Shown here piece by piece: positions 1-41,271 of a stretch of DNA of 41,271 nucleotides. Location of the stretch: contig CACJKN010000010.1 of the NCBI GenBank assembly GCA_902594005.1, positions 1-41,271 on the forward strand. The letters run 5' to 3'. The notes under the pieces were generated by a model. That model saw nothing but the letters and a program-made list of their open reading frames with translations, ran no database searches and was not told where the DNA came from. Each line of letters opens with the position of its first letter. Position 1 is the stretch's first letter. Made by a program: the position numbers and the translations under genes. Source of the DNA: an uncultured SAR86 cluster bacterium. Its GTDB lineage: Bacteria; Pseudomonadota; Gammaproteobacteria; Magnimaribacterales; D2472.

Positions 1-360
1 GAAGTTAAAGACACACTTGCAATTGCAAGAAACAAATTTCCAGGACAGAGGAATTCCCTCGATGCACTTTCAAAACGTTTTGATATCAATGGCTATGATA
101 GAAGTTATCATGGAGCTTTACTCGATGCCAACATATTAGCTGATGTTTATTCAAACCTTACAGGCGGTCAAAGTAAAATTAATTTTGCGAATAACTTTGA
201 TGCTGATTTTCAGGAGGAAAATAAAAAACAAACAAGAGATTTTTCAAATGATTTCGGAATTACTAAGATTATTACTTCTGAAGAGGACCAACTCTTGCAC
301 TCTAAAAGACTTGAAGAGATTGAGAAAAAGACAGGCAAGAAAACATTATGGAATTCTTAA
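1..360 (+). CDS. dnaQ: DNA polymerase III epsilon subunit (3'-5' proofreading exonuclease), 3' part
   Basis: Frame 1 is open from the first base to a TAA at 358-360, giving 119 residues of the C-terminal part; the start lies outside the window. The segment DTLAIARNKFPGQRNSLDAL followed by HGALLDANILADVY and TGGQ is the signature of the DnaQ exonuclease domain. The His and the Asp of HGALLD match the last two catalytic metal-site residues of the DEDDh family (His162 and Asp167 in E. coli). The tail after TGGQ is about 65 residues and would contact the polymerase alpha subunit. The protein proofreads newly replicated DNA in the Pol III core. The stop codon directly abuts the gltX ATG, so the two genes are probably co-transcribed. 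The family call is secure; the earlier catalytic residues cannot be seen. Confidence 0.95.
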   Translation, partial: EVKDTLAIARNKFPGQRNSLDALSKRFDINGYDRSYHGALLDANILADVYSNLTGGQSKINFANNFDADFQEENKKQTRDFSNDFGITKIITSEEDQLLHSKRLEEIEKKTGKKTLWNS

Positions 361-1740
361 ATGAAGGTAACTAGATTTGCTCCAAGCCCTACAGGGAATC
401 TACATATAGGAGGAGTTAGAACTGCTTTATTTAATTATGTTTTTTCAAAGCAAAACGGTGGATTATTCTTAATAAGAGTCGAGGATACTGACAGAGAAAG
501 ATCAAAGAAGGAATATGAAGAAGACATAATATCTGGATTAGAATGGCTTGGTATATCTCCCGATAAATCACCGATAAGACAATCAGAAAGATCAGATATG
601 TATCAAAAAGCTGCTGAAAAGCTCATTGATTCTGGAAATGCCTATTGGTGCGATTGTTCTCCAGAAGATTTAGAAGAAATGCGTGAACAGCAAGCCGCCG
701 CTGGTAAAAAGCCAATGTATGATGGAAGAAGTAGAGACCTTGGCCTTGAAAGATCAGACAAAACTGTTCTTAGATTAGCAACGCCACTTGAAGGAGAAAC
801 GGTAGTAAATGATTTAATACGTGGTGAGATAACTTTCAACAATAGTGAATTAGATGATCTAATTCTATTGAGAAGTGATGGTACTCCCACATACCATTTC
901 TGCAATGTTGTCGATGATTTTGATCAGTGCGTAACCACAGTAATCCGAGGGGAGGATCATATTAGCAATACACCGAGACAAATCCATATCCAGAAAGCAC
1001 TTGGCTATCCAGATCTTGAGTATGCACACTTACCTTTGGTGCTGGGTGAAGACAAAAAAAGGCTTTCAAAAAGGCATGCTGCAACTAGTTTAAATGCCTA
1101 TAAAGAAATGGGATTTACAAAAGAAACAATTATAAATGCCTTAGCATTGCTTGGTTGGTCAACTGAAAATGAAATTTTTTCAATTGATGAATTGATTGAA
1201 TCATTCAAGCTAGAAAATGTTCAAAAAGCCTCAGCGGTATTTGATCTAAAAAGATTTAACTGGGTTAGTTCCCAGCAATTAGCAAAACTAGATGAAAATA
1301 GTTTTTTTGAAGTAATTAAACCGTTCATGGAAAACGATGGCGTCAATGAAGATTATCCAAACTATAAGAAGATTCTTCTTGCAATGAGAACTTCAAAAAC
1401 AAATTTAAAAGATATAGCTCATGCAACAAGACCATTCTTTTTTGAATTAGATGGTTATGACGAGAAGGGAGTTAAGAAGTTTCTTAATGAATCCCTTGAA
1501 ACACTTACCTTTGCATTAGAAGTACTTTCAAAAGTGACTGAATGGAATGAAACAGAACTAGATATGGCATTAATAAAAGTTCGAGATTATTTTAATCTTC
1601 CTATTCCTAAAGTAAATCAACCAATGAGAATTTCTCTTGTTGGCTCGACTGTCTCGCCATCTCTGGGGTTAACGTTAGAGCTATTTGGCAAAGAAAAGTC
1701 ATTAGAAAGGATACAGAAAGCAATAGACTTTATTACTTAG
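361..1740 (+). CDS. gltX: Glutamyl-tRNA synthetase
   Basis: Class I aminoacyl-tRNA synthetase that charges tRNA-Glu with glutamate in the cytoplasm. The 459 residues are close to the usual length. The HIGH-type motif is PSPTGNLHIGG (residues 8-18) and the KMSKS-type motif is KRLSKRH (about residues 232-238). The anticodon-binding helical domain follows. The zinc-binding insertion keeps its first two ligands (C97-x-C99) but has Ser124 and Asp126 where the CxC-x24-CxH pattern expects Cys and His, so structural zinc is probably not bound there. The ATG follows the dnaQ stop with no gap, so translation probably relies on coupling. The 3' end overlaps the convergent ggt by 8 bases and no terminator is visible. 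Confidence 0.97.
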   Translation: MKVTRFAPSPTGNLHIGGVRTALFNYVFSKQNGGLFLIRVEDTDRERSKKEYEEDIISGLEWLGISPDKSPIRQSERSDMYQKAAEKLIDSGNAYWCDCSPEDLEEMREQQAAAGKKPMYDGRSRDLGLERSDKTVLRLATPLEGETVVNDLIRGEITFNNSELDDLILLRSDGTPTYHFCNVVDDFDQCVTTVIRGEDHISNTPRQIHIQKALGYPDLEYAHLPLVLGEDKKRLSKRHAATSLNAYKEMGFTKETIINALALLGWSTENEIFSIDELIESFKLENVQKASAVFDLKRFNWVSSQQLAKLDENSFFEVIKPFMENDGVNEDYPNYKKILLAMRTSKTNLKDIAHATRPFFFELDGYDEKGVKKFLNESLETLTFALEVLSKVTEWNETELDMALIKVRDYFNLPIPKVNQPMRISLVGSTVSPSLGLTLELFGKEKSLERIQKAIDFIT

Positions 1741-3460
1741 ACTTTTCTATTGAAACTCCAGCATTAGGTCTTCTTAGATCAGCAAAACCATAATTGATTC
1801 CATTAATGATCTGAATTGATTGTGTGCTGCCGATGGTATCTGATAATTCTAGTTGATGACCAATCCTATCTAAAAGATTTAAATTATCTTGACTAACTGT
1901 TGATTCAAAATCAAGGTCAGCATAAGGCCAATCTTTGTGTATTCTGGGAAGCATAGTCGCATCACCTACATGTAAATCAAAATCTATTACACCTGTCACA
2001 ACTCTCAGATTTGCAGCAGGTATTTGAGATCCACCAGGTGATCCAGTAATTAAAGACAACTCTCCTTTTTTATTGAATACCATTACAGGATGCATTGTAC
2101 TCATTGGTCTTTTACCAGGTTCAAACCTATTCCCCGGACTTGAAGCTCTGCTTGTAGAGGATTTATCACCATACTTGTATGCAAAATTTCTCATTTGATT
2201 GTTCATTAAAATTCCTGTTCCGGGAATTGTTACTCCTGAACCAAACGAATATCCTAAGGTATATGTATTTGAAACAGCATTTCCATTTCGATCTACCACA
2301 GAATAGTGAGTGGTATCTTTACTTTCCTCAACATGGCTATACTTTTGGATTGAAGAAGCCTTTGAAGCTTTATCAAAACTAATATTTTTAGCTAACAATT
2401 TTGCTCTGCCTTTTGATATAAGTCCCTCAGTAGGAACATCATAATAATCAGGGTCACCAACGTGATGTGATCTATTATTATGTCCTCGTCTCAATGCTTC
2501 AGCTAGCAGATGGTAAGTAAGAGATGAATCTTTTCTATATTTTCCAAGATTATAATAGCTAAGGACATTTAGAGCAGTGAGAAATGTTATTCCTCCTCCT
2601 GATGGGGGTCCTTGAGTGTATACACTATATCCACGGTAATTCACTCCAATTGGATCTCTAAACTTTGACCTATATTGCTTTAGATCATTATTGTCTATAA
2701 ATCCGCCATTATCTTTCATAGAGGATTGAATTTTTTCAGCAACCCATCCACCATAAAATCCATCTTTCCCTTCTTTAGATATTGCTTCAAAAGTTTTTGC
2801 TAAATCTGGTCTTTTCATTAAAGAGCCAATGGCAACTGGTTCGTTATTTTGAAAATAAATCTTTCTTGATTCTGGATCTTTCTTTAGTTGATAGGAACTC
2901 CCAATTGCATTATGCAAGTCATACGAGACAATAATTCCATTTCTTGCTTGATCAATAACTGGTTGAAGTACTTTTTCAAGAGGAAGATTTCCAAATCTTT
3001 CATGAGCCTCCAATAGACCATATACAGTTCCAGGAACAGCAGAAGCTTTATAATCATACTTAGTTAGATCGTAATCATCATCTTGAATTTGTGCTGGTGA
3101 TTTAGAGCCAAATAAATCTTCTAAGTTTGAATTTAAAGAAGACCTACTTCTATAGTCAATTGAAAACAACTCTTTAGTTTCATTCATATAAACTAGCATA
3201 AATCCGCCACCACCAATATTCCCTGCTCTTGGAAGAGTTGTTGTTAATGAGAACCCAACAGCTACCGCAGCATCCACTGCGTTACCTCCAGATTCCAAGA
3301 TCATTGCTCCGATTTCTGATGATTCAAGATTTTGAGAGACCACCATGCCATTTTCTGAAATTGTTGGATGGAAGGGTGATTTATAGTCTAAGTATGCATC
3401 TAGATGAGCATCATGTACCTGAAAAAGAAAAAGAAAAAGAACTATTTTTAAAAATTTCAT
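1733..3460 (-). CDS. ggt: Gamma-glutamyltransferase (gamma-glutamyltranspeptidase), exported
   Basis: N-terminal nucleophile hydrolase that removes or transfers the gamma-glutamyl group of glutathione and related compounds in the periplasm. The 575 residues match the family (E. coli Ggt is 580). A hydrophobic signal segment (about residues 4-14) starts the protein. The self-processing site is the TTHYSVVD motif, whose second Thr would become the nucleophile of the small subunit. Downstream, GSPGG is the conserved oxyanion and substrate loop, and NNQMRNF also fits the family. The start overlaps the stop of the DASS transporter by 4 bases, indicating an operon with translational coupling. The 3' end overlaps gltX convergently by 8 bases. 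A hexanucleotide repeat at 3421-3440 encodes the Phe-Leu core of the signal peptide. Confidence 0.95.
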   Translation of the reverse strand: MKFLKIVLFLFLFQVHDAHLDAYLDYKSPFHPTISENGMVVSQNLESSEIGAMILESGGNAVDAAVAVGFSLTTTLPRAGNIGGGGFMLVYMNETKELFSIDYRSRSSLNSNLEDLFGSKSPAQIQDDDYDLTKYDYKASAVPGTVYGLLEAHERFGNLPLEKVLQPVIDQARNGIIVSYDLHNAIGSSYQLKKDPESRKIYFQNNEPVAIGSLMKRPDLAKTFEAISKEGKDGFYGGWVAEKIQSSMKDNGGFIDNNDLKQYRSKFRDPIGVNYRGYSVYTQGPPSGGGITFLTALNVLSYYNLGKYRKDSSLTYHLLAEALRRGHNNRSHHVGDPDYYDVPTEGLISKGRAKLLAKNISFDKASKASSIQKYSHVEESKDTTHYSVVDRNGNAVSNTYTLGYSFGSGVTIPGTGILMNNQMRNFAYKYGDKSSTSRASSPGNRFEPGKRPMSTMHPVMVFNKKGELSLITGSPGGSQIPAANLRVVTGVIDFDLHVGDATMLPRIHKDWPYADLDFESTVSQDNLNLLDRIGHQLELSDTIGSTQSIQIINGINYGFADLRRPNAGVSIEKSK

Positions 3461-4887
3461 CCGAAAATAACTTTCGCAAAGTAATATGCAAAAACTGTCA
3501 CTATAAAAATACCAGCAATGTTTATAAAGAATCCAGCACGCATCATATCAATTATTTTAAATTTGTTAGCTCCATAAACAATTGCATTTGGAGGCGTTGC
3601 TACTGGCAACATGAACGCACAGCTTGCTGCAAGCACAACAGGAACAGTTAGAACTTCTGGCGCAACACCAACAGCAACTGCAACTGCTCCAAAAACTGGT
3701 AAGAAAGTTGATGTTGTTGCAACATTGCTAGTAACTTCTGTTAAAAATATTATTAGTGCAGCAACAGCCATAATAAGAATTATTAATGGAACTGTTTTAA
3801 GGCTTACAAGGCTTTGACCAATCCAAAGACCAAGACCAGTATCATTAATTTGAACACCAAGCGATAAACCTCCACCAAAGAGGAGTAATAATCCCCATGG
3901 AAGCTTGCTTGATTGTTCCCATGAGAGTAACTCTCCATTTCTTCCACTAGAAGGAATTATAAATAAGGCAATCGCCACCAGAATTGCTATACCAGCATCA
4001 GTAAGACCAATTACATAGTTATCAATTAGACTTCTAAACATCCACAAACCTGCTGCGATGAAGAAAACAATCCCAACTCTAAACTCATCTTTAGACATAG
4101 GACCCATATCAGTCAACATTTTTGAAAGAGTATTCTTTGTTTCAGCCGATGAAGCAAAATTTACAGGATAAACAACTTTTGTAAGAATCAACCAAGCTAA
4201 TATAAGCATACAAATTGAAACTGGAACACCTAACTTCATCCAATCAATCATAGAAATTTCTAAACCATAAACTTCCTGCATAAAAGAGCTAAAAACAATA
4301 TTTGGAGCCGTGCCTACTAATGTTGACATCCCTCCAATGGTAGCTGCATATGCGATAGAAAGTAAAAGAGCTTTGTCAAAATTACTCTTATCTTTTTCAG
4401 ACATATTTGGGACAGTTTTTGCAACAACCGAACATATTGCTAGGCCAATAGGTAACAGCATAAGAGTTGTTGATGTATTCATTACCCACATACTAATTAA
4501 AGCAGAAACAAGCATGAATCCACCTATTAGCTTAGGCCCATCAGAGCCAAGTCTTTTTATCATAATCAAGGCAAGACGTTTATGAAGGCCGGATCTTTCG
4601 ATTGATAAAGCAATTAGAAAACCACCTAAAAAGAGGTATATGTTTTTATTTGCGTATGGAAGTGCAGCTGTTTCTATTGAGGTAACTCCAAGAATTGGAA
4701 AGAGGGCTAAAGGTAATAAAGATGTAACAGGAATAGGTATTGCTTCTGTTGACCACCAAGTGACCATCAATATCGCAACGGCTGCAACTAACCAAGCACT
4801 TTCCGTTAAACCAGCAGGAGAGGGCAATAAGATTATTGCAAAAAAAAGAAATACTCCTACCCAAAAACCTCTTTTTCTTAAAGCCAT
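3457..4887 (-). CDS. DASS/SLC13-family sodium:dicarboxylate (or sulfate) symporter
   Basis: Inner-membrane secondary transporter of 476 residues with about 11-12 hydrophobic segments. Two duplicated signatures mark the family: SNVATTSTFLPVFGAV in the second half and MLPVATPPNAIVYG near the C-terminus, which correspond to the SNT-type sodium and carboxylate motifs. The first half has the matching segment MNTSTTLMLLPIGLAI. DASS proteins move C4-C6 dicarboxylates, citrate or sulfate with sodium; the exact substrate cannot be read from sequence. The gene is followed by ggt with a 4-base overlap. A TATAAT at 4894-4899 (minus strand) ends exactly 6 bases before the ATG and no Shine-Dalgarno is present, so the message is probably leaderless. 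It lies just beyond the terminator of TBDR1 and so has its own promoter. Confidence 0.92.
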   Translation of the reverse strand: MALRKRGFWVGVFLFFAIILLPSPAGLTESAWLVAAVAILMVTWWSTEAIPIPVTSLLPLALFPILGVTSIETAALPYANKNIYLFLGGFLIALSIERSGLHKRLALIMIKRLGSDGPKLIGGFMLVSALISMWVMNTSTTLMLLPIGLAICSVVAKTVPNMSEKDKSNFDKALLLSIAYAATIGGMSTLVGTAPNIVFSSFMQEVYGLEISMIDWMKLGVPVSICMLILAWLILTKVVYPVNFASSAETKNTLSKMLTDMGPMSKDEFRVGIVFFIAAGLWMFRSLIDNYVIGLTDAGIAILVAIALFIIPSSGRNGELLSWEQSSKLPWGLLLLFGGGLSLGVQINDTGLGLWIGQSLVSLKTVPLIILIMAVAALIIFLTEVTSNVATTSTFLPVFGAVAVAVGVAPEVLTVPVVLAASCAFMLPVATPPNAIVYGANKFKIIDMMRAGFFINIAGIFIVTVFAYYFAKVIFG

Positions 4888-4893
4888 AAATTA

Positions 4894-4899
4894 ATTATA
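4894..4899 (-). promoter_or_regulatory. -10 element for leaderless DASS-ggt operon
   Basis: On the minus strand the sequence reads TATAAT-TAATTT-ATG. A consensus -10 placed 6 bases before the ATG puts the transcription start at or next to the A of the start codon. No Shine-Dalgarno fits in the gap. A weak -35 candidate (TTTATG) lies in the loop region of the upstream terminator. Leaderless initiation is an inference. Confidence 0.6.
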
Positions 4900-4903
4900 G
4901 GAT

Positions 4904-4932
4904 AAAAAAAGGGAGCATAAAGCTCCCTTTTT
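4904..4932 (-). terminator. Intrinsic terminator after TBDR1
   Basis: The arms GGGAGC (4911-4916) and GCTCCC (4922-4927) enclose a 5-base loop. For minus-strand transcription the hairpin is followed by seven T residues (complement of 4904-4910). A run of T on the other side means it could also act on the plus strand, although no plus-strand gene ends here. Confidence 0.88.
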
Positions 4933-4946
4933 AAATTAATGAGATA

Positions 4947-7900
4947 TTAGAATTTTTGATAGAACTCTAGCGAGTAACTTCTACCATAATCACTGTGCAC
5001 ATCACCGACAAATCCCCATGTGTATTCATCAGCTAAAGGTGCTCTTTGATCTTCAAGGTTTCTAATTTGACCTCTTACTCTTAAACCATTCTTGAATTTG
5101 TATCCAAGTGTTAGATTTAATGTGAGCATAGACTCAACAGTCCAGTATTGACCACAAGTTCCACCTGAGTAACTTGTTGTTCCAGAACATGCATAAGTTC
5201 CATCTGAACGCTTAGCATTATTTGTAACGCCAAGTTCTTCAAAACTTCCTACTTTTGTTCCAGAAAGGTATGCATCAAAACGCTTATGTTTCCATGCAAG
5301 CCTAACTGAGTCTTTTACCTCAGGATAAGCCCTCTTATCAAAAGTACCCAGCAAGTCACCAAAACCAGATGCTGAGATAAGTCCTTCAAGCGGACCACCA
5401 GCTCCAGATGCTGCTACTAGCTCAGCCATTGGTCCAGAAGCCTCTTGCAAGAACTCATCAAATTGCACTCTCATGAACTTTGCACTAAATGAACCAGCAT
5501 CAGTATCAACACTGTACTCAATAGCGTAGTCAGTACCTTTTAAAGTTCTATTATCAAGGTTTAGATATGTATCATTAACTCTGATTACATTTCCAGCCTT
5601 ACAAAGGTTTGGATCCCAATTTGCATTATATGTATCAGAATCTGGGTCATTATCTGGTATAAATTCTCCTCTTATAACATTTGGGTTACCTGTACATTCA
5701 TTAGCTCCACCACGAGATCTAATTAAAGTATCAAGAAGTATATGGTTTCTTTCACCAAATAAACCGATTGTGTTTTCAGTAGCAATTTCCCACTTATCAA
5801 CAGTTACAACAAGATTATCTCCTGGCGTTAAAACAAAACCAACTGATGTGTTGGTAGCTTCTTCAGCTTCAAGATTTTCATTACCTTGAGCTACCCTTTG
5901 TATAGAGTATGCACTGTCATATTCCTCACCAAGAGCAGCGGTTAATAATGCATCCTCTTGCGAGTTATTTCTAACTACAAGACCTTCATTAACAGTAATA
6001 AGGTTAGGAGCTCTAAATGAAGTAGAGGTCGATGCTCTAAATTTACCCCATGAGGTAGGTTCCCAACCCAATGCAAATTTACCAACAACATTACTTCCAT
6101 AGTCATCTGAATTCTCTGCTCTTACAGCTAACTGAGAATCAAGATTATTAGCCAAAGGAATTTGAAGTTCAGTAAATAGAGAAGATACAACTCTTTCACC
6201 ATAGGTGTTAGGAGAAGGACTACTATTTACGATGTCAGATATATATGGGAAGGTAGCTTGGTTAGAAGCTTGCGGAGGAGTTGAATACACAAGTGTTCCA
6301 TTTATTCTTGGATCTCTCGCATCATCCATTGACTCCTGTCTTATTTCTGCTCCAACTAACATTCCAACATCTCCAGCAGGCATTGAAAAAACAGAATCAT
6401 TTGTCATTTTTAAGTCAGCTGAAAATAATTCTGTAGTGTTGTTTCTAAAAATTGAAACTGTAAAAGCTTCCTCGTTACAGCCAACTCCGGCACAGAAAGG
6501 GTTGTAAGCATTTGGAGATGAGTCAGCTAAAGCTTCATTTAACAAAGTCATGCTTTGTCTTCCATGGTTATCCATTTCTGAAGTAGCTTTAGATACAACA
6601 ATACCAGAATCCCAGTCCCAGTTATTCCACTCACCTCTAAAGCCTTGAACAATTCTCCATGTTTCTCTTGTAGAATCCCAGCTTCGTGGAGTGGAAAATC
6701 TAAAACGTCTAAACCATAGCTCATCACCTTCTTTATCAACAAATAGGTCACCATTTGGTCTTTGAAGCTGATTTAACCAGTAGTTAGTTGAAGGTACTAG
6801 TATAGGTTGTGTATTTCCACCGTTCTTCGCGCTAGAACCCATACCTAAAGGCGCACCACCATAAAGCTGTTTACTAGAGTCAGATTTGTAATAGCTTACT
6901 TCTGAATAAGCCTCAACACCGCTATCAAGCGTAGTGTTATAGAACATTACAAGATTGTTTCTTAGTAATGGTCCTCTTTTGTCGTAAGTAGTTCCATATG
7001 CAAGCCTTGCATAATCTCTAATTGAACTTGAGTCATATAAGCACATGTGGTCAAGTCCAGGTATGTTATATAGATTTGAAGAAGAGTTACTTGTACAGTT
7101 TGAATCATTTGGCTCAAATATAGTGAAGATATTACTGCCTTCGTAAAATTGTGCCCAAACAGAACTTGTACTCATATTCCTCCATGTAGTGTCATTAAAA
7201 GCACCTCTTGGATCATCGCTATCTGGACTTGGAAGAAATCCTCTTAGATCTCCTGCAGCCCATTTCGGATCTTCGATACCTCTGATTCTCTCTCTATCAT
7301 ATCTATCGAAATATATTGATAAGTTAGAACCATCATCCATGGTTTTACCCCATTGGATGCTAACTTTATTATCTTTCGCATCAAAGCCGTCATACCAATT
7401 TTGCCTAACTCGCATGGTTAACCCATCAAAGTCATCCTTGAGAACTGTATTGATAACCCCAGCAACAGCATCAGCACCGTAAATAGCAGAAGCACCATCA
7501 CGAAGAATTTCTACTCTCTCAGCACCATAGACAGGAATTAAGTTTGAGTTAACTGATGAAACTGGAACATAACTACCGCCAACCCACTCAGTTGCATAAC
7601 CTGGTGATTGAACTAATCTTCTTCCATTAAGAAGCGTAACAGTGTTTCCTGTTCCAATATTTCTTAAATCCAGCGATCCAACATCACCTCTTGAGGCGTT
7701 ATATCCACCACTGAAATCAGTTTGGTTAAAGTTATTACTACCATTCTCAGCCAAATCAGCAAATAGTTCCTCACCTGACTCAATAGCCAAGCTTTCAATA
7801 TCATCAGCTGTGATGACAGTAACAGGAAGGGCGCCAGTGATCTTAGCCCCTTTAATTTGTGATCCAACTACAACTACTTCCTCGACATCTGACTCAGATT

Positions 7901-7967
7901 CGTCTTGCGCAAAAAGAAGAGTTACAGGTAATAAAAGTAAAATTGAAAAAAGTTTAAGTAACTTCAT
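4947..7967 (-). CDS. TonB-dependent outer-membrane receptor (TBDR1)
   Basis: Outer-membrane active transporter of 1006 residues. A signal peptide (MKLLKLFSILLLLPVTLLFA) is followed by a TonB-box-like EEVVVVGSQI. The plug domain comes next (about residues 45-175), with LDLRNIGTGNTVTLLNGRRL and the conserved VERVEILRDGASAIYGADAVAGVIN motif region. The rest is a long beta-barrel with acidic, Asn- and Ser-rich loops. The protein ends in Phe (SLEFYQKF), the usual signal for barrel insertion by BamA. It belongs to the large-loop TBDRs of marine gammaproteobacteria; the substrate is not predictable. A promoter at 8002-8030 and a GGGGGAA Shine-Dalgarno precede the ATG, and an intrinsic terminator follows. 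Its neighbours are an M20 hydrolase on one side and DASS-Ggt on the other, which hints at peptide- or conjugate-like substrates. Confidence 0.95.
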   Translation of the reverse strand: MKLLKLFSILLLLPVTLLFAQDESESDVEEVVVVGSQIKGAKITGALPVTVITADDIESLAIESGEELFADLAENGSNNFNQTDFSGGYNASRGDVGSLDLRNIGTGNTVTLLNGRRLVQSPGYATEWVGGSYVPVSSVNSNLIPVYGAERVEILRDGASAIYGADAVAGVINTVLKDDFDGLTMRVRQNWYDGFDAKDNKVSIQWGKTMDDGSNLSIYFDRYDRERIRGIEDPKWAAGDLRGFLPSPDSDDPRGAFNDTTWRNMSTSSVWAQFYEGSNIFTIFEPNDSNCTSNSSSNLYNIPGLDHMCLYDSSSIRDYARLAYGTTYDKRGPLLRNNLVMFYNTTLDSGVEAYSEVSYYKSDSSKQLYGGAPLGMGSSAKNGGNTQPILVPSTNYWLNQLQRPNGDLFVDKEGDELWFRRFRFSTPRSWDSTRETWRIVQGFRGEWNNWDWDSGIVVSKATSEMDNHGRQSMTLLNEALADSSPNAYNPFCAGVGCNEEAFTVSIFRNNTTELFSADLKMTNDSVFSMPAGDVGMLVGAEIRQESMDDARDPRINGTLVYSTPPQASNQATFPYISDIVNSSPSPNTYGERVVSSLFTELQIPLANNLDSQLAVRAENSDDYGSNVVGKFALGWEPTSWGKFRASTSTSFRAPNLITVNEGLVVRNNSQEDALLTAALGEEYDSAYSIQRVAQGNENLEAEEATNTSVGFVLTPGDNLVVTVDKWEIATENTIGLFGERNHILLDTLIRSRGGANECTGNPNVIRGEFIPDNDPDSDTYNANWDPNLCKAGNVIRVNDTYLNLDNRTLKGTDYAIEYSVDTDAGSFSAKFMRVQFDEFLQEASGPMAELVAASGAGGPLEGLISASGFGDLLGTFDKRAYPEVKDSVRLAWKHKRFDAYLSGTKVGSFEELGVTNNAKRSDGTYACSGTTSYSGGTCGQYWTVESMLTLNLTLGYKFKNGLRVRGQIRNLEDQRAPLADEYTWGFVGDVHSDYGRSYSLEFYQKF

Positions 7968-8001
7968 ATTTCCCCCATTAATTTATTTAAAAATCCCTTA
8001 T

Positions 8002-8030
8002 TTTATAACTTAAAATGTGGCTTAAATCAA
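8002..8030 (-). promoter_or_regulatory. Promoter of TBDR1
   Basis: On the minus strand TTGATT (complement of 8025-8030) and TATAAA (complement of 8002-8007) are separated by exactly 17 bases, a good sigma-70 type pair. The predicted start is near 7995, giving a leader of about 28 nt that contains GGGGGAA just before the ATG at 7967. Confidence 0.65.
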
Positions 8031-8062
8031 ATAAGATGTACCTTCAGAAGATATATCTAAAA

Positions 8063-9505
8063 TTACTTATTTAATCGATATTCCAAGGGCGGGCTTCTAT
8101 CACCCAGAAGAGGGTAGTAAGAGAAATCTTCACCTTGTTTCATTTTTAATTCTTTTTTTGAATCTTCAATAATTTTGGGGTCTAAAAAAATATCTTTTGC
8201 AGAATTTGTTAAAACTTCTGCAGCCAGCTTTGCACCTTTCAATCCTATTGAAGTTCCTCCAGATGCAACCGCTTGCCAAGAATGCGCAGGTGTTCCTGGA
8301 ACCCACGTAGCAGTCCTAAAACCACCTGTTGGAACCAGCCACGTTAAATCTCCGACATCGGTTGACCCATAGGTGTGAGTAACAGCATATTCTTTGATCT
8401 TATTTTGAGATCCAAGCTTAAGGGAAGGAGAAACTAGAGTTTGATATATTTCCTCTGCAAATTTTTCTTCTTCTTTGTTGTAGCTTATTCCTCCTAATTC
8501 GGAAAGATTCTTATGTATCATTTTTTGGAGAGTTTCGTTTGGTAATACCGCATAGTTACCATGCATTACTTCATATGTCATCGATGTTTCTGTTCCCATA
8601 GCAGCTCCCTGAGCAGCTTTTACAACCCTTTGAAAAAGCTCATCAACTACATTCATCCTAGGATGGCGAACATAGTAGTAAACTTCTGCAACATCTGGAA
8701 CAACGTTTGGAGCAAGACCTCCTTTTGTAATTACATAATGGATTCTAGATTCTTGAGGAACATGTTCCCTCATCATATTTACCATCATATTCATTGCTTC
8801 AACGCCATCTAACGCAGACCTACCTTTTTCAGGAGCGCTTGCTGCATGAGCAGAAATACCAGTGAATGTAAATTTTCCTGATTTATTTGAATTACTTGAT
8901 TGCGCATCCGCTGAATTGCCACTTGCTGGATGCCAATGTAAAACTATATCAACATCATCAAAATAACCATCCCTAGCTATGTAAACCTTTCCGGATCCTC
9001 CTTCCTCAGCAGGAGTTCCATAGAATCTAATAGTCCCAGATGTTCCTGATTCTTCTAGCCACTCTTTAATAGCAACCACTGCCCAGGCTGAAGCAGCTCC
9101 AAAAAGATGATGACCGCACGCATGACCATTATCAGAACTCAAACCTTCAGCTGTTTTAAAAGGAACGTTTTGTTGAGATAACCCTGGCAAAGCATCAAAT
9201 TCTCCTAAAATACCTAATACCGGGCCACCATTATTATATTCAGCAATAAAAGCAGTTGGTATTCCAGCAACACCAGATTGAATTGTAAAGCCACTATCTT
9301 TGAGCTCTTGTTGTAAAAGGCTTGAACTCTTTTCCTCTAAGTAGCCAAGCTCGGCATATTCCCATATTTTGAGAGCTACATCCTCAAATCTTTCTTGATG
9401 GTGGTCAATAGGTGACGAAATTAAGTATTGTGAGCTTAAGGCAAAAAATATTATTCCTAAGGAACGGCTTGTCCATCTTTGAATTTTACTCTTTTTCCTA
9501 CCCAT
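8063..9505 (-). CDS. M20-family metallo-amidohydrolase (AbgB-like aminoacyl-conjugate hydrolase), exported or anchored
   Basis: Zinc-dependent amidohydrolase of 480 residues, the length of E. coli AbgB (p-aminobenzoyl-glutamate hydrolase subunit B), its closest familiar relative. The motifs GILGEFDALPGLSQ and GHACGHHLFGAA give the first metal ligands, PAEEGGSGK supplies the acidic catalytic pair, and VLHWHPA follows. An insertion domain with FTGISAHAASAPEKGRSALD mediates dimerisation in the family. Unlike AbgB, the N-terminus has a hydrophobic stretch (about residues 14-30, LGIIFFALSSQYLIS) after basic residues, so the enzyme is probably periplasmic or membrane-anchored. The start at 9505 is backed by GGAGG 4 bases upstream, although this makes the gene overlap the thiolase-like gene by 49 bases. 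The substrate could be an aminoacyl or peptide conjugate; folate breakdown products are only one option. Confidence 0.88.
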   Translation of the reverse strand: MGRKKSKIQRWTSRSLGIIFFALSSQYLISSPIDHHQERFEDVALKIWEYAELGYLEEKSSSLLQQELKDSGFTIQSGVAGIPTAFIAEYNNGGPVLGILGEFDALPGLSQQNVPFKTAEGLSSDNGHACGHHLFGAASAWAVVAIKEWLEESGTSGTIRFYGTPAEEGGSGKVYIARDGYFDDVDIVLHWHPASGNSADAQSSNSNKSGKFTFTGISAHAASAPEKGRSALDGVEAMNMMVNMMREHVPQESRIHYVITKGGLAPNVVPDVAEVYYYVRHPRMNVVDELFQRVVKAAQGAAMGTETSMTYEVMHGNYAVLPNETLQKMIHKNLSELGGISYNKEEEKFAEEIYQTLVSPSLKLGSQNKIKEYAVTHTYGSTDVGDLTWLVPTGGFRTATWVPGTPAHSWQAVASGGTSIGLKGAKLAAEVLTNSAKDIFLDPKIIEDSKKELKMKQGEDFSYYPLLGDRSPPLEYRLNK

Positions 9506-10911
9506 TCTTCCTCCATTAATAAATTTAAAAAGTTTTTATCTAAAGAAGAAACAACTTTACGATGTTTCTTTTCATCTTCTAGATATAAAACTGCTTTAGG
9601 CGCATTTTGATTTCCTTCAATTATAGTATAACCAATTATCTCACCTTCGCCCTCTGTAATATTCGACAGTTCAACAGGATTTTCATCAAGCTTTGCTCTC
9701 TCAGTTACATCATCAAAAATAAATTGCTCTTGATATTCTTTCCCCCAAACGCAAAAAGATTGCTTTGTCATCATTCCTGATACTCCGGTTACAAGCCCAT
9801 GATTCACTTCCATGGCTCTAATTTTTTGAATCATTTTTACAGTTGAGTGAATTACATAGCTATTGAGCGGTCCTCCTGCATATGGCATAGATCCCGTTAT
9901 TGTCTTGGGTATTTCACTCCCAAGTTCTAGAGATTTTGAGAACATCTTTACTGCAGCAGGGAAGCAGCTATATAAATCATATGCATCTAATCTGATATCA
10001 AGTTTCTTCATCATTTTATTTATAGAGTTCGCAGCATAGACCATTCCAAGAGACTCATAGAGTTTTGGCCTTTGCTGAATAGCTATCATGTGATTATTCT
10101 CAGACGATGAAATTGGATAAACTCTTTTTTTATTATCTATTTTTAATTTATCAGCTAACTCTTCACTGCAAATTATTAAAGCGGCAGATTGATTGACGTT
10201 CCAGCTTGTGCAATGGAGTTTGTTATAAGGATATGCAAGCATTTTATTTTTTTTGCTTGTCTCTAAAATTTCTTTTTTTGAATATGAATGATCTAGCCAG
10301 GCATCATCATTATTTGATGCAACTTTTGAGAAGTCTTCATACATTGAAGCAATATTGTTTTGATGTTCTTCAATTTTTTCATGATCATTTTTTCTTATAG
10401 CTGTCTCTATCGTTGCATAATAACCAACCGCCATGGCTCCTAACTCTTCAAGTTCTTCATCACCATAAAGATCTTCTTTTGCCTTAATATAAAAATCAGG
10501 ATTTTCATTAAGCTTAGTTTCGAAGTATTCTTTTTTCTCAATTACAGACCTCAGTTGCTTGTATCGCGCCTCACCCCCAAGGATAATCGATGCATTAATT
10601 TCACCATTCTCAATTTTTAAACAAGCCTCATTTATTAGATTTTGTTGCAAAACCCCTATTTTAGTTACGTAAGTAGTTGGAATATTCTTGAAATCATTAT
10701 TCTTTGCAATCCATTTTCCAGGATCTCTATATCTCCAAAAACCCTTGGGAATCCTTATTTCATCAATATGATCTTTAATTGATTTGTTTCCTGAATCGCA
10801 TAGAGCCTCTTTTATTGCTTGATTCATGAGATGAAGTGCCTCATCAAGATTTTCAAAGTCACCTTTTTGTTGAATGGCAGAGACACCAATCGCTACCGAT
10901 CTATGCTTCAT
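9457..10911 (-). CDS. Thiolase-like protein (TLP1 type, with additional C-terminal domain)
   Basis: 484-residue member of the thiolase superfamily. The recognisable parts are the ASIILGGEARY segment, YDLYSCFPAAVKMF and GSMPYAGGPLNSYVIHS. The last ~80 residues (GEIIGYTIIEG to the end) form a small beta-rich domain like the extra C-terminal domain of thiolase-like protein type 1. At the place where thiolases have the acyl-accepting Cys the sequence reads IGVLQQN (residues 85-91), and the late CxG motif is replaced by VSGMM. Both classical catalytic cysteines therefore seem absent, so ordinary acetyl-CoA C-acetyltransferase activity is doubtful. A different acyl-CoA role is possible. The gene starts 5 bases after the fabI stop (operon) and its 3' end overlaps the M20 gene. 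Confidence 0.82.
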   Translation of the reverse strand: MKHRSVAIGVSAIQQKGDFENLDEALHLMNQAIKEALCDSGNKSIKDHIDEIRIPKGFWRYRDPGKWIAKNNDFKNIPTTYVTKIGVLQQNLINEACLKIENGEINASIILGGEARYKQLRSVIEKKEYFETKLNENPDFYIKAKEDLYGDEELEELGAMAVGYYATIETAIRKNDHEKIEEHQNNIASMYEDFSKVASNNDDAWLDHSYSKKEILETSKKNKMLAYPYNKLHCTSWNVNQSAALIICSEELADKLKIDNKKRVYPISSSENNHMIAIQQRPKLYESLGMVYAANSINKMMKKLDIRLDAYDLYSCFPAAVKMFSKSLELGSEIPKTITGSMPYAGGPLNSYVIHSTVKMIQKIRAMEVNHGLVTGVSGMMTKQSFCVWGKEYQEQFIFDDVTERAKLDENPVELSNITEGEGEIIGYTIIEGNQNAPKAVLYLEDEKKHRKVVSSLDKNFLNLLMEEEWVGKRVKFKDGQAVP

Positions 10912-10916
10912 TTGTT

Positions 10917-11702
10917 TTATTCTTTTGAAGGAACTAAGGACATTGCAGAAGTATTAAAGCCTGCATCAACGTATGTAATCTCACCAGTAATACCGCTTGC
11001 TAGATCTGAGCATAAAAAAGCAGCTACATTCCCGACTTCCTCTGTAGTGACCGCTCTTCCTAAAGGAGCTCTATCCGCATATTCTTTGAGCATACTTCTA
11101 AAATTCTTAACACCAGATGCAGCAAGAGTCTTTATTGGACCTGCAGAGATTGCATTAACTCTAATTCCTTTTTTCCCCAACGACGCAGCAAGAAACCTTG
11201 TATTAGCCTCAAGGCTGGCCTTTGCAAGACCCATAACATTATAGTTTGGGAGCGATTGAATAGATCCTAAGTAAGTTAAGGTAAGAAGGGCAGCCTTTTC
11301 ACTGAGAATAGGTAATGCTCCTTTTGCAAGAGCAGTAAAACTATATGAACTTATATCATGAGCTATTTGAAAGCCTTCTCTGGTTGTAACTTCGGTAAAA
11401 TCTCCATCAAGCTGATCTGATGGCGCAAAACCTATTGAATGCACAATTCCATCTAAAGTTCCCCATTCATCTGCTAACTGTGAAAAGGTTTGCTCTATCG
11501 ATTTATCACATGCAACATCACATTCAATAAGTGTTTTTACACCTAAATCATCTGCAATTGGCTTAATTTTCTTCAACAAACGTTCATTTTGGTATGCAAA
11601 AGCAAGTTCAGCCCCATTTTTGCTCATACTTTGCGCAATACCATTAGCAATCGAAAATTTATTTGCAATTCCAGTGATTAAGATTTTTTTATTTTTTAGC
11701 AT
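10917..11702 (-). CDS. fabI: Enoyl-[acyl-carrier-protein] reductase (NADH)
   Basis: Catalyses the last reduction of each fatty-acid elongation cycle in the cytoplasm. The 261 residues match E. coli FabI (262). The nucleotide-binding start is [16 protein letters not shown], the FabI variant of the SDR glycine motif. The active site is [20 protein letters not shown], with the two tyrosines and the lysine in FabI spacing, followed by [17 protein letters not shown]. The substrate-loop and C-terminal region ([17 protein letters not shown]) also match well. It is the first gene of a minus-strand operon with the thiolase-like gene and probably the M20 hydrolase. A TATAAT lies 21 bases upstream of the ATG. 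Confidence 0.97.
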
Positions 11703-11723
11703 TTTTCAATATGTCAAGTCAGA

Positions 11724-11729
11724 ATTATA
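11724..11729 (-). promoter_or_regulatory. -10 element of the fabI operon
   Basis: A minus-strand TATAAT lies 21 bases before the fabI ATG, predicting a leader of about 14 nt. The hexamer 17 bases upstream (TGTAAA) is a poor -35 match. Moderate support only. Confidence 0.45.
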
Positions 11730-11802
11730 AGCTAATTACACAATTGTTTACATAAATTATAAATTCTGTTTGAATTGGCATATTACGTGGCAGAAATGCC
11801 GC

Positions 11803-11822
11803 ATATATAAACGTTTATATAT
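11803..11822. promoter_or_regulatory. 20-bp perfect palindrome upstream of TBDR2 (candidate operator)
   Basis: The 20 bases ATATATAAACGTTTATATAT are identical to their reverse complement. They end 20 bases before the ATG of TBDR2 and contain TATATA/TATAAA hexamers that could be the -10, so a bound regulator would cover the promoter. A small hairpin, GTGGCA/TGCCGC with a GAAA loop, lies directly upstream at 11787-11802. The regulator is unknown. Confidence 0.55.
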
Positions 11823-11842
11823 AACTTTAAAAGGGGAAGTAT

Positions 11843-14824
11843 ATGAAAATTAATAAACTAACTTTGTTATTTGGTTTAGTATTTTCTTTTGCCGCCATTC
11901 CTTTTTCAGCACTTGCGCAAGATGATGTTGAAGAAGTTGTGGTTACTGGTACAAGGATTGCTGATCCAAATGTGACAAGTTCATCGCAGATCACAAGTAT
12001 CGATGGTGAGGAATTGTTAGTCAGAGGTATTACGAGGGTTGAGGATTATCTTAATGATCTTCCGCAAATCTCACCTGGGCAATCAATTACCAACTCCAAT
12101 GGTGCTTCTGGTACTGCTACTGCGAACTTAAGAAACTTAGGTTGTTCAAGAACTCTTGTTCTTATGAATGGTCGAAGAATGGTTTCTGGTACGACTGGTG
12201 GTGGAAACTGTGCTGACTTGAACACTGTTCCAACACTCTTATTGGACAAGGTAGAAGTTCTTACTGGTGGTGCGTCATCCGTTTACGGTTCTGATGCGGT
12301 TGCTGGTGTTGTTAACTTCATCTTAGATGATGAGTTTGTAGGAATGAAGTCTAGCTTTTATCATGGCTTTTATCAGCATAAGAATGACAACAAGAGTCTT
12401 AGAGACTTAGTTGCTTCATATGATTATGCATTAGCACCAAAAGATGTAACTACAGGAGATACTGAAAAAGTTTCAGTAGCTTTCGGTGGGGAAATTGATG
12501 GTGGTAGAGGTCATATAACAGCTTTTATGGAACACACTGATACAAAACCTATTCTTCAGGGTGAGTACGACATAAGTGCTTGTGCTTTAAGATCTGGTTT
12601 TAGTGGTTGTGGTGGTTCTTCAACAATTCCTCCAGGTAGATGGGCCGACTTTGGTGGCTACACTGCTGGCGGATTTGTTAATGCTGATCCAACAATTACT
12701 GGTGTTGACTTTAAAGTTCAGGGGAATGATTTTGTTCCTAGAGCTGGACAGGCTTATAACTATAATCCAACAAACTTCTTCCAAAGACCTGATGATAGAT
12801 TTAATTCAGGATTCTTTGGTAAGTATGAAGTGTCTGATAATGCTGAAGTATATGTCGATATGACATATATGAAATCTGAGTCTAATGCCCAGATTGCATA
12901 TTCAGGAACTTTTGGAAACATTACAGCATTACCGTGTTATAACGCGTTCTTATCAGAGCAGCAATATAATGCAGCTTGTGGTGATTGGGCTGGAATGGGC
13001 GGAGATCATGCTCCTGATTTTGCATCTGGTGCTGCAGCTCTTGCTTATCTTGCTAATCTAGATTTAGCTGTTGGTGATGGTTCAATCCTTGGTTATAAAG
13101 CACCTCTATATTCTCTTAAGAGAAACGTTGAGGGTAATCCAAGACAATCCATCTTTGCTTATAAAAGCTTTACGCAAACTGTTGGTGTAAGAGGTGATAT
13201 CAATGACAACTGGTCATATGATGCTTACTATCAAACATCAAATGTTGTGTACAACAACGAATATAGAAATGACTTATCTGTTACTGCAATCAACAGAGCT
13301 GTTGATGTTGTTTCAGTTAATGGTGTTCCTACATGTGTAGCAGCTCTTAACGGAACTGACTCATCATGTGTGCCTTACAACCTATTCCAAGGTGGCCTTC
13401 CAGGTGATGGAGGAATCCAAGGGGTAATAGATGGCGGACAGGAACTCCAAAGCTATATTGCTAATGCTACATACATTAACGGTGATGGTGAACAAACTTC
13501 ATTTACTGCATATGTTACCGGTGATCTAGGTTATTCAATACCTGGTGCTCCTGGAAACATTTCAATGGTTGCTGGTTTTGAGTCCAGAGAATTAAGCTCT
13601 GATTTCAGACCTGACTTACCAAGTAGAACCGGAGATAGATCGGGTTCTGGTGGTGCAACACTTCCATTAGGCGGTAGTTATGATGTTGATGAATTCTTTG
13701 TAGAGCTAGGTATCCCAGTTACTGATTCAGTAAGTATGGATGCTGGATTTAGATCTGCAGAATATTCAACAGGAAATGACACCTCAGCTATGAAATTAGG
13801 TGCTTTCTGGACAGTTAATGACAAGGTATCCGTAAGGGGATCTTTCCAGACTTCTCAGAGACATGCTAACTTGGCTGAGCTTTATCAAGGTATTGGACAA
13901 GGTCTTGTTGATTTAGACTATGATCCTTGTGGTATTGATCCTGATACTGGCGCAGCTCCAATTGCTACACAAGAGCAATGTTTAGCTACAGGTCTTCCAG
14001 CAAACTTGTATGGAACTGACCTTAAGTCGCCTGCAGACCAATACAATATCCAAACTGGTGGTAACCCAAATGTTGCTCCTGAGGAATCAGAGTCTATGAC
14101 AATTGGTGTTGTGCTTAATCCAATGGATGGATTAACTCTAACAGTTGACTACTTCGATATCACTGTTGAAGATGGTATTGGAACTGTTTCACCAAAAACA
14201 GCACTTGATAAGTGTATTGAAACCGGTGCTGCTGCTTTTTGTAACCTAATTAACCGTAACCCAGTTAATGGATCATTGTGGTTAACAGGTGGATATATTA
14301 GTGCTCAAATAACTAATATTTCTGAAGAGCAAACAAGCGGTATTGATGTCATCTTTGATTATTCAGTTGACACAAACTGGGGTCCATTAGTTGTTTCTGG
14401 TGTAACAACACTATTAGATTCATACGACATTATTGAACTACCTGGTGAGGCAGCGATTGGCTGTTCTGGAAACTGGGGTGGTTCTTGTGGTAAGAATCCT
14501 ATGCCTGAAGTCATGGGTTCATATACTGTTGGTTTAACAACAGAATTTGATACCGATGTTATTCTTGGTGTTAGATACTTAGGTAAAACTGATGACCTTA
14601 ACGCTAACGATATTGATTTTGATGCGTTTACATATTTGGATGCTACTGCAATCTATTCTGTAAATGACAACATGTCATTAACACTTGGTGTAAGTAACTT
14701 GCTTGATAAAGAGCCAGGTTACACATCAGATGCTGGAACAGCTCCAGGTAATGGTAATACATTCCCAGGCTATTTCGATGCATTTGGTAGACATATTCAC
14801 TTATCTATTAATTACTCATATTAA
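11843..14824 (+). CDS. TonB-dependent outer-membrane receptor (TBDR2)
   Basis: 993-residue outer-membrane transporter with a signal peptide ending at ALAQ, then a TonB-box-like VEEVVVTGTRI. The plug domain includes ATANLRNLGCSRTLVLMNGR and the KVEVLTGGASSVYGSDAVAG signature. The barrel has several Cys pairs in loops (for example CALRSGFSGCGG and CGIDPDTG to QEQCLATG), suggesting disulfide-tied loops. The chain ends with an aromatic residue (HLSINYSY). It is a different subtype from TBDR1, so the two are not a recent duplication. A GGGGAAG Shine-Dalgarno precedes the ATG, a 20-bp palindrome lies in the promoter region, and a strong terminator follows directly. The gene is thus a single-gene unit. 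The substrate is unknown. Confidence 0.95.
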   Translation: MKINKLTLLFGLVFSFAAIPFSALAQDDVEEVVVTGTRIADPNVTSSSQITSIDGEELLVRGITRVEDYLNDLPQISPGQSITNSNGASGTATANLRNLGCSRTLVLMNGRRMVSGTTGGGNCADLNTVPTLLLDKVEVLTGGASSVYGSDAVAGVVNFILDDEFVGMKSSFYHGFYQHKNDNKSLRDLVASYDYALAPKDVTTGDTEKVSVAFGGEIDGGRGHITAFMEHTDTKPILQGEYDISACALRSGFSGCGGSSTIPPGRWADFGGYTAGGFVNADPTITGVDFKVQGNDFVPRAGQAYNYNPTNFFQRPDDRFNSGFFGKYEVSDNAEVYVDMTYMKSESNAQIAYSGTFGNITALPCYNAFLSEQQYNAACGDWAGMGGDHAPDFASGAAALAYLANLDLAVGDGSILGYKAPLYSLKRNVEGNPRQSIFAYKSFTQTVGVRGDINDNWSYDAYYQTSNVVYNNEYRNDLSVTAINRAVDVVSVNGVPTCVAALNGTDSSCVPYNLFQGGLPGDGGIQGVIDGGQELQSYIANATYINGDGEQTSFTAYVTGDLGYSIPGAPGNISMVAGFESRELSSDFRPDLPSRTGDRSGSGGATLPLGGSYDVDEFFVELGIPVTDSVSMDAGFRSAEYSTGNDTSAMKLGAFWTVNDKVSVRGSFQTSQRHANLAELYQGIGQGLVDLDYDPCGIDPDTGAAPIATQEQCLATGLPANLYGTDLKSPADQYNIQTGGNPNVAPEESESMTIGVVLNPMDGLTLTVDYFDITVEDGIGTVSPKTALDKCIETGAAAFCNLINRNPVNGSLWLTGGYISAQITNISEEQTSGIDVIFDYSVDTNWGPLVVSGVTTLLDSYDIIELPGEAAIGCSGNWGGSCGKNPMPEVMGSYTVGLTTEFDTDVILGVRYLGKTDDLNANDIDFDAFTYLDATAIYSVNDNMSLTLGVSNLLDKEPGYTSDAGTAPGNGNTFPGYFDAFGRHIHLSINYSY

Positions 14825-14845
14825 TATTTAAGCAATATTAAAATA

Positions 14846-14871
14846 GGGGGCTTTATAGCCCCCTTTTTTTT
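14846..14871 (+). terminator. Intrinsic terminator after TBDR2
   Basis: GGGGGC (14846-14851) and GCCCCC (14858-14863) enclose a 6-base loop and are followed by eight T residues. Confidence 0.92.
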
Positions 14872-14881
14872 AATTTTTATA

Positions 14882-14910
14882 TTGAAAAATCTTACATATT
14901 CATGTCTAAT
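14882..14910 (+). promoter_or_regulatory. Candidate promoter of dksA
   Basis: TTGAAA (14882-14887) and TCTAAT (14905-14910) are 17 bases apart. The predicted start near 14917 gives a leader of about 25 nt without a clear Shine-Dalgarno. Confidence 0.5.
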
Positions 14911-14942
14911 ACCAACCTTCTTTTTTATCAAATTATGAATAT

Positions 14943-15347
14943 ATGTTAACTAAAGCCAAACTTTTAAGGATGCCAGCTAAGAAATATATGGCCAAAGAAC
15001 AACTTGAGTTTTTTACTGCTCAACTCACTGAACAAAAAGCTGAAGCCATTAGTGAAATTGAGGACGCAAGACAAAGATTAAGAGTTCCGCCTGAGTGTAA
15101 AGATGAAGCTGACAGAGCATCATTTGAAATGGATTCACAACTTTACTTAAGAATTGTTGATAGAAAATCAAAACTCGTTAAGAAAATTGATTTCGCACTG
15201 AGACGAATTAAAACTGGCGAATACGGCTATTGCATGGAAACAGGTGAACCCATTGGAATTGAAAGGTTAATAATTAGACCTACCGCTGAATTCTGTGCAG
15301 ATATCAAGTATATAAATGATGATCAGGAAAAACACTTCGCTGAGTAA
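14943..15347 (+). CDS. dksA: DksA-type RNA polymerase-binding regulator lacking two zinc ligands
   Basis: 134-residue transcription factor that binds in the RNA polymerase secondary channel and works with ppGpp. The coiled-coil tip motif DxxDxA is present (D54, D57, A59 in KDEADRAS), so regulatory activity is expected. The globular domain reads YGYCMETGEPIGIERL, then RPTAEFCADIKY. Canonical DksA has CxxC-x17-CxxC; here it is CxxT-x17-CxxI (C97, T100, C118, I121), so two of four ligands are gone. This resembles the zinc-independent DksA2 of Pseudomonas aeruginosa. The protein is shorter at the N-terminus than E. coli DksA (151). The ATG at 14943 lacks a Shine-Dalgarno, and Met10 (14970) is an alternative start. 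The gene has its own candidate promoter. Confidence 0.9.
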   Translation: MLTKAKLLRMPAKKYMAKEQLEFFTAQLTEQKAEAISEIEDARQRLRVPPECKDEADRASFEMDSQLYLRIVDRKSKLVKKIDFALRRIKTGEYGYCMETGEPIGIERLIIRPTAEFCADIKYINDDQEKHFAE

Positions 15348-15373
15348 AGCCTGATCGAATCAACTTAATTCAA

Positions 15374-15379
15374 TATAAT
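15374..15379 (+). promoter_or_regulatory. -10 element for leaderless MBL-fold gene
   Basis: The sequence reads TATAAT-ATTTCA-ATG, a consensus -10 ending 6 bases before the start codon at 15386. No Shine-Dalgarno is present and the preceding dksA stop is only 38 bases away. Confidence 0.6.
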
Positions 15380-15385
15380 ATTTCA

Positions 15386-16366
15386 ATGAAATTAACTACA
15401 TTTTGGATGTTATTTCCTGCTCTATTTTTTAATACATCACAAATCTTTGCGGAATATGAAAATACTAATGGCAAACCAATTGAAAAGTCTTTTAAGGATT
15501 TATTGGAGTGGTCAACTAGTGATGTTGATACAAAGATTGATTTCATTGAATTATCTGATGACTGGAAAGATCTTAATTTAGAAGCAGATAATAATTACGC
15601 AATTTGGATTGGCCATTCAACATTCCTAATTAAAAAAAATGGTTACACAATTTTAACTGATCCCGTTTTCTCTGAAAGGGCGTCACCATTCAAGAATATA
15701 GGGCCAAAAAGATTAATACCACCAGCAATACCTATTGATAGCCTTCCAAACATTGACTATGTAACCGTAAGTCATAATCACTATGATCATTTAGATACGG
15801 CGAGTCTTAAAGAGATTTATATAAATAATCCTAATGCTATTTTTTTGGTTCCAGCCGGAGATAAGAAACTGTTACAAAGAAAGGGAATAAAAAATATCTT
15901 TGAGTATGAATGGTGGAATGGATATAAGGTAAACAATCTTGAAATAACTTTTACTCCAGTTCAGCATTGGTCAAAAAGAGGACTCTTCGATAGAAATAAA
16001 AGCTTGTGGGGCGGATGGTTTTTTAAATTTGAAGACTATTCTATTTTCCATGCAGGTGACACAGGCTATTCAAATGACTTCAAGGAAACAAAATCTAGAC
16101 TGGGCTCACCGAAGTATGCTTTTATTCCAATAGGTGCATACGATCCTGAATGGTTTATGGCGGAAAGTCATGTTAATCCAGAAGATGCTGTTCAAATAAT
16201 GCTTGATTTGGGTGCTGAAAATAGTTTTGGAATGCACTGGGCAACTTTTAAGCTCACTGATGAGGATACGTTGGAGCCAAAAGAAAGGTTAGATAAAGCA
16301 ATCAGTAATATAAATAAGGATAATTTCATTGCTCCTAGCCCAGGTTCGGTTATAAATTTAGATTGA
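15386..16366 (+). CDS. Exported metallo-beta-lactamase-fold hydrolase (NAPE-PLD-like)
   Basis: 326-residue metallohydrolase. The N-terminal 22 residues look like a signal peptide (LFPALFFNTSQIFA). The family signature is IWIGHSTFLIKKNG, then LTDPVFSERASPF and the metal motif SHNHYDHLD (H130, H132, D134, H135). Later ligands are in FTPVQHWSKRG, FHAGDTGYS and GMHWATF. The sequence around the metal site is typical of N-acyl-phosphatidylethanolamine phospholipase D-like proteins of the UlaG/NAPE-PLD group, which suggests action on phospholipid or another phosphodiester in the periplasm. The substrate is not established. The gene stands alone between dksA and tRNA-Ala and is probably read from a leaderless transcript. 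Confidence 0.85.
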   Translation: MKLTTFWMLFPALFFNTSQIFAEYENTNGKPIEKSFKDLLEWSTSDVDTKIDFIELSDDWKDLNLEADNNYAIWIGHSTFLIKKNGYTILTDPVFSERASPFKNIGPKRLIPPAIPIDSLPNIDYVTVSHNHYDHLDTASLKEIYINNPNAIFLVPAGDKKLLQRKGIKNIFEYEWWNGYKVNNLEITFTPVQHWSKRGLFDRNKSLWGGWFFKFEDYSIFHAGDTGYSNDFKETKSRLGSPKYAFIPIGAYDPEWFMAESHVNPEDAVQIMLDLGAENSFGMHWATFKLTDEDTLEPKERLDKAISNINKDNFIAPSPGSVINLD

Positions 16367-16392
16367 ATAAAGATTTACTTCAAAAATATACT
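16363..16392 (+). promoter_or_regulatory. Candidate promoter of tRNA-Ala
   Basis: TTGAAT (16363-16368, overlapping the MBL stop codon) and TATACT (16387-16392) are 18 bases apart. The predicted start near 16399 lies about 16 bases before the mature tRNA. Confidence 0.5.
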
Positions 16393-16414
16393 TAGGTAAC
16401 ATCAAGAACTTCTA

Positions 16415-16490
16415 GGGGCCATAGCTCAGCTGGGAGAGCGCAACGCTGGCAGCGTTGAGGTCAGGGGTTCGATCCCCCTTGGCTCCACCA
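16415..16490 (+). tRNA. tRNA-Ala (anticodon GGC)
   Basis: The 76-nt cloverleaf folds fully. The acceptor GGGGCCA pairs with TGGCTCC, with one G-T wobble. The D stem is GCTC/GAGC. The anticodon stem CAACG/CGTTG encloses the loop CTGGCAG with anticodon GGC, and the T arm is AGGGG-TTCGATC-CCCCT. The CCA end is encoded. It reads GCC and probably GCU codons. The kinase ATG lies only 12 bases after the CCA, so the two are likely one transcript. Confidence 0.97.
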
Positions 16491-16502
16491 ATAGTTTTAA
16501 AA

Positions 16503-16994
16503 ATGAAAAAATCAATATCATTAATAGGCATGGCTGGGGCAGGCAAATCGTCCATCGGGAAGAAGCTAGCAAATTATCTTAAATTTGAGCTAATTGATAG
16601 CGATCAATTAATTGAGGCAAATCAGAATAAATCACTTCAGGAAGTTCTGGTTGAGAATGGTATTCAAGAATTTAAAAAAATTGAAGAAGAGGTAATTTTA
16701 TCGGTTGAGTTCAATCAAACTGTATTAGCAACAGGAGGCAGTGCAATCTTTAGTAAAAAAGCAATGAATTTTATTAAAAGTAACTCATCAGTAATTTATT
16801 TAGAAGTGTCCTTCGAAGATATAATGGATCGAATTCCTGATTTCTCAAACCGAGGCTTTATTAAAGATGCTGACCAAACAATGGAACATGCTTTTAATGA
16901 AAGAGAAAGTATATATAGAGAGTTTGCTGATCATATCGTTACAAACAACGAAGGTTTAGAATCTTGTTTTAATAAAATTCTTAGTGTTATTTAA
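16503..16994 (+). CDS. Shikimate-kinase-like P-loop kinase, substrate uncertain
   Basis: 163-residue small-molecule kinase with Walker A GMAGAGKSS (residues 9-17) and the acidic pair IDSD (D32, D34). The shikimate-kinase fold is clear, but substrate residues differ. The Arg of the FRxxE motif is Lys (F57-K58), and the Gly-Gly-Gly loop is ATGGSA (G78, G79, S80). The lid has NRGF instead of RPL. The Arg near SIY in the C-terminal helix is kept. These differences match a widespread shikimate-kinase-like subgroup of unknown substrate, so aroK is not assigned. An in-frame start at 16455 would lie inside the tRNA and is rejected. The chosen ATG is 12 bases after the tRNA, so this message probably arises by tRNA 3' processing. 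The neighbouring SDR converges 8 bases away. Confidence 0.75.
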   Translation: MKKSISLIGMAGAGKSSIGKKLANYLKFELIDSDQLIEANQNKSLQEVLVENGIQEFKKIEEEVILSVEFNQTVLATGGSAIFSKKAMNFIKSNSSVIYLEVSFEDIMDRIPDFSNRGFIKDADQTMEHAFNERESIYREFADHIVTNNEGLESCFNKILSVI

Positions 16995-17002
16995 AACTTA
17001 TC

Positions 17003-17755
17003 TTAGTTTCTCTTGTTTAGCATTTTCCATGCTTTAGATGTTATTTCCATTCCTAGAAATGGCTTAACTAACTTGTAGGCTAAGCCAGGAATAACTGTAC
17101 TCTTTCCAGCTATAGAAGCCTTCTCAGTCATCTTTACAACTTTTTCAGCAGATACCCACATCCAAAAAGGAATTTTCTTCTCGAGATGATCAAGACCAGC
17201 TCTTTTGTGAGCATTTGTTTTTACATATCCTGGAAGTGAGATGGTGACCGAAATATTCTCATTTGCTAACTCCTCGCCAATTGATCTTCCGTAAGAGTAA
17301 ATACCAGACTTTGCAGATGCATAAAGTGAAGATTTAGGCATTGGTGTTACTGCTCCTATACTTGAAATGATTACAATCCTTGAAGCATCTTTATCTTTTA
17401 ATCTTGGAACCAATCCCTCAATTAAATCAATTACTCCTCCACACAAAAGATAATATAATTCGTCTCTTTGCAATGCAGAACTCTCACCAGCTTTGCTCAT
17501 CATAGTTATACCAGCATTAGCAACAATAAGATCTGGACAATCTAGTTTATCAAGCAGCTCTAAAATAGAATCTTTCTTTGAGAGATCCAAATGATAATAG
17601 TTATTATTATTATTATTTTGAAAGGACTCTCTTGCTTTTTTTGATCTTTCTTCACTATGAGAAACTAAATCTAAAGACCAGCCATTTTGGTTTAAATACT
17701 TTGCGTACTCAAAACCAATTCCTGAAGAAGCTCCTGTGATTAATGCTTTTTTCAT
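17003..17755 (-). CDS. Short-chain dehydrogenase/reductase
   Basis: 250-residue Rossmann-fold oxidoreductase. The nucleotide-binding motif is TGASSGIG (residues 8-15), the NAG motif is VANAGIT, and the catalytic Ser is in IVIISSIGA with YASAKSG providing Tyr and Lys. The C-terminal part (PFWMWVSAEKVVKMTEKA) is like acyl- or steroid-type SDRs often called DltE-like; the substrate is unknown. The start at 17755 is chosen because the GxxxGxG motif then begins at residue 8; the longer reading to 17848 would run into the divergent lipoprotein gene. A run of AAT codons near 17600 gives a poly-Asn stretch on the surface. The gene shares a 34-base divergent region with that lipoprotein gene. Confidence 0.88.
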   Translation of the reverse strand: MKKALITGASSGIGFEYAKYLNQNGWSLDLVSHSEERSKKARESFQNNNNNNYYHLDLSKKDSILELLDKLDCPDLIVANAGITMMSKAGESSALQRDELYYLLCGGVIDLIEGLVPRLKDKDASRIVIISSIGAVTPMPKSSLYASAKSGIYSYGRSIGEELANENISVTISLPGYVKTNAHKRAGLDHLEKKIPFWMWVSAEKVVKMTEKASIAGKSTVIPGLAYKLVKPFLGMEITSKAWKMLNKRN

Positions 17756-17773
17756 CTTTATTTTTTTAATTGG

Positions 17774-17783
17774 GATTATAATC
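17774..17783. promoter_or_regulatory. Symmetric bidirectional -10 (GATTATAATC) between SDR and nuclease lipoprotein
   Basis: The 10-bp palindrome contains TATAAT on the plus strand (17777-17782) and on the minus strand (complement of 17775-17780). The plus hexamer ends 7 bases before the lipoprotein ATG, suggesting a leaderless mRNA. The minus hexamer ends 19 bases before the SDR ATG. The whole divergent region is 34 bases. Confidence 0.6.
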
Positions 17784-17789
17784 TTTTTT

Positions 17790-18743
17790 ATGAAACATTT
17801 TGGCTTGAGATCAATATTTTCATTGATTGTTGCGATCACTTTTATCAACTCTTGCGGTGGCGGTGGTGGAGGAACTGATCCGATACCTCAGATATCAAAT
17901 ACCTCTCCCTTTTTTGTAAATAATATTGGTGAGATTGAAGTTGATGAAATGCAATTATCTGTTGCTACCATTTCTGCTAGTGATAATGATGGAGATATAC
18001 TTCAATATAGTCTCTCAGGGAATGATCCTTCCTATTTTTCTATAACCAATGAAGGAGTAATCACATTTAATCAGCCCCCCAGCTATTTTGATAAGAATGA
18101 GTTCTCAATTTTAATTAATGTTACTGATAATATTGTTTCAATTACTCAAACACTTACAGTTTTTCTTTTGAGAGTTTGTTCAGATAGTTTTTTAGGAAAA
18201 ACAGTTTGTTTTGAAGAGGAAAATACAACTGTTGAATATGATAGAGCAAATGATTATCCAACATGGCAAGATTGGGATGGCGATTGTCAGAATAATAGAC
18301 ATGAAGTGCTTGAATCTGAACATATTGATGATGATTCTAATCATCCCTTAGTTTTTTCATCAGACGGATGTTTCGTTAATTCTGGCAAATGGTTTGATCC
18401 ATATGATAATCTTTATTACTTTTCTTCTTCTGAAGTCCAAATAGATCATGTTGTTGCATTATTTGAAGCACATAAAAGTGGAGCTTGGAGCTTTCCAGCT
18501 TCAAGAAAACTTAAATTTGCAAATAATATTGATTTTGACGATCTTTTAATTGCAGTTGGAGGTTCATCAAATGCAAGCAAGGGCTCGTCAGATCCGTCTG
18601 ACTGGATGCCAGATAATTCCTCTTATTATTGCGAATACTTAGATAAATGGCTGAATATAAAATCTGAATTTAGACTTGGTATCGACTCTGACGAAAAGAA
18701 TTCAATCGAAAATTACTACCAAGAAAATAGCTGTCAGAACTAA
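17790..18743 (+). CDS. Surface lipoprotein with cadherin-like domain and predicted HNH (DUF1524-type) nuclease domain
   Basis: 317 residues. A lipoprotein signal ends in FINSC (Cys22) followed by a Gly-rich linker; Gly at +2 favours the outer membrane. Residues ~38-125 look like one cadherin-type beta domain (SASDNDGDILQYSL, ITNEGVITFNQPPSYFD). The C-terminal ~170 residues match secreted HNH-family nucleases. They have the acidic DWDGDCQNNRHEVL, then QIDHVVALFEA with His220 as the likely general base, FANN, then SSNASKGSSDPSDWMP and YCEYLDKWLNIKSEF. Six further Cys suggest disulfides and an extracytoplasmic location. The likely role is degrading DNA at the cell surface. The start at 17790 is chosen because it gives a normal lipoprotein signal and sits 7 bases after a -10 element. 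Confidence 0.8.
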   Translation: MKHFGLRSIFSLIVAITFINSCGGGGGGTDPIPQISNTSPFFVNNIGEIEVDEMQLSVATISASDNDGDILQYSLSGNDPSYFSITNEGVITFNQPPSYFDKNEFSILINVTDNIVSITQTLTVFLLRVCSDSFLGKTVCFEEENTTVEYDRANDYPTWQDWDGDCQNNRHEVLESEHIDDDSNHPLVFSSDGCFVNSGKWFDPYDNLYYFSSSEVQIDHVVALFEAHKSGAWSFPASRKLKFANNIDFDDLLIAVGGSSNASKGSSDPSDWMPDNSSYYCEYLDKWLNIKSEFRLGIDSDEKNSIENYYQENSCQN

Positions 18744-18787
18744 TTTTTAATAAAAAATGTTGTATTATTTTTTCTGGAGGAAATTTT

Positions 18788-19570
18788 ATGAATAAAAATA
18801 TTTTTTACTTAACTGCCTTATTGTTTGTTTTCGGTTGCTCAAACCAAAGTTCTGAGCCTGATGTAATGGAAGCAGAAGTTGAAACCGTCTTACTAGAGTA
18901 TATGTGGTGCGACTTTGGACCCAATACATCTGAGGAAAGTTTAGATGAACTGGTTGCAGATTTTGATGAGGTAACAAAAAATTCAGATCATCCAGTAGAA
19001 AGTGCTTGGGGATATTTTCCAACATTTGATACGGATGCATATGATGCTATTTGGTTGAATGTATGGTCTGATGAAGATCAAAGAAATGCTGGCTGGAAGG
19101 ATTGGGCAGCAGACAGCCAAGAAGATTTTGAAGCTAAGCATAACGATACTCTCAATTGTCGTGAAGATAGGATTTTTCAATTTACAGGTACTGCTGGAAT
19201 GACACCAAGAGTTGAGTGGAGTGCTGAGCCACCATTTAATGCCGACTTTTATTTTTGTACCTTCACAGGTGAAAATGGAATGGATGAGCTTATGCCTATA
19301 ATGGCAGACTATGATGCATGGGTTCAAGGAACAGATGAGGATAGCATGTGGTATGTGTGGCATGATCCATTATTTGATACTTCAAATGCAAGTGGCTCTG
19401 TTGAAGATGGCTATGATTATGCAATTGGCTTTTATTGGCAAAATAGTGCAGAAAGAGAAGTTGGCTATAGCAACTATGGCGAGACAGATTTCCAATCAAG
19501 ATTCGATGAAATTGAATCATGTGAAACTCTAACATTTGAGGGATATCCTATAGTTCAACCGTCTTCTTAA
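18788..19570 (+). CDS. Lipoprotein with two tandem copies of an uncharacterised domain
   Basis: 260 residues. The lipobox is LFVFGC (Cys17) with Ser at +2, pointing to the outer membrane. After an acidic linker the protein holds two related units, about residues 37-130 and 153-250. Each starts with an aromatic stretch and one Cys (YMWCDF, C41; FYFCTF, C157), then a helix ending in AD(F/Y)D, then PTFDT or PLFDT, a W-rich strand, an Arg-x-x-Gly turn, DF-x-x-(K/R)F-like helix residues and a final Cys (C124, C245). The Cys spacing (83 and 88) suggests one disulfide per unit. I do not recognise a named family; the fold could be a dimeric ferredoxin-like stress domain. A strong GGAGG lies 7 bases before the ATG and a terminator follows, so it is a single-gene unit. 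Confidence 0.8.
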   Translation: MNKNIFYLTALLFVFGCSNQSSEPDVMEAEVETVLLEYMWCDFGPNTSEESLDELVADFDEVTKNSDHPVESAWGYFPTFDTDAYDAIWLNVWSDEDQRNAGWKDWAADSQEDFEAKHNDTLNCREDRIFQFTGTAGMTPRVEWSAEPPFNADFYFCTFTGENGMDELMPIMADYDAWVQGTDEDSMWYVWHDPLFDTSNASGSVEDGYDYAIGFYWQNSAEREVGYSNYGETDFQSRFDEIESCETLTFEGYPIVQPSS

Positions 19571-19589
19571 AACAGACTACTTTAAAAAA

Positions 19590-19610
19590 GGGAGCCCGCT
19601 CCCTTTTTTT
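19590..19610 (+). terminator. Intrinsic terminator after the duplicated-domain lipoprotein
   Basis: GGGAG and CTCCC arms enclose a 4-base loop and are preceded by A residues and followed by a run of T. Only four bases separate it from the next -10 element. Confidence 0.85.
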
Positions 19611-19614
19611 TATT

Positions 19615-19620
19615 TATACT
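19615..19620 (+). promoter_or_regulatory. -10 element for leaderless SDR-amidohydrolase operon
   Basis: TATACT ends exactly 6 bases before the ATG at 19627 and lies directly after the preceding terminator. No Shine-Dalgarno is present. Confidence 0.5.
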
Positions 19621-19626
19621 TAGTGA

Positions 19627-20400
19627 ATGTCTAAGCTATTTGACCTCCAAAATAAGAATGTTTTGCTTACGGGCGCCTCTAAAGGGATGGGTCTGGCCAT
19701 GGCCCAAGGGTTAGTAAGTCATGGAGCTAATGTTGTTATATCCAGCAGAAAGCTTGATCAATGCAAAGAAGCTGCAGACGCTATAAATGAATCCATTGGC
19801 AATGAAAAAGCATTTGCTTTCGCATGCAACGCATCAAGCAAAGATCAATTACAAGACCTTGTAGACTTTTCAATATCTAAGCTTGGATCAATATCAACTC
19901 TCATATGTAATGCTGGAGTAAATTCTTTTTTTGGTTCTATGTCCGAAATTGATGATGAATCATACGATAAGACAATGGATACAAATGTTAAGTCTAATCA
20001 TTGGCTAATAAATATGGTAACGCCTTCAATGAAAGAATCTGGAGGCGGATCGATAATGATTACTTCAAGTATTGCTGCCTTTCATGCTTCTGAAACTTTA
20101 GGTACTTATAGTATTTCAAAGCTAGCTGTTTTGGGTTTAGTTAGAAACTATGCTTCTGAATTAGGTCCATCGAATATAAGGGTAAATGCAATTTGCCCAG
20201 GACTTGTGAAAACAGATTTTTCAAAACTGCTTTGGGAAAACCCTGAAGCTGAAAAAGCTTCAAGTCAGAGAATGCCGTTAAGAAGACTTGGCGAAGCTGA
20301 TGATTTTAAAGGTGTTGCAGTTTTCCTTACTTCTGATGAGAGCTCCTTTATGACAGGGCAAGCTTTAACAATTTGTGGCGGCGCAAGCATGTGGTCATGA
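19627..20400 (+). CDS. Short-chain dehydrogenase/reductase (FabG/DHRS4-like)
   Basis: 257-residue classical SDR. The cofactor motif is TGASKGMG (residues 15-22), followed by SSRK, which favours NADP(H). The NAG motif is CNAGVNS, the catalytic Ser is in MITSSIAAF, and Tyr and Lys are in TYSISKLA. RVNAICPGLVKTDF and SFMTGQALTICGGASMW at the end are typical of FabG-like and DHRS4-like reductases. The substrate is unknown; a ketone or 3-oxoacyl group is usual. The stop overlaps the ATG of the next gene (ATGA), so it is co-translated with the amidohydrolase. It is probably expressed from a leaderless message. Confidence 0.9.
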   Translation: MSKLFDLQNKNVLLTGASKGMGLAMAQGLVSHGANVVISSRKLDQCKEAADAINESIGNEKAFAFACNASSKDQLQDLVDFSISKLGSISTLICNAGVNSFFGSMSEIDDESYDKTMDTNVKSNHWLINMVTPSMKESGGGSIMITSSIAAFHASETLGTYSISKLAVLGLVRNYASELGPSNIRVNAICPGLVKTDFSKLLWENPEAEKASSQRMPLRRLGEADDFKGVAVFLTSDESSFMTGQALTICGGASMWS

Positions 20401-21638
20401 AAAAATTAATATTTTGTATATTTATACTCTGTTCAAATCTTTTGATTTCAGAAGATTTTTTAATTAAATCAAAAGGTTATTTAGATGTTCAAACTGGAAA
20501 TATTATTAAAGCAGATTTATTAATCCGTGATGGAAAGATTGCTGATATTGGAAAAATAAACTCTAAAGATGCGACAGTAATTTCTATACCAGATCTTATT
20601 TTGATTCCCGGTTTAATGGACAGCCATGTTCATATTGTTGGGAATGACTCAAAAGGTGAAGAATCAATTGCTGATTCATCTCATATGGGCACAGTGTGGG
20701 GTGTAGTGAATGCAGAGAAGACTTTAATGGCTGGTTTTACAACTGTAAGAAATGTTGGGGCAGCTAACTATGCAGATGTGTCAGTCAGAGATGCAATAGA
20801 AAGAGGAGTCATAAGCGGACCAACAATGCTTGTTTCTGGACCAGCACTTGGAATAACCGGCGGACATTGTGACCATAACTTATTACCACCAGAATTTAAC
20901 TATTCAAGTGAAGGAGTTGTCGACAGCCCTTGGGAAGCAAGAAAGATGGTAAGAAAAAATAGGAAGTATGGTGCTGACTTAATTAAGTTCTGTGCAACTG
21001 GCGGAGTAATGTCAAGAAACACTGACGTTAATGCAAAGCAGTTTACTTTAGAGGAGATGAAAGCAATAGTTGATGAAGCTCACAATCATGGCATGAAAGT
21101 GGCAGCGCATGCCCATGGATTAATAGGAATCAAAGCAGCGATAAAAGCAGGAGTTGACTCTGTTGAACATGCAAGCTTTATTGATGATGAAGCCATAGAT
21201 ATGGCAATAGAAAATAATACAGTTCTTTCGATGGATATCTTTGTTTCAGATTATATTTTAGGAGAGGGCGCTAAAGCTGGGATAAGAGAAGAATCTTTAA
21301 ACAAAGAGAGATTAGTTGGGAAAAAACAAAGAGAAAACTTTATGAATGCTCATAGAAGAGGAGCAATCATTACATTTGGAACAGATGCAGGTATATTTGA
21401 TCATGGAGATAATGCAAAACAGTTTGCATACATGGTTGAGTGGGGAATGACACCGCTTGAAGCAATTCAGGCTTCAACTATCAAAACTGCAACATTATTT
21501 GGTATTGAAAATACAGGTCAAATTAAGGAAGGATTCGATGCTGATATCGTTGGAGTGATCGAAAACCCTCTTGCCAATATTAGAGCCTTGGAAGAGGTTG
21601 CTTTTGTAATGAAAGAAGGAAAAGTTTATAAGAGATAA
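20397..21638 (+). CDS. Exported metal-dependent amidohydrolase (imidazolonepropionase / Xaa-Pro dipeptidase-like)
   Basis: 413-residue amidohydrolase-superfamily enzyme. The N-terminus is a signal peptide (KKLIFCIFILCSNLLIS). The metal motif DSHVHI (H77, H79) follows a small beta domain. LIKFCATGGVMS carries the likely bridging lysine; later ligands are in AAHAHG, VEHASFID and FGTDAG. The C-terminal ADIVGVIENPL closes the beta sandwich. Related enzymes hydrolyse N-acyl or Xaa-Pro type dipeptides and cyclic amides, so a role in peptide or conjugate use in the periplasm is likely. The ATG at 20397 overlaps the SDR stop by four bases; a longer start at 20373 would spoil the signal peptide. Its stop lies 1 base from the end of the convergent tdk. 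Confidence 0.87.
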   Translation: MKKLIFCIFILCSNLLISEDFLIKSKGYLDVQTGNIIKADLLIRDGKIADIGKINSKDATVISIPDLILIPGLMDSHVHIVGNDSKGEESIADSSHMGTVWGVVNAEKTLMAGFTTVRNVGAANYADVSVRDAIERGVISGPTMLVSGPALGITGGHCDHNLLPPEFNYSSEGVVDSPWEARKMVRKNRKYGADLIKFCATGGVMSRNTDVNAKQFTLEEMKAIVDEAHNHGMKVAAHAHGLIGIKAAIKAGVDSVEHASFIDDEAIDMAIENNTVLSMDIFVSDYILGEGAKAGIREESLNKERLVGKKQRENFMNAHRRGAIITFGTDAGIFDHGDNAKQFAYMVEWGMTPLEAIQASTIKTATLFGIENTGQIKEGFDADIVGVIENPLANIRALEEVAFVMKEGKVYKR

Positions 21639-21639
21639 T

Positions 21640-22227
21640 CTAATCTAATAGCTTTGTGGCCTCGTTAAAGTGTTTTCTACACAATACTCTGTATACATCA
21701 TTTCCGCCGATTTGGACTTTTGAACCTTCAGTAATAACCTTTCCACTCTCATCAAGTCTAACAACCATAGTTGCTTTTCTACTGCATACATTGCATACCG
21801 TTTTAAGCTCTATTAAATTGTCTGCTAATGCCAAAAGAGCCGCACTTCCTTCAAACAACTCTCCCCTAAAATCAGTTCTTATGCCATAACACATTACGGG
21901 GATTTGCAACTCATCACATACTTTACACATCTGCAGAACATGATGCTTCTTCAAAAATTGAGCTTCATCAACAAGTATTGCATCAACCTTTCTTTGAGAA
22001 AGCTCTTTTTTTACGTAATTATAAATCTTTAATTTTGAATCAATTACAACCGCTGAAGCGCTTAAACCAATTCTAGATTTTATAAGACCTAAATTCTTAT
22101 CAGCATCTTCTCTTGGAATAAATAAAATTGTTTCATTTCCAGTCTCATGGTAATTGTGAGCTGACTGGAGTAGTGCAGTTGATTTACCAGCATTCATAGT
22201 TGAGTAAAAAAAGTGAACCTTAGCCAT
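21640..22227 (-). CDS. tdk: Thymidine kinase
   Basis: 195-residue type II thymidine kinase that phosphorylates thymidine for salvage in the cytoplasm. The P-loop is STMNAGKST (about residues 9-17), the Walker B-like segment is ILVDEAQFL with the catalytic Glu, and the lasso/zinc domain has CNVCSRKATMVVRL and CRKHF, so all four zinc ligands are kept. The C-terminal IGGNDVYRVLCRKHF fits the family. The ATG at 22227 is chosen over an in-frame TTG two codons upstream because the consensus TATAAT ends exactly 6 bases before it. That pattern mirrors the divergent smr gene and predicts a leaderless mRNA. Confidence 0.96.
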   Translation of the reverse strand: MAKVHFFYSTMNAGKSTALLQSAHNYHETGNETILFIPREDADKNLGLIKSRIGLSASAVVIDSKLKIYNYVKKELSQRKVDAILVDEAQFLKKHHVLQMCKVCDELQIPVMCYGIRTDFRGELFEGSAALLALADNLIELKTVCNVCSRKATMVVRLDESGKVITEGSKVQIGGNDVYRVLCRKHFNEATKLLD

Positions 22228-22233
22228 TAGCAA

Positions 22234-22241
22234 ATTATAAT
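22234..22241. promoter_or_regulatory. Shared palindromic -10 (ATTATAAT) for divergent leaderless tdk and smr
   Basis: The 8-bp palindrome gives TATAAT on both strands. Plus strand: TATAAT-GGTTTT-ATG (smr). Minus strand: TATAAT-TTGCTA-ATG (tdk). The gap is 6 bases on both sides and the two start codons are only 20 bases apart, leaving no room for leaders or Shine-Dalgarno sites. No good -35 is visible in either direction. Confidence 0.65.
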
Positions 22242-22247
22242 GGTTTT

Positions 22248-22481
22248 ATGAAAACTTTTGTTGAGAATGGAATTACTCATTTAGACCTTCATGGAGTTAG
22301 GCATCATGAAGTAAATGAACTTGTTCTTGATTTTGTTTTAAGAAATCAAGAATTAATTCCTTTAGTAATAATTTGTGGCAATAGTGTTAAGATGATTTCC
22401 CTCGCAAAATCCTGTCTAGATTCTAATGAAATAAAATATCAAGATATTAGGTTTGGATTAATCAGAGTTGAGAAAATTTAA
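22248..22481 (+). CDS. Mini Smr-domain protein
   Basis: 77-residue protein resembling a stand-alone Smr domain. The LDLHG motif near the start (residues 12-16) and the segment [11 protein letters not shown] are the two typical parts, although the usual GxG of the second motif is CGNS. Smr domains occur as nicking endonucleases or nucleic-acid binding modules (MutS2, SmrA/B). The His of LDLHG is kept. The stand-alone form here is shorter than SmrA/SmrB and lacks their N-terminal extension. Function is not assigned beyond nucleic-acid interaction. It is read divergently from tdk through a shared promoter, and its stop is 14 bases before the gcdH start. Confidence 0.75.
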
Positions 22482-22483
22482 TT

Positions 22484-22489
22484 TATAAT
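22484..22489 (+). promoter_or_regulatory. -10 element for leaderless gcdH
   Basis: The sequence TATAAT-ATTCGC-ATG places a consensus -10 six bases before the start codon at 22496. The element begins 2 bases after the smr stop codon. Confidence 0.6.
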
Positions 22490-22495
22490 ATTCGC

Positions 22496-23659
22496 ATGAG
22501 CAAACTACCAGACTTACTTCTCTTTGATCAACAACTAACCGAAGAGGAGCTAGCTATTCAAAAAACTGTAAGAGATTATTGTGACAATTCTCTAATGCCA
22601 AGAATTCAAAAAGCTAACAGAGAAGAGCTTTTTGATAAAGAAATTTATAAGGAGCTTGCAGACCTTGGCTTACTTGGGCCTCATATAAAAGGATATGGCT
22701 GTGCTGGAGTGAGTAATGTTGCCTATGGATTAATTGCCAGAGAAATCGAAAGAGTTGATTCTAGTTATAGATCAGCTTTTAGTGTTCAGTCTTCATTAGC
22801 CATGTATGCAATTTACAAATTTGGCTCAGAAGAACAGAAAGAGCACTATCTCCCTGAAATGGCCAAAGGAAATATTATTGGATGTTTTGGCCTTACTGAG
22901 CCAGATGCCGGCTCAGATCCTGCTGGTATGAAATCAGTTGCAAAAAAAGTAGATGGAGGATTCGAATTAACTGGATCTAAAACTTGGATAACAAATTCAC
23001 CAATTGCTGACTTATTTATCATATGGGCCAAGGATGAGCAGGGCGTCTTAAGAGGATTCATTTTGGAAAGAGAGGATGCCAAGGGATTAGAGACTCCATA
23101 TTTGGATGGTAAATTTGCATTACGTGCATCAGCAACTGGAATGATTTTTATGGATCAAGTATTTGTTTCTGATGATAGAGTTCTTCCAGAAGTACAGAGC
23201 TTTAAAGGCCCATTTACTTGTTTAAATTCTGCAAGATATGGAATTGCATGGGGAGTAATGGGTGCGGCTGAATTCTGTTGGGAGAAATCACTTGAATATA
23301 CTCTTGATAGAAACCAATTTAATGCTCCCTTAGCATCAAAACAGCTCATTCAAAAAAAACTTGCTGATATGCAGACAGAAATTTCATTGGGTATGCAAGC
23401 AGCATTGAGAGTTGGAAGATTAATAGATGAGAAAAATTTTGTGCCTGAGATGATATCTTTAATTAAAAGGAATAATTGTCAAAAAGCTTTAGATATTGCC
23501 AGATCAGCTAGAGACATCCATGGCGGTAATGGCATCAGTGATGAGTATCATGTAGTGAGGCATTCAATGAATTTAGAGGCAGTTAATACTTACGAGGGCA
23601 CTAGTGATATTCATGCCCTCATTCTTGGTCAAAAACAAACAAATATTTCTAGCTTTTAA
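22496..23659 (+). CDS. gcdH: Glutaryl-CoA dehydrogenase
   Basis: 387-residue acyl-CoA dehydrogenase. It shares long stretches with mitochondrial GCDH, for example [69 protein letters not shown] and [13 protein letters not shown]. The Glu of YEGTSDIHA is the catalytic base. FAD-binding segments [11 protein letters not shown] and [10 protein letters not shown] are in place. The enzyme oxidises and decarboxylates glutaryl-CoA to crotonyl-CoA in lysine and tryptophan breakdown. No other gene of this pathway is nearby. The gene is probably transcribed alone as a leaderless mRNA and ends 2 bases from the convergent S9 peptidase gene. Confidence 0.95.
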
Positions 23660-23661
23660 TC

Positions 23662-25752
23662 CTAGTTAAGGTACTTCCCTAAAAATTCTTCATAATCTTG
23701 AAATAATTCAAGTCGGGCAGTCTCTCGTCTAAACCCATGTCCTTCTTCGCCCTTGATAATGTATTTATAATCTTTGTTATATTTTTTTAATTCATTAACC
23801 ATATCAACGGTTTCTTGGAACCTTACTTGGGTATCTCTTCTACCTGTAATAATTAAAACAGGATCTTCAACATTTTCTACAAAAAATATCGGACTATTGT
23901 CATAGAGATTCTTATAATCTTCTGGATCTCGTGGATTACCTTTTTCAATATATTCCATTGGCATCCCTAAGTCACTCCACTGCAAGCCTCTTAAGTCCAT
24001 ACTAGTTAAGTCAAAAGTGCCCACATAAGTGATAATGCATTTGAACAAATCAGGTGCTTTAGTTGCAGCATGCATAGCAGCGTAACCACCATATGATGCC
24101 CCTGATATGCATACATTATCCATGTCAACATAACCTTGTTCATTGGCCCACATCAAGGCATCATACTTATCTTCTTGCATTTTCTTGCCCATTTGGTGAT
24201 TGGCTAAAATCATTTCTTTTCTTCCATATCCAGTAGAGCCACGGTAATCCATTTGTATTACTCCGTACCCTCTAGTTGCATAAAATTGAACTTCTGGGTT
24301 GTAACCCCAATAATCTCTAGCATTAGGGCCTCCATGAGGATGAACAATAAAAGGAATTTGAGTTCCTTCCTCATAATTCGGAGGAAGTGTTATATATCCA
24401 TGAAGCTTAAGACCATCTCTGCTTGTGTACGTAAATGGTTCAATATCTGCTAGTTGATAATCTTTGATCCAAGGTGCCGCAGTAGATATCAAGGAAACCT
24501 TTCCTTTAGATAAATCAAATAAATAAGAACTACCAGGATCTTTGTCGCTTGAAGCAGTGAATAAAAATCTAGTTAAATCATCGCTCCAGTCTCTGATGCT
24601 TACTTCATGATCTGGGAATATAGCTTCTAGTGATTTATCAATGGAAGCAAAATATTCATCAAAATAAACTTTTTCAGTTTTTGCTCCTTCATAAGAAAAT
24701 CCATATAGCTCATAACCACCAGATGAGAACCACATATTCATTGAGTTCATTCCATGCATTGGGCTAGATAGATCATAGTCTGGATCGTGGTAGATCATTT
24801 CTAGAAATTCACCAGTTTCAGCATCAACTGCCCATAAAGCATTTGTATCAGTTTCATTAATAATAGTCCCGTCAGGTTGAACGGCTTGCCCAATTCCAAG
24901 AAGAGTTTTGTTATCTATATCAAAACTTTCTGCATAGAAGCATGCAGCTTGGTGCATGCAGGATATAATTTTTTCATAACCTCCATTGTCAGTGAACTTA
25001 TAGAATGTTGTTTCTATACCTTTATTTGGGCCTTCTTCCATAAAGGTTGAAAATCCATAAGGAACTCCTTCCCAATCAAGGAGCCAACTCATAACAAGTT
25101 CCCCTGGAACTGAAGGCTCTCTGGCAACTAATTCAGTTCTTTTAGTTTTAAGATCAAGCCAATAAAGGTCCCTAGATCTGCTACCAGTATTAAATAGGCT
25201 TATCATTACTTTCCCAGGAACTCTTGGGTAAACTCCGTATAGGCTGGGAACCTGAAAACCAGGCTTATTTTTGAATCTTTTTGCCTTTATTAACAAAGTT
25301 GTATTTTTGCCGTCTCTGTCAACTGTATACATACTTGCAGAATCTATACCTGATCTTGAATCTCTAGAAACTAAAAGTTTTTCATCATTTAACCACCTAA
25401 AACTTGTAACAGCACTTCCAGCAGTAGTTCCTGAGATAACCTTGGGTTCCATAGTCTCAAGGTTTGTAACCACTAAAACTCTATCAGTTGCCATCATTTC
25501 TTGATCAGATTCATCTTCGATATCGCAAACATTGTCATCTACAGGCACCATAGCCGCAAGAAATTCACCTGAGGGCGAAAGCTGTTGTTGGGTACCCTGA
25601 CCATAGCAAACTAGCTTATCAAGGGGTATAGGAACGTATTCGTCAGCAAATGAAACCGCTGAGAATGTAAGTAATAAAGATAAAGATATGGCTTTTAGAC
25701 AAATATCTGAACTGGCTTTATTAGTCTTATTTGCTTGTATTTTGTGCTGCAT
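23662..25752 (-). CDS. S9 (prolyl oligopeptidase family) serine peptidase, exported
   Basis: 696-residue peptidase with a signal peptide ending near SAVSFA. The N-terminal ~420 residues form the beta-propeller (repeated WLDLKTKR- and AVDAETGEF-like blades). The C-terminal alpha/beta-hydrolase domain starts near TYTSRDGLKLHGYITLPP. The catalytic Ser is in SGASYGGYAA (about residue 552), the Asp in TGRRDTQVRF (~638) and the His in GEEGHGFRRE (~672). Such enzymes release short peptides, often after Pro, in the periplasm. The gene is divergent from TBDR3 across a 220-base region with promoter and operator-like elements, suggesting joint regulation of peptide breakdown and import. A GGAGA Shine-Dalgarno lies about 10 bases before the ATG. 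Confidence 0.93.
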   Translation of the reverse strand: MQHKIQANKTNKASSDICLKAISLSLLLTFSAVSFADEYVPIPLDKLVCYGQGTQQQLSPSGEFLAAMVPVDDNVCDIEDESDQEMMATDRVLVVTNLETMEPKVISGTTAGSAVTSFRWLNDEKLLVSRDSRSGIDSASMYTVDRDGKNTTLLIKAKRFKNKPGFQVPSLYGVYPRVPGKVMISLFNTGSRSRDLYWLDLKTKRTELVAREPSVPGELVMSWLLDWEGVPYGFSTFMEEGPNKGIETTFYKFTDNGGYEKIISCMHQAACFYAESFDIDNKTLLGIGQAVQPDGTIINETDTNALWAVDAETGEFLEMIYHDPDYDLSSPMHGMNSMNMWFSSGGYELYGFSYEGAKTEKVYFDEYFASIDKSLEAIFPDHEVSIRDWSDDLTRFLFTASSDKDPGSSYLFDLSKGKVSLISTAAPWIKDYQLADIEPFTYTSRDGLKLHGYITLPPNYEEGTQIPFIVHPHGGPNARDYWGYNPEVQFYATRGYGVIQMDYRGSTGYGRKEMILANHQMGKKMQEDKYDALMWANEQGYVDMDNVCISGASYGGYAAMHAATKAPDLFKCIITYVGTFDLTSMDLRGLQWSDLGMPMEYIEKGNPRDPEDYKNLYDNSPIFFVENVEDPVLIITGRRDTQVRFQETVDMVNELKKYNKDYKYIIKGEEGHGFRRETARLELFQDYEEFLGKYLN

Positions 25753-25787
25753 TTTTTGAGTGTCTCCAAAAAGAAATTATTAAGATT

Positions 25788-25811
25788 GTGTAAAGTCTAC
25801 TTTACATATAA
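25788..25811 (-). promoter_or_regulatory. 24-nt regulatory element upstream of the S9 peptidase gene, containing a TyrR-box-like palindrome
   Basis: The core at 25789-25806 reads TGTAAAGT-CT-ACTTTACA on the plus strand, a perfect 8-bp-arm palindrome. It matches the TyrR strong-box consensus TGTAAA-N6-TTTACA exactly. On the minus strand the core follows a TATA-like TTATA. The whole 24-nt element recurs before the MacAB-like operon (34089-34112) with 3 differences. It lies about 36-59 bases before the S9 start codon. The regulator is unknown. Confidence 0.6.
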
Positions 25812-25860
25812 AAAAATTAAAAGACTTATCGCTCAAAATACCAAAAAAAACCTTAATTTA

Positions 25861-25889
25861 AAACATTTTTTAATTTTAAAAAAATGTTT
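25861..25889. repeat. Inverted repeat overlapping the TBDR3 -35
   Basis: Perfect 11-bp arms AAACATTTTTT (25861-25871) and AAAAAATGTTT (25879-25889) are separated by 7 bases. The right arm overlaps the TTTACA -35 of TBDR3. The composition is almost purely A and T, so it could be an operator, a bent or cruciform-prone site, or chance in AT-rich DNA. The rest of the 220-base intergenic region holds no gene. Confidence 0.5.
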
Positions 25890-25915
25890 ACATCATACTC
25901 ATAAATATGTATATT
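25887..25915 (+). promoter_or_regulatory. Promoter of TBDR3
   Basis: TTTACA (25887-25892) and TATATT (25910-25915) are exactly 17 bases apart. The predicted start near 25922 gives a leader of about 50 nt that ends with GGGGAAA before the ATG at 25973. Confidence 0.65.
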
Positions 25916-25972
25916 CAGTGAACTAAGACATGTTTTTAGTAGAATTTTATGCATAAAGATGGGGAAAATATT

Positions 25973-28900
25973 ATGAAAAATTTAAGTTTTTTAACTTTGT
26001 TTGCTTTTTTAAGCATTGGTTTCGTCGTTGCAGATGAGCCTGTAGATGAAGATGTTGAAGTTGTTACAGAGGCAACAATGTCTGAAGATACATCTGATGC
26101 GTCCGAAGATGAGGACGTTCAGGAGCTTGGAAGAGTAAGCGTAACTGGTTCTAGAATTAAAAGAGTTGATATTGAGGGTGCTTCACCATTAATAACAATT
26201 ACTAGAGCTGATATCGATAACGCAGGTTTCCAAACTGTATATGACGCGGTTAGCAACCTTACTCAAAACACAGGTAGTGTAAATGGTGAAAACTTCCAGG
26301 CTGGTTTTAATGCTTCATTGCAACCAATCAACCTTAGAGATTTCGGCCCAGGTAGAACACTCGTGCTTGTTAACGGTAAGAGAACTGCAGACTATCCGTT
26401 TCCTTATAATGGTGAATCAGCTTCTTTTAACTGGGGTGCAATTCCACTTGCAGCTGTTGAAAGAATTGAAGTTTTAACTTCAGGTGCTTCTTCCATTTAT
26501 GGATCAGACGCTGTTGCAGGTGTTGTTAACGTTATATTAGTTGATGGATTAGAAAGACAAACTGCAAGAGTTGTTGCTGGAGCTGGAGTAAACAAAGGTT
26601 CTGGTGGTGAAACACTCAACTTAGAATTTGCTGGCGGTGGATTTGGTGAAAGATATTCATATACCTACGCTCTTGAATACTATGATGAGCAACAAGTTCC
26701 TATAAGTTCAAGAAGTGAGCATGATTCATATTTAGATGCTGCTGATGGAGGTTTACCATCAAGAGGTCTTCTAATGAGAGATACATACTCGTTCTTTAAT
26801 CCATCCCTCCCAGGCTTTGGTTTTAATCATTACACACCTGATCAGTTGATCTACGGTATGGATGCCGTTGATAATCCAGCGTTAGGCACTACTGCAACTG
26901 CTGGAAAAACTTGTGCTATGGCTGGATCTGAATACTTCAGACCAACTGAAGAGCAAATTGGTAACTATGTTTGGTATGCAAACGGTGACTGGTGTGCAAT
27001 TGATACAAGTTCAAATGGTTCTTTAACAAATGAAAGAACAAGAACAGCTGCATTCTTATCCGGTACTTATGAATTAACTGATGGAGTTGAAGCATATGCA
27101 AAAATTGTAATGCTAGAAACTGATACTATCGGTGTTCTTGATAACCTATTCACACCTTTTGAGTGGGTATCTGGTCCTCAGCCATATGGTTCTGTTGACA
27201 GTGTCTGGTTAAGAAATATAACAACTGATCCAAATACAGGAAGTTATGCTTTTACTCCTGGTTACTCAGCTATGATGGACGTAAGATTCCAAAAGATTTT
27301 CCCTGGTGTATACAGAGGCTCATCATATGAAGAAGAAACACAAACTGTTGATGTAGGATTAAGAGGTGTATTAAACAATGGTTTTGAGTGGGATATGTCC
27401 TACACAGAAAATACATACGACGTTGTTCAAACTGGAAGAAACTTCCTTAGAAGTGCATTGTTTGACAAAATACACAACATCGGTGGTGTTGATGGTTTTG
27501 GTAATCCTTGTGTTCTAGATCAATCAGTTCTCCTTGATGGCGATCCATCAAATGGTGAAGTAGATGACTGGTATGGAATTTACGGTTATGGAGCATCCTA
27601 CAACCAAGCTAACTGTTATGACTGGGATTGGTATTTATCAGCTCAGACTCAGGACGAAGTCGAGGCATTAAGAGTTGATAACGTAGAACCTGCTGATGCT
27701 TTCAGTGAGTTCTTTGTAGCATCTATAACAGGTGACCTTATGCAAATGGCATATGGTCCTCTTTCTTTTGCTGCTGTAGTTGAGCAACAAACAAAAGGTT
27801 ATGAAGTTAATCTAAGCCCATTAAATAAAGCTGGTGAGCTTTGGGGTATTGGTGGTGTCGATGGTGGCGGTGAAAGAGATAGAACCGCTGTTGGTGTCGA
27901 GCTAAATATTCCTGCTGCCGAAAATCTATTAATTAATATTTCTACAAGATGGGATGAATATGATGACGCTGTTGTTCAAGTAGATAGAAGAACTGCAGGT
28001 GCTTCAATGGAGTGGAGACCAAAGGACAATGTTCTTGTGAGAGCTTCCTGGTCAGAGTCATTTAAGGCGCCTGATCTTCCATACTCATTTGTAGGCGAAA
28101 GAAGATTCTACACTGGCCAAACAGACTATTGGTCATGTTTTGTTGATGGTCAGTTTGGTGACACTGGTTCTGGTTGTGGAGGCACATACGGAATTATAAA
28201 TATCGACGGTATTACTACGGGTAACCTTGGTCTTAAAGAAGAAGAGGGTGACTCATATGCTGTTGGTGTTGTTTGGGAGCCAATGGACAGAATGGTTGTA
28301 ACAGTTGATGCTTTCCATATTCAGTTAGGCGACATTGTTGCTACTAAATCACTTTCACAAATGGTTCTTGATGAAGCAGTTTGTAGAGCAAGAGAAACTG
28401 GTGCGGTGCTTGATGCATTCCCAGCATATCCAGCTTCTTACTGTACACAAGTTAAGAACAACATTATTAGAGGCGGTAAAGACTTTACAGCTCCTGAAGG
28501 TAGTATCACAGCAATTTATGAAACTCCAGTGAACATTGCTGGACAGGAATTCTTAGGTATAGATACAGCTGTATCATATGCATGGGTTACTGATAAAGCT
28601 GGTGACTTCAACGTAAGCGTATTTAGCTCACATCAAATTGACCTAAAATATGCTGAAGATGTTGGCGATCCGCTAATAAGTTACATGAATAATGTTTATA
28701 CTCCTAGATCAAGACAATCATTAAGATTTGGCTGGTCAAGAGGTGACTGGGGTGCTGGAATGTCAGTACTTAGAGTTGGTCATATGGAAACTTACTCAAG
28801 AAAAGCAAGTCCATATTTCAATACTAACTTAACAGTTAACTATGACCTGACTCAGGATTCATTCATTGCATTTACAGTTACTAACTTGTTTGATGCAATT

Positions 28901-29017
28901 CCTGATTCTGATGATGCATATGATTCTGGAAGTAGTTTCTATCCATATGGATTTAACTCATTCAGATACCCAAGATTTGGCCCAGAGGCTTATCTTGTTT
29001 ATCAAATGAGATTCTAA
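25973..29017 (+). CDS. TonB-dependent outer-membrane receptor (TBDR3)
   Basis: 1014-residue outer-membrane transporter. After the signal peptide (ending near VVADE) comes an acidic stretch of about 35 residues (EDTSDASEDEDVQE), longer than in the other two receptors, and then GRVSVTGSRI. The plug has INLRDFGPGRTLVLVNGKR and the RIEVLTSGASSIYGSDAVAG signature. The barrel ends in Phe (YLVYQMRF). The ATG at 25973 has a GGGGAAA Shine-Dalgarno; an in-frame ATG at 25949 lacks one. It is a single-gene unit with its own promoter and terminator. It is divergent from an S9 peptidase and lies directly upstream of the TonB2-type operon, which suggests a peptide-derived substrate. That is inference from context. 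Confidence 0.95.
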   Translation: MKNLSFLTLFAFLSIGFVVADEPVDEDVEVVTEATMSEDTSDASEDEDVQELGRVSVTGSRIKRVDIEGASPLITITRADIDNAGFQTVYDAVSNLTQNTGSVNGENFQAGFNASLQPINLRDFGPGRTLVLVNGKRTADYPFPYNGESASFNWGAIPLAAVERIEVLTSGASSIYGSDAVAGVVNVILVDGLERQTARVVAGAGVNKGSGGETLNLEFAGGGFGERYSYTYALEYYDEQQVPISSRSEHDSYLDAADGGLPSRGLLMRDTYSFFNPSLPGFGFNHYTPDQLIYGMDAVDNPALGTTATAGKTCAMAGSEYFRPTEEQIGNYVWYANGDWCAIDTSSNGSLTNERTRTAAFLSGTYELTDGVEAYAKIVMLETDTIGVLDNLFTPFEWVSGPQPYGSVDSVWLRNITTDPNTGSYAFTPGYSAMMDVRFQKIFPGVYRGSSYEEETQTVDVGLRGVLNNGFEWDMSYTENTYDVVQTGRNFLRSALFDKIHNIGGVDGFGNPCVLDQSVLLDGDPSNGEVDDWYGIYGYGASYNQANCYDWDWYLSAQTQDEVEALRVDNVEPADAFSEFFVASITGDLMQMAYGPLSFAAVVEQQTKGYEVNLSPLNKAGELWGIGGVDGGGERDRTAVGVELNIPAAENLLINISTRWDEYDDAVVQVDRRTAGASMEWRPKDNVLVRASWSESFKAPDLPYSFVGERRFYTGQTDYWSCFVDGQFGDTGSGCGGTYGIINIDGITTGNLGLKEEEGDSYAVGVVWEPMDRMVVTVDAFHIQLGDIVATKSLSQMVLDEAVCRARETGAVLDAFPAYPASYCTQVKNNIIRGGKDFTAPEGSITAIYETPVNIAGQEFLGIDTAVSYAWVTDKAGDFNVSVFSSHQIDLKYAEDVGDPLISYMNNVYTPRSRQSLRFGWSRGDWGAGMSVLRVGHMETYSRKASPYFNTNLTVNYDLTQDSFIAFTVTNLFDAIPDSDDAYDSGSSFYPYGFNSFRYPRFGPEAYLVYQMRF

Positions 29018-29035
29018 GATTAGATTCAATTAAAA

Positions 29036-29060
29036 GGAGGCTTCTAGCCTCCTTTTTTTT
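29036..29060 (+). terminator. Intrinsic terminator after TBDR3
   Basis: GGAGGC (29036-29041) and GCCTCC (29047-29052) enclose a 5-base loop and are followed by eight T residues. Confidence 0.92.
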
Positions 29061-29118
29061 GTCAAAAAATAAAACACTTTAAGCATATTAATAATAAGAA
29101 AAAGTTAGTATTTTGGAG

Positions 29119-29124
29119 TATAAT
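29119..29124 (+). promoter_or_regulatory. -10 element of the TonB2-type operon
   Basis: A consensus TATAAT lies 25 bases before the ATG at 29150. The predicted leader of about 19 nt contains AAGGGA with good spacing. No good -35 is visible. Confidence 0.5.
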
Positions 29125-29149
29125 TTGCAATCACTTAAAGGGACAAATA

Positions 29150-29938
29150 ATGCGTTTTAATATGAATAAAAATATTCTTGTGATTTCCTTATTTTCATTT
29201 TCATCTATAGCATCTTATGCTCAAGAAATTAATGATGTTAATAATGTAGATTTACTTACTGAATCTATAAATATTTCTACTGATAGTTTAGAAAATTCTG
29301 CACTAACACAAGAACAAATAAATAAACTTGATGAAACAACCAGAATCCTTCTGGCTGATTATCAATCTACTTCCAAGGAGTACGAGTCACTAAAGCTTTA
29401 CAATGATCAAGTTCAAAAGATTATTAATTCCCAAATTGAAGAGATTGATAATATTTTATTTCAGATCGATGAGCTGGATAAAACAAATCAAAAGATAGTT
29501 CCATTAATGATCAAGATGATCAATGGTTTAGAGGATTTTATTAATCTTGATGTTCCTTTTTTAATGAAAGAGAGGCAAGATCGACTTGCTAACTTACGAT
29601 CAACCATGGATAGAGGCGATATCTCTACTTCAGAGAAGTTTAGGCTTATTACCGAAGCCTACAAAACTGAACTTGAGTATGGAAGAACTATTGAAACTTA
29701 TAGAGATACTATAAATATTGATGGCGTGGATACCAGTGCAGACTTCTTGAGAGTAGGGAGAATAGCTTTGACATACCTAACAACCGATGGTAGCAAGGGT
29801 GGATATTATGATCTTAGTGAAAGAACATTCTTAAAAGCATCTGGCTCCATAAAGCGAGCAACAGAGGATGGTTTAAAAATTGCTGCAAAACAAGCACCTC
29901 CAGCTTTGATACAAATACCAATTTATAAGGATAAATAA
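29150..29938 (+). CDS. DUF3450 family periplasmic protein of the TonB2-type system
   Basis: 262-residue protein with a signal peptide ending at SYAQ and a long helical, coiled-coil body (about residues 50-130, rich in Gln, Glu, Lys and Ile). The segment VPFLMKERQDRLANLRSTMD, then YRTELEYGRTIE-like residues and RVGRIALTYLTTDG are the DUF3450 signature. Proteins of this family are encoded at the head of TtpC-ExbB-ExbD-TonB-TPR clusters in vibrios and other gammaproteobacteria. They are thought to act in the periplasm with TtpC; no enzymatic role is known. An AAGGGA Shine-Dalgarno supports the start at 29150. The next gene starts 1 base after its stop, so this is an operon. Confidence 0.88.
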   Translation: MRFNMNKNILVISLFSFSSIASYAQEINDVNNVDLLTESINISTDSLENSALTQEQINKLDETTRILLADYQSTSKEYESLKLYNDQVQKIINSQIEEIDNILFQIDELDKTNQKIVPLMIKMINGLEDFINLDVPFLMKERQDRLANLRSTMDRGDISTSEKFRLITEAYKTELEYGRTIETYRDTINIDGVDTSADFLRVGRIALTYLTTDGSKGGYYDLSERTFLKASGSIKRATEDGLKIAAKQAPPALIQIPIYKDK

Positions 29939-29939
29939 G

Positions 29940-31307
29940 ATGAACATAAGATTTTTACCTTTTCTACTTATTTCTTCGCTAGCTTTTGCTCAAGAAGATC
30001 CTGAGCAGGCTATAGAACCAATAATTACTGATCTTGATAGACTTGTTGAATCTGTCAAGAAAACTGCTTCATCTAGATCTGCAGAAGACAATGCAAGACT
30101 TCAGAAATTTTTATCCGACAAGAATAGGCAGCAATATCTTCTTAATCAGATGAAGGCAAATTTAAGAACTGAAGAAGATAGAAGTACCAGACTTACAAAA
30201 GAATATGAAGATAATGATGCAAGACTTGCCGATCTTGAAGAACAACTAACTCTTAAGCTTGGATCATTTGGTGAGCTTTTTGGGATTGTTCGTCAAACTG
30301 CCGGTGAATCTAAAGGTCAATTTTCTTTATCTTTAACCAATATAGAATATCCAGATAGAATTGAATTCCTAGGTGATATTGCTGAAAGAAAAAGTTTAGA
30401 TCTTCCTACCAATGAGGAGCTTGAAAGACTTTGGTTTGAGATACTCAACGAGTTAAATCAAAGTGGTAAAGTAAAAGAATATTCAACAGAAATCCTCTCT
30501 AAATCTGGTGAGATTGTTGAGGCAGATGTATTAAGAATGGGAGTTTTTAATTCAGTTGCTAATGGCATGTATTTAAACTTAGTTGCAGAGCAAAATGTTC
30601 TTGAATATTTACCTAAACAGCCTGATGGTGGGATAAGAAGATCAGCCAATAGGCTTCAAAGTTCTGATAGCGGAACATATCATGAAGTATATATTGATCC
30701 AACAAGAGGCTCATTATTAACAAAGCTTATTGATAGAGCTGGTTTTTTTGAACGAATTAATCAGGGTGGATTTGTTGGTTATATTATCATCTTACTTTTT
30801 GCGATTGGCATTGTTCTTGGTGTAATGAGGTACAGATTCTTAACTTCAGAATCTAAGACTCTTGATGCAGAGCTTAAGAGCGGTAACTTCTCAGAAAATT
30901 CTGTTTTAGGAAAACTTAATAAAATATTTAAAGATTATAATGGCTCAACTCCTGAAGATCTTGAAGCACAACTTGAAGATGTGCTTTCAAGAGCAGTTCC
31001 AGTTCTTGAGCAGAATTTAAGCACCATAAAGCTCCTAGCGGCTGTCGCACCTCTCCTTGGACTATTGGGTACTGTTGTTGGAATGATTGAAACATTTCAG
31101 TCTATCACTCTCTTCGGTACTGGTGATCCTAAACTAATGGCTGGAGGTATCTCTCAAGCACTAGTAACAACAATGTTAGGGCTAATAGCTGCTGTCCCTT
31201 TACTTTTTATTCATAATATTCTTGAATCAAGAAGTAGGAGTATTACTCAGGTATATGAAGAGCAGGCTATTGGATTTATAGCTTCGTTTTCTACTAGACA
31301 AAAATAA
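29940..31307 (+). CDS. ttpC: TtpC-like MotA/TolQ/ExbB proton-channel protein with periplasmic N-terminal domain
   Basis: 455 residues. A signal peptide (ending SLAFAQ) is followed by a ~250-residue periplasmic region with an N-terminal coiled coil (about 30-110). The membrane part starts with YIIILLFAIGIVLGVM (about 281-296). The two hallmark ExbB segments are LLAAVAPLLGLLGTVVGMIETFQ and ALVTTMLGLIAAVPLLFIHN. In Vibrio TonB2 systems TtpC works with ExbB2-ExbD2-TonB2 and is required for transport. It is the second gene of the operon, with 1-2 base spacings on both sides. Confidence 0.9.
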   Translation: MNIRFLPFLLISSLAFAQEDPEQAIEPIITDLDRLVESVKKTASSRSAEDNARLQKFLSDKNRQQYLLNQMKANLRTEEDRSTRLTKEYEDNDARLADLEEQLTLKLGSFGELFGIVRQTAGESKGQFSLSLTNIEYPDRIEFLGDIAERKSLDLPTNEELERLWFEILNELNQSGKVKEYSTEILSKSGEIVEADVLRMGVFNSVANGMYLNLVAEQNVLEYLPKQPDGGIRRSANRLQSSDSGTYHEVYIDPTRGSLLTKLIDRAGFFERINQGGFVGYIIILLFAIGIVLGVMRYRFLTSESKTLDAELKSGNFSENSVLGKLNKIFKDYNGSTPEDLEAQLEDVLSRAVPVLEQNLSTIKLLAAVAPLLGLLGTVVGMIETFQSITLFGTGDPKLMAGGISQALVTTMLGLIAAVPLLFIHNILESRSRSITQVYEEQAIGFIASFSTRQK

Positions 31308-31309
31308 TT

Positions 31310-31837
31310 ATGTTTTATTATTTGTCTCTTCCTTTTGTTTCATTGTTGGATTTTTTTGATAGGGGTGGACCAGTAATCTTTATTTTATTTATAGTTGCAA
31401 TAATAATGATTACTCTTCTTGTTGAAAGATTAATCTTTTTTGTAAATGATTTAAAAAAATTAAGTCATGAGAGAGTCTCAGAAGTTAAAGAATGTCCTTC
31501 AAGCAATAAATGGATTAAAAATAAAATAAAACTAAAGAATATTTCTATTTTAAATTCTGAATCTTCAAGAAATCTTCTCATGATTCAAGGTTTAATAGCT
31601 TTGTGTCCTTTGTTGGGTTTGCTTGGCACCGTAACTGGAATGATTGAAGTTTTTGATATCATGGCTATTACAGGAACTGGAAATGCAAGGGCTATGGCAT
31701 CAGGAATAGCAAGAGCTACTTTGCCTACTATGACTGGGCTCTTTATATCGATTGTAGGTTTATTTCTTCTTACTGCAATAAAGTCCTCAATCGAAAAAGC
31801 TACATTAGAAGTCAAACATACAATAGAAACAATCTAA
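31310..31837 (+). CDS. exbB: ExbB-type proton channel subunit
   Basis: 175-residue inner-membrane protein. Three membrane segments are visible: VIFILFIVAIIMITLLVERL (about 20-39), GLIALCPLLGLLGTVTGMIE and LPTMTGLFISIVGLFLLTAI. The motif PLLGLLGTVTGMIEVF is the family hallmark. With ExbD it forms the proton-driven motor that energises TonB. The short form without an N-terminal domain is as in Vibrio ExbB2. It starts 2 bases after ttpC and ends 1 base before exbD. Confidence 0.93.
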   Translation: MFYYLSLPFVSLLDFFDRGGPVIFILFIVAIIMITLLVERLIFFVNDLKKLSHERVSEVKECPSSNKWIKNKIKLKNISILNSESSRNLLMIQGLIALCPLLGLLGTVTGMIEVFDIMAITGTGNARAMASGIARATLPTMTGLFISIVGLFLLTAIKSSIEKATLEVKHTIETI

Positions 31838-31838
31838 C

Positions 31839-32240
31839 ATGATTAAGAGAAGAAACAGAGCAAGAGACGAGTCAACAATTGATATAACCCCAATGTTAGA
31901 TATTGTTTTTATAATGCTTATATTTTTTATTGTCACCACCTCATTTGTTAAAGAAACTGGAGTTGAGGTTAACAGACCTAATGCATCAACTGCAGTAAGG
32001 GATGAAAGAGGCAATATACTAATTGCAATTACCGCAAATGATGAAATATGGATTGACAAAAGAAGAGTTGATTTAAGATCGGTAAGAGCAAATGTAGAAA
32101 GATTAAAAGCTGAAAACCCAGAAGGTTCAGTCATCATACAAGCTGACAAAGCATCCAAGACTGGATTTTTAGTTGAAACAATGGACCAAGTAAGGTTGGC
32201 AGGAGTACAAAATGTTTCAATCGCTGCTGAGCAGGATTAA
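31839..32240 (+). CDS. exbD: ExbD-type proton channel subunit
   Basis: 133 residues with a basic N-terminus, one membrane segment (about 20-40) and a periplasmic domain. The motif DITPMLDIVFIMLIFFIV carries the conserved membrane Asp (D21) that takes part in proton movement. The C-terminal part (QADKASKTGFLVETMDQVRLAG) is typical. The last 29 bases overlap the start of tonB, so the two are probably translationally coupled. Confidence 0.95.
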   Translation: MIKRRNRARDESTIDITPMLDIVFIMLIFFIVTTSFVKETGVEVNRPNASTAVRDERGNILIAITANDEIWIDKRRVDLRSVRANVERLKAENPEGSVIIQADKASKTGFLVETMDQVRLAGVQNVSIAAEQD

Positions 32241-32850
32241 TTTAGAGAATAGATTAACCGTTTCAATAGTAGGCGGTTTTTCTATTGCTTTTGCTATATT
32301 TTTAACAATTTATATTATTATCTTACCTAGTGATAAAACTTTCGATGCTGTTAAGGATTCAAGTCTTGTTGACTTTGTCAGGCTAAGAAAAAATGATTTT
32401 TTAAATGAGAGGGAAAGAGCTCTTCCTGAAAAACCACCACCTCCAAAGAAACCACCACCTCCAAAACTTGAAACACCTGAAGTGGTGCAGCCTGTTCAAA
32501 ACTTAAATATAAAATTTCCTACCTTAAATACACCTGTTGATTTAAAGGGCGCTTTTTTAAGAGGTTCAAACTCATTAGCGGCTAATAGTGGATTGATACC
32601 CTTGGTTAAGATTCAACCTAAATACCCTAGAGAGGCTCTGAAAGCAGGTAAGACAGGTTTTGTAACAGTTAGGTTAACGGTTGATGAGAAAGGAAGAGTA
32701 ATAACTGCTACAATTCAAGAATCAAGACCTCCTAGGATTTTTGATGCTGCTGCTATTCAGGCGGTTCTTAAATGGAAGTTTAAACCTCGAGTTATTGATG
32801 GCGTTGCTGTAAAACAGGTTGGTCTTACAACTATAGAGTTTAATTTATAA
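32212..32850 (+). CDS. tonB: TonB energy-transducing protein, TonB2-like
   Basis: 212 residues: a membrane anchor (about 15-38), a short proline-rich linker (EKPPPPKKPPPPK, ~73-85) and the C-terminal TonB domain from about residue 128. The domain contains QPKYPREALKAGKTGFVTV and ends with WKFKPRVIDGVAVKQVG. It carries energy from ExbB-ExbD to the TBDRs. It is shorter than E. coli TonB (239) and, unlike it, has no His in the membrane anchor. The start overlaps exbD by 29 bases; AGGAG 7 bases upstream supports it. The linker contains two copies of an 18-bp repeat. Confidence 0.95.
   Translation: MFQSLLSRINLENRLTVSIVGGFSIAFAIFLTIYIIILPSDKTFDAVKDSSLVDFVRLRKNDFLNERERALPEKPPPPKKPPPPKLETPEVVQPVQNLNIKFPTLNTPVDLKGAFLRGSNSLAANSGLIPLVKIQPKYPREALKAGKTGFVTVRLTVDEKGRVITATIQESRPPRIFDAAAIQAVLKWKFKPRVIDGVAVKQVGLTTIEFNL
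32431..32466 (+). repeat. Tandem 18-bp repeat in the TonB proline linker
   Basis: Two copies of AAACCACCACCTCCAAAG (32431-32448 and 32449-32466) are identical except for the last base. Each encodes KPPPPK. Change in copy number would lengthen or shorten the periplasm-spanning linker in frame. Confidence 0.85.
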
Positions 32851-34067
32851 TGAAGAAATTATTATTTTTAATTTTAGTTGCTAGCTTTAATGTTTCATCT
32901 GCTGAGCAAGCTATTACCCAATGGGTTTATAATACCTTAGAAAGAGCTCAGGCAAATCTTGATAAAGGAAATATAGAGGCTGCCGAGAAGATCTATTATG
33001 ACTATGCTAATGACACTTGGTCTTCAAGGTCATATGACCATTTTGTAATTTTGAGAACTTATGCCTACTTTCTTCTTTCTAATGATAGGAATGAAGAAGC
33101 TTTGAGATATCTTAAGCAAGCTAGTCTAAAGAGAGATATGCCACCTTATGATATTTTTGAATTACATTTCACTCTCGGTCAGGTTTACTATGTTACTGGA
33201 GACAGAGCAAATGCAAAGAAGACGCTTTTAAAGTGGGTTCAAATTGGCGAAAAAAATAAACTTGATCTCAAGCCGGAGGGGTATGCAATATTAGCAACGA
33301 TATACGCACAAGATGAAGAATGGGGCAATGCTCTCAAATTTATTACACTGGCAATAGATAACTCATATAAGTTTGTAGAAGACTGGGCGCAACTTAAATT
33401 TGCAATTCACACTGAAAGAAAAGAATATCTTGATGCTCTGGAAATATCTCAAGACTTAGTTAGATATAAACCAAAAAATAAACAATATATTGAGCAGATG
33501 GCTGGTATCTATAATATTATTAAATTTGAACAAGAGTCACTTGCGTCTCTTGAATTTAAGCTCCAACAGGACCTTTTAAAGAAACCATCTGAATATATCA
33601 ACCTAGCAAACTTCTATCTATATAAAGGCTTACCTGTTGATTCAAGTAAAGTAATAGAAAGAGGCCTTAAGCTGAAAGTGCTAGAGAATAACATTAAGAA
33701 TAATGAACTTTTAAGCAATGCATACATAATTGCCAAAGATTTTGATAATGCAGTAAGATCATTAATAAAAGTAACTAAGATTACAGATGATCCAAAATAT
33801 GATTATCGAATCGGTCAAATACAACTACAAAACTCTAAATACGAACAAGCGATTAAATATTTTAAAATTGCGAGAGACAAAGGTTGGAACAGAAAGCCAG
33901 GTTCTCTCGAAATGCTTTTAGGGGTTTGTTATATAGAAATCGATGACTTCAAAAATGCACGACTTGAGCTTAAAAAAGCAATTGATTTTGGTAAAGAAAA
34001 AGAAGCAAACCCTTGGTTATCCTACATAGAATCTACAGAGGGTTTGAGAGCGGCTGCCTCAAGATAA
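32850..34067 (+). CDS. TPR-repeat protein of the TonB2-type system
   Basis: 405 residues with a signal peptide (KKLLFLILVASFNVSSA) and helical repeats across the body that fit tetratricopeptide repeats, for example NIEAAEKIYYDYA, EEALRYLKQAS, NALKFITLAIDNS and YEQAIKYFKIARDKG. TPR proteins close the TonB2 clusters of vibrios and probably bind partner proteins in the periplasm. The ATG overlaps the tonB stop by 1 base. No terminator is visible in the 47 bases before the next gene. Confidence 0.88.
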   Translation: MKKLLFLILVASFNVSSAEQAITQWVYNTLERAQANLDKGNIEAAEKIYYDYANDTWSSRSYDHFVILRTYAYFLLSNDRNEEALRYLKQASLKRDMPPYDIFELHFTLGQVYYVTGDRANAKKTLLKWVQIGEKNKLDLKPEGYAILATIYAQDEEWGNALKFITLAIDNSYKFVEDWAQLKFAIHTERKEYLDALEISQDLVRYKPKNKQYIEQMAGIYNIIKFEQESLASLEFKLQQDLLKKPSEYINLANFYLYKGLPVDSSKVIERGLKLKVLENNIKNNELLSNAYIIAKDFDNAVRSLIKVTKITDDPKYDYRIGQIQLQNSKYEQAIKYFKIARDKGWNRKPGSLEMLLGVCYIEIDDFKNARLELKKAIDFGKEKEANPWLSYIESTEGLRAAASR

Positions 34068-34088
34068 AACACAAAGTTTGATCATTTT

Positions 34089-34112
34089 ATATATGTAAAG
34101 TAAACTTGACAC
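34089..34112 (+). promoter_or_regulatory. Second copy of the 24-nt regulatory element, upstream of the MacAB-like operon
   Basis: The core at 34094-34111 reads TGTAAAGT-AA-ACTTGACA. It fits the TyrR-type pattern TGTAAA-N6-TTTACA with one mismatch. It equals the element upstream of the S9 peptidase gene (minus strand, 25788-25811) in 21 of 24 positions, in the same orientation toward the gene. A TATATA overlaps its left edge (34088-34093) and could be a -10; the ATG follows 2 bases after the element. Confidence 0.6.
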
Positions 34113-34114
34113 TT

Positions 34115-34798
34115 ATGAGTTTGATTAAAGTAAAAAATTTAAAAAAACAGTTTCAAATTGGAAGTGAAACAGTTAATGCAATTAAAGATATAAGCTTTGA
34201 TGTAAACGCTGGTGAGTTTATTTCAATTATGGGTCCCTCTGGATCTGGAAAAACAACTTTAATGAATATTATAGGATGTCTTGATACACCAACTTCAGGA
34301 GAGTATCACCTAGATGACAATGAGGTAAGTCTGCTTGATGATAATGAGTTAGCTGCAATAAGAAATAAAAAAATTGGCTTTGTATTTCAATCATTTCATT
34401 TGTTATCAAGGAATACTGCGCTTAACAATGTGATGCTACCTCTTACATATGCAGGCTTTGATAAGAATGAAGCGTTAGAAAAGGCTAAAATCGTTTTGGA
34501 TAAAGTGGGTCTTGAGGATAGAGTAAGTCACAAACCAAATGAGTTGTCTGGTGGCCAACAACAAAGAGTTGCTATTGCAAGAGCGCTTGTCAATGACCCA
34601 AGTATTGTATTTGCAGATGAGCCTACTGGTAATCTTGATACCAAAACAGGTGAAGAGATTATGAGCCTTTTTAAAGAGCTGCACAAGAACGGACAAACAA
34701 TAATAGTTATAACGCATGAAAATGATATTGCTGACCAAACTGACAGAATAATCACAGTAAAAGATGGATTAATAGAATCTGATGAGAGGAGAGTTTAA
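34115..34798 (+). CDS. ABC transporter ATPase, MacB/LolD-like
   Basis: 227-residue nucleotide-binding subunit. Walker A is GPSGSGKTTL, the signature is LSGGQQQRVAIARAL, Walker B is IVFADEPTG and the H-loop His is in VITHE. The IGFVFQSFHLL Q-loop region and length fit the MacB/LolD/FtsE group. It energises the FtsX-type permease encoded two genes downstream, with the lipoprotein adaptor between them. The ATG at 34115 is chosen; an in-frame TTG at 34106 lies in the regulatory element. It overlaps the adaptor start by 1 base. Confidence 0.93.
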   Translation: MSLIKVKNLKKQFQIGSETVNAIKDISFDVNAGEFISIMGPSGSGKTTLMNIIGCLDTPTSGEYHLDDNEVSLLDDNELAAIRNKKIGFVFQSFHLLSRNTALNNVMLPLTYAGFDKNEALEKAKIVLDKVGLEDRVSHKPNELSGGQQQRVAIARALVNDPSIVFADEPTGNLDTKTGEEIMSLFKELHKNGQTIIVITHENDIADQTDRIITVKDGLIESDERRV

Positions 34799-35979
34799 TG
34801 AGATATTTGTATTTAATGCCTATTTTAATTTTAGTTAGTTGTGGTGGTGGATCAAATGAGTCTCAATCATATTCTTACTATCAAAAGAAAGATGTAGAGC
34901 CTAAACAGTTAGATTTAACTATCGAGGCTTCAGGTGAAATTGAAGCAATTTACTCAGTAGAAATAAAATCTAAAGCCTCTGGCGAAATTTTAGAGCTACC
35001 TGCTGAAGTTGGAGACTTTGTTAAAAAAGGAACAATTCTTGCGAGGATTGATCAAAGGACACCAAAAAATGTTTTAGATCAAGCGGAAGCAGATTTAAAA
35101 CTAGCTGAAGTAAGATTAGAAAATGCTAAAGCACAGTTAGTGAGAGGGGAGGCTTTACATGCTGAGGGAAGCATCGCAGATAAGAACTTTGAAGAAATTC
35201 AGGAAGGCTTTGCATCTGCTAAGTCTCAACATGTTAGATCAATAGTTAATGTAGAAAATGCAAAAATTTCCTTAGACGATACATTGGTTAAGTCACCACT
35301 TGATGCAACAATTATTTCTAGGCCTGTTGAGGTTGGCCAGGTAATTTCTTCGCCAACTTCCGCAGTTGGGGGTGGAACAATCTTAATGAGAATGGCTGAT
35401 CTATCAAAAGTTAGAATTAGAGCTTTTGTTGATGAAATTGATATTGGGAAAGTAACAGTAGGACAAGAAGTATCCATTAGAGTAAGCGCCTTTAGAGAGG
35501 AAATATTTTCTGGCAAAGTTTCAAAGATTGAACCGCTTGCCATAGTGCAGCAGGGCGTGACAATTTTTCCAGTCCTTATAGATATTGAGAACAAAGACAA
35601 CCTTCTTCTTCTTGGTATGAATACTGATGTTGTGATTCAGGTTATAGATGCGGAAGTTGCAGTAAGTGCACCTACAGGAGCTTTGAGAACAAGAGATGAT
35701 GCATACTCTGCCGCAGAAATATTAGGAATCAGTAAAACGACTGTTGATAATTTTCTTGAAAAAAGAGTTGATGGTGAAAACTTTACAAAATTTATAGTTT
35801 TTAAGAATTCCTCAAATGGCCCGACTCTCTCTTGGGTTGAGATAGGTCTTTCTGATTTAGCTAATGTGGAAATTAAAAAAGGCCTTAATAATGGAGATCA
35901 AGTATTTGTTTTACCGAGCAAGGGCCTAGTCGACTATCAAAATAGATTTAAGGAAAGAGTTAAAAATAGCTTTGGTTAA
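34798..35979 (+). CDS. Periplasmic adaptor (HlyD/MacA-like membrane fusion protein), lipoprotein
   Basis: 393 residues. The lipobox is ILVSC (Cys15) with Gly next, where MacA itself has a membrane helix. The lipoyl-like halves are at IEAIYSVEIKSKASGEI and VKSPLDATIISRPVEVGQVI, with a helical hairpin between (about residues 95-155, AEADLKLAEVRLENAKA). Beta-barrel and membrane-proximal domains follow. It would link the ABC permease to an outer-membrane channel in tripartite export. No TolC gene is in the window. It starts on the last base of the ATPase stop and ends 9 bases before the permease. Confidence 0.9.
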   Translation: MRYLYLMPILILVSCGGGSNESQSYSYYQKKDVEPKQLDLTIEASGEIEAIYSVEIKSKASGEILELPAEVGDFVKKGTILARIDQRTPKNVLDQAEADLKLAEVRLENAKAQLVRGEALHAEGSIADKNFEEIQEGFASAKSQHVRSIVNVENAKISLDDTLVKSPLDATIISRPVEVGQVISSPTSAVGGGTILMRMADLSKVRIRAFVDEIDIGKVTVGQEVSIRVSAFREEIFSGKVSKIEPLAIVQQGVTIFPVLIDIENKDNLLLLGMNTDVVIQVIDAEVAVSAPTGALRTRDDAYSAAEILGISKTTVDNFLEKRVDGENFTKFIVFKNSSNGPTLSWVEIGLSDLANVEIKKGLNNGDQVFVLPSKGLVDYQNRFKERVKNSFG

Positions 35980-35988
35980 GGTGTAAAT

Positions 35989-37212
35989 TTGTTATTCTCA
36001 GAATCAATCAAGACTGCTCTCGATTCAATAAAATCAAATGCAACTAGATCTTTTTTAACAGCGCTTGCAATCATAATAGGTATTGCCTCTGTTATAGCTA
36101 TGCTTAGCATTGGTGCGGGAGCTCAACAAGCTCTTGAGGATGAAATTGATGCACTGGGCGGAAGGATTCTAAGTGTATACCCGGGTCAAACTAGACGTGG
36201 AGGGGTTAAAGGATCATATTCACCTTTGGAGATCAAAGATGCAGAATCTTTAAGAAGATTTACTGAGTTTGCTTGGGAAATAGCGCCAGAAATGAAGGAT
36301 CGCAGACAGATTCAATTTGGGAATGAGAATTATAGTGCCCAAATCGGTGGTTATTGGTCAAATCATGATTCAGCAAGAGGTTATGAGATTGATGAAGGCA
36401 GATTCTTTTCAGAGGAAGAGGATTTGTCTAGAAGAAGGGTTGCTGTTATTGGAGCAGACATTCCAAAAGAATTAAAAACTTCTTCAAGAGCACTCCTTAA
36501 CAACGAACTCTTAATAAATGGCGTTCCATACAAGGTCATTGGTATTTTAAAAAAAGAGGGTTCGAGAGGTTGGGAGTCTCCTGATAATGAAGTTTATGTT
36601 CCAATCATGACTGCTAGCACAAGGATATTTGGTACCAGAAATCTTCGTTCAATAAATGTAAAAATACCAAATGATTCAAGCGTGGAGGAGTCTATGCTAT
36701 ACATTGAGCAGATATTGAGAGTTGCGCATGATATAGGTCCAGGACAACAAAACGATTTTAGGATTAATGATTGGAGTCAATATGCTGATTTACAAAGACA
36801 AGCAACAGCTATATTTACAGCATTACTAACAGGAATCGCTTCTATTAGTTTGCTTGTTGGTGGAATAGGGGTAATGAATATTATGCTTGTTTCGGTAACT
36901 GAAAGAACTAAGGAAATAGGCTTACGTAAGGCGCTTGGAGCTACTAATTCAGTAATTATGATGCAGTTTATTATTGAAGCAATTGTTCTCTGTATATTAG
37001 GAGGAATATTGGGAATCCTTCTTGGTGTTTTAATTGTTTATGGATTTACAGTAGGAGCATCATTTTTTGATACTGACTTTCCATTTTCCATACCAATTTA
37101 TGCAATTATTGGATCATTAAGCTTTTCAGCTTTGGTTGGACTATTTTTTGGTATATGGCCTGCAAGAAGAGCGGCTAGACTTGATCCAGCAGTATCCTTA
37201 AGATATGAATAA
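35989..37212 (+). CDS. ABC transporter permease, MacB/FtsX type
   Basis: 407 residues. One membrane helix near the start (about 22-44, FLTALAIIIGIASVIAMLSIG) is followed by a large periplasmic MacB_PCD domain. Three C-terminal helices follow (about 280-400), with VGGIGVMNIMLVSVTERTKEIGLRKALGAT before the second and FFGIWPARRAARLDPAVSLRYE at the end. The ATPase is a separate gene, so this is the split form, as in YknXYZ systems. The start is TTG at 35989 with AAGGTG upstream. The stop overlaps the ATG of the glycosyltransferase by 1 base. The substrate may be a peptide, lipopeptide or glycolipid; it is not known. Confidence 0.93.
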   Translation: MLFSESIKTALDSIKSNATRSFLTALAIIIGIASVIAMLSIGAGAQQALEDEIDALGGRILSVYPGQTRRGGVKGSYSPLEIKDAESLRRFTEFAWEIAPEMKDRRQIQFGNENYSAQIGGYWSNHDSARGYEIDEGRFFSEEEDLSRRRVAVIGADIPKELKTSSRALLNNELLINGVPYKVIGILKKEGSRGWESPDNEVYVPIMTASTRIFGTRNLRSINVKIPNDSSVEESMLYIEQILRVAHDIGPGQQNDFRINDWSQYADLQRQATAIFTALLTGIASISLLVGGIGVMNIMLVSVTERTKEIGLRKALGATNSVIMMQFIIEAIVLCILGGILGILLGVLIVYGFTVGASFFDTDFPFSIPIYAIIGSLSFSALVGLFFGIWPARRAARLDPAVSLRYE

Positions 37213-38297
37213 TGAAAGTTTTGCAAATCCTCCCTCAGCTAAACATAGGTGGAGTTGAAAGAGGAACATTAGATCTATCAAAAGCACTAATTAAGAAAGG
37301 GCATGAATCCTATGTAATCTCTGGAGGAGGAATTTTAGTTGATGAACTAATTCAGTGTGGAGCGGAACATTATGAAATCCCAGTTCATATCAAGAGCCTG
37401 AGGACCTTATCTCTTGCAAAGAGTTTATCTGAAACAATATCCTCCATAGATCCAGATATAGTTCATGTTAGATCAAGAATGCCAGCTTGGGTTAACTTTA
37501 GAGCTTTTAAGATTCTTAAAAAGAAACCTATTCTTGTATCTACCTTTCATGGTCTTTATAGTTTTCCAATTTATTCCAAGGTTATGTCATTTGTTGATCA
37601 CTCGATTGCAATATCCAAGACTGTTGAGAACTATATTCTTGAAAATTACAAACTAGAAAAGAATGATATAACAGTGATTCCCAGGGGATGTGATCCAATT
37701 GAGTTCAATAATGATGAAATTAATCCTGATGATAAAGCCAAAATAACTAACGAGTTTCCGCAAATTTTTGGAAAAAAAGTATTAACAATTCCTGGAAGGA
37801 TTACAAAATGGAAGGGTGTAGCAGAATTTATTGAGTTATTGTCATTGCTTGATGACAATTATCATGGGCTCATTGTTGGACCAACTGCAAAATCTAAAAA
37901 AAAGTATCTTAATAAACTAAAGAATAAGGTTTCATCATTAGGTTTAGAAGATAAGATTACTTTCACTGGCTCTAGACGAGATATTGCTAATATCTACAAA
38001 ATATCAGATGTAGTTTTTAACTTATCACAAACCCCAGAGCCTTTTGGTAGGACTATGATTGAAGCTATTGCATGCGGAGCCAAAGTGATAGGATGGAATC
38101 ATGGAGGAGCTTCAGAAATATTATCAGAATTATTCCCAAAAGGGCTTGTAACATTGAATGATATGAATGAGCTCTTAAATAATACCAATAAAGTAGCTAC
38201 ATCGGAGTCTGCACCAAGAGAAAATATTTTTACGGCCAACAGGATGACAAGTTCTACTATTAACTTATATCAGAATCTAATAAGTCACTATAAATAG
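37212..38297 (+). CDS. Glycosyltransferase family 4
   Basis: 361-residue GT-B fold enzyme. The N-terminal domain begins MKVLQILPQLNIGGVERGTL, the glycine-rich acceptor loop of GT4. The donor-binding domain has TIPGRITKWKGVAEFIELL and TFTGSRRDIANIYK. The EX7E-type segment EPFGRTMIEAIACGAKVIGW contacts the nucleotide sugar. It acts in the cytoplasm or on the inner face of the membrane, probably on lipopolysaccharide or another glycolipid. It is translationally coupled to the upstream permease. Its 3' end overlaps the convergent second glycosyltransferase by 38 bases. Confidence 0.92.
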   Translation: MKVLQILPQLNIGGVERGTLDLSKALIKKGHESYVISGGGILVDELIQCGAEHYEIPVHIKSLRTLSLAKSLSETISSIDPDIVHVRSRMPAWVNFRAFKILKKKPILVSTFHGLYSFPIYSKVMSFVDHSIAISKTVENYILENYKLEKNDITVIPRGCDPIEFNNDEINPDDKAKITNEFPQIFGKKVLTIPGRITKWKGVAEFIELLSLLDDNYHGLIVGPTAKSKKKYLNKLKNKVSSLGLEDKITFTGSRRDIANIYKISDVVFNLSQTPEPFGRTMIEAIACGAKVIGWNHGGASEILSELFPKGLVTLNDMNELLNNTNKVATSESAPRENIFTANRMTSSTINLYQNLISHYK

Positions 38298-39249
38298 TAA
38301 GCAGACTATTATTTGCTTTTGTAAATGTAAAATCAGCTCTTACTTTTTCAAAGGCAGGACTTTGATCAATGGTAGTAATATGATTTATTGAATTCTTTAA
38401 GAGCTCCCTAAGGTCATCAAGAGAGTCTGGATTACATAAATACCTTTCATCAAGAATATCAGTCATGTGCCCAACCTTGGTAGAAATGACTTTGATTCCT
38501 CTTAATAAAGCTTCTAAGGCAACTCTGGGACCACCTTCTCTTCTGGAAGAGATTATCAACATCTTTGCTCTTGAATAAAACTCATCAATTTCATTTTTTG
38601 TAACACTCTCCTCAATAAAAATCTTACTTTCTTGAGATGTATCCTTGATTTGCTTTAAAAGATTCTTTTTTAAACGCCCACTTCCTAAAATTATTAGTTT
38701 TTCATCTATATCCTTCCAAGCATTGATTAAAATATCAAAACCTTTTTCTTTTACTAATCTCCCTATTGCTAAGAAATACTCCTTGCGAGATCCTGGATCA
38801 TAACTAATGGGATCAAGCGCCCAATTACTTATAACTAATTTATTTTTATTTTTTAGCTTATCAAGATATGTTGCATTTCCCACAGTAATAAAGTCGGCTT
38901 TATCAAACTCATCAAGGTTCTTTTTTACACCATGAATTGTTGCAACATGTTTTGCGTTAAAGAAACTTTTAATTTTATTAATCATATAAGTTGGCTTAGC
39001 AGCATGAGTATGAACAATATCTGGTGAAATTTCTTTTATGAGAAAAAATAAGCGTAAAAGTCCAATAGGGGAGTTTCTTCCAAGGGAACTAAAGCTAATT
39101 TTAGATACTTTGTTATTGAATTTTTTAAGAATAGATCTGTTTGTAATTATTATTACCTGATTATTGAGGGATTGCTCATGTGAGATTTCATCAACATACT
39201 GTTCGATACCAGCAAAAGCATCACTTGAAAGGAAATGACATATTCTCAT
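38260..39249 (-). CDS. Glycosyltransferase family 4 (second)
   Basis: 329-residue GT-B enzyme. The start MRICHFLSSDAFAGIEQYV and the segment AIGRLVKEKGFDILINAWKD are typical of GT4. The EX7E-type site is REGGPRVALEALLRGIKVIS. It is not a close copy of the first glycosyltransferase. Its ATG overlaps the stop of the ELM1-like gene by 4 bases (operon), so the pair probably acts together in surface glycan synthesis. The end overlaps the convergent GT4 gene by 38 bases and no terminator is present. Confidence 0.92.
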   Translation of the reverse strand: MRICHFLSSDAFAGIEQYVDEISHEQSLNNQVIIITNRSILKKFNNKVSKISFSSLGRNSPIGLLRLFFLIKEISPDIVHTHAAKPTYMINKIKSFFNAKHVATIHGVKKNLDEFDKADFITVGNATYLDKLKNKNKLVISNWALDPISYDPGSRKEYFLAIGRLVKEKGFDILINAWKDIDEKLIILGSGRLKKNLLKQIKDTSQESKIFIEESVTKNEIDEFYSRAKMLIISSRREGGPRVALEALLRGIKVISTKVGHMTDILDERYLCNPDSLDDLRELLKNSINHITTIDQSPAFEKVRADFTFTKANNSLLTIYSDLLDSDIS

Positions 39250-40160
39250 TTTTTAAATCCCTTCTCTATTTCATATACAACCTTTTCTACTTCTCTAAAT
39301 GTCTCATGATGGGTATTAGGTTTATTTAAGGATATTATTTTTACTTCACTATTTTCTAAATATTTCTCTTCAAGAAAACCTGCATATTTATTACTTTTAA
39401 CTTCATCTATTAGTTTAGTTATCTTATTTTCCCTAGGAGAATGCATATCAAAAAGATATGTTTCCCCACTTGAAGACAAGGATTCAAATATCATATTTAC
39501 TGAATCAGGAGTCACAAATTTAAATTTTGCTTTAAATAAATAATCATTAAGGGGCTCAAAGCTCTCATTCACATCTATAAATTTTCCAATTGAAGTATTT
39601 TGTTTAATTCTCTCATTAAAGCTTTTAGGAGTTCTTCTTGAATTAAAAACTATCCAGCTGATATCTGGAAATAATGAAATTATAAAATCAATTTGGGAGA
39701 TTAGATAATCATCATCAAACTTATAATGTTTATTTACTCCTCCAATAATAATCAACCCAATATTTTCTAAATCTGGATTTATATTAACTTTAGCAATTGA
39801 CCCAAGGTATGTAAAAACATTATCAGGCACCACTTTATAATCATGTCTCGGAGCAACAATTAGATCAAATTTAGATTCGAAAAATTGAGGCTTCATAACA
39901 GATATAACTTTTGTTTTTCTATCAATTTTATATCGCAACATAGGAATTGTAGTTTTTGAACCAGCACCAATGATAATGTCTGGGATTGAATCTTGTTTTG
40001 GTTTAATTTTTAGCAAGTATAAAAAGAGCTCTAACCATACTGGATTGCTGATATATCTCTCCTCAATAAGAAGATCTTGTGTAAGCGCCAAATTCTCTAA
40101 TATTGCATGAACTTGCTTTTCATGACCAATTTTTGAATCTTTAAACCAACAAATTTTCAT
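39246..40160 (-). CDS. ELM1/DUF1022 family GT-B-like protein
   Basis: 304 residues. The segments IGHEKQVHAILE, PDIIIGAGSKTTIPML, SVMKPQFFESKFDLIVAPRHD and IIIGGVNKHYKF mark the family named after mitochondrial fission protein ELM1. The C-terminal VTPDSVNMIFESLSSSGETYLF fits as well. Members are related to GT-B glycosyltransferases, and bacterial forms lie near lipid A and LPS genes, so a role in envelope glycan synthesis is more likely than any link to fission. It leads the operon with the second GT4. GATAAT lies 8 bases before the ATG, so the message may be nearly leaderless. Confidence 0.87.
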   Translation of the reverse strand: MKICWFKDSKIGHEKQVHAILENLALTQDLLIEERYISNPVWLELFLYLLKIKPKQDSIPDIIIGAGSKTTIPMLRYKIDRKTKVISVMKPQFFESKFDLIVAPRHDYKVVPDNVFTYLGSIAKVNINPDLENIGLIIIGGVNKHYKFDDDYLISQIDFIISLFPDISWIVFNSRRTPKSFNERIKQNTSIGKFIDVNESFEPLNDYLFKAKFKFVTPDSVNMIFESLSSSGETYLFDMHSPRENKITKLIDEVKSNKYAGFLEEKYLENSEVKIISLNKPNTHHETFREVEKVVYEIEKGFKK

Positions 40161-40206
40161 AAAACAACATTATCTTTTATTTTTAATTAAAATATACACA
40201 TATATT

Positions 40207-40503
40207 ATGATCGTTCAAAACAAAATAGATAAATTGTTAAGAGATAACTTGAATGTTTCTAAATTAATTATTAGAAATGATAGCAATAAGCACAATGTGC
40301 CATCAAATAGCGAATCACACTTTAATGTTCAGATTGTATCTGATGATTTTCAGGACTTGTCTCTGATTCAAAGACATAAGATAGTTTATAAAGCCGTTGA
40401 AAGTTTGCTTGCTGAGATTCATGCATTTTCGATCACAGCTATGACAACTTCAGAATTTAAAGAAAACCCGTCCTTTCGAGACACTCCAGATTGTGAAAAT
40501 TAA
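40207..40503 (+). CDS. bolA: BolA family protein
   Basis: 98-residue single-domain protein. The segments SNSESHFNVQIVSDDF and RHKIVYKAVESLL followed by IHAFSI are the BolA signature, including the conserved His of SHF, the RH pair and the later His. The C-terminal tail with a Cys (DTPDCEN) resembles E. coli BolA more than the shorter IbaG. BolA proteins bind [2Fe-2S] glutaredoxins and influence envelope and stress responses. It is divergent from the ELM1 gene across 46 bases. No Shine-Dalgarno is visible, and TATACA lies 8 bases before the ATG. The RND exporter gene starts on the last base of its stop codon. Confidence 0.92.
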   Translation: MIVQNKIDKLLRDNLNVSKLIIRNDSNKHNVPSNSESHFNVQIVSDDFQDLSLIQRHKIVYKAVESLLAEIHAFSITAMTTSEFKENPSFRDTPDCEN

Positions 40504-41271
40504 TGAAATTTTGTGTTGAAAAATATATCGACATTATTCTAAAAAAATCTTTTATTAGCTTTTCTGTACTTTTTATATTTTTAGTAAGCTTGTATCCGGG
40601 TATTTCTAACTTCCAGCTTGATGCATCTTCTGACTCACTAGTATTGGAAAATGATCCAGACCTCAAGACATACAGAGAAATGGGTAACTTATTTTCTGAT
40701 TCTGATTTTCTTATTGTTACTTTGCGCCCTAATGAGGGTATTTTTAATAACAAATCACTACAAAGAATTGAAAAGATCGAGAATGAGATTCTTAAAATAG
40801 ATGGAGTTAATCAAGTTTTATCGATTCTTGATGCACCAATAGTTGAACAGCCAAAAGTCTCTCTATCGGAGATAGGTGACAATATAAAATATTTACTTGA
40901 TGAAAGTATTGATCTGCAAAAAGCAAAACAGGAAATATTAAGTAACCCTATTTATCAAGAATTAATTGTAAGCACGGATGGCTCAACAACAGCTTTTCAA
41001 ATTTTACTTGATAAGAATAAAAGTTATGAGAGCTTAATTCAGCAAAGATATGATCTGCTTAACTCAGATAAGCCAAGCATTTTATTTGAAGTTAATCGTA
41101 AAATTAATGAACAAAATTCATTAATTCAAGAAAAAGAAAAAAGGATTGTTGCAGAAATAAGATCTGTAATAAGCAACAACAGAGATTTTGGTGTGCTTTT
41201 CTTGGGTGGGCCAGCAATGATAGCTAACGATATGATTGATTTTATTAAGTCTGATCTTTCTATTTTTGGTC
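40503..41271 (+). CDS. RND/MMPL superfamily exporter, 5' part
   Basis: An open frame begins with the ATG at 40503, which overlaps the bolA stop (TAATG), and runs to the end of the window: 256 codons, with the 3' end missing. The translation starts MKFCVEKYIDIIL, followed by a membrane helix (about 17-35, ISFSVLFIFLVSLYPGIS). Then comes FQLDASSDSLVLENDPDLK, a motif typical of the predicted RND exporters of COG1033. The rest so far is the first periplasmic loop, ending at the second membrane segment. Such proteins export lipids or hydrophobic compounds by proton exchange. The 1-base overlap suggests an operon with bolA. Confidence 0.88.
   Translation, partial: MKFCVEKYIDIILKKSFISFSVLFIFLVSLYPGISNFQLDASSDSLVLENDPDLKTYREMGNLFSDSDFLIVTLRPNEGIFNNKSLQRIEKIENEILKIDGVNQVLSILDAPIVEQPKVSLSEIGDNIKYLLDESIDLQKAKQEILSNPIYQELIVSTDGSTTAFQILLDKNKSYESLIQQRYDLLNSDKPSILFEVNRKINEQNSLIQEKEKRIVAEIRSVISNNRDFGVLFLGGPAMIANDMIDFIKSDLSIFG

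Follow-up and report, generated by a model that had tools for sequence, protein, structure and literature searches.

Can 20 bases of DNA serve as the promoter of two divergent genes and leave both mRNAs without a leader? The question is raised by the spacer between a thymidine kinase gene (tdk) and a gene for a small Smr-like protein (smr) in SAR86, an abundant, mostly uncultured marine lineage. The sequence of the region, read directly, is CAT-TAGCAA-ATTATAAT-GGTTTT-ATG (positions 22225-22250), and it occurs once in the window, as the whole stretch of 41,271 nucleotides that was analysed is called here (Table 1). The two TATAAT copies within the 8-bp palindrome overlap by their central TATA, so that one region carries a -10 element on each strand, and the spacer of 20 bases is the minimum that accommodates the palindrome and two 6-base gaps. 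This is the geometry described in the first-pass annotation, a TATAAT on each strand with each 6 bases from an ATG, and it is confirmed letter by letter; the pattern appears in 0 of 100 dinucleotide shuffles of the window, and composition predicts 0.016 occurrences per Mb in the window's genus. With the usual geometry of -10 elements, both predicted +1 positions are the A of an ATG, and the positions of the hexamers set these two bases 21 bp apart. A consensus scan of positions 22100-22500 yields no -35 partner (shuffle mean 2.0), and T at -18 is absent at both predicted starts, the base being G for smr and A for tdk. Because both elements are missing, the site is probably -10-dominated on both sides.

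Table 1. Features of the tdk/smr region (positions in the window) and loci with the symmetric 6/6 layout in SAR86.
Feature	Position	Strand	Genomes	Basis or remark
tdk, thymidine kinase, 195 aa, ATG at 22227	21640..22227	-		Pfam TK, E 3.5e-48; ATG position conserved
Predicted -10 TATAAT of tdk, 6 bases 5' of its ATG (22227)	22234..22239	-		sequence
Shared palindrome ATTATAAT, overlapping predicted -10 elements of both genes	22234..22241	.		sequence; 6/6 layout in 55/203 SAR86 genomes
Predicted -10 TATAAT of smr, 6 bases 5' of its ATG (22248)	22236..22241	+		sequence
smr-like small protein, 77 aa, ATG at 22248	22248..22481	+		relatives in 125/151 SAR86 genomes; Smr fold by model and Foldseek
Predicted -10 TATAAT of acyl-CoA dehydrogenase, exactly 6 bases from ATG	22484..22489	+		9/9 loci
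Acyl-CoA dehydrogenase of 387 aa; the cluster's third gene that appears leaderless	22496..23659	+		Pfam
Locus A, tdk/smr			8	
Locus B, SDR dehydrogenase/glutaredoxin			23, two genera	Pfam supports both genes
Locus C, ferredoxin/CinA			14, two genera	Pfam supports both genes
Locus D, genus g14			7, of which 6 read (G096 left out)	one real gene only
Locus E, ORFs of 143 and 187 aa			1	no notable Pfam match
Locus F, small ORFs (68 and 72 aa; in L169, with undetermined bases, 68 and 201 aa)			3	no notable Pfam match

The tdk/smr spacer is probably a bidirectional sigma70-type promoter yielding two leaderless mRNAs. Its 20 bases would act as a single promoter, in which each consensus -10 element has its +1 at the A of an ATG, give or take one base. 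Bound in one orientation, RNA polymerase would transcribe tdk, and in the other smr; either mRNA would be leaderless, and ribosomes could begin at its 5' AUG. A streamlined genome may have compacted a divergent leaderless pair in this way, the overlapping -10 elements resulting in a 20-bp spacer. Direct support comes from the sequence geometry, its recurrence, the preference for its spacing and its conservation within the genus; from these we infer the transcription start sites, leaderless translation and use in both directions.

The identity of the two genes and the position of their starts are central to this reading. The first-pass annotation had preferred the ATG of tdk over an upstream TTG, and comparison bears this out: G001 has TTC in place of the upstream codon, and G005 lacks it. 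A TTG start is rejected since the codon is not conserved, and the ATG is the likely start of tdk. TTG stands at the position of this ATG in 7 readable orthologs outside the divergent layout. The 77-aa product of smr has no Pfam match of its own, Smr at its gathering score included, and weak matches to Smr occur in 4 of 11 orthologs (best E 0.021). Its structure model is confident (pLDDT 94.1); in a Foldseek search the matches at ranks 1-7 are Smr domains and rank 8 is a MutS2 model (query TM 0.70-0.76), with a best E of 2.5e-3 and none at 0.001 or below. The protein encoded at 22248-22481 is thus modelled with an Smr fold, and the name smr appears reasonable because the top Foldseek matches of a confident model are Smr domains.

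Collection by protein gives tdk in 97 and smr relatives in 125 of 151 SAR86 genomes. In 33 genomes, from six genera that belong to one family, the two genes are divergent neighbours separated by 20-39 bp. The comparison of adjacency and gaps covers these 33 genomes, hand-picked for adjacent tdk and smr, plus G006 and G007; fragmented matches (e.g., G041, G117) and genomes with tdk and smr apart are left out, and G008 of the window's genus has no tdk match. Both 6-base gaps are kept in 8 of the 9 same-genus genomes with tdk, which were collected by protein and not by the pattern. In G005, of the same genus, the palindrome is kept with gaps of 9 (tdk) and 5 (smr), and in G014, of another genus, ATTATAAT has gaps of 4 (tdk) and 8 (smr). 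In genus g5 all 13 genomes have an exact TATAAT 5' of tdk (10 at gap 6, 3 at gap 7) and none has it 5' of smr, where a hexamer with 5 of 6 bases stands at gap 6 in 2; in genus g8 all 3 genomes have the exact hexamer 5' of smr, at gap 5, and none has it 5' of tdk. The conservation of both 6-base gaps, proposed as a check in the first-pass annotation, therefore holds within the genus and breaks down across genera; related genomes with one TATAAT and not the other, named there as refuting the idea, do occur in the sister genera. Because g5 and g8 each keep one exact TATAAT, the promoters of tdk and smr are separable. The symmetry at tdk/smr is a fusion, or compaction, specific to the lineage. A contig that closely resembles the SAR86 locus (L111), with 96% identity in tdk, is assigned to a 'Crocinitomicaceae' MAG, a placement that is probably a binning error.

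Exact hexamers near one gene only, as in these sister genera, also fit an asymmetric use of the site, in which one gene relies on the promoter, or starts 1-3 bases off and has a tiny leader, and the other is served from upstream or has an incidental match. The palindrome of locus D, accompanied by a single real gene in the 6 inspected genomes out of 7, and the counts of exact TATAAT in the genus, which are also raised at gaps 7-9, point in the same direction. Against this stand the two gaps of exactly 6 in 8 of the 9 genus genomes with tdk and a layout placed between two ORFs at five loci, and such asymmetric use is rather unlikely, while carrying more weight than the other alternatives considered.

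The 26-base layout is not unique to tdk/smr and recurs at other, unrelated gene pairs. Written as CAT-N6-ATTATAAT-N6-ATG (gaps 6/6), it is present in 55 of 203 SAR86 genomes, and the reversed pattern in 0 of 203. The 55 genomes hold 56 sites in six loci (A-F), and two divergent ORFs flank 49 of these sites, which belong to five loci (A, B, C, E, F). Identified genes occupy both sides at tdk/smr, SDR/glutaredoxin and ferredoxin/CinA; the ORFs at two loci are unnamed. Locus D was rejected as a gene pair because one side has an ORF of only 2-8 aa in the 6 genomes read, and it is still counted among the 55; in one of its genomes, G028, a 405-aa ORF has its ATG 13 bases further on. As genomes within a locus are related, independent cases are nearer five or six than 49, and the genome counts and the Fisher tests on them ignore relatedness. 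Collection by protein applies to locus A and to the acyl-CoA dehydrogenase site alone; loci B-F were found by the pattern itself. ORF calling was simple (longest ORF, first ATG), and the symmetric-layout counts refer to ATTATAAT patterns, leaving out a 22-bp variant with ATTATATAAT; also left out are L185, whose sequence ends before its site, and L187-L189. In a phylum-wide sample the layout is found in 4 of 398 Pseudomonadota, the window's genome included, and the reversed pattern in 2 of 398. Two of the three other matches have no ORF longer than 33 aa on either side, and the third, L179, has flanking ORFs of 138 and 136 aa.

Chance combined with compaction would require that an AT-rich short spacer happens to hold the palindrome and that its conservation reflects recent common descent. 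The genomes of locus A are indeed close, their tdk being 91-100% identical in the seven others with 6/6; the genus holds no excess of ATTATAAT (36 copies vs. 64 expected), and the composition estimate, extended over ~220 Mb, allows a few sites among genome counts that are not independent. However, divergent ORF starts flank the sites at five loci, the reversed control is absent from all 203 genomes, and 6/6 is preferred over 5/5 and 7/7, which makes this explanation very improbable; the recurrence of the 6/6 layout is not chance. The preference is visible in the 151 SAR86 genomes, of which 41 have gaps of 6/6, 6 have 7/7 (reversed pattern 5) and 1 has 5/5 (reversed pattern 0). Four of the 6 genomes with 7/7 sites share one gene pair with long ORFs (at least 389 aa and 162 aa), and the 5/5 site has no gene pair with long ORFs on both sides. 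By eye, the products of the 7/7 pair (genus g12, L190-L193, position 1501) resemble an RNase R-type nuclease (at least 389 aa) and RraA (162 aa).

Other symmetric arrangements are also present. An 18-bp geometry, CAT-N5-TATNATA-N5-ATG, occurs in 27 of 151 SAR86 genomes vs. 12 of 151 for its reversed pattern; one locus was read in each of the 27 genomes, without the second sites of G053, G102 and G129, and no more than 4 have ORFs of at least 60 aa on both sides, on which ground the geometry was rejected as the same two-gene layout. TATNATA between CAT and ATG recurs in genera g1, g14 and g15 (L219-L245), usually with one real gene and a tiny ORF, the real genes being purB-like, rpiA-like and acyl-CoA dehydrogenase-like as labelled by eye. 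When 823 kb of the window's genus are scanned for divergent pairs in which each ORF has a -10-like hexamer at a gap of 5-8, 5 pairs are retrieved, among which only tdk/smr has an exact TATAAT on both sides.

The leaderless part of the reading can be followed at genes with the signature on one side. In the window TATAAT-N6-ATG is found 5 times vs. 1.10 expected, a number that 0 of 100 shuffles reach, and all five sites precede ORFs accepted by a simple caller. The acyl-CoA dehydrogenase gene starts 14 bases past smr; its TATAAT and 6-base gap are kept at 9 of 9 loci, and the sequence of the gap takes 7 forms. Further TATAAT-N6-ATG sites lie at the starts of long ORFs at 4885-4899 (-) and 15374-15388 (+), and both genes are likely to be leaderless, judging by this motif. 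In an ORF set from three genomes of the genus (823 kb, first ATG taken), exact TATAAT stands at gap 6 in 15 of 802 ORFs, with counts of 6, 5 and 5 at gaps 7, 8 and 9 and 0-4 at all others up to 59; the reversed hexamer gives 3 at gap 6 and at most 7 at other gaps. Counted from 699 hexamers, ATG follows 29 times at offset 6 and 4-19 times at any other offset between 0 and 24, and GTG (2) and TTG (11) have no excess at offset 6. This peak at gap 6 in the genus supports the leaderless starts suggested in the first-pass annotation.

The enrichment extends over seven genomes of the genus, which hold 231 TATAAT-N6-ATG vs. 68 reversed and 49 with N12, whereas 50 other genomes of the class hold 567 vs. 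762 reversed. It is uneven in SAR86, where some genomes have no excess (e.g., G015, 33 vs. 34 reversed; G057, 21 vs. 24; G110, 19 vs. 22). An excess is also seen in some genomes outside the class, in family f30 (e.g., G175, 26 vs. 7 reversed), which hints at leaderless genes there. With a background near 8, a looser hexamer stands at gap 6 in 36 and at gap 7 in 19 of 797 ORFs, and its reversed form is also raised (17 and 12). Mean base frequencies of 266 first-of-unit genes show T at -7 without a rise (0.38) and an elevated share of G from -10 to -8 (0.20-0.24), as in SD-led genes. Leaderless genes are thus a minority, since these averaged genes have no -10-like column pattern and G is raised; that some exist is probable from the one-sided enrichment in the window's genus. 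SD-like 4-mers occur at 3 of 55 genes adjacent to a -10 and at 123 of 746 others, which is weak support because the hexamer occupies part of the SD window. That the palindrome, by its form and its position between divergent genes, is a regulator's operator common to the gene pairs and not a promoter core is hardly credible and was rejected, since the one-sided TATAAT-N6-ATG sites at non-divergent genes obey the same spacing, the 6-base arms vary (11 forms at locus B, 8 at locus C) and the gene pairs are without evident common function.

Both components of the proposed bidirectional leaderless promoter have precedents. Bidirectional promoters are defined by two starts on opposite strands 7-25 bp apart (PMC10268837), and in those with a symmetric -10 the starts are usually separated by 18 bp, distances of 10 and 23 being also common (PMC10268837, PMC12825309). 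Like the promoters of this class in Escherichia coli and Salmonella, the tdk/smr site has a -10 read on both strands and opposite predicted starts, an arrangement with steric exclusion of two polymerases (PMC12825309, PMC10268837). The spacing differs, 21 bp being predicted in SAR86 with a full consensus -10 on both strands, so that the commonest 18-bp geometry (reciprocal -7/-11 and T at -18, which is not obligatory) does not apply. In those promoters the divergent RNA is often antisense and non-coding (PMC10268837), whereas in SAR86 both are predicted mRNAs. The first-pass annotation had the two genes compete for polymerase. All five bidirectional promoters tested in E. coli are too weak at basal level to compete, and competition appeared once one direction was strengthened (PMC12825309); by analogy, competition between tdk and smr is possible and is not implied by the layout. 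The word 'leaderless' has 0 occurrences in the main texts of PMC12825309 and PMC10268837.

Leaderless genes are known in many bacteria, and a TANNNT about 12 bp 5' of the start codon is taken as their sign in the TA-led genes of Zheng et al. (2011; PMC3160421), as here on both sides of the spacer, where a -10-like hexamer would place +1 on the start codon. Of the 239 gammaproteobacterial genomes in that survey, 15 are listed with leaderless genes, most of them from Xanthomonadales and Legionellales (PMC3160421); the words 'divergent' and 'bidirectional' are absent from the text of that paper. Three divergent systems come closer, each as described in the cited sections. The csoR-cueA divergon of Bradyrhizobium has divergent, partly overlapping -10 elements and a csoR start on the A of the start codon, but cueA has a 42-nt leader, so that one side is leaderless, and a repressor box overlaps (PMC5057107). 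In Mycobacterium tuberculosis the adjacent divergent genes prpD and Rv1129c are both mapped as leaderless, but with starts at internal codons (Met 26 and Val 9), and the cited section does not mention a shared symmetric -10 (PMC3898074). In the EcoRV restriction-modification system two divergent core promoters overlap and couple transcription, but the C transcript is not leaderless (PMC5333194). No paper with 'SAR86' and 'leaderless' together was found in the open-licence PMC literature, and the consulted sections of papers on leaderless, divergent or bidirectional promoters describe no symmetric -10 that serves two starts, each on a start codon. Symmetric -10 promoters and leaderless genes are each known, and the SAR86 layout is a real, recurrent variant that, as predicted from its motifs, fuses both.

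The recurring layout suggests very compact two-way expression without leader RNA in SAR86. If true, symmetric -10 promoters and leaderless mRNAs would be joined in a very compact natural two-gene promoter, and SAR86 would start some genes without leaders. The layout gives exact predicted start positions for five loci, may improve the annotation of start codons in SAR86 and would offer a natural design for a short two-way promoter. A wider proposal is tentative: SAR86 may repeatedly have evolved the 26-bp symmetric module, kept by selection as a minimal expression unit for two genes and as part of a leaderless fraction of its transcriptome, and the choice of orientation at one polymerase site without -35 or leaders might set both outputs and keep the pair balanced or less noisy. 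An even shorter, apparently double-leaderless pair lies in G005 (C1, ~142843-142858; L123), where two divergent ORFs (216 and 581 aa) are separated by a 16-base spacer that has TATATT at gap 6 and TACAAT at gap 7.
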